Shown here in pieces: positions 1-64,000 of a stretch of 64,000 nt of DNA. Numbering within the stretch: the stretch's first letter is position 1; every line of letters starts with the position of its first letter. The stretch comes from Cephalotus follicularis (Eukaryota; Streptophyta; Magnoliopsida; Oxalidales; Cephalotaceae): positions 1-64,000 of the forward strand of contig BDDD01000171.1 in NCBI GenBank assembly GCA_001972305.1. Reading direction: 5' to 3'. The position numbers were made by a program, and so were the translations under genes. Below the pieces are notes generated by a model. That model was given only the letters and a program-made list of their open reading frames with translations, did no database searches and was not told where the DNA came from.

Positions 1-907
1 TACATTTTCGAAAAGAAAAATTACATTTTAAAAATTACAAGGAGAAATAATAAAAGTAAGGAAAAATAAATGGTGCACGCAGGCACCTTATTACAGATCT
101 TTAAAGATAATAAATAAATAAAAATCCATCCACACATAGAAAACATAAAACTAGGTCTAAGTCCTTTTCGGGCCATCCATTGTGCATAAGATCTATATTA
201 TATCCAATATAATAAAACCACAAATAAAACAAATGCCATAAATGATAACCAATTACACAATTTAATTCACTGATTGTTAATTGATCAAACTCCCACTAAA
301 TCAAGCAATGATTTTCAATTTTCCAACTGCCAGAATGTATAAAATCCAATTTTATTAAAACCAGTTTTTTTTTTATAAAAGACGTCGACGCCTTTCCAAA
401 GGGCATCGACGTGTTTTCTGGAAAAATATGAACAAAGCGTCGATGCAAAAACAGAGCATCAATGCGTTTCTCAAGAACAGTTGAAAAAGGCGTCGACGTC
501 CAACAAGATCATCGACGCGTTTTACAAATATATGATCAAGACATCGACGTCTATCAAGAACGTCGACGTCTTTCTTGGGAATTTGAACATGACATCGACG
601 TCTACCAAGGACGTCGACGTCCATAGCCCCCTGGGTAGTTTCTGCACTTCAAAAAATGCAGAAATCAATGATTTAGACTTTGAAATACCATTCTAGCATT
701 CCAAAATGCACTATGCATGTTCTAAACATAATTCTAAACACATTTAAACAACATTCCCAGCACAAAAACACAATGAAATCCAATTTCATGCAATTTTCAT
801 TAAGGCACTTTGAAAATTTAGTTTGATCACAAAACACATCCATTAATTAAACCATTAATCAGTAAATCATCTAAGGCATACATATTCAATTAAGGATGAT
901 GTGGGAC
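1..907. other. AT-rich sequence without a recognisable gene
   Basis: This stretch is AT-rich and has no frame I can relate to a protein family; the short frames across 373-696 are translations of a repeat array. It ends against a reverse-complement tRNA-Met primer site at 908-919, so it could be the leader or internal part of a minus-strand, possibly non-autonomous LTR element extending off the left edge. That is inference from the primer-site position only. The array at 373-622 resembles those inside chromovirus LTRs further right. Confidence 0.4.
373..622. repeat. GTCGAC-core palindrome array (left)
   Basis: About ten copies of a motif close to GACGTCGACGTC or GCATCGACGC occur in 250 bases. 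Core positions counted by hand are 384, 405, 439, 458, 492, 511, 543, 562, 594 and 613. After the first pair the spacing alternates 34, 19, 34, 19, 32, 19, 32, 19, so the units come as doublets repeated about every 51-53 bases. This suggests growth by duplication of a two-site unit. It resembles the arrays at 41163-41374, 42087-42264 and 63128-63255. Confidence 0.85.
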
Positions 908-1617
908 GCTCTGATACCACTGATGGAAACGGACAAACCGAGTCCAATGTCATAAAAGGGTGTAAATGGTGTAGAATAAAACTTAAACATACAATCATGG
1001 CAGCGGAATAACACCCTATATAACATAAACAAGTCCATAATGACACGTCCACAGATCACATGGATCACCACAACATCTACTGAATTGAATTGGTGTCACC
1101 ATTGCAAACAATGGCGACACACAAGCATGGCATAAGGAAGAAGGACCAAGAATTATACCAGTGGGTGAAGGCTCCTTCTTTCTTTGCCGCTACAAGCTTG
1201 AGTAGATTCCCTTTGATGTTCTTCAAGCCTCAGGAACAACAAACAATCCAACCAGCAAAGCTAAAGAGCATGAACTCTCTCTCTTTCTCACTTAGCTTAG
1301 AAAAGATAAATTGATATTGACCAATGAAGTCAATGATCAATCCACCCTAGATAAGCCTTTGCTTGGTGTATATCAGATGAAGGATCACTCACAATCTGTA
1401 GAGAAATTCAAGCTCTCTATCGCCCAGCAAAAACTCAACCTTTTTTTTTTCTCTCAGCACTTTCTGCAGAAAAATGCCTATTACTAGCCTCCATTTCTCT
1501 CTCCCAATCTCCCATTTACTTAGAATCATGGCCTTCACTCCCTGGGAGTCCGAAGCCATGATTCCCACGTTTCTAAAACGTGCAAGAACAGGAGATGGTT
1601 GCTGGAGATGAGAGAGA
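908..1617 (-). mobile_element. LTR-like fragment next to a Met-tRNA primer site, minus strand
   Basis: Bases 908-919 read GCTCTGATACCA, the reverse complement of the initiator-Met primer site TGGTATCAGAGC used by many plant LTR elements. The sequence to the right, from about 921, starts with TG as a reverse-oriented 5' LTR should. It contains a pyrimidine-rich tract at 1440-1455 and a long inverted repeat at 1523-1564. It stops about 1617, where Athila-like gag sequence begins on the other strand. I see no second LTR and no protein, so the family is unknown and the outer limit uncertain. Confidence 0.4.
1523..1564. repeat. Imperfect inverted repeat (hairpin)
   Basis: The outer arms GAATCATGGC and GCCATGATTC are perfect complements. 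Inside them lie ACTCCC and GGGAGT separated by one base, and short TTC/GAA pairs between. Together this could form a hairpin with about 19 paired positions. It lies inside the LTR-like scrap. No mobile element border or gene end coincides with it. Confidence 0.6.
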
Positions 1618-1624
1618 AATCGTT

Positions 1625-2540
1625 TATCGGAGGATGCCCTTAAGCTTATCTTATTTCCATTCTCATTGAAAGATAGAGCTAAACAATGGTTACATTCCTT
1701 AGACTCCGTAATCATCACCACATGGGCACAATTACAGCACGAGTTCCTCAAGAAATATTTTCCCATAGGTCGAACCAACCAAATAAGACGATCTCTCACG
1801 AGCTTTTCACAACAAGATGGTGAAAAGTTCCATGAGTCATGGGAAAGATTAAAGGATCTCATACGAAAATGTCCCCATCATGCCGTTCCTAAATGGCAGT
1901 TAGTCCAATGCTTCTATGATGGACTGACTGCACAAAATAGACAGATGGTGGATGCTTCTTGTGGAGGTACATTCATGCATAAAAATGAGGACGAGGCTTA
2001 ACAATTATTTGAGTCCCTCAGCGAGAACTCTTTGCATCATTTATCATCCAGAATAGAGTCCTCTGCAATGGGTGCTCAAAAGAAAGGAGGCATATACGAG
2101 GTGAGCCAATTTGAGACTATCAAAGCCAAGGTGGACATCTATCCCAGAAATTAGATAAAGTGCTAACCATAGGAACTCTTCCTAAGCAATCTACTCAGAT
2201 TTCTACTGCACACGAGGCTTGCGCCTTATGTGCTAATCCGACACATTACATGAGTGATTGCCCGCTTGCTGTGCATTATCCGGATTTTATTCAAGAACAA
2301 GCACAAGCAGTACAAGGATTCCAACGACCGGGAAATGATCCATATTCCAACACGTATAACCCGGGATGGAGGAATCACCCCAATTTTTCATGGAAGCAGC
2401 CCAATACTAGCCAAATTCTCTCGTATAGGCAAGATAATTCATTTCCTTATCAGAATGCCTGTAGGGATGTGCAACAATCGAATTTTCCACCTCAAATGCC
2501 TACGACAAATGAAGATAACCTGGATAAGGTATATTTGCAT
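1625..2540 (+). pseudogene. Athila-like gag region (broken)
   Basis: The translation around 1660-1970 contains KDRAKQWLHSL, a tract TTWAQLQHEFLKKYFP and ESWERLKDLIRKCPHH. These are the conserved landmarks of the plant retrotransposon gag domain (Retrotrans_gag). A CALCANPTHYMSDCP zinc-knuckle-like motif follows at about 2220-2265. In the family this protein builds the virus-like particle and binds the RNA. The start is absent and the region carries a few breaks, so it is a fossil. Confidence 0.75.
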
Positions 2541-2611
2541 TAGATGGGATCAATAAGAATAGCCAGAAATATGATCAGATCATTTACTCCCATACCCAAT
2601 CCATCTCCAAA

Positions 2612-4624
2612 TTGGAAACGCAAATAGGACAGCTAGCTGATATGATGAGAAAGAGAGAAGAAAGCCACCTACCGAGTCAAGTGGTAAGAAATCTGAGAAA
2701 TCAGACTGGACAGTGTTCCTACGTAGAACAAGCCCAAGCAATTGCTACCTTGAGAAGTGGTCGAGTAATCGAAGGAACGCAAGAAACTATCTCAAATCCT
2801 AATTCGATTCATGAAAAGAGTCCTGAAGAGAGTGTGTCCTCCAAGAGTGGTGAGAAAGAAACCGTTGGCCAATCTGAAATGGAAGTCACTAAAGCATCCA
2901 CGTTTAAAGAAAATGAACAAAAGGGGAAGGAAAAAGACATTACCTTTGCCACACCTAAAGCACCTTTTCCCGAGTGTTTGCGATCTCCGTCTTTAGTTCC
3001 TCCGTTTGGTAAAAAGTTAGCAAGAATGGACGAGATGATGGAACTGTTCAAACAAGTCCAAATCAACATTCCTCTCTTAGATGCAATACGACAAGTGCCA
3101 GCATACGCCAAGTTCTTAAAGGATTTATGCACCACGAAGCGTAAGCTGGAAACGCATATTCCAAAAACGGTCCATCTCACAGAGCAGGTGAACGCAGTGC
3201 TTTCTAACAAGTTGCCACCTAAACTAAAAGATCCTGGAGCTCCTCTGATATCGTGTAAGATTGGAAATTTACTCATAGATAGAGCACTTTCTGATTTAGG
3301 GGCTAGCGTTAACATCCTCCCTAGCTCAGTTTATGACCATTTTGGGGTTGGAAAATTAAAACCCACGGAAGTGACTCTTCAACTTGCTGATAGATCTTTG
3401 AAAATTCTGAAGGGATTCATTGAGGACGTTTTGGTGAAAGTAGATGAGCTTTATTTTCCAGTGGATTTCCTTGTGCTTGATATGGAAACACCTGCGATTG
3501 GGAAACCACATTCGATTAACTTAGGTTGTCCTTTCTTAGCAACAGCAAATGCATGCATTAATTGTCGATCTGGAGCTATGGACATATCCTTTGGTAATGA
3601 GAAGTTGAAAATAAACATCTTCAATGCACCCCTAGGACTGCAAGGTGAGGATGCTTGTTTTGCCATAGATAGGGTAGATAGGACATATCCTTGGAGTTTC
3701 GTTGATGATAATTGTGAAGTAGATTCAGACACTGTTGAGATTAATGCCCCGTTGGATTCTCCTTTGATACACTCGACTCCTGATTGGATTGACACACAGT
3801 GGTTGAAAAATGAAGCTGAGTTAGCATGGCTAGAAAATAAGCTCAATGAGCCAACTTCGAGTAGTGAGTGGGATCATCTATCCCATTACATTCACAAAAT
3901 TGCCACGCCTGACCAAACGTCCTTTGACATAGAGTTTGATAGCAACTTCCTTGAGTGCTTGAAGGAAATAGAGGATGAGGAATCAATTCAACATGAATTT
4001 TTGAAGTGGCTAGATAATGGGGTTATTGAATCCATCTCGGATAGGGAACGCAAATTTGATGAAATCATCAGTGAGTGTATGAGGGAATTTGAGGAGATTG
4101 AAAAAAGAGATTTCTTTGAGGTGTTAGGTCCACAACCATTAGAATCAGAGGGTCCATTGCCCACATCTTGGCATAAACCATTCATAGAAAAGTTTCTGAA
4201 ATTTGAATTAAAAGAATTTCCTTGTAATTCATTCATGGGTCATTGTTCCACCTCATTTGAAATTGTGAATGTTCTTTGGGATTGGGAGACTAGTAATTTG
4301 GTAGATAGTTTTCTTGATTGTTTTTACTGGTGGAATTCTTGTTGGGATTGTTCTTATATTGTGAAAGTTGTTTTCTCCCATTGTGTTGATGCACTTAAAT
4401 GTTATGGTTCTATTGATGTATTTTATTGGTGGAAATATTTTTGGGATGTTATTTATATTGTTCAAACTATGCTTTCACCTGGTATTTTTGAGTTTACTTG
4501 GACAGGTTTTAAAGACACATTTAACGTCCATGGGCCGCGTTCGAAACCATATGTGGATGGAATTAATGATGGACAGATCATTGAGTCTGTTGACTTGATT
4601 GATCCTGTCTACGCTCCTTTGTGA
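2612..4624 (+). CDS. Capsid-protease polyprotein frame of Athila-2 (670 codons)
   Basis: The N-terminal part (METQIGQLADMM, then AIATLRSGR near residue 45) and the block FPECLRSPSLVPPFGKKL (about 125) are typical of the Athila gag C-terminus. An aspartic-protease-like fold follows at residues about 205-310, with LIDRALSDLGASVNILPSS at the place of the family's active-site loop. Residues about 310-540 are acidic and unassigned. The last 130 residues are rich in Trp, Cys and Phe with two similar blocks (FYWWNSCWD and FYWWKYFWD). No polymerase domains follow. The start is simply the first in-frame Met. A frame this long is unusual in such a worn neighbourhood, which may mean a fairly young copy. 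Confidence 0.75.
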   Translation: METQIGQLADMMRKREESHLPSQVVRNLRNQTGQCSYVEQAQAIATLRSGRVIEGTQETISNPNSIHEKSPEESVSSKSGEKETVGQSEMEVTKASTFKENEQKGKEKDITFATPKAPFPECLRSPSLVPPFGKKLARMDEMMELFKQVQINIPLLDAIRQVPAYAKFLKDLCTTKRKLETHIPKTVHLTEQVNAVLSNKLPPKLKDPGAPLISCKIGNLLIDRALSDLGASVNILPSSVYDHFGVGKLKPTEVTLQLADRSLKILKGFIEDVLVKVDELYFPVDFLVLDMETPAIGKPHSINLGCPFLATANACINCRSGAMDISFGNEKLKINIFNAPLGLQGEDACFAIDRVDRTYPWSFVDDNCEVDSDTVEINAPLDSPLIHSTPDWIDTQWLKNEAELAWLENKLNEPTSSSEWDHLSHYIHKIATPDQTSFDIEFDSNFLECLKEIEDEESIQHEFLKWLDNGVIESISDRERKFDEIISECMREFEEIEKRDFFEVLGPQPLESEGPLPTSWHKPFIEKFLKFELKEFPCNSFMGHCSTSFEIVNVLWDWETSNLVDSFLDCFYWWNSCWDCSYIVKVVFSHCVDALKCYGSIDVFYWWKYFWDVIYIVQTMLSPGIFEFTWTGFKDTFNVHGPRSKPYVDGINDGQIIESVDLIDPVYAPL

Positions 4625-5952
4625 TATCCACACCAGCTGCGTCTAGCCAAAGACGTTAAAGCAAAGCGCTTAGTGGGAGGCAACCCACTGTGTTTTTAGT
4701 TTATTTTATATATCTCGTTTCTTTTATGTTTTTGTTTTTGATTGTTTTTGTAGGCAAATTACGTGCAGTTCGATGTTTCCACAGTTCAAAATTTCCGCTG
4801 CATTGATAGATTATTTCAAGCTTCACGATAATATCCGGTAAATCCTACCCCATTGTTCTTTTATTTATTTGCATTGTTTGATTATTTTTGCTCATTTATT
4901 GTTGTTTTTTTTATATTTGTGTTTCATTACATTGAGGACAATGCAATGTTTAAGTATGTGGGGGTTTAGTACCGTTGTTCATTTTAATTTTGAAAGTAGG
5001 AATAAATGTTGATATACTTAGAAATAATAGAAAACCCCATAGGAGAAATAATAAAAATTTTTGTTTTCAAGGAAAATAAAAGCAATATATCTCAATGTAG
5101 GAGTTTGTACGAATAAATGAATAAATAAAAATATAAAAGATCAGTCTTGTGTGTTTTCATGGTTTCATAAATTTTAGTAAGGAGAAAGACATAGAATGGA
5201 TGTTCTTACATGTAAATGTTAAAAAAAAAAGAATAAAGTATATTTTACCTCTTTGAATTCAGTCTTGGTCTGTAGCCTATTTGATTCGAGTAATTAAATC
5301 CGAGGGGTGTTTTACAACTAGTTCCTTAAAGCCAACTGGTTTGAGAGTAACTGGTCGAAAGCTCGCTACATGGGTCTTATAGAAAGCTTAAGAGATCAAG
5401 ACATTGCACGAATTTAAGTTGGTAAAAAAAAGCAAAAAAGAAAAAGAAAAAGAAAAAAAAGAAAAGAAAAGCAAAAGAAAGAACATGTGTGTAAGCGCTA
5501 AAGTTCTTTGTCTGACTCCGAACTAAGATTTTATGTTGCTAAGAATGCATACATTGATTGGTATATATGGTGAAACAATAAAAAAATTGTTTGCTAAAGA
5601 TTCCTTAATTGAGATGTGTTTTGATTCTAGAACTTGGGACGAGATAATAAAATTCAAGTATGGGGGTGTTCTATGAATTTTTGAGTAGAGATACATTTAA
5701 CCTATTGTCAAATTTTTTATGAACTGAATTTTGTGTGTTTATTTACTTAGAAAACACTCACGAGACAAAACTTGTCCACTAGGGACACCTAGGGGTTTAA
5801 AGGCTTGTTGTATATGCTAAATGAAATCGTGATTCCTACGAAAGTGAGTTAGATTTTTGTGTTTGTTGTTTTAGTTTTAGTTTTTAGGTTCTTGTTTTGA
5901 GCTTTCCATTTTGTTTGTTTGAGGACAAGCCAAGTGCAAGTATGGGGGTATT
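4625..5952 (+). other. Athila-2 3' non-coding stretch with polypurine tracts
   Basis: No gene is visible. Landmarks are the CAACCCACTGTG motif near 4680, a first purine motif (TATGTGGGGGT, about 4957), an A/G-rich run at 5428-5480, and the final tract TATGGGGGTA at 5941-5950 directly before the LTR. The last tract is the expected plus-strand primer site. The near-copy of it about 1 kb upstream is a family trait. Confidence 0.65.
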
Positions 5953-6416
5953 TGATAAGCATAAAAATGTGTTATTTTAATGATTTATTTATTATATTTT
6001 TATGCTTAGAATAGACTATTGTGGTGGTATTTATTTGATTTTCAGGTATTATCTCATTATTGCGGAATAAAAGTAAATGGAGCTAAAAAGTTACTTTTTG
6101 AGTTAAAGTGGTTTGAAGTCAACGATCGATTGAAGAATGCACTCACTTAAGCGAGAGAAGTCAATATTTAAATCTAAGAAGATATTGAATATTAGGCTCA
6201 TTTTATTCATAAAATTATTTGGAGCACTTTTCGTTCTTGGGCTGTCTCATTTTGAAGATCCGATGAAAAGATATCGCAAGAAAAACAAATGTTGAATCAT
6301 TTGAACACTAGCGCGCCACGTGTCGCCATGCCATTCAATCCATGCAAATATGCGAGCCCAGCATTCATGCAACGAATCCAACCCACAAGTCTTCAGCATC
6401 CATGTTGATATCCATA

Positions 6417-6735
6417 CATGCATGCAGTCTTCAATCAGCCCATGTCGATGCAAGTCACGCCTCAAGTCGCCAACGCCACAAATCTTCATGATGCACATTC
6501 ATTTAACATCCAGCCCACATGCATGCATATATCTTCAGTCAAAACGCCTGCATGCATGCAATCTTCCAACCAACCAATCAATGCGCTGCCGAGCCCAATA
6601 CACGCCACGGATCAAAGCACCTCATGCATGCACACAAGAGACATCAACGAATCAAACAAGCCCATGCGCCACGAAGCAACATAAATTGTAATGTAAGCAT
6701 TAGGTTTCTTTTGTCGGCTGTGGCATATATATATA
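6417..6735 (+). promoter_or_regulatory. RY octamer cluster and TATA box in the Athila-2 LTR
   Basis: Perfect CATGCATG octamers occur at 6417-6424, 6518-6525, 6551-6558 and 6623-6630, followed by a TATA run at 6725-6735. CATGCATG is the RY element recognised by plant B3 factors such as ABI3, FUS3 and LEC2, which drive embryo and seed genes. The placement roughly 100-310 bases upstream of a TATA box is what a promoter-proximal enhancer would show. Use by the element is inferred. Confidence 0.55.
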
Positions 6736-7068
6736 CTGCATAAAGCAAAGTAGAAAACGGGGCTTAGCGAATTGAGACGAGCTGCAACGTAATTAAACGC
6801 AGTAGCATGGCGCACGACATGGAGAAGATGGAGGATTTATTGAAGATATTTGTCACCATCGTCATGTCCGGCTAAGTATTTTAATCCCTAGATGTAGATG
6901 AACCCATGTTATATATATTTTTCAGTTTTGGTTTCAAGTTTAATTGCATGTTTATGAGACACTTTTTCTTATTAATGTAGTGACAACATTGATGAGAATA
7001 ATTTTTAATATATAAAATCTGTGTTAATGACATGTAATATTTTTATGTGTGATTGAACCAATGACAGT

Positions 7069-7219
7069 CTTTAACCAATCAACCTTTTGAGAGTATCAAG
7101 GTGTGACAGGATAGGTTGTACCTAGGCAAAATCACTGTTTGCTGTGTTAATCAAAGACACCCTTTAACCAATCAACCTTTTGAGAGTATCAAGGTTTGAC
7201 AGGATAGATTGTACCTAGG
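7069..7219 (+). repeat. Direct 58-base duplication in the Athila-2 LTR
   Basis: Bases 7069-7126 and 7162-7219 are near-identical units beginning CTTTAACCAATC and ending GTACCTAGG, offset by 93 bases. They lie downstream of the TATA box, in the transcribed part of the LTR. Confidence 0.85.
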
Positions 7220-7609
7220 TTAATTCGGTAAATTTCTGCGCTAAACTGAAACTTGTGCCATGAATTTAAATATATATATATACATGCGGGGATTCTCACA
7301 TCTACGGGATTGCTGTTTCATATTAGTTTTCTTATTTATTTATTTTGTTAGTCTACGTTAGATATTTAATTTGAATTGTTTAGTTTTTCATTAAATTAGT
7401 TTAATTTAAAACCAATCATCTTTTCAATTTATTTTATTTGCATTGTTAGTTTAGATTAAATTAATTTCGTATTCGTTATTTTTGTTTAGTAGCATCCTAG
7501 GTTTATTTTTATAGCATCTCCTTTCAGCTCTTCGTGGGAACGATCCCTACTTCCACTTGCTAAATTGTTAGATTAGGGTAATTTTGATTCGGCCTAACGA
7601 CACCTATCA

Positions 7610-8406
7610 AGAGTGCTGAAATGGTATGGAACGAATTCCATATATGGCTTACTGCCAATTAGCCAAGGAATTCACCTTTCCAAGAGGATGTCTTCTAAGA
7701 CTTATGAGGAGAGGACACGCATGAATAGAAAACATTATGCTTCGGCAATAGGCTCCATCATGTATGCCATACTTTGTTCTGAGCCTGATGTCAATATGCC
7801 TAAGGGTTTGGTAAGTCGATTTCAGTCCAGTCCCTGTAAGAGAAATAGGGACATAGTCAAGAGGATATAATGCTTGTGAAAGACTCAGGTTTATTTCTTG
7901 ACACATGGAGAATATAGTAAATTGAGACGTAAGAGTTGGGTTAACTCTAGTTTCAATTGTGATCCGGATGATCACAAATCCATTTCAGGAAATGTGTTGA
8001 TCCTGAATGGAAATGCTGTATGAGTGGGAGGAGTTTGTGGCAGTCAAGGACTGCAGACTTCACCAGAGAATAAAAGTATGTGCAACCTGTGATACCAGTT
8101 ATGGTAGTTGGTTTGGCTACAAATGTTCATTGTGGAACTTTATGAGGTTCCTTTCATCGCTGTCCAGTTGTGCAGCATAGGGATAACGATGGGGCTTTGC
8201 ACAAACCTTGGAACCCGATCTCATTACCGCTCAAACATATACAGCAACTGTATCATTTGATCGTGGAGATCACAGATGAATATAACGTCTCAAAAGAGAT
8301 GTTATTGAGGAAATATAGGAGACATCATGAGAGTAGATGTCACCATAAAGAGAGTCGCGCGAGAAGCGAACTTAACAGACCCACTGACCAAGGCCATGAG
8401 CAGTGC
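7610..8406 (+). pseudogene. Copia RT/RNase H C-terminal remnant
   Basis: The translation at 7690-7830 includes HYASAIGSIMYAILCSEPDV, which matches the Copia landmark preceding the RNase H domain (family form: YASAVGSLMYAMLCTRPD). Near 8330-8410 a Copia C-terminal motif of the LTDPLTKA type is recognisable. The region carries several breaks. In the living family this domain removes the RNA template during reverse transcription. Confidence 0.75.
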
Positions 8407-8451
8407 TAGAGTGCGATATGCTTAGGCTGGAGGTCTTCGTGGCTGGAGGTC

Positions 8452-8463
8452 CAAGTGGGAGAT
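8452..8463 (+). other. Copia polypurine tract
   Basis: AAGTGGGAGAT lies directly before the LTR start TGTTA, the usual arrangement at the 3' LTR of plant Copia elements. It primes plus-strand DNA synthesis in the family. Confidence 0.75.
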
Positions 8464-11080
8464 TGTTAAATTAGGGTGTCCCTACAAGCCACGAGAAGGC
8501 TGCAGACACATGTTGTTGACATATGACACACTCGTGAATCGTACATTCTTAGTTCCATTCATGTTTTATTGTGCATTTTAAATAAAAGATTGGCCTCTGG
8601 CTATATGTATTATCCCATACCGTCTCTACGGATCAGTTGATCACCATGTCAACAGAATACACATATAGAGCCCTGTCCGTAAAGGGTTGGATCTCGTGCT
8701 TGAGAGGTTATAAGAATGAGATCCTTACTCCCTTGTGACAAAAGTTCCAAGTCATAGGTTCACTTTCTTAGGGCAATTGATGAACCGCAAAGACTTGCCA
8801 TGTTATGCTTGCTCCAAATGGTAAAGGAGGATGGATCATCTCATTGCCATTTGGGTTTTACCCTAAAGCTTATGTGGGGTGCGTGCAGAGGTACGACACT
8901 GGACCGACCCACCATAGGTTATCTATTTGGAGAGTCAACACCTCTGTCAATAGAGTTCCTATTGTCGCGGTAATGCTTAGTCAAAGGTGACTAGTAGATC
9001 ACATGTGATTTACGTTGTATCGTTAGACCTAAGCGGCTAGCATACGTTGTGTAGTAGCTGCTTGGCTTTGATTTCTGCCGTCCCCAGCACTAGCCACGTG
9101 CTGGAAAAAGGGTTGTCTTTGAGCCTTGTGGGAGTTACATTGAGATGTGTGGGCGAGTTCACAAGATGGGATCGTCACACCCGTGTTGAGGGTTATGGGC
9201 TCTATAACAAATATGACCGTTGAAGACTTAAAATTCTCGGACGGGTACTGGGATATTGGGAACAAGAGGTTTCCGGGCATATCTCCCATAGTCTCAGTGC
9301 GTTCATAGAATTATAGTTATCGTGTTTTTTCCTAGGGGTGACATTTATCCAAACTTTAGTCCGCGGTCAGAGCTGAGATGATGAAGGATACGTGGCACGC
9401 AAACCGATGACAATGATAAAGTACTGGAGAACCGGTTAACGAATGATAGATGTGGTACTTTTTGGTTCGCGGATCCGTGGGTGATTATAGATCACACCGG
9501 GACTATTAGCTAGATAGTCGCACTAGAACTTCGGGATGTTCTTAGAAATTTATCATCGTACCAGAAATCCATTGGGTTTTTGGGTCCCGCCTGATTATTG
9601 AAAAAGTGATGCATGCTGCACACATGCTCGCTTGGTGGTAAATCTAGTTTATAACTAGTATATATTAATTTGACATTAATGGATTGTTTCTAATTCCACT
9701 AATTGTCATCTTGATATTTTAAGAGTTTTTAAAGCCGGAGCATGATTTAATTTTAATTAAATTAATTAAAGAGAGAAACATGTTTAATTAATTGAGAGAA
9801 TTATTAAACATGTATGAGAAACAAAATTAAAATCGAAAGAGATTTTAATTAAAGGAGAAAGGAGAAACAAAATTAAAATTGAAAGAGATTTTAATTAAAG
9901 GAGAAAAGAGAATTAACAGAGAGAGAGAGTTAATTTTAATTAAGTCAAAAAAAAAATTTAAGTCCTTTTAACTAATCTCTCTCTCAATCTCCCTCACATT
10001 CTCTCCCGTGCGCCTGGTACGCATATAGCGCGAGAGAGAGACGCAACTGTGCTTCGCACGCAAGGGGGGCGTTTCGGTGGGGGAAAACGGCGCGAGTGGC
10101 GCCGGTTGCCGGGGAAGAGGACCTGCTCGTCTACGGTGAGTCCTCCTCTCTCTCTCCTTCTCTTTTCTACTCCGTTTCTCCCTCTTTTTCACCCTGGCAG
10201 TAGATCGCGTTTTCTGCCGCCGCTTGCTCTCGGCGCCTCTTCCACCACTGACGATCACCATGGGTGGAGCCAATCAATGGCTCTATCCATCTTGATCCTT
10301 CTTTCACGTTTTTCGGTCGTTTTCTGGCCGTTTTCCGTTGGTGAGTCAACCGGGCGAGTTGACGCGTCGGGCTGCTGCGACTTAGAGTTCCGCACCGAGT
10401 CACAGCGAGTCTATGGCCTGGGTGTGTCGGGCTGGTGTCGCTGAGCCGTTTGGTGGCTTGGCGGCCGCCGATGACGAATGAGGAGTCAACCCCGTGACTC
10501 GTCACCGGCCGTTCTCCGCGTTCATGGCTGAGTCTCGCCGAGTCTCGGCCACCGGTGTGTTCGTCGGGGTGTTGGCGTCCACATATGTCAAGGCCGGTCG
10601 ATAACGAGTGGACCGAGACTCACTGAGTCCGAACTCAGTGAGTCGCCGCCTCTGGTTGCCGTGTTCTGGCGCGGTTCCGGGCTAGTCTCCTCCAGTTTCG
10701 GGTTGAGCAATCTTTTTCGAGTTCGTTGGTGTCAAGATCGGACCAAACGTGGACTGTCTGAAATCCGGTGGTGTTACCGGTGACCGGCAGTTGCTACTGC
10801 GAGCGTGTAGCGGCAAAGTGGAGGAGCCTCTAACGTTGGTATGATTGCTTCGCTCTTACCTTTTTTGTTACCGACGTGTGTTCGGTTTATCTTTTCGTGC
10901 ATGCTTTTTTTTGTTTTTGGTTCGATTGTTAATTAAACGAAGATCCTAGGCCTTTCAATTTGGTACTAAGATGTAACTATGGACCATGACTTCCAGTCTT
11001 GGTGTTTTTGAAAAATTAAAATTATACACACTTGTGTCCTAGGACCAAATTGACCAGGAACCCTTGCCAGGTTTCCAACA
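8464..11080 (+). repeat. 3' LTR of the Copia element
   Basis: It begins TGTTAAATTAGGGTG and ends GGTTTCCAACA, giving TGTT/AACA ends. The limits are confirmed by the inverted copy at 13009-16750, which has the same two ends. The middle (about 10010-10760) is GC- and CpG-rich, unlike the AT-rich tract just before it (9700-9960). Frames over 8805-10505 are shadows in LTR sequence. Confidence 0.85.
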
Positions 11081-11376
11081 TATGAAGCGCAATTTGATCG
11101 CAGCATCCGAAAGTTGCTGAAGTTTCATTAGGGCACAAACCTCCTCGAACTCGCTAAGGAAGAGGTATGCATACTCGTTGGGTAATCTGTGAAAGTGCGA
11201 GAGCATGCTAATAAATTAGGATTTCAACTCGAAATTGTTCCCTTGAGGTGCAGGCAACAAGATACAAGATGGTTGCACTATCCTCGCAGGATAGAATCTA
11301 TCGCGTAGAGTTTGGATGGGTCGTTCGTCTGCCATTGCTACTTGTTGATGATTAGTCCTTCCAAGACGATTACGCA
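11081..11376 (-). pseudogene. Athila-1 gag N-terminus and leader end
   Basis: Read on the minus strand, the frame starts with an ATG at 11335-11333 (MADERPIQTLRDRFYP) and continues through HRLPNEYAYLFLSEFEEVC and MKLQQLSDAAIKL. These are the conserved opening blocks of Athila-like gag. It is flanked by Gypsy-1 on the right and a Copia LTR on the left. The strip at 25022-25097 and the leader and LTR at 36640-38360 appear to be earlier parts of the same element, pushed apart by insertions. Confidence 0.75.
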
Positions 11377-13008
11377 TGTCACACCCCGCCTTTCATAACC
11401 ATCAAATAAGTGGTAGCAATTAACATGATATCCGTCTTATCCATTTTATGATAAATTTTAAACTTTTCAAACAGTTATTTCAATTGCGGAAGCATTCGAT
11501 AATAAGCCGAATTAAACCATAACACGCTTCCCATACCACGTGTTACCAATGACACAAATAACCCATTGTCAATTGCCCTCAAATGGAGAGTAAATTAAAA
11601 CATTCAATACAGTATTTGATCATGTCCAGAAATCCATCAAATATATTATCCCGATATAACATTTATCCAAATACATAATTCATTACAACAACCGGAAATC
11701 CATCGGTTTACAAAGACATAATACGATAATAGTTCAACAATCCCAACAGGAGTTACGACTCCACCAGATAACATTACTACAATTGTGCTTCTCCACGCGT
11801 GTCCACATTGGTCCCACTGCATTAATCTGAAATGTAGGGGGTTAGCCTTTGTCCTCACTCGGCTAAGTAGAGAAGTTATAAATGCAGTTCGGGGTCAAAA
11901 TAATGAGTATCATGTATGAATGCACAATGATGCAGTACATAATGTACAACAGTACATATACATATATCTATATATATATGTATTTATTTATCAGTATATC
12001 TGCCATGTCCTCAAGGGGACCACACAAACACAATCAGTACAATAACTTCCACGTCACTAGCGCGATGGCAAGTAACAACAGTCTAGACACAGTAAACGAT
12101 ACTAGCACGGCGGCTAAGTACCAACAGTACTCCGCTAACGGCAACAGTAGCAACGATACCCAGAACGGTGGCTAAGTAAAAACAATACCCCGCTAGTGGC
12201 AATCACATTCAATAAGCAACTCAAGTAATTTATAGTTTATAAATGCTTGAAACAATAATTTCGATGTACAAGCCATCTATTAAGTAGTTCACAATATTTG
12301 GAGATTACTTCCCCGGTCATTTGAAAATATATGTATTTTCGTACAAAATAATGATTTATTTAAAATCATGTATCAACTTCTAAAATGATAAAACATTTTA
12401 GAAAATAGTCATAATTCGGTTCGCAGTTCACTTAACAGTATAGTATATAATGCAAACATATGCTCAGAATGCATCTAAGATCGCTGGCGTCGTACGCAAG
12501 TTTACCACCTTCTCTAAAGGTCGATTATTCCCTGTAACAGTCGTCTGTTTGTTTGAGCATTCGACTATTTTCCTCCAACAGTCGGCTGTTCTGGGCGATT
12601 AGCGTATGAGTAGTCGACTATTTTCCCTCAACAGTCGACTCTCTACACGAACAACGTACATATGATTCTTCTTGCCATTTCTGGGCAGGCTAACGCATGC
12701 ACAGTCGACTGTCTTCCTTTGACAGTCGGCTGTGTACCTTAAACAGTCGATTGTTTTCCCTAAACAGTCGGCTGTTCTGAAAACCAGTAACATGAAATTG
12801 TCCAATTTTCATCCAATCAGTTATTTGCAAGTCACTCAACCATATTCACACAATAGAATATCATCAGTAGTTCACAAAACACAATCAAAGTTCATGTATT
12901 TCCTCTATTTCATCACAACACCAGTGGATCCAACATAGTAATGCATGCAATCTAATCAATTTTCAATCTAGAGCCCAGCATACTTATCATGTTAATAGAC
13001 CACTGTAA
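11377..13008 (-). repeat. Gypsy-1 3' LTR, outer piece
   Basis: It begins TGTCACACCCCGCC, like the right LTR at 22444, and runs in parallel with it until the Copia insertion at 13009. It holds the downstream GTCGAC-core array. The rest of this LTR resumes at 16756. Confidence 0.9.
12518..12780. repeat. GTCGAC-core palindrome array, Gypsy-1 left LTR (downstream set)
   Basis: Many copies of motifs near CAGTCGACTGT and CAGTCGGCTGT occur here, parallel to the array at 23584-23840 in the right LTR. In element orientation the array lies downstream of the LTR TATA-like box, in the transcribed part. Confidence 0.85.
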
Positions 13009-14014
13009 TGTTGGAAACCTGGCAAGGGTTCCCGGTCGATTTGGTCCTAGGACGCAAGTGTGCATAATTTTAATTTTTCAAAAACACCAAGACTGAAAGT
13101 CATGGTCCACACTTACATCTTAGTACCAAATAGAAAATCCTAGGATCTCCGTTTAATTAACAAGCGAACTAAAAATAAGAATAAGCATGCCCAAAAAGAT
13201 AAACCGAACACACGTCGGTAATCATAAAAGTAAGAATGAAGCAATCATACCAACGTTGGAGGCTCCACCACTTTTCCGCTACACGCTTGTAGTAGCAAAT
13301 GCCGATCACCGGTAACACCGTCGGTTTTCGGACAGTCCACGTTTCGTCCGATGTTGACACCAACGGACTCCAAAAAATCTGCTCAACCCGAATCTGGAGG
13401 AGACACGCTCGGAACCGCGCCGGAACACGGCGGCCAGAGGCAGCGACTCACTCAGTTCGGACTCAGTGAGTCTCGGTCAACTCGCCATTGACCGGTCTTG
13501 ACATATATGGACGCCAACACCACGATGAACGCACCGGTGGCCGAGACTCTACAAGACTCGGCCAGGAACGCAGAAAACGGCCGGCGGCGAGTCACGGGGT
13601 TGACTCGCCGTTCGTCGTCAGCGGCCGCCAAGCCACCAAACGGCTCAGCGACACCAGCCCGACACACCCCAACCCAAGACTCGCCGTGACTCGGCGCAGA
13701 ACGCCAAGTCACAGCAACCCGACGCGTCAACTCGCCCAGTTGACTCACCAAACGCAAAACGGTCGGAAAACGACCGGGAAACACAAAACAAAGATCAAAA
13801 TGGATAGAGCCATTGATTGGCTCCACCCACTGTGATCAACGGCGGTGGAAGAGACACCGGGAGCAAGAATCGGCCAAAAAACGCAAACGGCCGAGAGGGA
13901 GAAACGGGGGAGAAGAAGGGAGAAATCGGGAGAGAGAAGGGAGAAGGCTTACCAGGGATGGTCGCACGCCTTCTCACGGCCTCCGGCGCGAAGCGCCGGT
14001 CTCTCCTCTGGCCA
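13009..14014 (-). repeat. Copia 3' LTR piece
   Basis: This covers the 3' end of the LTR in element orientation. Bases 13771-14014 recur at 14802-15045 with about 98 percent identity. The segment is CpG-rich from about 13390. Frames on both strands here are chance products of that composition. Confidence 0.75.
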
Positions 14015-14801
14015 TGCTTTGGACTATAGGAACAGATTATAATCTCTTCCAGTTGCCTTAGCTTCCCACAACAGAAGTAGGCAAACTCCTTATAAAACCT
14101 TTAGATCGTTTTTCTAGAATGGAATCCCTTTGCACTAACTGCCTCTTCCTTGGGTTTTCACCCTTGAAACTTAGATTCACTTGATCTATCTCCCCTTGAG
14201 ATTATTCAAGTAGGAAATCGAGACATCACAGATGACCTGAACCTCTTGGTCAAAATCCACCTTTACAGTTCTCAACTGGGTGCCATATAACTCCTCGAGT
14301 TGTGTAAGCATGACACACAAGGTCTGTGAGTGCATAACCCGATCATGCAAAATTGTGGCAACATGCCAACAATTGATAGGGTACAAGCTCGATAATCGTT
14401 GTTCCACCATTTTGCCCAACCGGCCTTGTGATGGTCGGATACATCGTTCACTAGCTCGGGGTAATCTCAGTCATGACATGAGCGACTCTCATGCTCGTGA
14501 GAATGTTGCGTTAAACGCGTTTCCATTCAATGAAATACGGATGTTCAAGTTTAGGAGTGGTAAACGTGTTTGATGTTGGTTTGTGCCGTTTGCCAATTTG
14601 AGTATATATTCAAGTATGTAAAAACTAGCAACCTATATGAGGAAAAAGAAAGAGAATATTAACAGATCATTCCATTTATGTTATTACCATAATCCTTGGT
14701 CTTTTGTAATTATGACTCCTCCCACTATTCTAATCGTATCTCACACCTCTATGTGGAATTCGAGAAGCCTCTTGCTTCCTAGTGGGGATCGGAATCTATC
14801 C
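14015..14801 (-). other. Middle part of the inverted Copia copy
   Basis: It lies between the two LTR pieces and is absent from the LTR at 8464-11080. A minus-strand frame at 14186-14419 contains VMLTQLEELYGTQLRTVKVD, which may be gag-like, but I do not recognise it firmly. It is either what remains of the internal region or a separate sequence captured here. Confidence 0.4.
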
Positions 14802-16750
14802 CGACCGGGAAACACAAAACAAAGATCAAAATGGATATAGCCATTGATTGGCTCCACCCACTGTGATCAACGGCGGTGGAAGAGACGCCGGGAGCAAGAA
14901 TCGGCCAAAAAATGCAAATGGCCGAGAGGGAGAAACGGGGGAGAAGAAGGGAGAAATCGGGAGAGAGAAGGGAGAAGGCTTACCAGGGATGGTCGCACGC
15001 CTTCTCACGGCCTCCGGCGCGAAGCGCCGGTCTCTCCTCCGGCCAGAACGCGCCCCTGCGCGCCAGACGCCATGTGCGTCTCTTTCTTCCCAAAACGCAC
15101 AAGTCGTGCGTTGTAAGAAGAAGAAAAGGGAGAGATGGGAGAGATTGGTGGGAGAGAGTGTGAGAGAGAGTGAGAGAGATATATTTTTTTTAAAATATTT
15201 TAAAATGCATTTTGACTTAATAAAAATTAAGTCTCTCTCTCTCTCTTATTTCTCTTTTTCTCCTTTAATTAAAATCTCTTTCAATTTTAATTTTGTTTCT
15301 CCTTTCTCCTTTAATTAACATCTCTTTCAATTTTAATTTTGTTTCTCATACATGTTTAATAATTCTCTCAATTAATTAAACATGTTTCTCCCTTCAATGA
15401 TTTAATTAAAGTCTCTCACTTTAAATAATTAAAGACCCTCTCTTTAATTAATTTAATTAAAATTAAATCGTGCTCCGGCTGTAAAATCTCTTATACATCA
15501 AGATGACTATTAGTAGAACGAAAAATAAACCACTAATGTCAAAATAATATATACTAGTTAAAAAAAACTAGATTTACCACCAAGCGAGCATGTGTGCAGC
15601 ATGCGTCACTTTTCCAATAATCAGGCGGGACCCGAAAGCCCGGTGGATTTCCGATACGATGATAAATTTCTCAGAACATCCCGAAGTTCTGGTACGACTA
15701 TCCAGCTAATAGTCTCGGTGTGATCTATAATCACCCCCGGATCCGCGGACCAAAAACTACCACGTCTATCAATCGTTAACCGGTTCCCCAGTACTTTATC
15801 ACTGTCATCAGTTTGTGTGCCGCGTATCCTTCATCATCTCGGCTCCGACTGCGGACTAGGGTTTGGATAAATGTCACCCCTAGGTAAAACCGCGATAACT
15901 ATAATTCTATGAACGCACTGAGACTATGGGAGATATCCCCGGAAACCTCTCATTCCCAATCTCCCAGTGCCTGGCCAGGACTTTAAGTCTTCAACGGTCA
16001 CAGATGTTATAGAGCCTATAACCCTCAACACGGGTGTGACGATCCCATCTTGCGAACTCGCCCACACATCTCAATGCAGCTCCCACAAGGCCCAAAGACA
16101 ACCATTTTTCCAGCACGTGGCTAGTGCTGGGGAAGGCGGAAATCAAAGCCAAGCAGTTACTACACAACATATGTCAACTGCTCAGGTCTAACGATACAAT
16201 GTAAATCACGTATGATCTACTAGTCACCTTTGACTAAGCACTACCGCGACAATAGGAACTCTATTGACAGAGGTGTTGACTCTCCAAATAGATAACCTAT
16301 AGTGGGTCGGTTCAGTGTCGTGCCTCTGTACGCACCCCGTATCCGCTTTAGGGTAAAACCCAAATGGCAATGAGATGATCCATCCTCCTTTACCATTCGG
16401 AGCAAGCATAACACGGCAAGTCTTTGCGGTTCATCAATTGCCCTAAGAGAGTGAACCTATGACTTGGAACTTTTGTCACAAGGGAGTAAGAATCTCATTC
16501 TCATAACCTCTCAGGCACGAGATCCAACCCTTTACGGACAGGGCGCTATATGTGTATTCTGTTGATATGGTGATCAACTGATCCGTAGAGACGGTATGGG
16601 ATAATACATATAGCAAAATGCCAATCTTTACTGAAATATGCACAATAGAACACGAATGGAACTAAGAATGTACGATTCAAGAGTGTGTCATATGCTGAGA
16701 ACATATGCCTGCAGCCTTCTCGTGGCTTGCAGGGACACCCTAATCTAACA
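14802..16750 (-). repeat. Copia 5' LTR piece
   Basis: In element orientation it starts TGTTAGATTAGGGTG at 16750 and matches the LTR at 8464 onwards. It ends at 14802 in the 244-base stretch shared with the other LTR piece. Confidence 0.75.
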
Positions 16751-16755
16751 AGTAA

Positions 16756-17720
16756 CTATGATACTTCATCCAACAATCCACAGTCCAATTTAACATGCAA
16801 TCCATCAATGAGAAACATTATTTTAGAACTTGAATTTAATCGTATAATTTCTTTACAATTACCCCTACCATTGATTTCAAGTTAGAAATCGGAAGTCCAC
16901 CTCTTTACGTCTCCTCTCCAGTAACCTTGAGCCTCCCAGAAGCTCCAAGTTCGAATCCAGTAGCTCCAACCCGAGCTCCTTGGTTCACAATGGACGACCA
17001 CTCTCACTCTCTCCCCTCGCGATTTCTCACTGTGTCTTCCTCTCTAATTTCTTTCTGGTTTTCCTTTTCCACAGGTGCTGGGCGAGAGAGAGAGAGAGAT
17101 AGGCAGAGTGTTTATGTAGGTTAACTCTTCTCCTTCCTCTCCCACCCCGTTTGCATGGTCCAGATGCCATTTCTCATTCCATCACTTGCATGCACACACA
17201 CACACACATGTCACTGACACTCTTCCATTCAATCTCTGCAGGTTCAGGAGTTGTGGTGCATGTCCAACACGTTTTATTTTGCATGTGATGGCGCCTGAAA
17301 GATGCCTTTATGCTGTCAGTTGTTGCATGTGATCTCGTCACATGTTCGCACAAAAACATAGCATAATCAAGTCGATTGTTCTTCGCTAACCGTCGGCTGT
17401 CCACTTGGCCATTGTACTGCCAGGTGGCTTGGCAGTCTACCAGTCGGCTAGTTCATTCCTCCAGTCGACTGTTACACTAAACAGTCTCCCAGTCGACTGT
17501 TTCATCAACCAGTCGCCTGTTTTGAGTGTATTTCTCCGAAATTCTAAATTGTCAACACAATCCGTTTTTAACACCTTTTAACATTTCCTTACTCAAAAAT
17601 CAACACAATAATTTGAGAATTCAGCATTGAAGTCAAAAATTCAGCCATTCTCATTAATCCCATAACAAGATTACATTTGAAATTCAAATATTATAACATG
17701 CGGAAATCCCAGGCGTTACA
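16756..17720 (-). repeat. Gypsy-1 3' LTR, inner piece
   Basis: It matches 24072-25021 of the right LTR and ends with GGCGTTACA beside the polypurine tract. It contains a CA microsatellite near 17195-17209, the TATA-like CTACATAAACACT (minus strand, 17107-17119) and the upstream GTCGAC-core array at 17370-17520. Confidence 0.85.
17370..17520. repeat. GTCGAC-core palindrome array, Gypsy-1 left LTR (upstream set)
   Basis: Six or seven motifs such as CAGTCGACTGT, CAGTCGGCTAG and CAGTCGCCTGT occur, parallel to 24683-24830 in the right LTR. In element orientation they lie upstream of the TATA-like box. Confidence 0.8.
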
Positions 17721-17738
17721 TCCACCCCTCCTTCAAGG
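17721..17738 (-). other. Gypsy-1 polypurine tract
   Basis: Read on the minus strand this is CCTTGAAGGAGGGGTGGA, directly before the 3' LTR. Gypsy-4 has the close relative TTGAAGGAGGGGTGA at 56792-56806. Confidence 0.8.
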
Positions 17739-17756
17739 AATTTCGTCCTCGAAATT

Positions 17757-20700
17757 ATAACAGTACTAGAACAAGTGCGGGTGACACTCTCAGATATCAT
17801 CCTCACGTTCCCAAGTGGCCTTGTCCGGATGGTGGAACTGCCATTGAACCTTTACCATTGAAATGATCCGGTTCCTCAACACCTGCGTCTTCCAATCTAG
17901 AATCTGCACCGGTGACTCCTCGCAAGAAAGGTCATCTCGCACAGGAACCAAATCATAATCCAACACATGTGATGGGTCTCGGATGTATCTCTTCAGCATA
18001 GACACATGAAAGACGTCATGCACATTCGACATGGTAGGAGGTAAAGTAAGCTGGTAGGCTACCTCCCCAACTCTCTCTAAAATCTCAAAAGGACCAATAT
18101 AGCGCAGAGCTAACTTGCCCTTTTTCCCAAACCTTTGCACGCCCTTCCATGGTCAAACCTTCAAGAACACATGATCACCAACATCGAAGGTTAAAGGCCT
18201 CCTCTTGACACTGTCAACATAACTCTTCTGCTGGCTTTGAGCAGCAAGCAGCTTCTCCTTGATCACCTTGACTTTCTTCGAAGTCTCTTCAACTAGGTCA
18301 GATCCAAGCAATGGTCTCTTACTAACCTCATCCCAACAAATGGGTGATCTACACTTCCTCCCATACAGAGCCTCGTATGGGGCCATACAGATACTGGAGT
18401 GATAGTTGTTGTTATATGAAAACTCTATCAGGGGAATATGGTCCTCCCAAGTACCTGCAAATTAGATAACATAGGCTCGAAGCATATCCTCCAAGGTCTG
18501 GATGGTACGCTCTGACTGCCCATCGGTCTGTGGGTGAAAGGCAGTGCTGAGGTTCAGCTTTGTCCCAAAAGCTGTCTGAAACTTCTTCCAAAAGTTGGAA
18601 GTGAAGATCAAATCTCTATCACAAACAATACTCACGGGAATACCGTGCAACCTCACAATCTCCTTGACGTACAACAAAGCCAACTTGCTCGCTGAATCCG
18701 TAACATGAGTGGGTAGAAAATGAGCTGACTTCGTGAGTCTATCCACGATAACCCACACCGCATTGTGATGATGTCTAGTCAGTGGGAACCCTGAGACAAA
18801 ATCCATGGTTATGTGTTCCCATTTCCACTCTGCCACTGGTAATGGCTGTAATAATCCTGCCGGTCTCTGGTGTTCGGTCTTGACCTGCTGACAAGTCAGA
18901 CACTTCGCAACATACTTGGCAATCTCGCGTTTCATACCTGACCACCAGTAATTCTTCTTCACATCCTGATACTTCTTGGTGCTACCAGGATGGATACTGT
19001 ATCGAGACTTGTGAGCCGTATAAAGTAACTCACTCTTCAATCCGTGTTCATTCGGCAGACACACCTGTCCCCAAAATCGCAGGACACCATCGGCATGTAT
19101 CTGAAAATCAGACTCTGGGTCTAGATTCTCCTGAATCCGCTGTAATTCAGGATCATGTGATTGAGCGTTCTTTATTTCATCAAGCAAAGCTGGCTGTACT
19201 CTGATGCTAGCCACAAAAATACCCGGTGACCGTAAGGACGGAGTCCACTCTTGGAATTCTTCTAAAATCTTCCATTGCAACACCATCGTACTGGCAATCA
19301 TGGCCTTGCGACTGAAGGCATCAGCGACCACATTCGCTTTCCCCGAGTGATACTGAACACTGCAATCGTAGTCATTAAAGAACTCTACCCACATTCGTTG
19401 CCTCATGTTCGGTGTATCCTAGCAGAACAGGTACCTCAAACTCTTATGATCGATAAAGATCTCAAACTACTCCCCATACAGCTAGTGCCTCCATTTCTGA
19501 AGAGCAAAAATAATCGCTGCCAGTTCAAGATAATGCATCAGGTAGTTCTCCTCATATGGCTTTAGCTTCCGCGAAGCATAAGCAATCACTCTGGCTCATT
19601 GCATCAACACACAGCCCAAGCCCTTACCCGATGCATCACTGTAGACTGCAAAACCCTCATTACCCTCGGGTAATACCAAGACAGGTGCAGTAACCAACTG
19701 ATTCTTCAGCTCACAGAAACTAGCTTCACAATCTTCATCGCAGACAAATAAGGTTTTCATCTGGGTCAGTCTAGTCAAAGGCACGGCTATCCTCAAAAAG
19801 TTATGGATGAACCTCCGATAATACCCCGCCAACCCAAGGAAGCTACGCACCTCCGTCACATTCTTCGATTGCGGCTAGTCCCGCTCAACTTCTGTCTTTG
19901 AAGGATCCACCATCAATCATTCTCCAGACACGATGTGACCAAGAAAGATCACGTGATCGAGCCAAAATTCACACTTGCCAAACTTGGCGTACAACCGGTG
20001 CTCTCTAAGGATCTGTAGTACTAACCTCAAGTGGTACGCATGCTCCTCTTCGCTCCTTGAATATACCAGTATGTCATCAATAAACACTACAACAAACTAA
20101 TCCAGGTATGGTCGAAATACATCTTTCATCAACGACATGAATGCTTCTGGTGCGTTGGTAACATCAAACGGCATCACTAGGAACTCGTAGTGACCATACC
20201 GTGTCCGGAAGGCAGTCTTCTAAATGTCTTCTTCCCTTACTCTCAGCTGATGGTAACCCGATCTCAAATCGAGTTTGGAAAGCACCCTCGACCCTTGCAA
20301 CTGGTCGAACAAATCCTCGATGTGGGGTAAAGGATACTTGTTATTTATAGTTGCCTTATTCAACATTTGGTAGTCGATGCAAAGCCTCATCGACCCATCC
20401 TTCTTCTTGACAAATAACACAGGCGCACCCCACGAAGAAACACTGGGTCTAATAAAACCTTTATCAATTAGGTCTTGCAACTGTAACTTCAACTGTCACA
20501 ACTCTGCAGGAGCCATCCAATAAGGTGCTTTGGAGATAGGAGCCGTTCCAGGAACAAGATCAATGACGAACTCCATACTCCTCTTCGATGGTAAGGACTC
20601 CAAGTCATCAGGAAATACATTTGGAAATTCACACACAACCAGAATCTCCACCATGCTCAAACCTTTCTCCTTCCTTCGATCAATTACGTAAGCCAGGTAT

Positions 20701-21540
20701 CCTTCACATCCCTTCTCTAGATACTTCGATGCTCGAATAAAGGATATGATCAGTGTCGAGAACCCTTTATCTCCCTTGAGCTGAAATGTCATTCCATCGG
20801 GTAGACAAAAATCTACAGTTTTATTATAGCAATCCATCCGAGCATGGTGTGCTGATAGCCGATCCATCCCCAGTATAGCATCAAAGTCACGGATAGGTAG
20901 CACAATCAAATATGCATACAAAGAAATACCCACCATAGACATCTCACAACTCCTATATACCGAATCAGTGTACATAGAAGTCCCAGTCGGTGTACTCATA
21001 TCAAGCATATATAACATGCAGTCAGGGGTAACATCTAAGCAAGATGTAAAACGTGCAGATATAACATAATGCAATGCTCCAGATCCATCAACACCCTAGC
21101 AGAAAAACCATAGATATACAGAGTACCTCCAACAACAGAAGTCGACTCTGGAACCTCTGTCTGAGTAAGTACAAAGACTCTACCTTTTGCGATGCCCTTG
21201 CCGATGTCTCTCCTCTATGACGGTCCCACTCCCGCACCACTACTACTCCCAGGCCCACTAGGTACTGCCGCTGAACTCTTCGGACAATCTCTCACTGAAT
21301 GGCCAGATGCCCCACACCGCAAACACAACCCATTCTTCATCCAATAATCTTTGACCTGATGACCTGAACGACCGCAGTGAAAGCAAACACCAGACCTCGA
21401 ATTACTCCCTTGACTCGGAGTACCCTGTGTACCAGTTTGGTCAGATCTATTCTTGAAGGATTTCGTCAGAGATCCACTACCCTACAATTTTGATAAATCC
21501 GGTCTAGATTGTGTCGGGCTCTGCTTATTCTACTGTGCAC
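17757..21540 (-). pseudogene. Gypsy-1 pol: protease, RT, RNase H, integrase, chromodomain (broken)
   Basis: Domains in minus-strand order: paired zinc knuckles (about 21390-21270), protease (about 21110-20750), reverse transcriptase (about 20500-19930, with [12 protein letters not shown] and [14 protein letters not shown]), RNase H (about 19860-19440, with [16 protein letters not shown] and [14 protein letters not shown]), and integrase (about 19060-18160, with IHPGSTKKYQD, CLTCQ, TMDFVSGFPL and [17 protein letters not shown]). The end, about 17960-17790, carries VLRNRIISMVKVQWQFHHPD, typical of the chromodomain region of Tekay-like elements. In the living family this enzyme set copies RNA to DNA and inserts it, with the chromodomain guiding the site. 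The frame carries several breaks. Confidence 0.8.
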
Positions 21541-22332
21541 GGGCCCTCTCTGCTCGGTCCTCACTAGATATACTCTCCATCAGTCTCGCTTTCTGAGCGA
21601 CCTCCACAAAAGTCCCCAACTTCATAACCCTTATCCTTGATCGAAGGTCCGATCGTAAACCTCTCAAAAACCTTCGTATCTTCTTCCCATCATTATCCAC
21701 AAGATAGGGTGAATGTCTGGCCAACTCCATAAACCTTGCCTGATACTCTGTCACTGTCATCTCCCCTGTCCTAGCTCCAAGAGCTCTGTCTCTCGTCATT
21801 CTTGCTCAATCCGAGGAACATAAGTCTCTAGAAACTCCGTCTGAAATCTAGCCCAAGTACTATCGAGCCTCATGGACTCCCACTTTGCTTTGACTATTTC
21901 CCACCAATGGGTGGCCTCTCCCCATAGACGATACACGGAAAACTTTAATTTCTGATTGTTCGTACAGTCCATCCCTTCAAAGATTTTCTCCAAATCCTGT
22001 AGCCATCTTTCCGAAATGGTGGCATCGAGTTCCCCTCAGAAACTTGGTGGATTTTGCCGCATGAACCTCTCAAGGTTCCTTCCAAACTGATTACCATCCT
22101 CTCCCGAGCAATGGTCAGGAGCTATATGTCATGGCCTAGCTTGCACGTAGTATTGGCGCATCTCCTCCGCATTAGCCATATTAAAGGCCATCTGCTGTTG
22201 AAAATAATATGCGATACGGACCATCGGATCCCTCTCATCTTGGGGAACATTCACCCCTTGCGGAACATTCACTTCCTCAGGGGCATTTGCTCTAGCAGCT
22301 CTAGCTCTAGCACGTGTTCTCCTTCTGTCCAT
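21540..22332 (-). pseudogene. Gypsy-1 gag (broken)
   Basis: The minus-strand start reads MDRRRTRARARAARA, followed by YYFQQQMAFNMANAEEMRQY and then YRLWGEATHWWE and MTVTEYQARFMELARHSPYL. These are the standard gag landmarks of Tekay-like chromoviruses and recur in Gypsy-3, -4 and -5. It lies next to the primer site. Confidence 0.8.
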
Positions 22333-22427
22333 TTGTTCCTATATGGAAAAGATGTCATCAGTAATCATCCCAAGGAACATTAGTCAATTGCCAAGGAAAA
22401 TATCCTAGCTAAGAATATGTGGAATAT

Positions 22428-22439
22428 GCTCTTATACCA
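22428..22439 (-). other. Gypsy-1 primer binding site
   Basis: On the minus strand it reads TGGTATAAGAGC, one base away from the initiator-Met-tRNA site TGGTATCAGAGC, four bases inside the 5' LTR edge. Confidence 0.8.
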
Positions 22440-23583
22440 CTCTTGTCACACCCCGCCTTTCATAACCATCAAATAAGTGGTAGCAATTAACATGATATTC
22501 GGCTTATCCATTTTATGATAAATTTTAAACTTTTTAAACAGTTATTTCAATTGTAGAAGCATTCGATAATAAGCTGAATTAAACCGTAACACGCCTCCCA
22601 TACCACGTGTTACCAATGACACAAATAACCCATTGTCAATTGCCCTCAAACGGAGCGTGAATTAAAACATTCAATACAGTATTTGATCATATGCAGAAAT
22701 CTATCAAATACATTATTCCGATATAACAGTTATCCAGATACATAATTCATTACAACAACCGGAAATCCATCGGTTTACAAAGACATAATACGATAATAGT
22801 TCAACAATCCCAACAAGAGTTACGACTCCACCAGATAACATTACTACAATTGTACTTCTCCACGCGTGTCCACATTGGTCCCACTGCATCAATCTGAAAT
22901 GTAGGGGGTTAGCTTTTGTCCTCACTCGGCTAAGTAGAGAAGTTATAGATGCAGTTTGGGGTCAAAATAATGAGTTTCATGTATGAATGGACAATGATGC
23001 AGTACATAATGTATAACAGTACATATACATATATCTATATATATATTTATCAGTATACCAGCCATGTCCTCAAGGGGACCACTCAAACACAATCAGTACA
23101 ATAACATCCATGTTACTAGCACGATGGCAAGTAACAACAGTCTGGACACAATAAACGATACTAGCACGGCGGCTAAGTACCAATAGTACTCCACAAACGG
23201 CAACAGTAGCAACGATACCCAGCACGGTGGCTAAGTAGCAACAATACCCCGCTAGTGGCAATCACATTCAATAAGCAACTCAAGTAATTTATAGTTTATA
23301 AATGCGTGAAACAATAATTTTGATGTACAAGCCATCTCTTAAGTAGTTCACAATATTTGGAGATTACTTCCCTAGTCATTTGAAAATATATGTATTTTCG
23401 TACAAAATAATGATTTATTTAAAATCATGTATGAACTTCTAAAATCATAACACATTTTAGAAAACAGTCATAATTCGGTTCACAGTTCACAGTTCACTTA
23501 ACAGTACAATATATAATGCTAACATATGCTCATAATGTGTCTAAGATAGCTGGCGTCGCACCCAAGTTTCCCACCTTCTCTAA

Positions 23584-23840
23584 AGGTCGATTATAACCTG
23601 TAACAGTCGGCTGTTTGTTTGAGCAGTTGACAATTTTCCTCCAACAGTCGGCTGTTCTGGGCGATTAGCGTATGTGTCGTCGACTGTTTTTCCTCAACAG
23701 TCGACTGTCTACACGAACAACGTACATATGATTCTTCCTGCTATTTCTGGGCAGGCTAACGCATGCATAGTCGGACGTCTTCCTTTGACAGTCGGCTGTG
23801 TACCTTAAACAGTCGATTGCTTTCCCTAAACAGTCAGCTA
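23584..23840. repeat. GTCGAC-core palindrome array, Gypsy-1 right LTR (downstream set)
   Basis: Ten motifs start at 23584, 23604, 23624, 23645, 23677, 23698, 23768, 23789, 23810 and 23831. The spacings are 20, 20, 21, 32, 21, 70, 21, 21 and 21 bases. The units resemble CAGTCGACTG and CAGTCGGCTG, mostly with A before and T after. Read in element orientation the pattern parallels that of Gypsy-4 at 57975-58190. Confidence 0.85.
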
Positions 23841-24420
23841 TTTTGCAAACCAGTAACATGCAATTGTCCAATTTTCATACAATCCGTTATTTGCAAGTCA
23901 CTCAACCATATTCACACAATAGAATATCATCATCAGTTCACAAAACTCAATCACAATTCATGTATTTCCTCTATTTCATCACAACACCAGTGGATCCAAC
24001 ATAGTAATGCATGCAATCTAATCAATTTTCAATCTAGAACCCAGCATACTTATCATGTTAATAGACCACAGTAACTATGATACCTCATCCAACAATTCAC
24101 AGTCCAATTTAACATGCAATCCATCAATGAGAAACATTATTTTAGAACTCGAATTTACATGTATAATTTCTTTACAATTACCCCTACCTTTGATTTCAAG
24201 TTAGAAATCGGAAGTCCACCTCTTTACGTCTCCTCTCCAGTAACCTTGAGCCTCCCAGTCGCTCCAAGCCCGAATACAGTAGCTCCAACCCGAGCTCCTT
24301 GGTTCACAATAGAGGACCACTCTCACTCTTTCCTCTCACGATTTCTCATTGGGTCTTCCTCTCTAATCTCTTTCTGGTTTTCCTTTTCCACAGGTGCTAG
24401 GCGAGAGAGAGAGATGGGCA

Positions 24421-24434
24421 GAGTGTTTATGTAG
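24421..24434 (-). promoter_or_regulatory. TATA-like box in the Gypsy-1 LTR
   Basis: On the minus strand this reads CTACATAAACACTC. Gypsy-4 (GCATAAAAC near 57372), Gypsy-6 (GCATAAAAG near 63624) and Gypsy-3 (CCATAAACAC near 41866) have similar CATAAA boxes at comparable places. Promoter function is inferred. Confidence 0.5.
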
Positions 24435-24682
24435 GTTAACTCTCCTCTTTCCTCTCACACCCCGTTTGCATGGTCCATATGCCATTTCTCCTTCCATCAC
24501 TTGCATGCACACACACACACACATGTCACTCACACTCTTCCATTTAGTCTCTGCAGGTTCAGGAGCTGTGGTGCATGTCTAACACATTTTATTTTGCATG
24601 TGATGGCGCCTGAAAGATGCTTTAGCCTGTCAGTTGTTGCATGTGATCTCGTCACATGTTTGCACAAAAACAAAGCATAATC

Positions 24683-24830
24683 CAGTCGACTGTTCTTCAC
24701 TAACAGTCGGCTGTCCACTTGGACGTTGTACTGCCAGGTGGCTTGGCAGTCTACCAGTCGGCTGGTTCATTCCTCCAGTCGACTGTTACACTAAACAGTC
24801 TCCTAGTCAACTGTTTCATCAACCAGTCGG
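24683..24830. repeat. GTCGAC-core palindrome array, Gypsy-1 right LTR (upstream set)
   Basis: Cores lie at 24685, 24706, 24757, 24778, 24806 and 24826, with spacings 21, 51, 21, 28 and 20. Read in element orientation (20, 28, 21, 51, 21) this nearly equals the Gypsy-4 upstream array (21, 28, 21, 50, 21), although the two families differ in sequence. Confidence 0.85.
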
Positions 24831-25021
24831 CTGTTTTGAGTGTATTTCTCCGAAATTCAAAATTGTCAACACAATCCATTTTAAACACCTTTTAACATTT
24901 CCTTACTCAAAAATCAACACAATAATTTGAGAATTCAGCATTGAAGTCAGAAAGTCAGCCATTCAACAAGATTATATTTGAAATTAAAATATTACAACAT
25001 GCGAAAATCCCGAGCATTACA

Positions 25022-25097
25022 ACAAGCAAAACACTAACAGGTTGCAGTAATGGAAATTACTAACGAACGCAAAATACACACTAAAATAGAAAATACT
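25022..25097 (-). other. Athila-1 leader strip between two insertions
   Basis: These 76 bases separate Gypsy-1 from the Tat element. The Tat target duplication ATACT (25093-25097 and 36635-36639) shows this strip was once continuous with 36640 onwards, the Athila-1 leader. No coding content. Confidence 0.65.
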
Positions 25098-25240
25098 TGA
25101 TGTGGGAAAAATTGAGTTAAATAAAAAACAACACGTGTCCTCATCCAAGCACTGCCAGGTGTCCAAGCAACTCAATGATTGATGAACTGAAAGCAGTGGA
25201 AGTCTGTTAGTGAAGAAAATAGTAATACAAGGAGAATTCC

Positions 25241-25316
25241 TCCTCGGTATAGGTGCCGAGGACCCGTCTAGTGTTTCCAGTGCAAAGATCACCCTCCTCG
25301 GCGACAGGTCCGAGGA
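25241..25316. repeat. Paired hairpins TCCTCGG-N8-CCGAGGA
   Basis: TCCTCGG at 25241-25247 pairs with CCGAGGA at 25256-25262, and TCCTCGG at 25295-25301 pairs with CCGAGGA at 25310-25316. Both have seven-base arms and an eight-base loop of different sequence. A third, tighter CCGAGGACCTCCTCG follows just upstream of the TATA box. The same arrangement exists in the 3' LTR. Confidence 0.8.
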
Positions 25317-25352
25317 CACCTTCAGAAGCATCACTGCCGAGGACCTCCTCGA

Positions 25353-25360
25353 CTATATAA
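25353..25360 (+). promoter_or_regulatory. Tat LTR TATA box
   Basis: CTATATAA lies about 255 bases into the LTR and recurs at 36006-36013 in the 3' LTR. It is the best core promoter candidate for the genomic transcript. Confidence 0.6.
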
Positions 25361-25983
25361 CAGAAAACCATCCATTTCAAATGCAAGTCCATGGACGTTG
25401 TGGACCTTGAAGGAAAAGCTCTGACTGCCTCATTGACAACAGAACAGTTTGCCTCCTCGACAGATCTGTGACGGAGGACCTCCTTCTCATTTTAGGAATG
25501 AGGCCATGGAGTTAGCCTAACTACCAGGGACCCGTATCTTCTAAATATAGAAGACAAGATAAGGATAACTACCAGCAAGGAAAGAAGAGATAATTTAGGT
25601 GAAGATAAAGGAAAGAAGAGATAATTCAGGTGGAGATAAGGGAAATCCCAAGATCCTCGAAATTTCCTTAGGGGATAGCCATCACCTCCGATTTTCACAC
25701 TCAATAAGTTACAAACTAATCCTATAAATACCAGAATTCCACACAAATCAAAGGTCAGCCATTTTTACATTGCAAAGAACCTTATTTCCTCTGCACTTTA
25801 TCTAACTTGAGCGTCGGAGTGTCCCCGGGAGAACAACCTCCTGGACTTTCCACCATTTTGTTACCTTGTGCAGGGGTCAGAGATCAAAGTCTTCCTCCAG
25901 GCATCCTTGGCTAGCGTTTCTCTTAACAAATTAAAGTCATCCACGTAGGATACTGTTGAGAGAAGGATTTCTGCATCAACAGT

Positions 25984-26000
25984 TGGCACCGTCTGTGGGA
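25984..26000 (+). other. Tat primer binding site
   Basis: TGGCACCGTCTGTGGGA begins two bases after the 5' LTR. TGGCRCCGTCTGTGGGA sites are typical of Tat-type elements; I do not assign the tRNA. Confidence 0.75.
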
Positions 26001-26026
26001 AGCGCAGCAAAAAGTCATTAACAACC

Positions 26027-27405
26027 ATGCCTCCGAGGAAGAACAACCTGGTTGGAGCCACTGGTAGCCAACAACAGGAGGTCACAACTCCTCCCCCAGA
26101 AGTCCCCCAAGTGGCGGCCCAAAACAAGCTCCTATCACAGGGGAGCAGCTCAACCAATTCCTCGAGGGTTTGGAACGTGTCACTGATTTATTGGTCACAA
26201 CTTTAGCCAACCAACAGCAAGTCGGGCCTGCTCAGCAAGTGGTCCGAGGAGTTTCTGGTCCCCAAAGACCAGAGGAGGGGATACGGCACCCACGAGGTGC
26301 CAGGCGAAACCCGTCGAGGGGAGATGAACTTCCTCTTAGGCGGTCAGGGGAAACAATCCCCTGGGAAGGAGGCCTGAGATCAATGCGTCTCAGAGAGCTG
26401 AGTCCTCGACCGCTAGGGATCACCCCAATGATCCCAGGAGGGTGCATCCTCAGCACCAGGCCATGGACGTGGATCCTCGGCAGGAGGCCAGGGGAGCAGA
26501 GGAGGCACAAATGCGCTCCAACGCTCCGCGCAGAGCTGGCATGGCCCGAGGAAGTAGGGTCAATCCCCCAGCCTCAGTGGCTGGAAGGTCACATGTTTCT
26601 AGCAGAGTTAGGAACATAGAAGAGGTGGAGCAAGAAGTGGATAGAAGGCTCGCAGACTTGGAAAGGAGGTTCCGATGAGTGGAACAGCACAGGGGGCACC
26701 TATCCGAGGTGCGAAATATCAACGTCCACCCCTTCACGGCCGAGATCATGGCAGAGCAAGTCCCTAGCGGGTTCCGAAACCCAAGTCTTGATAAGTACGA
26801 TGGGTCCACAGACCCTATCCAACATGTGCGCACCTACATTCAGGCTATGTGGATGCATCAAGCCTCGGACGCCATGCTTTGTCGAGGATTCCCAATGACC
26901 TTGATTGGAGCTGCCCAGTCATGGTATTTCACCTTGGCGAGGAATTCAGTGAAGAGCTTCGATCAGTTTACGGAACTGTTCGTGACCAAGTTCCTCAACA
27001 GCACCACGCAGAGGAGAAACTCTACCCACCTCATCAACGTGGTGCAGGGTAAAGATGAGTCATTGAGAGATTACCTCACCAGGTTCAACAAGGAATCACT
27101 CACAGTGAAAGACCTGGAGCCGTCCTTTGCTCTGGCAGCCTTAAACAATGGGCTGAGGAGCAACTCGTCGTTCACCTTCTCTCTACTGAAAAAACCGGCC
27201 AAGGACATGGCAGACCTGCTGAAAAGGGCGGAGAGGTATGTCAACGCCGAGGAAGAGATGGTAGCCAGGAAACAAAAGACACCCTGGTCTGGCCATCAGG
27301 AGGAGAGAAGGGAGCATTCACGAAATGCTCCCGAGAGGAGAGAGAAGAGGAAGAAGAGGTCAGACTTGTCCAAGGAAGACCTCAGACATAAGCTCTCTAG
27401 ACCAT
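26027..27405 (+). pseudogene. Tat gag (broken)
   Basis: The first ATG after the primer site gives MPPRKNNLVGATGSQQ. The capsid landmark is at about 26780-27240, with YDGSTDPIQHVRTYIQAMWM, AQSWYFTLARNSVKSFDQF and LRDYLTRFNKESL (Retrotrans_gag domain). A basic tail rich in Arg and Lys follows. In the family gag builds the particle and binds RNA. Confidence 0.8.
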
Positions 27406-27750
27406 AGGGCACATCCAGGGGTGGGGCACCCATACCATCATACAACACTTTTGCCACCCTCCTGGACACACGTATCAGGATACTTGCTATGGAGCAAGAT
27501 AAAGTCCCTTTCCAATGGCCTGAGAAGCTGAGGACCCCGGCAGAGAACAGGAATGTGGAGAAGTGCTGCCGGTACCATCGTGACCATGGCCATGATACAG
27601 AGGAGTGCAGGCAACTGAAAAATTAGATTGAGGACCTGATTAGGAAGGGACACCTTCGCAAGTATGTGGACAGAGATGCCCCTCAAGGAATGAGGGAACG
27701 GAGAAGAGAAGAGGCTCCTCGGCAGCAAGAGGAGCAACAAACCCAGAGGT

Positions 27751-28278
27751 GTGATCCACACCATCTTTGGGGGGGTCGCGTCTGGGGGCGACCACTCAAA
27801 TGCAAGAAAGGCCTATGGGAGACAGTCCCTTGCTGTGCAACAAGTCCCTCACAGCAAAAGGCTCAGAACCGGTGGAGACGAGGAGGTGATAACATTCTCG
27901 GAGGCGGACTATGAGGGAGTACGTCTTCCTCACGATGATCCAGTGGTGGTAACTCTTCTAGTGGAACTCTTTACCATGAAGAGGATCCTCATAGACAGTG
28001 GCAGCTCGGCCGATATCCTGTACAAACACGTATTTGATCAGCTGAGGATACCGGCCGACCAACTAAAGCCCGTCAAAACCCCACTGGTTGGTTTCACAGG
28101 TGAGACGATCCATCCTCTGGGATCTATCAACCTGTCCGTGGTCGCAGGCACGGCCCCACGTCAGACTCAGGTAGAGATGACGTTCCTAGTGGTGGATAAC
28201 CCAAGCCCATACAATGCTATAGTGGGGCGACCAGGTCTGAACTTGTTGGAGGCCATAGTGTCTATGAGACACTTATAA
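27751..28278 (+). pseudogene. Tat aspartic protease region
   Basis: The frame contains MKRILIDSGSSADILYKHVF, the DSGSS active-site loop of plant Ty3/Gypsy proteases, and NAIVGRPGLNLLEAIVS near the end, the usual second landmark. It follows gag and precedes RT, as expected for Ty3/Gypsy. The enzyme cuts the polyprotein in the particle. Confidence 0.8.
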
Positions 28279-29660
28279 ATGAAGTTTCCCACAAGGTTTG
28301 GCGTGGGGGAGGTCAGAGGAGACCAAGAGGTGGCAAGGCGATGCTATAAAACTGCCATCTCAGACAAGGGGAAGAGCAAGATCCTCCACATAGCAAACGT
28401 GGAGCTCAGAGGTGACGTAGAACCAGAGCGTCCACAACCTGTTGAGGATGTCCTCCAAGTGCCCATGGAAGAGGGCAACACTGAAAGAGTACTCCAAGTT
28501 GGCTCACAACTCAGAGAGGCGGAGAAGGGGGAATTAATAACATTCCTCCGAGATAATAAAGATGTTTTTGCATGGTCGACAGAGGAGGTCCCGGGCATCA
28601 TCCCAGATGTAATGGTCCACAAATTAAGCGTGGACCCAGCTAGACCTCTGACCAGACAAAAGAAGAGGAACTTTGCTCCTGAGAGGCAGCAGGCAATAGC
28701 CGAGGAGGTGAGCAAGCTGTTACAGGCAAGTTTTATAAGAGAAGTGCACTACTCGGACTGGCTAGCAAATCCGGTGCTGGTCAAAAAAGCCAATGGCAAA
28801 TGGAGGATGTGCATAGACTTCACAGATCTCAACAAAGCCTGCCCAAAGGATCACTTCCCTCTGCCAAAGATAGACCAGTTGGTAGACGCAACCTCGGGCT
28901 ATAGAATACTAAGCTTCCTGGACGCTTACTCGGGATACAATCAAATCCCCATGTACAAGCCTGATGAGGACAAGACAGCGTTTATAACAGACCGGGGAAT
29001 GTACTGCTACAAGGTTATGCCCTTTGGCTTGAAGAATGCAGGGGCCACCTACCAGCGTCTAGTGAACAAAATTTTTGAGCCTCAGATTGGGAAGAACATG
29101 GAGGTGTACATAGACGATATGCTCGTCAAAACCCCAGCCAGGAGCCCCCATGTAAAAGACTTGGAGGAGACATTTGAAGTGCTGAGGAAGTATAATATGA
29201 AACTCAATCCGTCCAAGTGCATGTTTGGGGTCACCTCCGGAAAGTTCCTCGGATTCATGGTCTCTAGTAGGGGTATAGAGGCCAACCCAGAGAAGATCTC
29301 GGCCATTCAAAGCATGAGGCCACCTCAAACCATCAGGGATGTCCAGAGATTAAATGGGAAGATTGCAGCCCTGAGTAGGTTTGTGTCCAAGTCAGCAGAG
29401 AAGTGCCTTCGCTTCTTCAAAATACTTAGAGATCCCAAGGGATTCTCTTGGTCAGACAATTGTCAAGCAGCCTTTGACAAGCTGAAGGAATACTTGGCTT
29501 CTCCTCCTCTGATCTCAAAACCTAGGGATGGAGAAGACCTCTATTTGTACCTTGCGGCCACCTCGGGCGCAGTGAGTGCAATGTTAGTCAGAGAAGAGGA
29601 GAAAGTTCAAAGGCTGGTGTACTATGTGAGTAAGGCCCTGAATGATGCTGAGGGAAGGTA
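28279..29660 (+). pseudogene. Tat reverse transcriptase and start of first RNase H
   Basis: This is a long clean stretch. RT spans about 28720-29130, with KWRMCIDFTDLNKACPKDHF, ILSFLDAYSGYNQIPM, MPFGLKNAGATYQRLVNK and the catalytic VYIDDML. A connection domain follows (GRKFLGFMV-type block, then RDVQRLNGKIAALSRF). The first RNase H begins near 29520 (LYLYLAATSGAVSAMLVREE). Confidence 0.88.
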
Positions 29661-30330
29661 CCCATAAGTGGAGAAGTATGCCTATGCTTTGATCATCTCG
29701 GCCAGAAAATTGAGGCCATATTTTCAAGCCCATACAATCAAGGTTCTGACTGACAAACCACTCAAACAGGTTCTTGCTAAGCCCGACACCTCGGGCAGGC
29801 TAGTTAAGTGGTCAGTCGAGCTAGGCGAATATGATGTGAAGTTCGAAGCCAGACCAGCAATCAAATCACAGGTACTGCCTGACTTCGTTGGAGATAATAC
29901 ACCTACGGAGTGTATGGAGGAGAACCCTTCCGAGACCGAGAAGGGGATGTGGAAGTTGTCAGTGGATGGATCCTCATGCCTCACTGGCAGTGGGGCAGGG
30001 TTAGTACTGACGAGTCCAGATGGTTAGACATTGGAATATGCTCTGAGGTTTAAGTTCAAAGCTACAAATAATGAAGCTGAGTGGGAAGCTCTGATAGTCG
30101 GACTGACGATCGCAAGGCACTTGGAGGTGCAGAGGATTGAAGCCTCCAGTGATTCTCAGCTAGTGGTAGGTTTGGAAAATGGGGAGTACGAGGCCAGAGA
30201 AGACCTCATGATAAGGTACTTAACCCATTTTCAGGGCATGAAGTCAGCATTCGAAGTGTTGAGGATTGTGAAAGTACCCAGAGCAGAGAACGTCCGAGCA
30301 GACCAGCTGTCAAAACTAGCAACGGCAGAG
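29661..30330 (+). pseudogene. Tat RNase H pair (end of first, whole second)
   Basis: The first RNase H continues to about 29890 (LRPYFQAHTIKVLTDKPLKQ). A second, different RNase H lies at about 29950-30330, with LSVDGSSCLTGSGAGLVL, TNNEAEWEALIVGL and ASSDSQLVVG, the usual RNase H order of D, E and D landmarks. The additional archaeal-type RNase H is a known hallmark of the Tat lineage. A few breaks are present. Confidence 0.8.
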
Positions 30331-30479
30331 GAGCTGGAGAAAAATCAAACTGTGCTAGTTGACTACCTCGATCGTCCGACCATCTCTGAAGCAGAGGTAA
30401 TGGACATAGATGTTCCACAGGAGCCAAATTGGATGACCCCCTTTATTAATTGGCTAAGGGACGGGATCCTGCTCGAGGA

Positions 30480-31665
30480 CCCCATAGAGGCGAGGAAGCT
30501 GGTTTACAGAGCAAACAGATTCCAATTCCGAGATGGGATCCTATATAAAAGGTCTTTCTCATTTCCTTGGTTGAGGTGCTTGAACCCCTCAGAGGCTGAC
30601 TACGCCCTAAGGGAGGTCCATGAAGGAATCTGTGGCAACCACACTGGGGGCAGGTCTCTGTCTCACAAGCTATTAAGGCAAGGTTACTACTGGCCGACCA
30701 TGCATCAAGATGCTATAAACTTAGTGAGGAAGTGTGACAAGTGTCAGAGGAACGCCAATATAAGTAGAAGGCCTTCTCAACCGCTGACGTCAATTATGGC
30801 TCCTTGGCCCTTCGCACAGTGGGGAATGGACTTCGTCGGACCATTACCTATGGCAACAGGCCAGAGGAAGTTTCTCATTGTAGCGTTTGATTACTTCACT
30901 AAGTGGGTGGAGGCAGAACCTTTGGCCACAATTACAGAGAAGAACACAGAGAGCTTTGTGTGGAAGTCAATCATCTGCAGATTTGGAGTCCCGAGGACAA
31001 TTATCATCGATAATGGCAAGCAGTTTGATTGCCAAGCCTTCCGGAACTTTTGCAGAGAATGGAGGATAGAGCATAGGCTTGCCTCAGTAGCCTACCCTCA
31101 AAGTAATGGCCAAGTCGAGGTGATCAACAGAGAAATCATCTCGGGCTTGAAAAAGCGCTTGGAAGACAGCAAAGGAAGGTGGACCGAGGAGTTGCCAAGT
31201 GTATTATGGGCATATAGAACCACTCCTCGGACTACAACCGGAGAATCCCCATACAGTTTATGCTTCGGAGTAGAGGCTATGATACCAGTGGAGGTTGGAA
31301 TACAGTCACCAAGAGTTGTGCACTTTACTGAGGACAACAACGAAGAAGGGCTGAGGAGCCTCCTTGACCTAGTGGAAGAACTCAGAGATAAGGCTGCAAT
31401 CAGAGTTGCAGCCTACCAGCAGAGGGTAAGCCGTTATTACAATAAAAGAGTAAGCCCAAGGCCACTAAGGCAAGGAGACTTAGTCCTACGTAACTCAGCC
31501 GTTGCAGATCCTACTGGTACCAGAGGAAAACTAGCCCCTGCCTGGGAAGGGCCATACAGGATCAAAAGGGTCCTCCGCCCAGGAACATTCAAACTTGAAA
31601 CTTTGGGGGGTAGGGAGATTGCCAGAGCTTGGAATGCCGAGCATCTGAGGAAGTATTATCAATAA
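30480..31665 (+). pseudogene. Tat integrase
   Basis: The zinc-binding part contains HEGICGNHTGG and CDKCQ (HHCC type). The core has WGMDFVGPLP, then RTIIIDNGKQFD and PQSNGQVEVINREI, which supply the D, D, E positions. The C-terminal part ends EIARAWNAEHLRKYYQ, the GPY/F-like end block of this lineage with no chromodomain. In the family this enzyme joins the DNA copy to the genome. Confidence 0.88.
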
Positions 31666-32831
31666 TTGTAAGATATTTTCAATGAAGTTTGAATTTTTTC
31701 AAGATTTGTTCAACGATTTGTGTTCAACATTATAGTTCCAAGTTTGCAAGGGACCGGAGGTCCAATGTTCATGTCCTCAAACCTCTGAACAGCCACCGAT
31801 CAGCTCCCTCAGTCTTAAGCTAAGCATCTCGGACCATGCCCCGAGGGGGCACTTAGGGATCTAAAGCTTCCTAAGCCTTACGGAGGCTAATTCCCAAAAA
31901 GAAAACCAACACAAGCCGAGGTCTCAGATAGACCAGAGAAACAGGCATTCAAGAGAGCATCCAAGGATGCACCTACTAAAGCCTCCTTCCGAGGAGCATC
32001 CAAAGACTCCTTCCGAGGAGCACCTATATTCATCAGCAAAGACTCCTTCCGAGGAGCACGCCTAAAAGACTTCCAAGGAAGCACTAAGACTCCTAAGGGA
32101 GCAAACACTGGTCGACAACAACATGGGAACTTGTCCAACCAGACTTAAAGTCGTGACTTGAAAGGCGAATCCATGGGAACTCGCAACGATCAAGCTCGTT
32201 GGACTGAGCACTTTAATACAAGTGTCCCTAAGTGGACTGAAAGCTCAGCCGACTTGTCCTAAAACCTAATAGGTCAGACGATACTCTCCTCGGCAAACCC
32301 ATAAGAACTTGTCAGAGCAGACCAAGAACTCAACTTACGAGTATAATGAAATTGTTTGAAGACTGAGTTATAGTTGTTTAAGTACTCTTAAAGTGAAGGG
32401 TCCTACGAGGACTGTGAAGCTTAAACGTTCTCAACCTTGAAGAATTGATGGTTTGGGTTAAGTTAAAATTGCTAAGGAAATTATTAGTGCACGTATACTC
32501 ACCAAGTCTGAGCACGCAATGCAAGGGACCAGCAGAAGGAAAAGTCCAAAGATGCAAGAGGTTTTTTATTAATATTTGTGTTAAATTACTTTTAAGTCCT
32601 TTTGGAGTAGTGTCTGCTTCTATGGGAAGTCAGAGGTCATCATGAAGACAAAATTCCTAAGGGAATTGTTAATAAGTACATGCATGCAGAGATCAACCAC
32701 AACACACGCAAAAAGTAAAGGCAAAGCAGAGGATGCAAAAAGTTGTCTTCATTCATATATTGAAAATTACAAGTACAGGAAGAGAAAAGATCATTACAAT
32801 ACAAAAAGAAGAAAAAGCTAGCCTACGAAGA
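31666..32831 (+). other. Tat spacer between integrase and antisense frames
   Basis: No gene on either strand. It holds CTCGG/CCGAG pairs near 31828-31848 and a short repeat CTCCTTCCGAGGAGCA at about 31983, 32007 and 32043. It would also be the 3' end of an antisense transcript. Confidence 0.6.
31980..32100. repeat. Short tandem repeat around CTCCTTCCGAGGAGCA
   Basis: Three good copies and one weaker copy (ACTTCCAAGGAAGCAC) occur within about 120 bases. The unit contains the inverted pair CTCCT/AGGAG, so each copy could fold. Confidence 0.7.
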
Positions 32832-33590
32832 CTAAACTATGGAAGGAGCATCGGTGGAGATATCATCCTCAAGAGGAGGAGGCACAAAAGGCCCAACTTG
32901 AGGAGGTAGAGGAGTTGTAAGGTCTGAGGCAGGATCGTTGGAAGCAGGCTGAGCTCCTAGTTCCTCTTCCCCAACTCCTTGGCCAGCGTTCCTTTCCAAA
33001 GCCTCCTCGGCCTTCAGCTCCTCGGCTTCGTATCCCTTAGGATAATAATCGAAGGCCTTGGCAGCTGAGCAGTAGGCGACCTCTTCCAGGGGAACCTCTG
33101 GATACAGAGCCTTGACCCAATTCCTGCAAGTGTAGAACCCCCGGCGATAGAATTCGGCAGATTCCTTGAAGACCTCCTCGTCGAAGGCCTCAGAAGCTTT
33201 GAAGTCCTCCACGGAAGCTTCCATCAGGCTATGGAACTCGTCAGAGGACCTGAACTCTGCGAGAGCGTCCTCCACAACCTTGGCTTTCTCCTCCTCATAC
33301 CTCTTCACTGTCTCCTCATGCCTCTTCACGGCCTCCTCATGTTGTTTCTGCAGAGCTTGGAACAGGTAGCGAGCCTTGGAAAGATCTTTTTGTGATTGGT
33401 CCTTCTCCAGGATAGCTCTGTTCTTCTCCTCCACAGTAGATTCTTGAGCCTTGAAGACCTCCTCCAGTTGAGCCTTGGCGACCCGAGAAGTCTCCCTCTC
33501 CTCCATGACCTCCAACCTCAGCTTGTCACACCTCTCCAAGATGATCGAGAAATTCTCGACCAAGAGGTGGTGGTTATTTAAAGCCTGCAA
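32832..33590 (-). CDS. Tat antisense frame, C-terminal part (coiled coil)
   Basis: The 252-codon minus-strand frame is rich in Glu, Lys and Ala, with a heptad-like stretch such as KQHEEAVKRHEETVKRYEEE and a later FYRRGFYTCRNWVKALYPEV block. It is the last of three adjacent minus-strand frames opposite to pol. Antisense additional frames in the 3' region are described for Tat elements such as Grande and Retand. The short gaps between the frames could be introns. The function is not known; a coiled-coil structural protein is all the sequence suggests. A related copy lies at 43846-51605. Confidence 0.65.
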   Translation of the reverse strand: MQALNNHHLLVENFSIILERCDKLRLEVMEERETSRVAKAQLEEVFKAQESTVEEKNRAILEKDQSQKDLSKARYLFQALQKQHEEAVKRHEETVKRYEEEKAKVVEDALAEFRSSDEFHSLMEASVEDFKASEAFDEEVFKESAEFYRRGFYTCRNWVKALYPEVPLEEVAYCSAAKAFDYYPKGYEAEELKAEEALERNAGQGVGEEELGAQPASNDPASDLTTPLPPQVGPFVPPPLEDDISTDAPSIV

Positions 33591-34182
33591 GGAAGATTGA
33601 AGTTAGAACAGAAAACACAAGTACAAAGCACACAGTCAGAGGATCTCCCTTTACCTCAAATTGGCTTCGTAGTGAGTTGTGGATTAAGTCCTTGTTGGAC
33701 CAATCCTCCCTTTCCTTCAGTTCGTCCGGAAAGAGGCAGAGGGAGCTGAGGGCGAATGGCACCCCCTGCGTATCCAGGCTAGAGGAGCCCTTCCCAACTC
33801 CCTCTAGCTCATCGATCATCCTTTCCACGTCCCGAGGAGGAGGCAGGATGATAGGGACGTCTGAAGTTCGGCCGAGGATGGAATCCATCTCGGTCTCAGT
33901 AATGAGTCTCCCCTTCTTGCTTGGGGGACAAGGAGGACCGCCAGAGGTACGACCACTGGCAGGACGTTTGGAGCCTTTTTCCTTGACTGCAGCTGCAGCC
34001 TTCTTCAACTGTTTAGCCCCTGCAGCGGCAGCTTTGGCCCTCGGCTTGGCCCCCTCGGTAGCAGCCTGCTCCTTTCGTTTAGCTGCTTCCTCGGCAGCCT
34101 TTTGTTTGTCTGCAGCAGCAGAGGAAGGCTTGGTGCCCTTGGTGGCATTGAATAGGGCGTCAAATCCTCGCCGAGAAGACAT
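33574..34182 (-). CDS. Tat antisense frame, middle part (Ala/Lys-rich)
   Basis: It begins MSSRRGFDALFNATKGTKPS and passes through a low-complexity Ala/Lys/Glu stretch (QKAAEEAAKRKEQAATEGA) to a basic SKRPASGRTSG segment and PPCPPSKKGRL, which resembles a nuclear-localisation cluster. After it comes a conserved-looking FALSSLCLFPDELKEREDWS block, also seen in the copy near 50500 (LCLLPTEMDARKNWS). Confidence 0.6.
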   Translation of the reverse strand: MSSRRGFDALFNATKGTKPSSAAADKQKAAEEAAKRKEQAATEGAKPRAKAAAAGAKQLKKAAAAVKEKGSKRPASGRTSGGPPCPPSKKGRLITETEMDSILGRTSDVPIILPPPRDVERMIDELEGVGKGSSSLDTQGVPFALSSLCLFPDELKEREDWSNKDLIHNSLRSQFEVKGDPLTVCFVLVFSVLTSIFLAGFK

Positions 34183-34235
34183 TGCTGCATAAACAGAGGT
34201 CAGGAGTGTTAGTAACTTAAAATCGAACTACAAGA

Positions 34236-35174
34236 CTAGAAATATGAAGACAAGAAAGACGGAGGAGACGAAAGCTTTATACAGTTTTCCCCCATCTCTT
34301 GGGGCATGGATTGGACTGGGGACCCCTCGTCCCCTGAGGCTTCCTCGACCTCGGCCGAGTGTGACCTTTGGCTTGGAGCAATACCTAGCCCAGCCCGGAG
34401 CAGACGCTCCTCAACCACGACAGAGTTCACCTCCTCGGGCTCCAAATGGATGAGTTTATCGAAGTCTAGGTTCTCGGCCGTTGTCAATATGGGCCTCCTG
34501 TTGAGACGTGTAGTCTCCAAGGAGTCACACCAGACAGGGGGGGTGAACCCTTCAAAATTCTTAATGAGGAAGTACCTCTTCCTCCAATTTTTAATGGACT
34601 GGGTAGGTTTGGTAAGAAGCTTTTTTATGCCAGGACGTGACTTAAAAAAGTATCCACGTTTCCCTGGCGAGGACGAGATAACATGGAACTGTTTGAACAA
34701 TCCCACTGTGGCGGTCACCTCGGACTCTTGACACCTAACAAGGAAACCTATTATGAAGCTCCACGATTGGGGTTGGATAAGAGAGGGGTGGACGTTAAAC
34801 ACCTCCAAGATTGATAAGGCAAAAGAAGGTACAGGGATCCTCAGACCATGGGAGAGAGCCCCCTCGAAGACAATAAAGAGGCCCTCTTTACTCTCTGTGA
34901 CCATCCGAGGATCCTTGGGGAGACAAAATCTCAACCCAGAAGGGAAATTGAACTTGGTGGAGAGTTCAACCACCTCCTGGCGAGAAAGAGCACTGACACC
35001 AAAGCCATCAGGGGCAGAGGTGCCAGCCTCGGTGACGGGAAGGGTTGGTTCACCCACTGCAGCCCCCAGGCTACCCTCAGATGAAAGGGGACTCTCAGCA
35101 GGGGGAACCACCATGGCCAGGGGTTCAACCTCTAAGGGAGGGGAAACCCTAACAGTACGTTTGGTTCTGGCCAT
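34236..35174 (-). CDS. Tat antisense frame, N-terminal part (putative gypsy-type transposon domain)
   Basis: It starts MARTKRTVRVSPPLEVEPLA. From about residue 70 it matches the style of the plant domain named 'putative gypsy type transposon' (PF04195): a block FNFPSGLRFCLPKDPRMV, then IPVPSFALSILEVFNVHPSL, IIGFLVRCQESEVTATVGLF and WRKRYFLIKNFEGFTPPVWC. The name is historical; it is not a transposase. The promoter candidate is the minus-strand TATA at 35385-35395, about 210 bases upstream. Confidence 0.7.
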   Translation of the reverse strand: MARTKRTVRVSPPLEVEPLAMVVPPAESPLSSEGSLGAAVGEPTLPVTEAGTSAPDGFGVSALSRQEVVELSTKFNFPSGLRFCLPKDPRMVTESKEGLFIVFEGALSHGLRIPVPSFALSILEVFNVHPSLIQPQSWSFIIGFLVRCQESEVTATVGLFKQFHVISSSPGKRGYFFKSRPGIKKLLTKPTQSIKNWRKRYFLIKNFEGFTPPVWCDSLETTRLNRRPILTTAENLDFDKLIHLEPEEVNSVVVEERLLRAGLGIAPSQRSHSAEVEEASGDEGSPVQSMPQEMGENCIKLSSPPSFLSSYF

Positions 35175-35384
35175 CTAGGTCAAAATAAATAAAGAAGACG
35201 AGAAAAGAAGCAAGAAGAGACCCAGGTCTAACTTAGAACAGCAAAAGGACGACCAACTTACCCAGAAACTCGAACGAAAAGTGGCTGGAAGATTGAAGAC
35301 AGGAGAAACTGGAAATCTCAAAAAATTCTCAGGTGTTAGCAAGGAATCAAGGGGCGTAAAAGGTTTACTCAACTGAGTAGGGTT

Positions 35385-35395
35385 CCTTTTATAAG
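35385..35395 (-). promoter_or_regulatory. Antisense TATA box in the Tat element
   Basis: On the minus strand it reads CTTATAAAAGG, a near-consensus plant TATA box. It lies about 210 bases before the ATG at 35174, leaving room for a start site and a leader of roughly 180 bases. Confidence 0.55.
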
Positions 35396-35732
35396 CCCTG
35401 GCTTCGATCCTGACCCTCCACCTAGCAAAGATCCAATGGTTGAGAAACCAACCGACATACCAAGCGCGAGAAACGAAGAGGCAGAGGCGGGAAACGCCCT
35501 GCTTGTGCCAGGTGTGAGGTGTGCTTAGTACGTTACTCAAATGAAATAATGAGGGCGCATGACACTAGGTCCATTAGATGGGACAGAAGAAGACAAGGAG
35601 GCAGGCTTGGCTCCTCTACCAAAGCACATTCAATTTAGTGCAAGGGAAAATTAGCAGCCTACTTTGCGGAGGAGTATTGCCTGAGCACGGCTCTCAACTC
35701 TGCTCCTTCTCCTCTGACCACGGTCAGAGAAG

Positions 35733-35750
35733 AAGGACCAGGGGGGCATA
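35733..35750 (+). other. Tat polypurine tract
   Basis: AAGGACCAGGGGGGCATA lies directly before the 3' LTR at 35751. The run of six G is the expected primer for plus-strand synthesis. Confidence 0.8.
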
Positions 35751-36634
35751 TGATGTGGGAAAAATTGAGTTAAATTAAAAACAACACGTGTCCTCATCCA
35801 ATCACTGCCAGGTGTCCAAGCGACTCAATGATTGATGAACTGAAAGCAGAGGAAGTCTGTTAGTGAAGAAAATAGTAATACAAGGAGAATTCCTCCTCGG
35901 CATAGGTGCCGAGGACCCGTCTAGTGTTTCCAATGCAAAGATCACCCTCCTCGGCGACAGGTCCGAGGACACCTTCAGAAGCATCACTGCCAAGGACCTC
36001 CTCGACTATATAACAGAAAACCATCCATTTCAAATGCAAGTCCATGGACGTTGTGGACCTTGAAGCAAAAGGTCTGACTGCCTCATTGACAACAGAACAG
36101 TTCGCCTCCTCGGCAGATCTGTGACGGAGGACCTCCTTCTCATTTACGGAATGAGGCCATGGAGTTAGCCTAACTACCAGGGACCCGTATCTTCTAAATA
36201 TAGAAGACAAGATAAGGATAACTACCAGCAAGGAAAGAAGAGATAATTTAGGTGAAGATAAAGGAAAGAAGAAATAATTCAGGTGGAGATAAGGGAAATC
36301 CCAAGATCCTCGAAATTTCCTTAGGGGATAGCCATCACCTCCGATTTTCACACTCAATCAGTTACAAACTGATCCTATTAATACCAGAATTCCACACAAA
36401 TCAAAGGTCAGCCATTTTTACATTGCAAATAACCTTATTTCCTCTGCACTTTATCTAACTTGAGCGTCGGAGTGTCCCCGGGAGAACAACCTCCTGGACT
36501 TTCCACCATTTTGTTACCTTGTGCAGGGGTCAGAGATCAAAGTCTTCCTCCAAGCATCCTTGGCTAGCGTTTCTCTTAACAAATTAAAGTCCTCCACGTA
36601 GGATACTGTTGAGAGAAGGATTTCTGCATTAACA
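35751..36634 (+). repeat. Tat 3' LTR
   Basis: It is 884 bases, equal in length to the 5' LTR and about 97.6 percent identical by eye, and ends CTGCATTAACA directly before the target duplication ATACT (36635-36639). Confidence 0.95.
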
Positions 36635-36639
36635 ATACT

Positions 36640-36829
36640 AAATTGAAATTGGATAATCACAAATTAAAGACAAAGAACATAAAGGTAAAGCAAAGAACAC
36701 TACAAATATTATATATATATATTAATTAATTAATTAATTAATTAATTAAACTAAACTAAATACTACGAATCAGTCGAACAAATTAAAACTAATCTAAAAT
36801 TTGTTTCCCCGGCAACGGCGCCAAAAACT
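36640..36829 (-). other. Athila-1 leader, primer site and microsatellite
   Basis: Bases 36806-36823 read TCCCCGGCAACGGCGCCA, the reverse complement of TGGCGCCGTTGCCGGGGA, the classic primer site of Athila-like and related plant elements. To its left is leader sequence with a TAAT/TTAA microsatellite at about 36707-36750. The Tat element inserted within this leader. Confidence 0.8.
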
Positions 36830-38360
36830 TCTTCACGAATTTTTGAATGTTTTAAATTTATACCGCAAGTGCACGGTTGTGCAGTAAGGGGTCGAACGTT
36901 AGGAAATAAGCTAAATTAATTCTAATCTATCCAACTTAGGCGAAGTATGCAATCTTGAAGGAATATTGAACTAACAGGAATAATGCATGCAAAATTATGA
37001 ATTATCAAAGCAGTAAATAAAACTGGATAAAATGTGCAAGAGAAAATCGGTTTTAGGGTATAGAAACTCACCATAGATTATATTTAATAACTCACTTACT
37101 TGATTCCTCAAACCTTGGTAATCAACGACAGATAGGTCGATACGGAGTGAGACTGTTATGACAAATCGTATGAGTGGTAATGCTAGGTCTATAAGGAGTG
37201 TGGCAGCAGCGACAAATCGTATGAGTAAACATTCTATGTCTATATGAAGTGTGTTCGACGTGACAAACTGTATAAGTAGACCCCATTGATTTCATTAAAC
37301 ACCATTGATTCAGAAACTTTCTTTTTCATAGACAAGATGTATGTGGATTTTAATAAGACATACAAAGTGTAGAAGATATTGAAAAATTGAAGAACAAATC
37401 AAAACTTCTATGATTTTATTAATATAGTTGAATTAATATAATTTAATAGTTTATTATAACCCTACAAATTTTTAGAGTTTAGTTACAAAACATTGAAATA
37501 AAAACTAAAATTAGTAAAAAAAAAAAAGAGAGAGAGAGAGAAAACGGCTGTTTGTCGACTCTTTTTTCTTCTTCCCCTTTATTCAATGTTGCGCTGCTCT
37601 CTTTTTATATCGGTTCTTTAACCGACTCTTAAAAATACCTAGCCTCTAAAAATGTAGGTCTCATGCGTTGAAAATTACGAATCTGGAGACACGTGCAAAG
37701 TGGTGATTGGAAGGCATGCCTGGCTCTTGCGGGTCGCCTCTGATGCAAGGAATTTTTGGCGTGGCACGCGCGAGCTAATTACTTCAAGGGATTTGACGCG
37801 TGGAATGCTGTACTTGAAGAATTGGATTAAATTTTCTTTGGTGTTGAATTGTTGCTGATTGCGAGTAAGGCTGGCAATTTGGCTAGCCCCACGTTGAATC
37901 TGGCGTGTAGATACGTTGATTCATCCAATTGAGTATATTGAGATACAATTGTTTCCAAATTGGCTTTGAGAAGTCATGGCATTATGGAAATAAATAATGA
38001 AGGCATAATTATGACAAAAATTAGTTTTTTTTATTGTATCTCTCCGTCTAGATTTTGAAAGGTCTCAACTCAATAACTAAGAGTACTTTAAATAATTTTA
38101 TTTGTAAAATGAGTCCAATATTTAATATTTTTTAGGCTTTTAATTTTGACTCCTCTTGCTTAAGTGGACATACTGTTGAACCGATCTTTTCATTTCAAAC
38201 CACTTTAACTTGAAAAATAGCGTTTAATCTCCATTTTCTCTTATTCCACAAGAATAAACATAATACCTGAAAATACAACAAAACATACCCGAATAGCTCT
38301 GTTCAAGGGTAAAAATGCATGATTTATATACCTCAAATTCACACATAAATGTGCTCATCA
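36830..38360 (-). repeat. Athila-1 5' LTR
   Basis: In element orientation it starts TGATGAGCAC at 38360 and shares blocks with the Athila-2 LTR start, such as TTTTCAGGTATTAT, GGAATAA and TTAAAGTGGTTTGAA. It ends near the primer site; the exact inner edge is not sharp. Its outer edge cuts Gypsy-3 protease sequence at 38360/38361, so Athila-1 inserted into Gypsy-3. A purine repeat (GA)n lies near 37515. Confidence 0.75.
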
Positions 38361-39280
38361 ATGAGTGAATGATATAATCAGTGTAGAAAACCCCTTCTCC
38401 CGCAAATTGGAAAGTAGTACCATCGGGAAGACAAAACTTCACCATCTTGTTGTAACTGTCCATGCAAGCACGATGAGTTGACAGTCAATCCATACCCAAG
38501 ATGACATCGAAGTCTCGAATGGGCAACACAATAAGATCTGCATGCAGCGGAATACTCGCCATAAAAATCTCGTAACACTTATATATATAATCTGTGCACA
38601 TGGAATCCCCAACAGGTGTACTCACATCAAGAGCATATGGCATGCAATCGGGGGTCATTTACAAACAAGATGCAAATCGTGAAGCAATAAATGAGTGTGA
38701 TGCTTCCGGATCTAACAATACTATAGCAGAAAATCCATAGATATAAAGTGTACATCCGATAACAGAAGTAGACTTGAAACTTCTGCCCGAGTAAGGGTAA
38801 AGACTCTACCTTTCATGATGCCTTTGCCAGTATCCCTCCACTACGACGGTCCAGTTGCAGTACCAATACTACCCGCAAGTCCAGTGGGCACTGTTCTCTG
38901 ACCCTTCGGACAATCCCTCACTAAATGGCCGAATGCTCCACACCTCATGCACAACCCATTCTTTACCTAACAATCCTTCAGTTGATGGCCTGTACGACCA
39001 CAATGAAAACAAACTCTAGATCTTGTATTACTTCCTGACTAGGAGTGCCCTGAGTGGCAAACTGCTGAGATCTATTCTTCGTTGACTTGGTTGGAGAACC
39101 ACTACTCAGCCACTTCAATGAAGTTGGTCTAGACTGTGTGGAGGTTTGTTTAGTCTACTTTACACGGGCCCTCTCAGCACGGTCTTCATTCTGGATACTC
39201 TCTAGCAACCTCGCCTTTTGGGCAACTTGCGCAAAGGTCTCCAACTCCATGGCTCTAATTTTCAACCGAAGATCCGGTCA
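38361..39280 (-). pseudogene. Gypsy-3 zinc-knuckle and protease start (broken)
   Basis: The minus-strand translation at 38361-38480 (KMVKFCLPDGTTFQF) matches protease-linker sequence of Gypsy-1 and Gypsy-4. Zinc-knuckle-like Cys/His clusters fall near 38925-39020. Several breaks. Confidence 0.6.
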
Positions 39281-39931
39281 TAGGCCTTTCAAATACCTCC
39301 GAATCTTCTTTTCTTCATTAATCACAAGATAAGCTGAGTGTCTGGGTAACTCCACAAACTTGGTTTGATATTCGGCCACTGTCATATCACCTTGACGTAA
39401 CTCCAAGAGTTTCGTCTCCCTACGTTCATGCTCAACCCGTGGCACATAAGTCTCAAGGAATTCTCCTTGAAATCTCTCCCAAGTACTGTCAAGTCCAGTA
39501 GAATCCCATTTTGCTTTGACAATCTCCCACCAATGAGTGGCCTCACCCCATAAATGGTAAACAACAAATTTAAGTCTCTGTTCATCCGAGCAATCCATAA
39601 CGGTAAAGATCTTCTCTAAATCTTGTAACCATCTCTCAGCAATAGTCGCATCAAGCTCACCCTATAAAGTATGAGGATTTTACCTCATGAATCTCTCAAG
39701 ATCTCTTCTGAATTGATTTCCATCATACCGTGCATCATGGTCAGGATCCATGTGTTTTGGCTGGACTTGGGCGCATAATCGACGCATTTCCACCATATTA
39801 GCCGCATTGGCAGCCATCTGTTGCTGGAAGTAATCAACCATACAACTCATAGGGTCTCCCATATCATTTGCTTCCTTAGGAATATTTCCATCGACAGCTC
39901 GAGGCCTTGCACGTCTTCTTCTCTTGTCCAT
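39280..39931 (-). pseudogene. Gypsy-3 gag (broken)
   Basis: It starts MDKRRRRARPRAVDGNIPKE and contains YFQQQMAANAANMVEMRRLC, WGEATHWWEIVKAKWDS and MTVAEYQTKFVELPRHSAYL, all Tekay-type gag landmarks shared with the other chromoviruses in the window. Confidence 0.8.
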
Positions 39932-40025
39932 TTCGTTCCCTATAAGAAATGATGTGATTAATCATCTTAAGGAAACAATCATTAATAGCTAAGGAACTTA
40001 TCCAAGATAAGCATATAATGAATAT

Positions 40026-40037
40026 GCTCTGATACCA
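40026..40037 (-). other. Gypsy-3 primer binding site
   Basis: GCTCTGATACCA is the exact reverse complement of the initiator-Met-tRNA site TGGTATCAGAGC, four bases from the LTR edge. Confidence 0.85.
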
Positions 40038-40519
40038 CGTTTGTCACACCCCGTTTTCATAAACGACCCAAAGGTAATGGCAATTAACATACATCCAGCT
40101 TAAACGAAAACGAGAAAATTTCAAACTTTTCAATCATATAAATTCTTGCAGAAGCATTAAATATAAGCTGAATTTAAAGTAATGTAACATGTATCCCATA
40201 CTACATGTTACCAATTGTTTAACAACAATACAACATAATCATCGTTAATCGCCCTCAAACAGAGCTTGAACTATTATCCATTTATACATAATCCATTTTA
40301 ACATTTCTCCAAAGGGAAGACAACTCTATCTTCTCTTTGGTCCCCCAAGCGTAAGCAATATCGATCCCACTACATCAATCTGAAATTGATAGGGTTAGCC
40401 AAATCCATTGGCCAACTAGGAAAGATATAAAATTACTTTGAGGTCAACGATAACATATGTCATGAAATGAATGCATCATGATTCAATACGTAATATATAA
40501 AACACTACATATATATATA

Positions 40520-40522
<3 letters not shown>

Positions 40523-40577
<55 letters not shown>
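40523..40577. repeat. (TG)n microsatellite
   Basis: About 27 TG dinucleotides in a row follow a short TA run. The frame with repeated Cys-Val here is an artefact of the repeat. Confidence 0.95.
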
Positions 40578-40581
<4 letters not shown>

Positions 40582-41162
40582 CATATGCATATCCATCAAT
40601 ATATGAGAAACCATGCCAAACGGCTACATCAATACAATCCGTCAATCATGTCACAAAGGAACAATCAATCCATCCATACGTACGAAACGTATCTCCATCT
40701 CCTGGCTCAGATGTCGTACTCCTACTTCAGCCCCATCTCCGGCCAACTTGAAGCAAGTCAGTCAATCCAATGTTACTCGCACTAAGGCTAAGTAACCAGT
40801 ATGGGTGGTCCTAGCCATCTCCTGGATCCTACAACCCAACTCGCCGTTAGCCATCAGTGAGAATCTCCGCCTACGCAACTAACACGGTGCCAATCCAAAT
40901 CACAATCCAACAATCAATCCGTTTCAAGCAGTTTATATGTTATAATATACTTGAAATAACCCATTTGTTCAAAATGTATAATCAATCTTTGGAACAGTGT
41001 TTCAATCTTTTGAAATATAACATTTTCCATGTAAAATAATGATTTATAATAAAATCAAGTATACGTTTTTTTCTAAAATGATAAAACACTTTAGAATCAA
41101 TGACAATCAATCCACAGTAATATGCAAGCAACCATATGCTCAAAATGCAAACATAACCTTTT

Positions 41163-41374
41163 GGCGTCAACACATACCCTCTAGGCGTCAACGTTTATGG
41201 CAGACCCTTAGGTGTCAACACATAACCTCTAGGCGTAAATGTTTATGACAGACCCTTAGGCATTGGCGCATTACCTCTTGGCGTTGACGCTTACCTCTTG
41301 GAGTCGATGCTTTAAGTGTCCTTTTCCTTGCATAGCAGGCCAAGGCGTCGACGTTTTTCCTCTAAGCGTCGACT
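41163..41374. repeat. GTCGAC-type array, Gypsy-3 LTR (downstream set)
   Basis: Cores lie at 41166, 41187, 41214, 41235, 41262, 41283, 41303, 41347 and 41368, with spacings 21, 27, 21, 27, 21, 20, 44 and 21. Units vary between GGCGTCAACG, GGCGTTGACGC and GGCGTCGACG. It lies downstream of the CATAAA box in element orientation. Confidence 0.8.
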
Positions 41375-42086
41375 GTTCAATGAAACTATAACAGTGTCTT
41401 CTCCATTGCAAAACACATCAATCTCTTAACACAAATGGAACCAAATAAAACAACACATGCAACTTAATCCATTTTCATTCACATCACAACATTCATAACA
41501 GGTTATTTATTAATGGCAAACAACAACATTTGCACAGATCACAATCCACCATTTATGCATTTCACTAAATGAACATTTACTATAATTGAGCTCAAAACAC
41601 AGTTAATAAATCCCTACCCCAGATTCCAAGTTAGGAATCATAGTCCACTTCTTGGAAGTCATAGACCCATAGCGCTTTGAGCTTCCAAGTCTGGTACAGA
41701 AATTCCAAATCCAAGTTCGACTCCAACCTCGGTCTGAGCTTCAAAGCCTTTATCTCCTGGTTCAAGTATGGAGAAATGTGGTTTATCTCTTTCTCCTTTC
41801 TTCTCCCATTTCCCCTCTGTTTTGTTTCTCATTGTTAGGTATCGGTTGAAGAAGAAAAGAGGTGTGTTTATGGAGGAGTTACGTTTCCTATCTCTTCCTT
41901 CCCTCCTGCATGACGCCCACCCGTCTCTCTCTTTCTTCCAACCGGCCTGTATGGTGTACACGTGTCTCTTTCTTTCTTCCATCCAGCTGTATGATGCACA
42001 CGTGTCACCCACTTTCTTTCTTTCTGCAGTTGCAGGCCTGGAGAAATCGCGAACGCTTAACACGCTACCACTGGCAAACCTACTAG

Positions 42087-42264
42087 GCGTCAACGTTTCT
42101 CTTCGGCATCGAAGCTTTAAGGCAAGGACCCTTAAGCGTGCCGCTTTACTTCTTGGTGTCGACACTACCTCTTGGCGTCGACGCTTTAGGGCAAGGTGCC
42201 TTAGGCGTCCACGCTTTACTTCTTGGCATTGACACTTTAAGGCAAGGAGCCTTAGGCGTCAACG
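42087..42264. repeat. GTCGAC-type array, Gypsy-3 LTR (upstream set)
   Basis: Cores lie at 42089, 42108, 42138, 42158, 42177, 42207, 42228 and 42258, with spacings 19, 30, 20, 19, 30, 21 and 30. Part of the array is a tandem repeat of about 50-70 bases (GGCAAGG...CTTAGGCGTC), so duplication contributed. It lies upstream of the CATAAA box. Confidence 0.8.
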
Positions 42265-42433
42265 CTTTAAGCGCCCCTTTTCCCCGTATTTTCAACTCAT
42301 CATAACATTCCTTAACACTCTTTACTCAAGATTCAACATTACAAGCTGGAAATTCCATAATCCTCATTAATTCACCATATAATTACAATGAAAAATTACA
42401 ATAATACATTAAAGGGAAATTCGGGACATTACA

Positions 42434-43845
42434 GTGTTGGAGGATAGAATGGAGTAGTTGTGTAGCCTTTGTGGAAGCTCTCGTATGCTAAATTCGTATC
42501 TTCAAAATTTTCTCCCTTGAATGTGCGAATGAACCTTACTTTTATAAACTTGGAGAAGTTGAGTTACTATTGCTGAATAGTATCTTGTCTGCAAGTGGAG
42601 TTACTATTACTTAATAGTATTTTGTCTGCAAAGTGGAATTACTGTAGCTTGTAATTGAATTATAGTGCGGTAACTATTGCTGCTGAATGGATTTTCACTG
42701 TTCTCGTATAAACTTTTGTCTGTGGAAATGGAGAATGTTGTAGAGATTGTTGTAACTTTCTTTCCTTTTGCGAGAAAAGACATTGATATGAGGATATGGG
42801 GTAAAATTTTGGTCTTCTTTGTTAAGATTGGTTTCATGGGCTAAATCTTGCTCGTAGAACTTGACTAATGATTCAAAATCGGTTTATGTTTGGAGGCAAA
42901 GATCGGCATGAGACCGTGTTGAATAGTTTTTTTGAATTTGATCTTCTATTATTAATCTTGTATGAAATGGTAGGCTGTAGTGGTCCCAATTTGTTGCATT
43001 GGTTTTCGCTCTCCAATGTTGTATTTGTATTTCAAGTGGAAATGAGCAGTCCCATAAATCTAATCTGAGGAGTTCAGGGATATGTCTATATCCTTTAATC
43101 TGTATTAACTGTTGTGCATATTATATTTCTTGAATAAATTCAGGTGGTGTAGACTTGATTAATGCTTGGATGCATCGATAGCCTCGTCCCATCATTAAAT
43201 CTAGACCAACAAGTGCTAATTTCCTACCAAATAGATTAAAATGTTCTGGTTGTGTAAAGTTGACTTGTCGGATCATTCCATGATCTAAAATCATTTGAGG
43301 AGTGATTGTCTTAATTTGGAAAATGTAGGAATGTGGTATTGATAAGTCCCAGCAGGCCATATAGATAGTGAAGGCTAAATGGCAAGTACATGAATACTGT
43401 TCTAGGGGGACAAATTGCTAAGTCTCTAATATTTCTAGGCATTGTATTTGTTGGTTGTTTGGAAGATAATCCGAAAAATAGTTCGCAGAAATATTTGGAA
43501 ATTGTTCAAAGTGTAAAAGAATGTTTTTAAGGAGATTTTGGATTATTTCAAAATTTTTGAAGAGATTTTGTCTCCTCTTGTTTTGAATGGTTTCAATTAT
43601 TTCATCAAGATTATATTCTCTCAATGTTTTGAAAATAGTACTTGGAAAGAAGAATGCTCTTGAATTTCTTATTTCTACCTCAGTGAGAGATAGAATTTTC
43701 TCACTCAAATTTCTTTTTCCTGTCTCAGTGGGAGGCAGGGTACTTTCTTCTTTACAATTTGTTTCTTCCATCTCAGAGGGAGATATACGGTCTTGGGTTC
43801 CATTGAGTGTCATCTTATCCATTTTTTGCAAGATAAATTTTGTTG
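42434..43845 (-). pseudogene. Unidentified minus-strand coding remnant
   Basis: Two minus-strand frames with protein-like composition lie here: an acidic, Glu/Asn/Ile-rich part (43418-43831, with FFFPSTIFKTLREYNLDEII) and a part with TPQMILDHGMIRQVNFTQPE, FGRKLALVGLDLMMGRGYRC and IQALIKSTPPEFIQEI (about 43121-43360). They look like parts of one coding region in decay, with more protein-like sequence to about 42600. I cannot place the family. A pararetrovirus-like protein, another retroelement gag or a host gene fragment are all possible. It lies between the Gypsy-3 LTR and a Tat antisense fragment. Confidence 0.4.
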
Positions 43846-44015
43846 ATTAGAAGACCGGTGTAAGGGACCATAGCATCTGGAAGCTCTACCCTAGGTGATC
43901 CCTCAAATCCCCGAGTACGACGTTCTTCTTCCTCGAAGGCCTGAAGAGCTTTCTCTTCTTCTGCATCAACCCTTTCAGGAAAAAAGTAGAAGTCAGCCAC
44001 TGACGAACCCCAAAT
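43846..44015 (-). pseudogene. Tat antisense-frame fragment, C-terminal strip
   Basis: The minus-strand translation (ADFYFFPERVDAEEEKALQA, then FEEEERRTRGFEGSP) parallels the tail of the Tat antisense frame (KAFDYYPKGYEAEELKAEEA). It ends at the target duplication CAAAT of the solo LTR, and related sequence resumes at 49908. Confidence 0.6.
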
Positions 44016-44084
44016 TGAAACGACTCGTCCCATTTTCCATAACCCTAACCCTATCCAACGAGTTGTGCCTTGATTTAGACTAAC

Positions 44085-44155
44085 TACACAACTTCCCGGA
44101 TGGTCACCCATCTTAAAACTTCTCCCGATTGAGCACGTTTAACCGTAAAGTTTCT
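44085..44155 (-). other. 5S-rRNA-like segment in the solo LTR
   Basis: Read on the minus strand, it matches the second half of plant 5S rRNA, including TTAAACGTGCTC (5S: TTAAGCGTGCTT) and the exact box C block GATGGGTGACC (44102-44112) followed by a GGGAAG match. About 50 of 70 positions agree by eye. The first part of 5S is missing, so it is not a 5S gene. LTRs carrying 5S-derived sequence are known from Cassandra TRIM elements. Here it lies about 70-140 bases from the LTR's 3' end. Confidence 0.65.
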
Positions 44156-44309
44156 ATAACTTTTTATCCACTAGATCACTTTACATTCTTTAATCACTTA
44201 TTCACACATTTATTCTTAATTAATTGTCCATTAAATAGGGTGGAAATTTCTGCAGAAAAACTACAAGAGTTCCCCCTAAAAATGGACGTTTCCCAAATTT
44301 TTACCTGTA

Positions 44310-44317
<8 letters not shown>

Positions 44318-44340
<23 letters not shown>
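44318..44340. repeat. (TA)n microsatellite
   Basis: About eleven TA units inside the solo LTR. Confidence 0.9.
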
Positions 44341-45668
44341 TCACACTCCCGAAGGAGGAATCAACAGTTTATTTTATATTTAATCCATCATCGGGATATC
44401 ACATCTATATAGACAAGTTTATCTCATCATTTCAGCTATATATATATAATCACATTTCTCATCATATATCTATAACTCAATACCATTAGCATGAACATAA
44501 TAAAAATATCCCGAATGTCTCAATGCAATGCATGTGAGGTTGGCCAGAATTGCCAACATGAGGTGCCTGACTCTCGTGGCCTACCTCTATCAAAACCAAC
44601 GACTACAAAGCTGGTGGATCAGGTGGAATATCCTTTGCTCTTTCAGCTGCAAAATAAATTTGGAGGGGGTTAGTCCAAATGACTAAGTGCGTTGGGACAA
44701 TTCATTCCCTGTTGCATCCATACATGAAACTGGATGCTATGAATAAAACAATATGATGGAGTCAATAGTATAAAGCAGTAATCAAATGGAGTAAGTCATG
44801 AAAAGCACAATAACAAGACTCCAATAAGAGTAACCAGTAACTCAACAATAAAGTCCACTAAACGAATATCAAAGTCAAGACAGAAATCAAATACATGAGA
44901 GTCACAATAAATCGAAGTATCTGAATATCAAAACTCAAAGATTCGATCATAAATCAAATATCAAATATCAATATCAAATATGTGCCCAGAAAAGTCATAA
45001 GAATGTAAGAGGATGTTGGTATCCATCATGTCACTATCTCATGTCTACCACCAAATCACATGGCAATACTATCTGCTTTGCCTCCAAAACCCATGGCGTC
45101 ATATCATATCACTGCCAAATCCCATGGCATCATATCATATCATAATTGCTGCAGTAATAATATACATATAGGCCATAGGCTATAGGACTGTACACATCCT
45201 TCATATACCAGTATAGAGTGCCTATGCCTTTGCCTCATTAGAGAAATAACATATATAAACCTCGACCAGGGGGACGTCGTTATTTCACAGATTTTCCCTC
45301 GTCAGAAATCATGTATCACAACCTCAATGAGGGGATGTCGTGTAAGAGCCCAGAATATTATAAAATATTATTATTGGGCTTTGTAATTATTTTCCCATTT
45401 TTGGGCTGGACCCGATAATTATGATATATTTAATTGGGCCTTAATGGAAAATAAATTATGATTTTGGGCCTTAATGCAAATTAATTTAAGACATTGGGCT
45501 TAAGGAATTATTTTCCTCATTGGGCCAATTTAAAATGTGGGAGAATGGGAGAAACATAAGTGAGGCCCAATTGGTGAAATTAACCCAAGATGAGAGGTTG
45601 GCCCAAGTTTGGCCAAGCCTGCAATTGTTGAAGAGAGTCTAGAAATCTCTGGACTCTTCCTCTCGTAA

Positions 45669-45678
45669 TTATAAAAGG
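45669..45678 (+). promoter_or_regulatory. TATA box in the inner solo LTR
   Basis: TTATAAAAGG lies about 330 bases into the LTR and is followed by a leader with GAGAAAGAGAGAGGGAG. It is a good plant TATA match. Confidence 0.55.
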
Positions 45679-46384
45679 CAGATGGTGACTTTGGGACATG
45701 CTTTAGCCATTTTTATCTTGCACAGTGCTTCTAGAGAAATCGAGAGAAAGAGAGAGGGAGAGGTAGAAGACAAATGGGTGCTATCCAAGTAAGCCCCATG
45801 TCCTCTGCACTACATCCCTATAAATACCCATTTCCCTGGGGACAAGAAGAGCACAAGGAAGAAAAATTGGCAAGAAGCGTAGCAGTCCCTAGCCTGAAGG
45901 AAAGCCAGAATCTACGAGGAAAGGAGAAAACGTCTCCGTTTTCAACCACTTTCCAGGTAGGTTGCTCCATATCCGAGTGCCTACCAGCTTGTGTGTGTGA
46001 ATGTGGTTGCTCTGTGTTTTGGGAGTTTGCTTGGTGTGTGCACTTTATTATTGTCTGCTTGTGTTATGTTGCACACTGTATACTATATTGTGGGTTGCTA
46101 TAGTACCTATGCGAAGTAGATATATATATATATATATATAAAGTACCAAACAGATATGTTATTGAAGGGACATGCTAGGAACGTGGGCGTCTTCCTGCGC
46201 GTCTCTGTGGCACAACCAGAACGCATCCAGACGCTGTTGTAAAGATTCCAGGGGAGTTGAGCTCCCTGGCAATGTGTCCGGACATGGCAATGCGCCGAGA
46301 CCCTCCGCGGCGGACGACCGAGCTCCCTCCACCTTCAGCATGAGTCCAGCATGCACCATATATGAACCTGTGCATAACAACAAA

Positions 46385-46985
46385 CTCACGTAGGGCACCC
46401 ATGGCACAAAGCAGCCATGCCCGAGCGCCCGGGCTGAGCACATTGGCTGCCTGGGGAGAAGGTGCCGAGGTGAATGCCGGGGAAGAAATGCCAGGGCACC
46501 GGGGAGAGACGCCAGTGCAGGGAAGAAATGCCAGGGCCGAGGCAAGCTGCCTGGGTCGAGCGTGAGAGATGCCATGGCGCCGGGGGAGAGATGCCAGGGC
46601 ACCGGGGCTGAGCGTGCGAGCTGTCCGGGCCGAGCATGCGAACTGTCCGGGTTGAGCGTGCCGACTGCCTGGGCCGAACGTGCGAGATGCCATGGCGTCA
46701 GGGAAGAGATGCCAGGGCGCCGGGGCTGAGCGTAAGAGTTTCCAGGGCTGAGCATGAACTGCCAGTGCTGAGCGCCAGGGGAGAAGTGCTGTGACGCCAG
46801 GCACGAGCACCTGGGCTGCCATGGCTGAGCCGCAGTGCTGAGCCCACCGTTCATGCCCGAGCTCCCATGGCGGATGCCAGAGCTGCTGTGTTGAGACGCC
46901 TGAGCTGCCATGGGGAGATGCCATGCTGCCCTGATGTCCCTGCCGAGCTGCCAGGTTCATGTCGAGCTACTGTGGTTACAAAGCC
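46385..46985. repeat. GC-rich degenerate repeat in the inner solo LTR
   Basis: About 600 bases consist of variants of two short phrases: GGGGAGAGATGCCAGGGC and CTGAGCGTGCGAGCTGTCC. They are interleaved, with frequent GCCATGG. The block stands out sharply from the AT-rich surroundings. No single period is visible by eye. Confidence 0.7.
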
Positions 46986-49907
46986 CGAGCTCTATGGCAA
47001 GAGGGGTTCGCAATACCTGGCGACATCCTCTGCTCTGTGCGCTAAGAAGGGAGGAAAATGGACAAGGTTATGCGTGTGTCTCCCCTGCATACATGGAGAA
47101 AAGGAAATGCAAGTAATATGTATATGCATGCGCTCGGGTGGGAGAATAAAAAGGAGTATATTCCCTTTGTATGTGCCAGGCTTGTGTTCACTTTTTGTAG
47201 AGGACCCACGCACCACGCAATGCATTTCCTGGCCTGCTATGCGTCTGACATTATTATATATGCGCTACTTACACGTAATAATAATTACGGTACTGTACAT
47301 GAAATAACACCATGAAGACTTTTATGTTCTTGTCGGGCATAACGAATAAAATATAAACATTACAGGAAAGAATGGACATAGAAAGGAAAAGACTTAGATA
47401 AATGACCCTAGGCTGGTGAGCCCAACTGGGGAGAATTCCGCCTTGTATTGTTTGTTCCTCTGGTATGTGCCCGTATATGGGGTGACCTACACAACCCTCA
47501 GGGTTGCTGACCCATTCCTTTGAATGGGCCAGGCACAGGTACAGGTACAGGTAGTGGAGGCACGTGGCAGCAGCGATAAGACAAAGGATTTTTGAGTAAG
47601 TTCCTCCTAGACAGCACGCTTACATGGACAAAGTTGCAGGAAAATAAATTGTGTATTTATTTTATTCTGGTTCATAGTAGTATGTAATTTATATGATTCG
47701 AATTGGGTCTGTAATCCACACATTAAATAAAGGATTTTGATTATGATTTATTTTAAGTTTAAATTTTATGCTTAAATTCGATGATGATTGTACGGATTGC
47801 CACGTGTCGAGTCGTGGGGCCCATCCCACGGTTCGGGGCATGACACGTCGTTATTTCACGGATCTGCCCTCGTCGAAAATCATATATACATCATCAAGTA
47901 GCCAACACGGTCAGAGGGATGAGGAATGGAGCATCTGCTACACTCACACTCAGCATACCATCATAGACAATAATATGACACAGATCCAGGCAATGGACAC
48001 CCAGGGGCAGTTCCCACATAACACCCCATCATAGACCAATAGGCATGCCAAGGAGAGTTGTGCATCATACGTACACCTCACCCTAGACCGGTGGTACATA
48101 TCCATAATCCCGGTACCCAGCATCAGAATATAACATAGTATAACAAATTACAATATCAGAAATGTGAGAAGGGGACCAAGTCACCCAGAGCATCGAGCAC
48201 ATACCCACTCGGAATCATATCACAAATCATGAATACGTTAACAGAAGACAAATGGGATACAAATCCTGACCAATATCACATATCATAAGAAAATAGGGCA
48301 CATATGAAACAACAGGACTCTCAATAATATAGTAGAGGAAGGGAATGTCCCACTCACTGATTTACGAAAAGTATCAATTGCTGATTAACCCCTCGATAGC
48401 TTTGGATCGAATACAGGATCCAAGTCTAAAACGTTATTACATGATAACATCCATAAGCATACTTTCCATGCTTATATAATATAAAAAGCATGAATGCACA
48501 TATATGCTACATAAAGGCTATATCCCCCGATTTCGCCGTTTCCGTTGCTATCAATATTTCATATCTTTTAAAATTCCACTCATTCTCTAATATTATTATT
48601 CTCATATGCTTTCCTAGTTTCACTTTGACACGACATTGGCATTACCACCCACTTGAACATATATTCACTTACTAGTATTTCATACCATCACTTAAACAAC
48701 ACCATAAACCTACAATAATTCCAACTACTACACACACATACCATTCTTTCATAACTAATCACCATTTATTTTTATCTATTATCAATATCAATATCAAACC
48801 TTCATTATTTCATCTCATCTTTAAACCTAAAAAAACTAGCCCTTCATTTCCTTTACAAGAACCCGAATATTATGAACAGAATTCAAGGATGATTTAAGCA
48901 TGATATAACACTACAATTCTAACACAATTTCATTCACCATACCCAAAAATTTCAACTCCTCCCTTGGCAATCACAAAACCCAAAATTATAAGGTGATAGA
49001 GGTGAGTTTAATTCATGTAATAAAGCTTCAATTCTAGCATAAATACATCATAAAATCCAAGGAGAAATCAATTCTCCATATCCACCTTCAAACCCAAAAT
49101 TGAGGGGCTTAGGAAGGATGATAAATCTTTGATGATTTAAATCAATACTAGTATAGAAAACCTCTAACATACAACTTAGTTCATCATTTTAAACATTTCT
49201 TTCTCAACCCGAAATGATTCAATGGAAGCATGAACATCACCAGAAATTTAATAGGGAAAATTAATAGAGCTCACCCGTTGCAATCAAAAGAAAAGAGGAA
49301 ATCAACTTGAGCCTGTACGTAGAAGAAAATAGAAAAGGGATGGAAGCCTTTGATGTGGAATGCTTTCGACTGCAACAAGGAGAGAAAGAGAGGCCGAATT
49401 TTTCCTTTGAAAAACTCTATATATCAATATAAAAGTGTGCTTGACGAGTGGAAGCGTCTAGAGCAATTGGGAAGCTCCTGCCAACGGGCCGAATGTGCAA
49501 GAATAAGGAAAATACTTAGGCCTTGCGTTATTTCAGCCAAGAAGATATTTACATGGAGAGAAATAATGGTTTTTGGGCCAACAATGTTAATAAGAATGGT
49601 TGGGTCGAATTTACAAGGATAATCTAAAATATGCATAATTCGGCTAGGCTAGGACAAATGATAGGTTTGAGCCTTTAACTAAACAAAACATGAATTATGG
49701 GCCTTTAAATCCATCATATATAACACATAGTTCACCTTAGAAATTTAGCCCAAAATAAAATTAATTATCTTAACCTAGCAATTCACTAAGATCTTGTATC
49801 AAATTTAACCTAGCAATTCACTAAGATCATGTATCGAATTGGCATGCCCACAAAATAATCTCTTGATTAACCATACACCAAGATATAACATGGGGTGTTA
49901 CACAAAT

Positions 49908-51605
49908 GACAAAGTCCAGAGGAACCTTCGGATGACAAGCGATCAAGTTGCGGCAGGTGTAAAACCCTCTGCCTAGAGTGGTACAAATTCCTTAAGGACT
50001 TCCTCAGCAAAACCTTGGGAAGCCCTAAAGTCGTCCACAGCTTTGGATAGGGCACCTTGGAACTCAGCCGAAGTTTTGAATTCCATGAGAGCCTTTTCCA
50101 CTGCCACTTGAGTCTGAGTAGCCCTCATCTTTTGCATCCTTGAGAGACTATCTTCCATGGTCTTCAACCGATCCTGAAGCTTTATGTTGTGGTGAACAGC
50201 AAGTTCCCTTTCCCTCGTCTCCTTGGCTAGAGCTTCGAGAGGCTGCCTCTTCTCCTCCATAACAGACTCTTGTGCCCGAGCACCTCCTCCAGCTAGGCAT
50301 GGGCCGCATCAGCTGACTTCTTGAGCTCTGCAACCTCAGTTTGAAGTTGCTCAGTAAGCGCATAGTCATCCTTGGCGTTCCCCAGTAGGATATAGGCGTC
50401 GTTCAGAGCCTGGAAAAGAAAGCTCAAAGTTAAAGGAGGAGTAGAGAGTTTACTTAAAGAGAAAATGAGAGGAAGTTACAAACCCTAATGTTGCTCTGAA
50501 TTGACTGACGGACCAGTTTTTTCTCGCATCCATCTCGGTAGGAAGGAGGCACAACCTGCCGAGCTCAACGGCTGCCCCCAGGGTTTTCAAGCTAACACCC
50601 GAGTTGCCAAGTTCTTCAAGCACCTCCCTTAGTCGGCCGATATCCACGGGCGCGGCAGGGTGGACAAGTTCATGAGGACTCACCTCGGGAGCGCCTTCCC
50701 GAGAATAACCTTCTCCATCTCTCATTCTCTTCTTTTGCTTTTTGGAGGGAAGAGATGGTGGGTCATTGGCGATTCTCTTGCCATGGGCATCTCTTACCCT
50801 GGTGGCCTCGGCAGCCTCAGTAACAGCCCTAGCATGGGCCTCAGCAATAGCAGCAATAGCCTCCTTTGCTACACTCTTCTCCTTCGCCCTAGCGACTTTC
50901 TGCCAAGCTTTTTGCCTCTCCCCCTCGGCAACAGCCCTCGCTTGCTCGCTAACTGCTCTCAAAACATCAATGGTGGGTTGCCAAGAAGCCATTGTAGTAG
51001 AGAACATCATAGATAGAGTCAAAAGTATAACAAAGCTTAGATATAGAAATAAAAATGAAGACATTATATGGAGAGGAGGTAAGGAAGGCTTAATACAACT
51101 CTCCTCCTCACTAACGGGTGAGGTCACGGGTTCTGCTCTAGCATCTTGAACCCCTTCTCTCTCTACCCCCATCGGGATCTCCTCTCTTTCATCCAGAGAA
51201 AATCGCCGACCAGAGGACATGCTCAGTCCCACACAGCGCAAGCGATCCTCGAAGATAGTAGAGCTCACTTCCTCTGGCTCCAGAGTAGAGAGCTTCCCCA
51301 GGTCTCCCTTCTCAGCTACAGACAAAATTGTCCTCTGATTAAGGTGTTGGGTATCCGATGAGTCGCACCACTGACAAGGAGTAAAGTCAGGGAGGTTCCT
51401 CACAAGGAAATACATCCTCCTTCAGCCCCTGAAGGACTTTGTAAGGTCCACAAACAACATCTTGGCCTGACTAACTCGCGACTTGAAGCAATAGCCGTGC
51501 TTGCCTGAAGAAGCATTGATGGAATGGAACTCTTTGAATAGCCCCACCATTGCGGTCACCCCCGTCTCCAAGCACTTCACCAAGAAACCTATGATGAAGG
51601 CCCAG
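49908..51605 (-). pseudogene. Tat antisense-frame fragment, main part (broken)
   Basis: The minus-strand translation includes WAFIIGFLVKCLETGVTAMV (about 51600-51540), FLVRNLPDFTPCQWCDSSDT (about 51400), a Lys-rich SKKQKKRMRDG cluster (about 50735), LGRLCLLPTEMDARKNWS (about 50550-50510) and a coiled-coil part near 50260-50000. All parallel the antisense frames of the Tat element in the same order. It is a separate, more worn copy with several breaks, without LTRs or pol in the window. Confidence 0.7.
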
Positions 51606-51756
51606 TGTAATGACCCAATCCCGAAACCTGAGCTGTTACAGGAAACTGGGATGACTTTAACCATAACCCATGGCACAAACTGGTCATATATATATTTCCT
51701 TCTCTCATCTCCTCCTTTGTATTTTTTTTTCTCTTCCCAGCACATCATGAGAGCAG
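51606..51756 (+). repeat. LTR-start-like piece joined to the Gypsy-4 5' LTR
   Basis: It begins TGTAATGACCCAATCCCG, a typical Gypsy LTR start, but does not match the start of the Gypsy-4 3' LTR (TGTAACGCCCGTAATTTTC). From 51757 the sequence switches to Gypsy-4 LTR. It contains a TATATATAT run near 51685 and a poly-T run near 51723. Confidence 0.5.
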
Positions 51757-52095
51757 AGGAGACTTAAGGAGAAGACTAAGCTATTTCTCTTGTTTAATGT
51801 ACTGAATGAACAATGACTATGTAAACCGGATTATTGTAACGTTGATTTATTTTATCTCGTACTGTATTATCACGCTCCATTTGGGCGATCGACAATGATG
51901 AGGGTTTATATATAAACTTGTTGAGCATCACGTAGTATGGGATGCGTTATGTATGTTTAAACTCAGCTTTTACATGAATGCTTCCGCTATCGAGAAATTT
52001 ATTTATTGGTAAATTTGCATGAGCTGGATTATATATAATGTTGATTGCCTTACCGCTTTATATGTTGTCTCTATGGGAAAACGGGGGGCGTGACA
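51757..52095 (+). repeat. Gypsy-4 5' LTR, end part
   Basis: It aligns without gaps to 59042-59380 and ends GGGGGGCGTGACA, three bases before the primer site. Confidence 0.85.
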
Positions 52096-52098
52096 ACG

Positions 52099-52110
52099 TG
52101 GTATCAGAGC
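52099..52110 (+). other. Gypsy-4 primer binding site
   Basis: TGGTATCAGAGC is an exact initiator-Met-tRNA site, the usual primer of plant chromoviruses. Confidence 0.9.
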
Positions 52111-52271
52111 ATATTCCATATATGCTTAGCTAGGATACTTTCCTTGGCAATCAATAAATTGTTTCTTAAAGTCGTGACTAACCGTCATCCTTCTTATAGG
52201 AACAAATGGACTGAAGGAGAACACGTGGTAGGGCTAGAGCTATTGGAGCCAATGCCCCTGAGGAAACGAAT

Positions 52272-53018
52272 ATGCTGCAAGGAGTGAATGTCCCCCAAGA
52301 TGATAGGGACCCGATGACCCAGATTGCGGATTACTTCCAGCAACAAATGGCCTTTAATATGGCTAATGCGGAGGAGATGCGCCAGTACTACGCGCAAGCT
52401 CGACCGCAACATAGCGCTCCCGATCACTGCCCAGGAGAGGATAGTAGTCAGTTTGGAAAGGACATCGAAAGGTTTATGAGACAGAATCCACCCAGCTTCC
52501 GGGGAGAGCTTGATGCTACGATTGCTGAAAGATGGCTTCAAGACTTAGAGAAGATTTTTGAAGTGATGGACTGTACCGATACTCATAAGCTGAAGTTTGC
52601 TATGTACCGTCTATGGGGAGAGGCCACTCACTGGTGGGAGATGGTCAAAGCGAAGTGGGAGTCAGTTGGACTCGATGCTACATGGGAGAGATTCCAGATA
52701 GAGTTCCTCGATTCATATGTACCCCGGATCGAGCAAGAATGGAGGGAGATAGAGCTTCTTGAGTTACGTCAAGGGGAGATGACTGTGGCCGAATACCAGG
52801 CCAGGTTTGTGGAGCTAGCCAGACATTCACCTTATCTGGTAGTCGATGACGTGAAAAAGATACGAAGATTTCTGAAGGGTTTACGACCGGATCTTCGGTC
52901 GAGGATTAGGGATATGGAGCTGGGTACCTTTTCAGAGCTCGCTCAAAAGGCGAGGCTGCTGGAGAGCATATCCAGTGAGGACCGAGCAGAGAGGGCCAGA
53001 GCACAACAAAATAAATAG
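52272..53018 (+). CDS. Gypsy-4 gag
   Basis: This 248-codon frame contains DYFQQQMAFNMANAEEMRQY, RFMRQNPPSFRGELDATIAE, YRLWGEATHWWEMVKAKWES and MTVAEYQARFVELARHSPYL, close to Gypsy-1 gag. The first in-frame Met is probably downstream of the family's start, which in the relatives reads MDRRRTRAR. Zinc knuckles follow at about 53145-53260 (GLCLRCGESGHSVRDCP). Confidence 0.8.
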   Translation: MLQGVNVPQDDRDPMTQIADYFQQQMAFNMANAEEMRQYYAQARPQHSAPDHCPGEDSSQFGKDIERFMRQNPPSFRGELDATIAERWLQDLEKIFEVMDCTDTHKLKFAMYRLWGEATHWWEMVKAKWESVGLDATWERFQIEFLDSYVPRIEQEWREIELLELRQGEMTVAEYQARFVELARHSPYLVVDDVKKIRRFLKGLRPDLRSRIRDMELGTFSELAQKARLLESISSEDRAERARAQQNK

Positions 53019-53329
53019 AGCCCGACAAGACCAGCTTCTTCAAAATGGCAAGGCAGTGGTTCTCCGACGAAATCATCGAAGAACAGATCGGGGAAGACTG
53101 CCACACAGGGTACTCCTAGTCAGGGGAGTAATGCGGGAATTGGAGCTTGTTATCACTATGGTCGTAAGGGCCACTTACAGAAGGGTTGCTGGAGGATGAA
53201 TGGACTGTGTTTGAGGTGTGGGGAATCCGGCCATTCAGTGAGAGATTGCCCGAAAAGTCAAACTACAGCACCTACTGGACCAGCGAGTAGCAGCGAGGCC
53301 GCAACGGGGCCTTCGCAGTGAAGCGACAC

Positions 53330-56300
53330 CGGCAAAGGCATTACGAAAGGTAGAGTTTTTACCCTTTCACAGACAGAGGTTCCAGAGTCTACCTCGGTCA
53401 TTGGAGGTACAGTGTATATTTATGGTTTTTCTGCTAAAGTATTGATGGACCCTGGAGCATCACATTCTTTCATATCATCACATTTTGCATCATGTCTAGA
53501 TGTAACACCAGACTGAACGCCATATACCTTGGATGTGAGCACACCTGCTGGAGTTTCCATGTATACAGATACTGTATATAGGGGTTGTGAGATGTCTATG
53601 GCAGGCATTTCCTTGTATGCGGATTTGATAGTATTGCCTATCCGCGACTTTGATGTTATTTTGGGAATGGATTGGCTGTCAGCACATCATGCTTACATGG
53701 ACCGCTACAGCAAGACGGTTAATTTTCGTCTGCCCGATGGTACTACTTTCCAGTTTAAGGGAGACAAGGGGTTTTCCACACCGATTGTATCCTTCATCTG
53801 TGCTGCGAGGTATCTCGAGAAAGGATGTGAAGGGTATCTTGCTTATGTAATTGATCGGAGGAAGGAGAAGGGTTTGAGCCTGGAAGAGATCCCAGTAGTG
53901 TGTGAATTTCCAGATGTATTTCCAGATGACTTGAGATCTTTGCCACCGAGAAGGAATATGGAGTTTGTCATCGATCTTATACCAGGTACAACTCCTATTT
54001 CTAAAGCACCGTATAGAATGGCTCCTGCGGAGTTGAGATAGCTGAAACTGCAGCTACAGGACCTGATCGATAAGGGTTTCATTCGACCCAGTGTTTCACC
54101 GTGGGGTGCACCTGTACTTTTTGTCAAGAAGAAGGATGGGTCGATGAGGCTCTGCATCGATTACAGGATGTTGAACAAGGCAACTATCAAGAACAAGTAT
54201 CCTTTACCTCATATCGAGGATCTATTCGACCAGTTGCAAGGGGCGAGAGTGTTCTCGAAACTTGATTTGAGATCAGGATATCACCAATTAAGGGTGAGGG
54301 AAGGAGATATAGAGAAGACTGCTTTCCGGACAAGATACGGTCACTATGAGTTCCTTGTGATGCTTTTGGTGTTACCAATGCACCGGTTGCGTTCATGTCA
54401 TTGATGAACGATGTGTTTCGACCGTACGTGGACCAGTTTGTCGTTGTGTTTATTGACTACGTACTTGTATACTCAAGGAGCGAGGAAGAGCATGCTTGCC
54501 ACCTGAGGTTGGCTCTGCAGATTCTCCGAGAGCAGCAGCTGTATGCCAAATTCAGTAAGTGTGAGTTTTAGCTTGACCGTGTGATCTTTCTTGGTCACAT
54601 TGTATCTAGAGAAGGTTTGGCGGTGGATCCGTCAAAGACAGAGGTGGTACGAGATTGGCCACAGCCGAAGAATGTGACGGAGGTACGCAGTTTTCTTGGC
54701 TTGCCGGTTTACACAAGGTTTATCCAGAATTTCTCGAGAATAGCTGAGCCCTTGACTAGATTGACCCAAAAGAAGACCATGTTTGTCTGGGATGATGATT
54801 GCGAAGCTAGTTTCTGTGAACTAAAGGATCGGTTGATTTCCACTCCTATCTTGGCATTACCTGAGGGTAATGAGGGCTTTGTAGTTTATAGTGATGTATC
54901 GGGTAAGGGCTTGGGCTGCGTGCTGATGCAGCGAGGAAAGGTGATTGCTTATGCTTCTCGGAAGCTGAAGCCGTATGAGGAAAACTACCCGACTCATGAC
55001 CTTGAACTTGTAGCTATTATTTTCTCCCTTCAGAAGTGGAGACACTATCTTTATGGGGCGTAGTTTGAGATCTTTACCGATCATAAAAGTTTGAGGTACC
55101 TGTTTTGTCAGGACACACTGAACATGAGACAGCGCAGGTGGGTAGAGTTCTTTAATGATTATAATTGTAGTATCCAGTACCACCCGAGGAAAGCGAATGT
55201 AGTCGCTGATGCCTTGAGCCGCAAGGCTATGGTTGCCAGTACGATGGTGTCGCAATGGAAGATGTTAGAAGACTTCCAAGAGTGGTCTCCGTTCAATCAG
55301 TCACCGGGGATCTTTCTAGCCGACATGCGAGTACAGCCTGTGTTACTTGATCACATCAGGGGTGCACAACCACATGATCCGGAGTTGCAGCAAATTTGGG
55401 AGAACCTGAATTCGGAATCCGATTTTCGAGTACATGATGATGGTATTCTAAGATATCGAGGACGTGTGTGTCTTCCGAATGAACCGAGACTGAAGGATGA
55501 GTTACTCCGCGGGGCTCATAAATCTCTTTACAGTATTCATCCTGGTAGCACCAAGATGTACCAAGATATGAAGAAAACTTACTGGTGGCCCGGCATGAAA
55601 CGCGAAATTGTAGAATATGTCGCGAAGTGTTTGACTTGCCAGAGGGTCAAGGCCGAACACCAGAGACCTGCGGGACTGTTGCAATCATTACCAGTGGCGG
55701 AGTGGAAATGGGAACACATCACGATGGACTTTGTTTCTGGATTTCCATTGACTAGGCATCGTCATAATGCCGTGTGGGTTCTTATTGATAGACTCACCAA
55801 ATCAGCACACTTCTTGCCTACACGTGTCACTAATTTCGCGAGCAAGTTGGCTCGATTATATGTGAAGGAGATTGTGAGACTGCACGGTGTTCCGGTGAGC
55901 ATTGTTTGCGATAGGAATTCGATCTTCACTTCCAACTTCTGGAAGAGATTGCAGACAGCCTTCGGAACAAGATTAAATCTCAGTACTGCCTTCCACCCTT
56001 AGACAGACGGACAGTCAGAGCGTACCATCCAAACCTTGGAGGATATGCTTCGGGCTTGTGTAATCGATTTTGGTGGAACCTGGGAAGACCATATCCCTCT
56101 GATAGAGTTTTCTTATAATAACAGCTATCACTCGAGTATTGGTATGGCTCTATACGAGGCACTATATGGGAGGAAGTGTAGGTCACCCACCTGCTGGGAC
56201 GAGGTTGGTGAACGACCATTGCTTGGGTCAGATTTGGTGGAGGAGACTTCGGAGAAAGTCAAGTTCATCAGAGAAAAGTTGCTTGCAGCGCAGAGTCAGT

Positions 56301-56763
56301 AGAAGAGCTATGCTGACAGTGTGAATAGAAGGCCTTTAACCTTCAATGTAGGAGATCACGTGTTTTTGAAAGTATCTCCGTGGAAAGGGGTACAAAGATT
56401 CGGGAAGAAGGGCAAGCTAGCGCCACGCTATATTGGTCCTTTCGAGATCCTGGAGAAGGTTGGGGAGGTAGCCTATCAGCTAGCCTTGCCTCGTACCTTG
56501 TCGGGTATACATGACGTCTTCCATATATCTATGCTGAGGAGATATATCCCGGACCCGTCACATGTTCTGGATCATGATGCTGTTCCGGTACAAGGTGACC
56601 TGTCTTGTGAAGAGTTGCCTGTGCAGAATCTTGATTGGAAAACGCAGATCTTGAGGAACTGAACCATCTCCATGGTCAAGGTTCAATGGCAGTCCCACCG
56701 ACCGAACGAAGCAACTTGGGAGCGTGAGGAGGATGTCCGAGAACGCTACCCACACTTGTTTTA
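53330..56763 (+). pseudogene. Gypsy-4 pol: protease to chromodomain (broken)
   Basis: Domains in order: protease (about 53380-53760, with VLMDPGASHSFISSHFASCL), reverse transcriptase (about 54040-54560, with [20 protein letters not shown] and [14 protein letters not shown]), RNase H (about 54680-55130, with [20 protein letters not shown]), integrase (about 55500-56300, with HPGSTKMYQDMKKTYWWPGM, CLTCQRVK, HITMDFVSGFPLTRH and [13 protein letters not shown]) and an end part at about 56330-56763 with MVKVQWQSHRP-type chromodomain sequence and ATWEREEDVRERYPHLF. About half a dozen breaks occur. Confidence 0.8.
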
Positions 56764-56791
56764 GTATATGTAAATTCGAGGACGAATTTCT

Positions 56792-56806
56792 TTGAAGGAG
56801 GGGTGA
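56792..56806 (+). other. Gypsy-4 polypurine tract
   Basis: TTGAAGGAGGGGTGA lies one base before the 3' LTR start TGTAACGCCC. The same tract, inverted, marks Gypsy-1. Confidence 0.8.
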
Positions 56807-56982
56807 TTGTAACGCCCGTAATTTTCACGTATTGTAATTTCACAATGTAAATGTACTTTATTTGTGGAATTAATAAAAGGATGAATCTTCCGAATTTGAT
56901 GACGTTTTCCCAACTACGATGATGTTGATTTTAAGTCAATAATGTACTTAGAAGCGTGATTACTTGGTAAGTTTACTGGAGG

Positions 56983-57133
56983 TAGTCGACTGGCACAGAA
57001 GACCAGCCGACTGGATAGCTACGTGTGGAAGCAGTCGACTGGTGGGATGAACCAGTGTACTGGCCAACTGTCATGACACTTGGCAACAGACTGTCAGGCG
57101 AACAGCCGATTGCCAGGGAATGGCAGCCGACTG
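56983..57133. repeat. GTCGAC-core palindrome array, Gypsy-4 LTR (upstream set)
   Basis: Units start at 56983, 57004, 57032, 57053, 57103 and 57124, with spacings 21, 28, 21, 50 and 21. They resemble CAGTCGACTGG or CAGCCGACTGG. The spacing pattern is almost the same as in Gypsy-1 although the sequences between units differ. Confidence 0.85.
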
Positions 57134-57371
57134 GTTCGTGCTCTGTTTTATTTGCATGTGACGAGATCACATGCAGCCACTGAGAAGGCATCTTGCAGGC
57201 ACCATCTGATGATGGATGAAACGTGTATGCCATGCACATAACTGCTAGAACCTGCAGAAACTGAGGGGAAGGGATGGAATGACATGTGTGTGTGCATGCA
57301 AGTGTTAGAAGGGAGGATGGCATTTAGTGCCATGTGAGGGAGCTAGGGGGAAGGGAAGAGAAAAAGTCTTT

Positions 57372-57380
57372 GCATAAAAC
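57372..57380 (+). promoter_or_regulatory. TATA-like box in the Gypsy-4 LTR
   Basis: GCATAAAAC lies about 240 bases after the upstream array and about 600 before the downstream one; Gypsy-6 has GCATAAAAG at the matching place. Followed by a pyrimidine-rich CTCCCCTCACTTCTCTC tract that may hold the start site. Confidence 0.5.
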
Positions 57381-57974
57381 GTCTCCCCTCACTTCTCTCG
57401 TCTAGACACTGAAAGACCAAGGAACCAGGGAAATTGAGAGTGAAATAGTGAGAAATTGAGAGAGGAAATAGTAAAAATTGAGAGGATTCCTCATTGTCAA
57501 GCTTGGAGCTCGGTTGGAACCTACTGGACTGTCCTTGGAGCTACTGGGAGGCTCAAAGATACTAGAAAGGAGACATAAAGAGGTGGACTTCCGATTTCTA
57601 ACTTGAAATCAAAGGTAGGGGAAAATAGTAGAGAATTCTATGCATGCATTTTGAGTTTAAGTGTAATGATGTTATAAATGAATGGTGTAGTTGCTGGTTG
57701 TGGATTTTGGTATTGATGTTGTGGTTACTGTTAATGAATAACCTGACATGCACACTGAATTTTGAATGGAGTTATGGATTGGTTTTCATGCAATACCATG
57801 TTTGGATATCATTTGAATTATGAATGAAAACGGAGAATAATGCATGAACTGAGTTGTGTTTTAGACCATGATATGATTACTGATGATATTCTGTGATATG
57901 AATACGTGTGGAATGGTTCCAGTTGCTTGTGGAATGGATTTAGAGGTGAATTACTGGTACTGTCCAGCCCAGAA

Positions 57975-58190
57975 CAGCCGACTGTTTAAGTAAAACAGTC
58001 GACTACTCGATCATCCAGCCGACTATCTAGTAAGAACAGTGGACTGTGCATGCGTTTTTGCCCAGAACAGTCGACTGTCGAAGGAAGATAGTCGACTGCT
58101 GATTACTTGTGATGAACAAGTCAACTGTTGGGGAAGAACAGTCGACTGACTCAAGGATCCAGCCGATTGTTATGGAAAAACAGCCGACTG
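57975..58190. repeat. GTCGAC-core palindrome array, Gypsy-4 LTR (downstream set)
   Basis: Ten units start at 57975, 57996, 58016, 58037, 58068, 58089, 58118, 58139, 58160 and 58181, with spacings 21, 20, 21, 31, 21, 29, 21, 21 and 21. Units include ACAGTCGACTGTC, ACAGCCGACTGTT and TAGTCGACTG. The DNA between them is not repeated, apart from A-rich bases before many units. Confidence 0.88.
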
Positions 58191-59380
58191 TTATAACAGA
58201 AACTGAACCTTTAGAGAAGGGATAGGCCTAGGTTAATTACCAACAACCCTAGGTGCATTCTGGGCATATGTTTGCCCTGCATTTGAAGAACTACTGTACT
58301 GTGGATTGCATTATGGTTGATTTCTAAAATGTATTAACCATCTTGGAAAACTGGCATGATTACTAAAATCATTATCTCGCGAAAATATATATTTGTCAAC
58401 TTATGATTTTATATATTTTCGAAATAATTGGGGAAGTAATTCCAAAGACGGAGAAATGTTTTAAAGGATTGATTACACAATCAAACGTATTGTTTTAAGT
58501 TTTATAACTTATCACAACTTGTGAACGGAGTAATATATTTTAAACAAATATATTTGATCAAGTAATTATATTTATTACTTGACTTGTACTGTGCAATGCT
58601 TGTGCCTGTTGATTACTCTGCCGCTGTGCTAGTAACTTGCTGTTGGTTTAGCCGCCGTGCTAAGCAACATACGGAGGACTTGCTCCAAAACCGTTCGCAA
58701 ACGGGGATGGGGTAAGAGTGCATGACGTTGGGGCCAGGAGGTGACGACGGTTATGACGACTGGTTTGTCTGGTTCCTTTTGGGACATATTTACTGCTTGT
58801 GTTGATATAACTTATGAGGTTATACTTGTACTGTGAACATGCATACATTTAATATGTACATACGGAGATATAATTATTGTGAAAATTACATGTCATACTG
58901 CATCACTATGCATTCATTCATGATACGCATTACCTTGACCCTGGACTGTATACATAAACTTTTCTACTTAGCCGAGTGAGGACAAAGGCTAACCCCCTAC
59001 TGTAACAGATTGATGGAGTGGGTTTTGATATGGAGTACACAAGGAGACTTAAGGAGAAGACTAAGCTATTTCTCTTGTTTTATGTACTGAATGAACAATG
59101 ACTATGTAAACCGGATTATTGTAACGTTGATTTATTTTATCTCGTACTGTATTATCACACTCTGTTTGGGCGATCGACAATGATGAGGGTTTATATATAA
59201 ACTTGTTGAGCATCACGTAGTATGGGATGCGTGATGTATGTTTAAATTCAGCTTTTACATGAATGCTTCTGCTATCGAGAAATTTATTTATCGGTAAATT
59301 TGCATGAGCTGGATTATATATTATGTTGATTGCCTTACCACTTTATATGTTGTCTCTATGGGAAAACGGGGGGCGTGACA

Positions 59381-61240
59381 CCTCATAACCTTCTGGTAAT
59401 GCCAACACTGGAGCTGAAATCAGCCGACTCTTCCACTCTTGGAAACTTGCCTCACAAGAATCATCCCACACAAAACTTGACTTCTTCTTAGTCAACTGTG
59501 TCAATGGTGTAGCAAGCTTCAAAAACCCCTTGATGAACCTTCGGTAGTAGCTAGCCAATCCCAAGAAGCTTCGAACCTCAGTAACGCTCCTCAGTTGGGG
59601 CTAATCAACAATACTCTCTATCTTCGAAGGATCCACCGACAATCCCTCTCTTGACACAATGTGACCTAGGAAAGTCACATGATCCAGCCAAAACTCACAC
59701 TTGCTGAATTTGGCGAATAATTGTTCCTTCCGCAATGTCTGCAATATAATCCGTAAATGCTGCATGTGTTCCTCAATGCTCTTTGAATAAATCAGGATGT
59801 CGTCTAGGAATATAATGACAACCTGGTCAAGATAGGGCTGGAACACTCTGTTCATCAAATACATAAAGGCTGCAGGAGTATTTGTCAAACCAAACGACAG
59901 TATCAGAAATTCATAATGCCCATATCTGGTTCGAAATGCGGTCTTCTCCACCTCACCTTCTCGGATCCTCAACTGATGATAACCTGTTCTCAGGTCAAGT
60001 TTGGAGAATACAGTTGATCCTTGCAATTGGTCGAACAACTCCTCAATATGTGGTTAAGGATACTTGTTCTTCACGGTTACCTGATTTAGCAGCCTGTAGT
60101 CGATGCAGAGCCACATTGATCCATCCTTCTTTCTCATAAACAGAACTGGTGCTCCCCACGGTGATACACTCGGTCTGATGAAGCCCTTATCAAGGTAATC
60201 CTGCAGTTGAGTCTTCAGCTCCTTCAGTTCAGCAGGAGCCATTCAGTACGGAGCTTTTTATATAGGAGCAGTTCCAAGAAGTAGTTCAATACTGAACTCT
60301 ATATCTCTCTCTGGTGGTAACGAAGTGAGATCATTTGGAAATACATCAGGAAATTCACATACAACAGGCACTTGTTCAATACTAGGCGTACCTTTCGTAT
60401 GATCAATCACATACACCAAATAGCCTTCACATCCTTGCTTGAGATACTTCTGTGCTCTAGCATATGAAATGATTGGAGCAGATACATTCTTCTCACCGAT
60501 AAACTTGCACTCAGTCCCATCTTGAAGATAAAATGTCATCATCTTGTTGTAGCAATCAACACAAGCATGATGAGAATACAGACAGTCCATCCCCAAGATC
60601 ACATCAAAATCCCGGATAGGCAATACTATCAAGTCAGTAGATAACTGAATCCCAGCTACCGTGATTTCACAATCTTTCATTATAGTGTCAGATAGAAGAC
60701 AAGTACCAGCTGGAGTACTCACCTCCAATACATAAGGTAATCTAGAAGTAACACCATGCAAGTTTCAAGCAAATTCAGATGCAATGAATGAATGTGTCGC
60801 ACCAGGGTCAATCAGTACATGAGCTAGTATGCCAGATATAAAAATGGTACCTCCCACAACAGTAGTAGATTCTGGCACATAATATCTAGACAAGGTGTAG
60901 ACCCTGCCTTTCACAATCCCCTTTCCGATATCCTTCCGCGGTTGAGCAGCCGCAACACTACCACTCACACCAGCACTTCCCTATTGGCCGCGTGCCTGAT
61001 CCCTCATCATTGGACAACCATTTAGTATATGATCTTGTGAACCACACCTCAAGCATTTCCCCATCTTTTCCAGCACTCAGTCTCATCATGGTTATGACTA
61101 CCACAAAAAGTACATCCACCCGTATTCTGTTGACTGTTTCGGCTAGGAGTCCTTGATCAGGAATTACTGAGTCGAGAACCTCCTTGCCCCCGGTTACCAG
61201 ACTTTGACGATTTAGCAGGATTGTTACTTCCCTACCCCTG
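59381..61240 (-). pseudogene. Gypsy-5 protease, RT and RNase H start (broken)
   Basis: In minus-strand order: protease (about 60880-60580, with VLIDPGATHSFIASEFA and LIVLPIRDFDVILGMDCLYS), reverse transcriptase (about 60240-59640, with [49 protein letters not shown] and the catalytic VIIFLDDIL), then RNase H (SYYRRFIKGFLKLATPLTQL) up to the Gypsy-4 edge. Confidence 0.8.
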
Positions 61241-62077
61241 TTATTGTGCAAGCCTCGATTGATTAGTAAGAGACCGCTCAGCTCTCCGTTCATCAGCATC
61301 GGCTTCCAGAATCATTGCCCTTTCAGCAATATCTACAAAAGAGGTCAACTGCAACAGTAACAGTTTAGATCTGATGTTAGGTCGAAGGCCTTTTAGAAAC
61401 CTTCGGATCATTCGCGATTCACCCTCCACAAGGTAAGGTGTATGTCTTGCAAGCTCCACAAATCTAATATGGTACTGAGCTACCATCATATCTCCTTGAC
61501 ATAACTCCATCAGCTCAGTCTCCCTCCGGTCACGTTCTATCTGTGGTACATAAGTTGCAAGGAACTCAGACTGGAATCTGTCCCAAGTCTAGTCAAGTCT
61601 ACATGATTCCCACTTTGCTTCAGTCCTTTCCCACCAATAGGTAGCCTCGCCCCATAAGCGGTATACAGCAAAGTTGAGTTTCTGCTCATCAGTGCACTCC
61701 AAAGGAGCAAATATTTTATCCAGGTCTCTAATCCACTGCTCGGCCACAGTAGCATTCAACTCACCATTGAATATCGGAGGATTCTGTCTCATGAACCGCT
61801 CCAAATCTCTGCCAAACCCACCAGTAAGACAAGCTTCAGGAGCATGATGATAGGCCCGGTTAGCCTCGTACATTTGCCGAATTTGTTCCATGTTCGCCGC
61901 GTTGGCTTGCATCTGCTGTTGGAAGAGGTCAGCCATGCGGTCAAAATCACACCTCTCATCATGCGCTGGAGGAACATTTACCCCTTCATTCGCTGGCAGA
62001 TCATGTTCGTGCACTGGCGGTGCATTGACTCCTTCGTCGGCTCTACGCCTTCCTCTCCTACCTCTTCGTAGGTCCAT
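61240..62077 (-). pseudogene. Gypsy-5 gag (broken)
   Basis: The minus-strand start MDLRRGRRGRRRADEG is followed by a Pro/Asn/His-rich stretch with two VNVPPxH-like repeats, then LFQQQMQANAANMEQIRQMY, RFMRQNPPIFNGELNATVAE, YRLWGEATYWWERTEAKWES and YHIRFVELARHTPYL. This is a Tekay-type gag with a family-specific N-terminus. Confidence 0.8.
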
Positions 62078-62168
62078 TCGGTTTCCTATATGGAATTACA
62101 TAATCATTAGGAAACAATTCACTTAATTTCTGAGAAACTTATCCCAGCGATACCTTATTTAAAAATAA

Positions 62169-62180
62169 GCTCTGATACCA
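62169..62180 (-). other. Gypsy-5 primer binding site
   Basis: GCTCTGATACCA is an exact reverse complement of TGGTATCAGAGC, three bases inside the LTR edge at 62184. Confidence 0.85.
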
Positions 62181-62183
62181 TGC

Positions 62184-62944
62184 TGTCACACCCCACCTTT
62201 CAATCCATTAAGACAAGCATATATGGTGATATCAGAAATAAATAATAATCCAGCATTTATAATTAACATTCATAAAACAATAGCGGAAGCATTCCATTAG
62301 CTAGATTATAAAATAAAGGTCATCCGCACGCAGCCCATACTACGTGCTTGTACAATACCCACAATTATCCTTTTACATATTGGGAAAGTAAAACAACAAC
62401 AACGAAGTGTGAACGTTCATTACAAATACAAAAGACACAAAGTAACAACCTTGAGTAGATAGAAGCTCTCCAATAAAGCTTCAGCAGCGCTTGCCCGAAC
62501 GCCTTCCGTTAATCTGAAATTGTAGGGGTTAGCCGTTGTCCTCACTTGGCTAAGTAGGAATAATGCATGATAAGGAATATATAAATGCAACATGTATAAC
62601 ATTTTATATTTCAAATAACATATTTAAGTATTCCAATATATAAGCAACCATGCCAAGTGGCCATAGACAATACAATTCAAGAATACCGCACAAGGGTACA
62701 ATCAATCAATACAGTGGTTTGGGTGTCACAAGTCGCTAACTCCTAGCACCAACTGTGCACCACCTAACTATCACCCTACACTCCGAAGATGATAGATCAG
62801 GTCAATTCTGCCAAAAATTAGTGGGCAGGTAACAACCAGGATCTGCATGGCAGATAAGTGTGGTGGAAGCTCTAGCCAACTCCTGGCACATAGGACCACC
62901 CTGTAGCCAGTGATGTCTCCTATCACTCGACTAACGGCAATAAC
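62184..62944 (-). repeat. Gypsy-5 5' LTR, inner part
   Basis: It begins TGTCACACCCCACC on the plus strand, like Gypsy-1 and Gypsy-3, and shares CTTGGCTAAGTAGGA and the CTAACGGCAATAA type motifs with the Gypsy-1 LTR. It is cut at 62944/62945 by the Gypsy-6 LTR; the rest should resume beyond the window. Confidence 0.75.
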
Positions 62945-63127
62945 TGTAACGCCCGAGATTTTCATGTATTATAATTTCACAATGTATTTGTACTTTTGAA
63001 TTGTGGAATTAATAAAGGATGGATTTTCGGAATTTGGTGATGTTTTCCCATCTCTATAATGTTGAATTTTAGTGTTAAATGCTAAAAGAATGTAAAAAGA
63101 GTAAAACGACGCTGTTCTGGGAGAAAC

Positions 63128-63255
63128 ACGTCGACGACTTTAGAAACACGTCGACGTCCTTGAAGCAAAAAGGGCGCACGTAGCTGCATGCACATGCACA
63201 TTGATGATGACGAAGACATCGACGTCGTTGTGTAAAATGGTGAAAGACGTCGACG
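63128..63255. repeat. GTCGAC-core array, Gypsy-6 LTR (upstream set)
   Basis: Cores lie at 63130, 63150, 63218 and 63249 (ACGTCGACGT type), with spacings 20, 68 and 31. It lies upstream of the CATAAA box, as in the other families. A downstream partner would fall beyond 64000 if the layout holds. Confidence 0.75.
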
Positions 63256-63623
63256 TATTAACTTCGAATGCCAGGCATGTTACTCTGCTGACAATAACGT
63301 GCAAGGGGAATCTAGTTGGGGCCTTTTTGCAGGCACTTTAAGGCATGGGTTAGGACGTGTTGGGCATGCACATTACTCCCTAACCTGCATGACTAAAATT
63401 ATGACGACAAGTGTGGCATGAGTGTGTACATGCAACAAGTGCAAGAAGAAAGGGACATGTGTGCATGAAAAGGATGGATAGAATGAATGTGGCACTGTCT
63501 GGCATGAAGGCTGAGACAAGGACTGAGAAACGAGCCCAGCTGCTGCATGCAGAGGTGGGGGTGTATCCTAGACACATGTGACCCGTAACAAAAATGCAGA
63601 GGAAGAAGAAAGGAGGGTGAGTT

Positions 63624-63632
63624 GCATAAAAG
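63624..63632 (+). promoter_or_regulatory. TATA-like box in the Gypsy-6 LTR
   Basis: GCATAAAAG matches the Gypsy-4 box GCATAAAAC and lies about 370 bases after the GTCGAC array. Confidence 0.5.
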
Positions 63633-64000
63633 ACAGCCTCCACCTCCTACCTTCGACTGTTATTGATTGGAAAGAACCAGAGGCTTGAGAGGAACACTGT
63701 GAGTGTGAGAAAACAGAAAGTAAAGGAGAGAAAATGTTTCCACCATTGTTGAGCTTGGAGCTTGTGGCTTGCAGCAACGGGAAGGACCTAGAGGTTGCCA
63801 TGACCAGTTTGGAACGTAAAGAGGTGGACTTTCCAGTTCCTAACTTGGGACAAAAGGTAGGGGAAAGCCATGACTGTAATCTTGAGATTGATATTCATGC
63901 ATGGTCTATGGTTTTGATGTATGAAATGCATGATTCTTGAACTGATTTTGTCACTGGATTGATGTCATGATATGCTAGATAAGTATTGAGTATCTGCATG

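Follow-up and report, generated by a model that had tools for sequence, protein, structure and literature searches.

Why a retrotransposon long terminal repeat (LTR) should carry one short palindromic word many times, at recurrent distances and on both sides of its promoter, is the question raised by a locus of Cephalotus follicularis, located in the 64,000-nucleotide window of contig BDDD01000171.1 that was analysed here as a whole. A preliminary description of this DNA had reported six such sites in one array and ten in another, and all 16 were recovered where it had placed them; the word common to the sites of this LTR is CAG[T/C]CGACTG. The features of the element and its LTR, all on the plus strand, are the following:

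52272-53018, gag piece (Pfam Retrotrans_gag, Ty3_capsid)
53529-54041, protease piece (Pfam RVP_2)
54581-55063, RNase H piece (Pfam RT_RNaseH_2)
55091-56002, integrase piece (Pfam Integrase_H2C2; the rve match lies below its cut-off)
56303-56662 and 56663-56764, chromodomain-like text in two frame pieces after the integrase, read by eye
56808-59380, 3' LTR of about 2.57 kb with the ends TGTAACGCCC...GGGCGTGACA, from self-comparison and sequence; 56808 is taken as its first base, 56804 being also possible
56983-57133, upstream (U3) array, sites at 56983, 57004, 57032, 57053, 57103 and 57124
57373-57379, TATA-like CATAAAA, found by eye, from which the presumed transcription start derives
57614-57620, splice-donor-like GGTAGGG with the boundary after the first G, found by eye
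57975-58190, downstream array, sites at 57975, 57996, 58016, 58037, 58068, 58089, 58118, 58139, 58160 and 58181

The element and its arrays

By its domains the window element is a broken Ty3/gypsy element, probably a chromovirus (Tekay/Del-like). Pfam gag, protease, RNase H and integrase zinc domains follow one another in the order of a Ty3-type gag-pol, and the coding pieces are interrupted by stops. The end of the LTR (59042-59380) is repeated on the left at 51757-52095, over 339 bp with 97% identity in the self-comparison. It is also worth mentioning that the stretch 51757-61797 contains nested or rearranged elements, and that the DNA past the right LTR is 68-69% similar, on the opposite strand, to the coding region of the window element.

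Counted from the start of the window LTR, the upstream array occupies about 180-330 bp, ahead of the TATA-like box, and its sites are spaced by 21, 28, 21, 50 and 21 bp; a weak seventh site at 57084 (3 mismatches) divides the 50-bp gap into 31+19. The second array is found about 1.17-1.38 kb into the LTR, with spacings of 21, 20, 21, 31, 21, 29, 21, 21 and 21 bp. The window copy is decayed and differs from the canonical word at three of the six upstream sites; in the 21 close copies (the window copy included) the canonical word is the majority state at all six. In the whole 64-kb window CAGTCGACTG is matched with up to 2 mismatches 57 times against 19.9 expected, and none of 100 shuffles attained 57. 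With up to one mismatch 31 of these 57 matches remain, grouped in six clusters, namely the two arrays already reported and four more, all of the latter alignable to the window LTR or to one another:

12538-12774, minus strand, array in a related LTR, from the word search
17369-17519, minus strand, array in a related LTR, from the word search
23604-23840, minus strand, array in a related LTR, from the word search
24683-24833, minus strand, array in a related LTR, from the word search

Several families have arrays on either side of a TATA-like box, which supports the proposed placement around the promoter. The sequence (T/C)TATAT(C/T) was found by eye in four other LTRs about 240-260 bp past the fourth site, and two arrays 0.8-1.1 kb apart are present in eight further stretches (L025, L032, L034, L036, L039, L046, L048 and 23604-24833 of the window). 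The splice-donor-like site reads GGTAGG in the window LTR and two relatives, whereas four other LTRs have GGTAAGT or AGTAAGT in the corresponding position (all by eye). Since this putative donor is located between the two arrays, the downstream array may sit within a leader intron after the presumed first exon. A 22-bp unit, present in 2.5 repeats at 57430-57484, follows directly after the presumed transcription start.

Abundance and spacing of the word

The genome searched comprises 1,577,397,061 bases (1.58 Gb) in 9,746 contigs. Exact CAGTCGACTG occurs in it 197,377 times against 939 for the reversed control word, CAGCCGACTG 88,572 + 88,820 = 177,392 times (controls 708 and 622), and TAGTCGACTG 43,506 + 44,087 times (controls 651 and 593); summed over these three forms, there are about 460,000 near-perfect sites. 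The CpG-decayed form CAGTCAACTG was counted 10,983 + 10,378 times (controls 2,138 and 2,035). Sites with at most one mismatch were present in four of 20 sampled 10-kb places on 20 contigs.

The genome contains 64,792 exact pairs at distances of 14-44 bp, against 209 in the control. They comprise 37,144 at 20-22 bp, 7,802 at 27-29 bp, 2,206 at 38-40 bp, 741 at 30-33 bp and 47 at 25 bp. The spectrum has peaks; a flat one, which the preliminary description had named as evidence against its proposal, is not what the genome counts show. Of the peaks that it had predicted at two and three helical turns, the former stands at 20-22 bp, but distances of 30-33 bp are rare and the second step falls at 27-29 bp. 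On a single contig (C1) the 86 distinct exact pairs 14-44 bp apart among the matches listed divide into 57 at 19-22 bp, 12 at 27-28 bp and 17 at 41-43 bp, with none elsewhere. Nearly all pairs of 30-33 bp among the matches listed represent the 31-bp joint of the window LTR's own family. The second spacing step is 28 bp, outside the helical phase, and 31 bp is almost private to the family of the window LTR.

Helical phase was analysed at 10.5 bp per turn for 158 steps of 25 arrays, belonging to LTR families that are related, so that their spacings are not independent events. The near-21 steps (129 of the 158) are tightly phased, with R of 0.92. The other 29 have a mean phase of -93 degrees and an in-phase component of -0.04 (null -0.01, sd 0.13). 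With the joints out of phase, the blocks do not share one DNA face: the sites do face one side of the DNA, as had been supposed, inside the near-21 blocks, but not across the joints. Helical phasing across all steps was ruled out by these joints together with the rarity of 30-33 bp. A 7-bp period at the joints gave R of 0.41 against a null 95% limit of 0.32. Two eight-site arrays, L033 (821-984) and L040 (701-864), have mirror-symmetric spacings (20-22-21-28-21-22-20). A family of 17-site arrays, mostly of the CAGCCGACTG type (L036 690-1195, L037 751-1256, L042 696-1201, L044 718-1223), is built of blocks of about four sites with 50-73 bp between the blocks.

Two types of joint, both known from the sequence of the window LTR, are distinguished by their content:

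57014-57031, plus strand, 18-bp joint between sites spaced by 28 bp, with CGTG at 57022-57025 in TACGTGTGG
58047-58067, plus strand, 31-bp joint with TGCATGCG, typical of the window LTR's family

Among the matches listed (50 joints, both neighbours exact), CGTG or CACG is present in 27 of the 41 distinct 28-bp joints, and in 23 of these 27 the core is preceded by seven bases. Shuffled joints contain it 4.2 times on average and at most 12 times in 2,000 shuffles, and only two of 124 distinct short spacers have it. Among the collected arrays CGTG is found in only five of the 17 joints of 27-28 bp (L034, L035, L038, L046 and the window LTR), which limits the claim of a second core to part of the families; in L025, although it is closely related to the window LTR, the joint lacks it. 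The CGTG core is compatible with both G-box (bHLH/bZIP) and NAC cores, and TGCATGCG resembles an RY element of B3 factors.

Conservation and variation of the sites

From 38 arrays found, 25 were picked by hand; the 13 left out were near-duplicates, related copies and the L020 array. In these 25 dereplicated arrays, with 183 sites, the site positions carry 0.93-1.89 bits and positions outside them at most 0.44, a contrast that is partly circular because the sites were picked by similarity. Families were then compared in pairwise alignments of eight upstream and nine downstream arrays, in pairs with flank identity below 0.80. Identities without masking were 0.884 for sites, 0.542 for spacers and 0.690 for flanks upstream, and 0.844, 0.568 and 0.674, respectively, downstream. 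Upstream spacers have fewer gaps per aligned base than flanks (0.064 and 0.122). Downstream spacers are as gapped as flanks (0.138 and 0.124), and by this measure fixed spacing is without support there.

Masking the sites before alignment gives a more restrained picture. Register was lost in most pairs when gaps were loose, and the figures reported come from stricter gap settings. Under these, register was kept by 34 of the 83 upstream sites and by 27 of the 53 downstream ones, and the pooled site identity of 0.524 upstream and 0.561 downstream was no better than that of the spacers. Most of the distant spacers do not align unaided, and most of the distant pairs are out of register when masked. 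A part of the identity seen without masking is therefore due to the pull of the sites on the alignment. In three closer upstream pairs (L034-L039, L034-L046 and L039-L046), 12 of 13 sites stayed in register, with masked identities of 0.92-0.97 for sites, 0.67-0.70 for spacers and 0.74-0.77 for flanks. The expectation of conserved sites with unconserved spacers was thus confirmed between LTR families, the masked alignments agreeing only for the closer pairs.

Within a family the sites behave differently. Taking the window LTR together with 20 close copies (91-95% identity), diversity is about equal in the three classes, with 0.066 at sites, 0.077 in spacers and 0.070 in flanks, and no deletions were seen in the array columns of these 21 copies, insertions being outside the count. 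Sites that decay like their surroundings within the family are not intrinsically less mutable; this neutrality, combined with conservation between families, indicates that selection acts on the replicating lineages. Retention between families set against neutrality within one is the strongest argument for function. Protection of CpG at the sites (diversity 0.129 in 12 columns against 0.185-0.190 in 18 columns) was dropped as a claim.

The word varies on one side. Long homology to the window LTR gave the orientation of 15 dereplicated arrays, and in these C occupies position 4 in 33 of 93 sites and the mirror change, G at position 7, is found in one; 13 arrays have more C4, none has more G7 and two are tied. 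As these arrays are related to each other, some of the events may not have arisen independently. Either change should be acceptable to a symmetric homodimer, and the one-sided variant therefore makes a symmetric dimer doubtful as the binder, a dimeric DNA-binding protein having been suggested in the preliminary description. The asymmetry is claimed for the homology-oriented arrays only: matches to LTR starts in L011 and L016 suggest that one group, six of the 38 arrays, may be reversed, and this group might show the opposite. In the 183-site profile and in counts of neighbouring pairs, orientation is uncertain for 10 of the 25 arrays, for which the letters themselves partly decided it. At position 10, an apparent asymmetry (28 A10 against 10 T1 in the 183 sites) was withdrawn, as it disappeared under homology orientation (10 against 7 of 93).

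The word recurs in a second LTR lineage, represented by L020, whose LTR starts with TGTGACACCC and has no match to the other sequences compared. The 19 aligned copies, all of them old (the L020 array at 7484-7572 plus 18 further copies, L069-L086), have four decayed sites of the CAG[T/C]CGACTG word at 25-29-25. Diversity in this family is 0.282 at sites, 0.249 in spacers and 0.173 in flanks; the excess at the sites perhaps comes from CpG decay. The first L020 module is a near inverted repeat around GGAATTCC. The presence of one word in separate LTR families, of which L020 is the single such case, favours a host protein over one encoded by the element.

Possible functions and known counterparts

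Site conservation, quantised spacing and within-family neutrality being observed, we infer, with a probability of about 0.58, that the arrays act in an LTR superfamily of chromovirus type as a cis-regulatory platform on which a DNA-binding protein of the host docks. A sequence-specific host protein would recognise CAG[T/C]CGACTG, and sites two helical turns (20-22 bp) apart would place its copies side by side on one face, probably in a cooperative manner. In part of the families the upstream 28-bp joint would seat a second factor on CGTG, in the arrangement site-site-CGTG-site-site. The upstream array ends about 240-310 bp before the TATA-like box and the second lies several hundred bp beyond it; both would increase transcription from the LTR. 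Lineages keeping the sites would keep replicating, and in this way the sites would last between families, with decay limited to dead copies. It counts against this reading that the 10-bp word as a whole was not matched to any known plant factor.

The sites might instead serve anti-silencing, by recruiting a protein, perhaps element-made like VANC, that removes DNA methylation from the LTR. According to the accessible part of Hosaka 2017 (PMC5735166), VANC targets are non-palindromic words of 8-9 bp in fast-changing tandem repeats of VANDAL transposons, dense in non-coding DNA and, for VANC21, in one orientation. The present sites are likewise short words, dense in non-coding DNA, and co-oriented in the 15 homology-oriented arrays, as the excess of C4 over G7 indicates. 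Active sunflower Tekay elements carry an extra ORF, structurally like dsRNA-binding proteins, in the available portion of PMC12844716, which would also fit. By the same part of PMC5735166, however, VANDAL is a Mu-like DNA transposon that itself encodes the VANC binder, whereas the window element is an LTR element with Ty3-type domains. The tandem repeats of VANC arrays evolve rapidly, and the LTR spacers are unlike each other. In the window element, a broken copy, only about 44 bp separate the end of the coding remnant (56764) from the LTR, and no minus-strand ORF of at least 150 aa is present. The word in the separate L020 family favours a host protein. Anti-silencing is given a low probability.

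A stress enhancer bound by DREB/CBF-type AP2 proteins has its attraction in G[C/T]CGAC, which is the CRT/DRE core or near it: the core [A/G]CCGAC is contained in CAGCCGACTG, and the word varies most at the C/T position of G(C/T)CGAC, where it does so on one strand. Barley CBF (HvCBF1) binds (G/a)(C/t)CGAC. Only C4 sites can provide the CRT/DRE core, however, and the C form is outnumbered genome-wide by CAGTCGACTG. Moreover, the whole 10-bp word is conserved, conservation at positions 1, 2 and 9, outside the DRE core, being about equal to that of the core and at position 10 almost as high. In the accessible texts, a DREB1 site is reported as LTR-associated (PMC11656987), but ChIP is stated to have shown no recruitment of Arabidopsis CBF3 to GTCGAC elements (PMC5209670, data not shown there). 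On balance this reading, too, is improbable.

A nucleosome-positioning or chromatin-geometry device, as suggested in the preliminary description, would agree with the near-21-bp steps and with the arrays, such as L033 and L040, that are mirror-symmetric and close to nucleosome length. Nucleosome positioning signals need no exact 10-bp word, though, the joints are out of phase and four-site arrays cover only about 80 bp, all of which leaves such a device very unlikely. Little probability is likewise given to a function at the RNA level, in which palindromes in the transcript would pair as hairpins or dimer contacts or be sources of small RNAs. Stems of 10 bp are possible between neighbouring sites, and Sirevirus LTR palindromes are described as small-RNA hotspots in the available parts of PMC5311732 and PMC10760457. 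Against it, C4 is common without G7 in the homology-oriented arrays and would give C-A mismatches in sense RNA, and 158 neighbouring pairs, from arrays of which 10 of 25 are uncertainly oriented, yield 3 compensated against 100 mismatched cells. The last and least credible alternative, a functionless relic of an old 21-bp minisatellite, would explain the regular near-21-bp step and co-orientation by tandem duplication, but spacers diverge more than flanks while sites stay (unmasked alignments), low mutability is no explanation for sites that decay like the rest within a family, and Tandem Repeats Finder reported no tandem array at either of the two window arrays.

Among known systems, the arrays resemble the palindrome arrays of Sireviruses and the VANC target arrays and are a member of neither. 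In the accessible part of Bousios 2010 (PMC2829016), each Sirevirus (Ty1/copia) element holds its palindromic LTR motif 8-32 times, with 3-14 copies in the 3' LTR; the motif precedes the TATA box, has a CGG-CCG core in 12 of 13 cases, and is called Sirevirus-specific among the elements compared there. Both systems repeat a short LTR palindrome eight times or more in an element (the window LTR has 16 sites), and the Vitis word CGGTCGACCG, from the same part of that paper, has GTCGAC in common with the present one. The window element, in contrast, is Ty3/gypsy by its domains, the core is AG[T/C]CGACT, a second array lies beyond the promoter, and steps of 21 and 28 bp are preferred; a spacing rule is not seen in the available text of PMC2829016. 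A literature search, with most subscription journals and all preprints outside it, found among the papers listed for the word none on retrotransposons by title, and no description of such an array. As far as searched, such arrays in Ty3-type LTRs, the 21/28 steps and the second array past the promoter are new, as are a CGTG core limited to some families and the conservation between families set against neutrality within one.

LTR promoters are usually regarded as loose collections of factor sites. The arrays raise the doubtful possibility that a chromovirus LTR superfamily shares one enhancer grammar (21-bp site pairs, the 28-bp step, CGTG in many families and a second array past the promoter) read by one plant DNA-binding protein, whose main genomic targets, and a sink for it, would be these elements, coupling transposition to the protein. 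The hundreds of thousands of site copies represent a natural experiment on the spacing rules of an enhancer. Should the word be read by a host protein, this protein is likely a main switch of elements that abound in the Cephalotus follicularis genome, and the spacing preferences together with the one-sided variant make it directly testable which protein that is.
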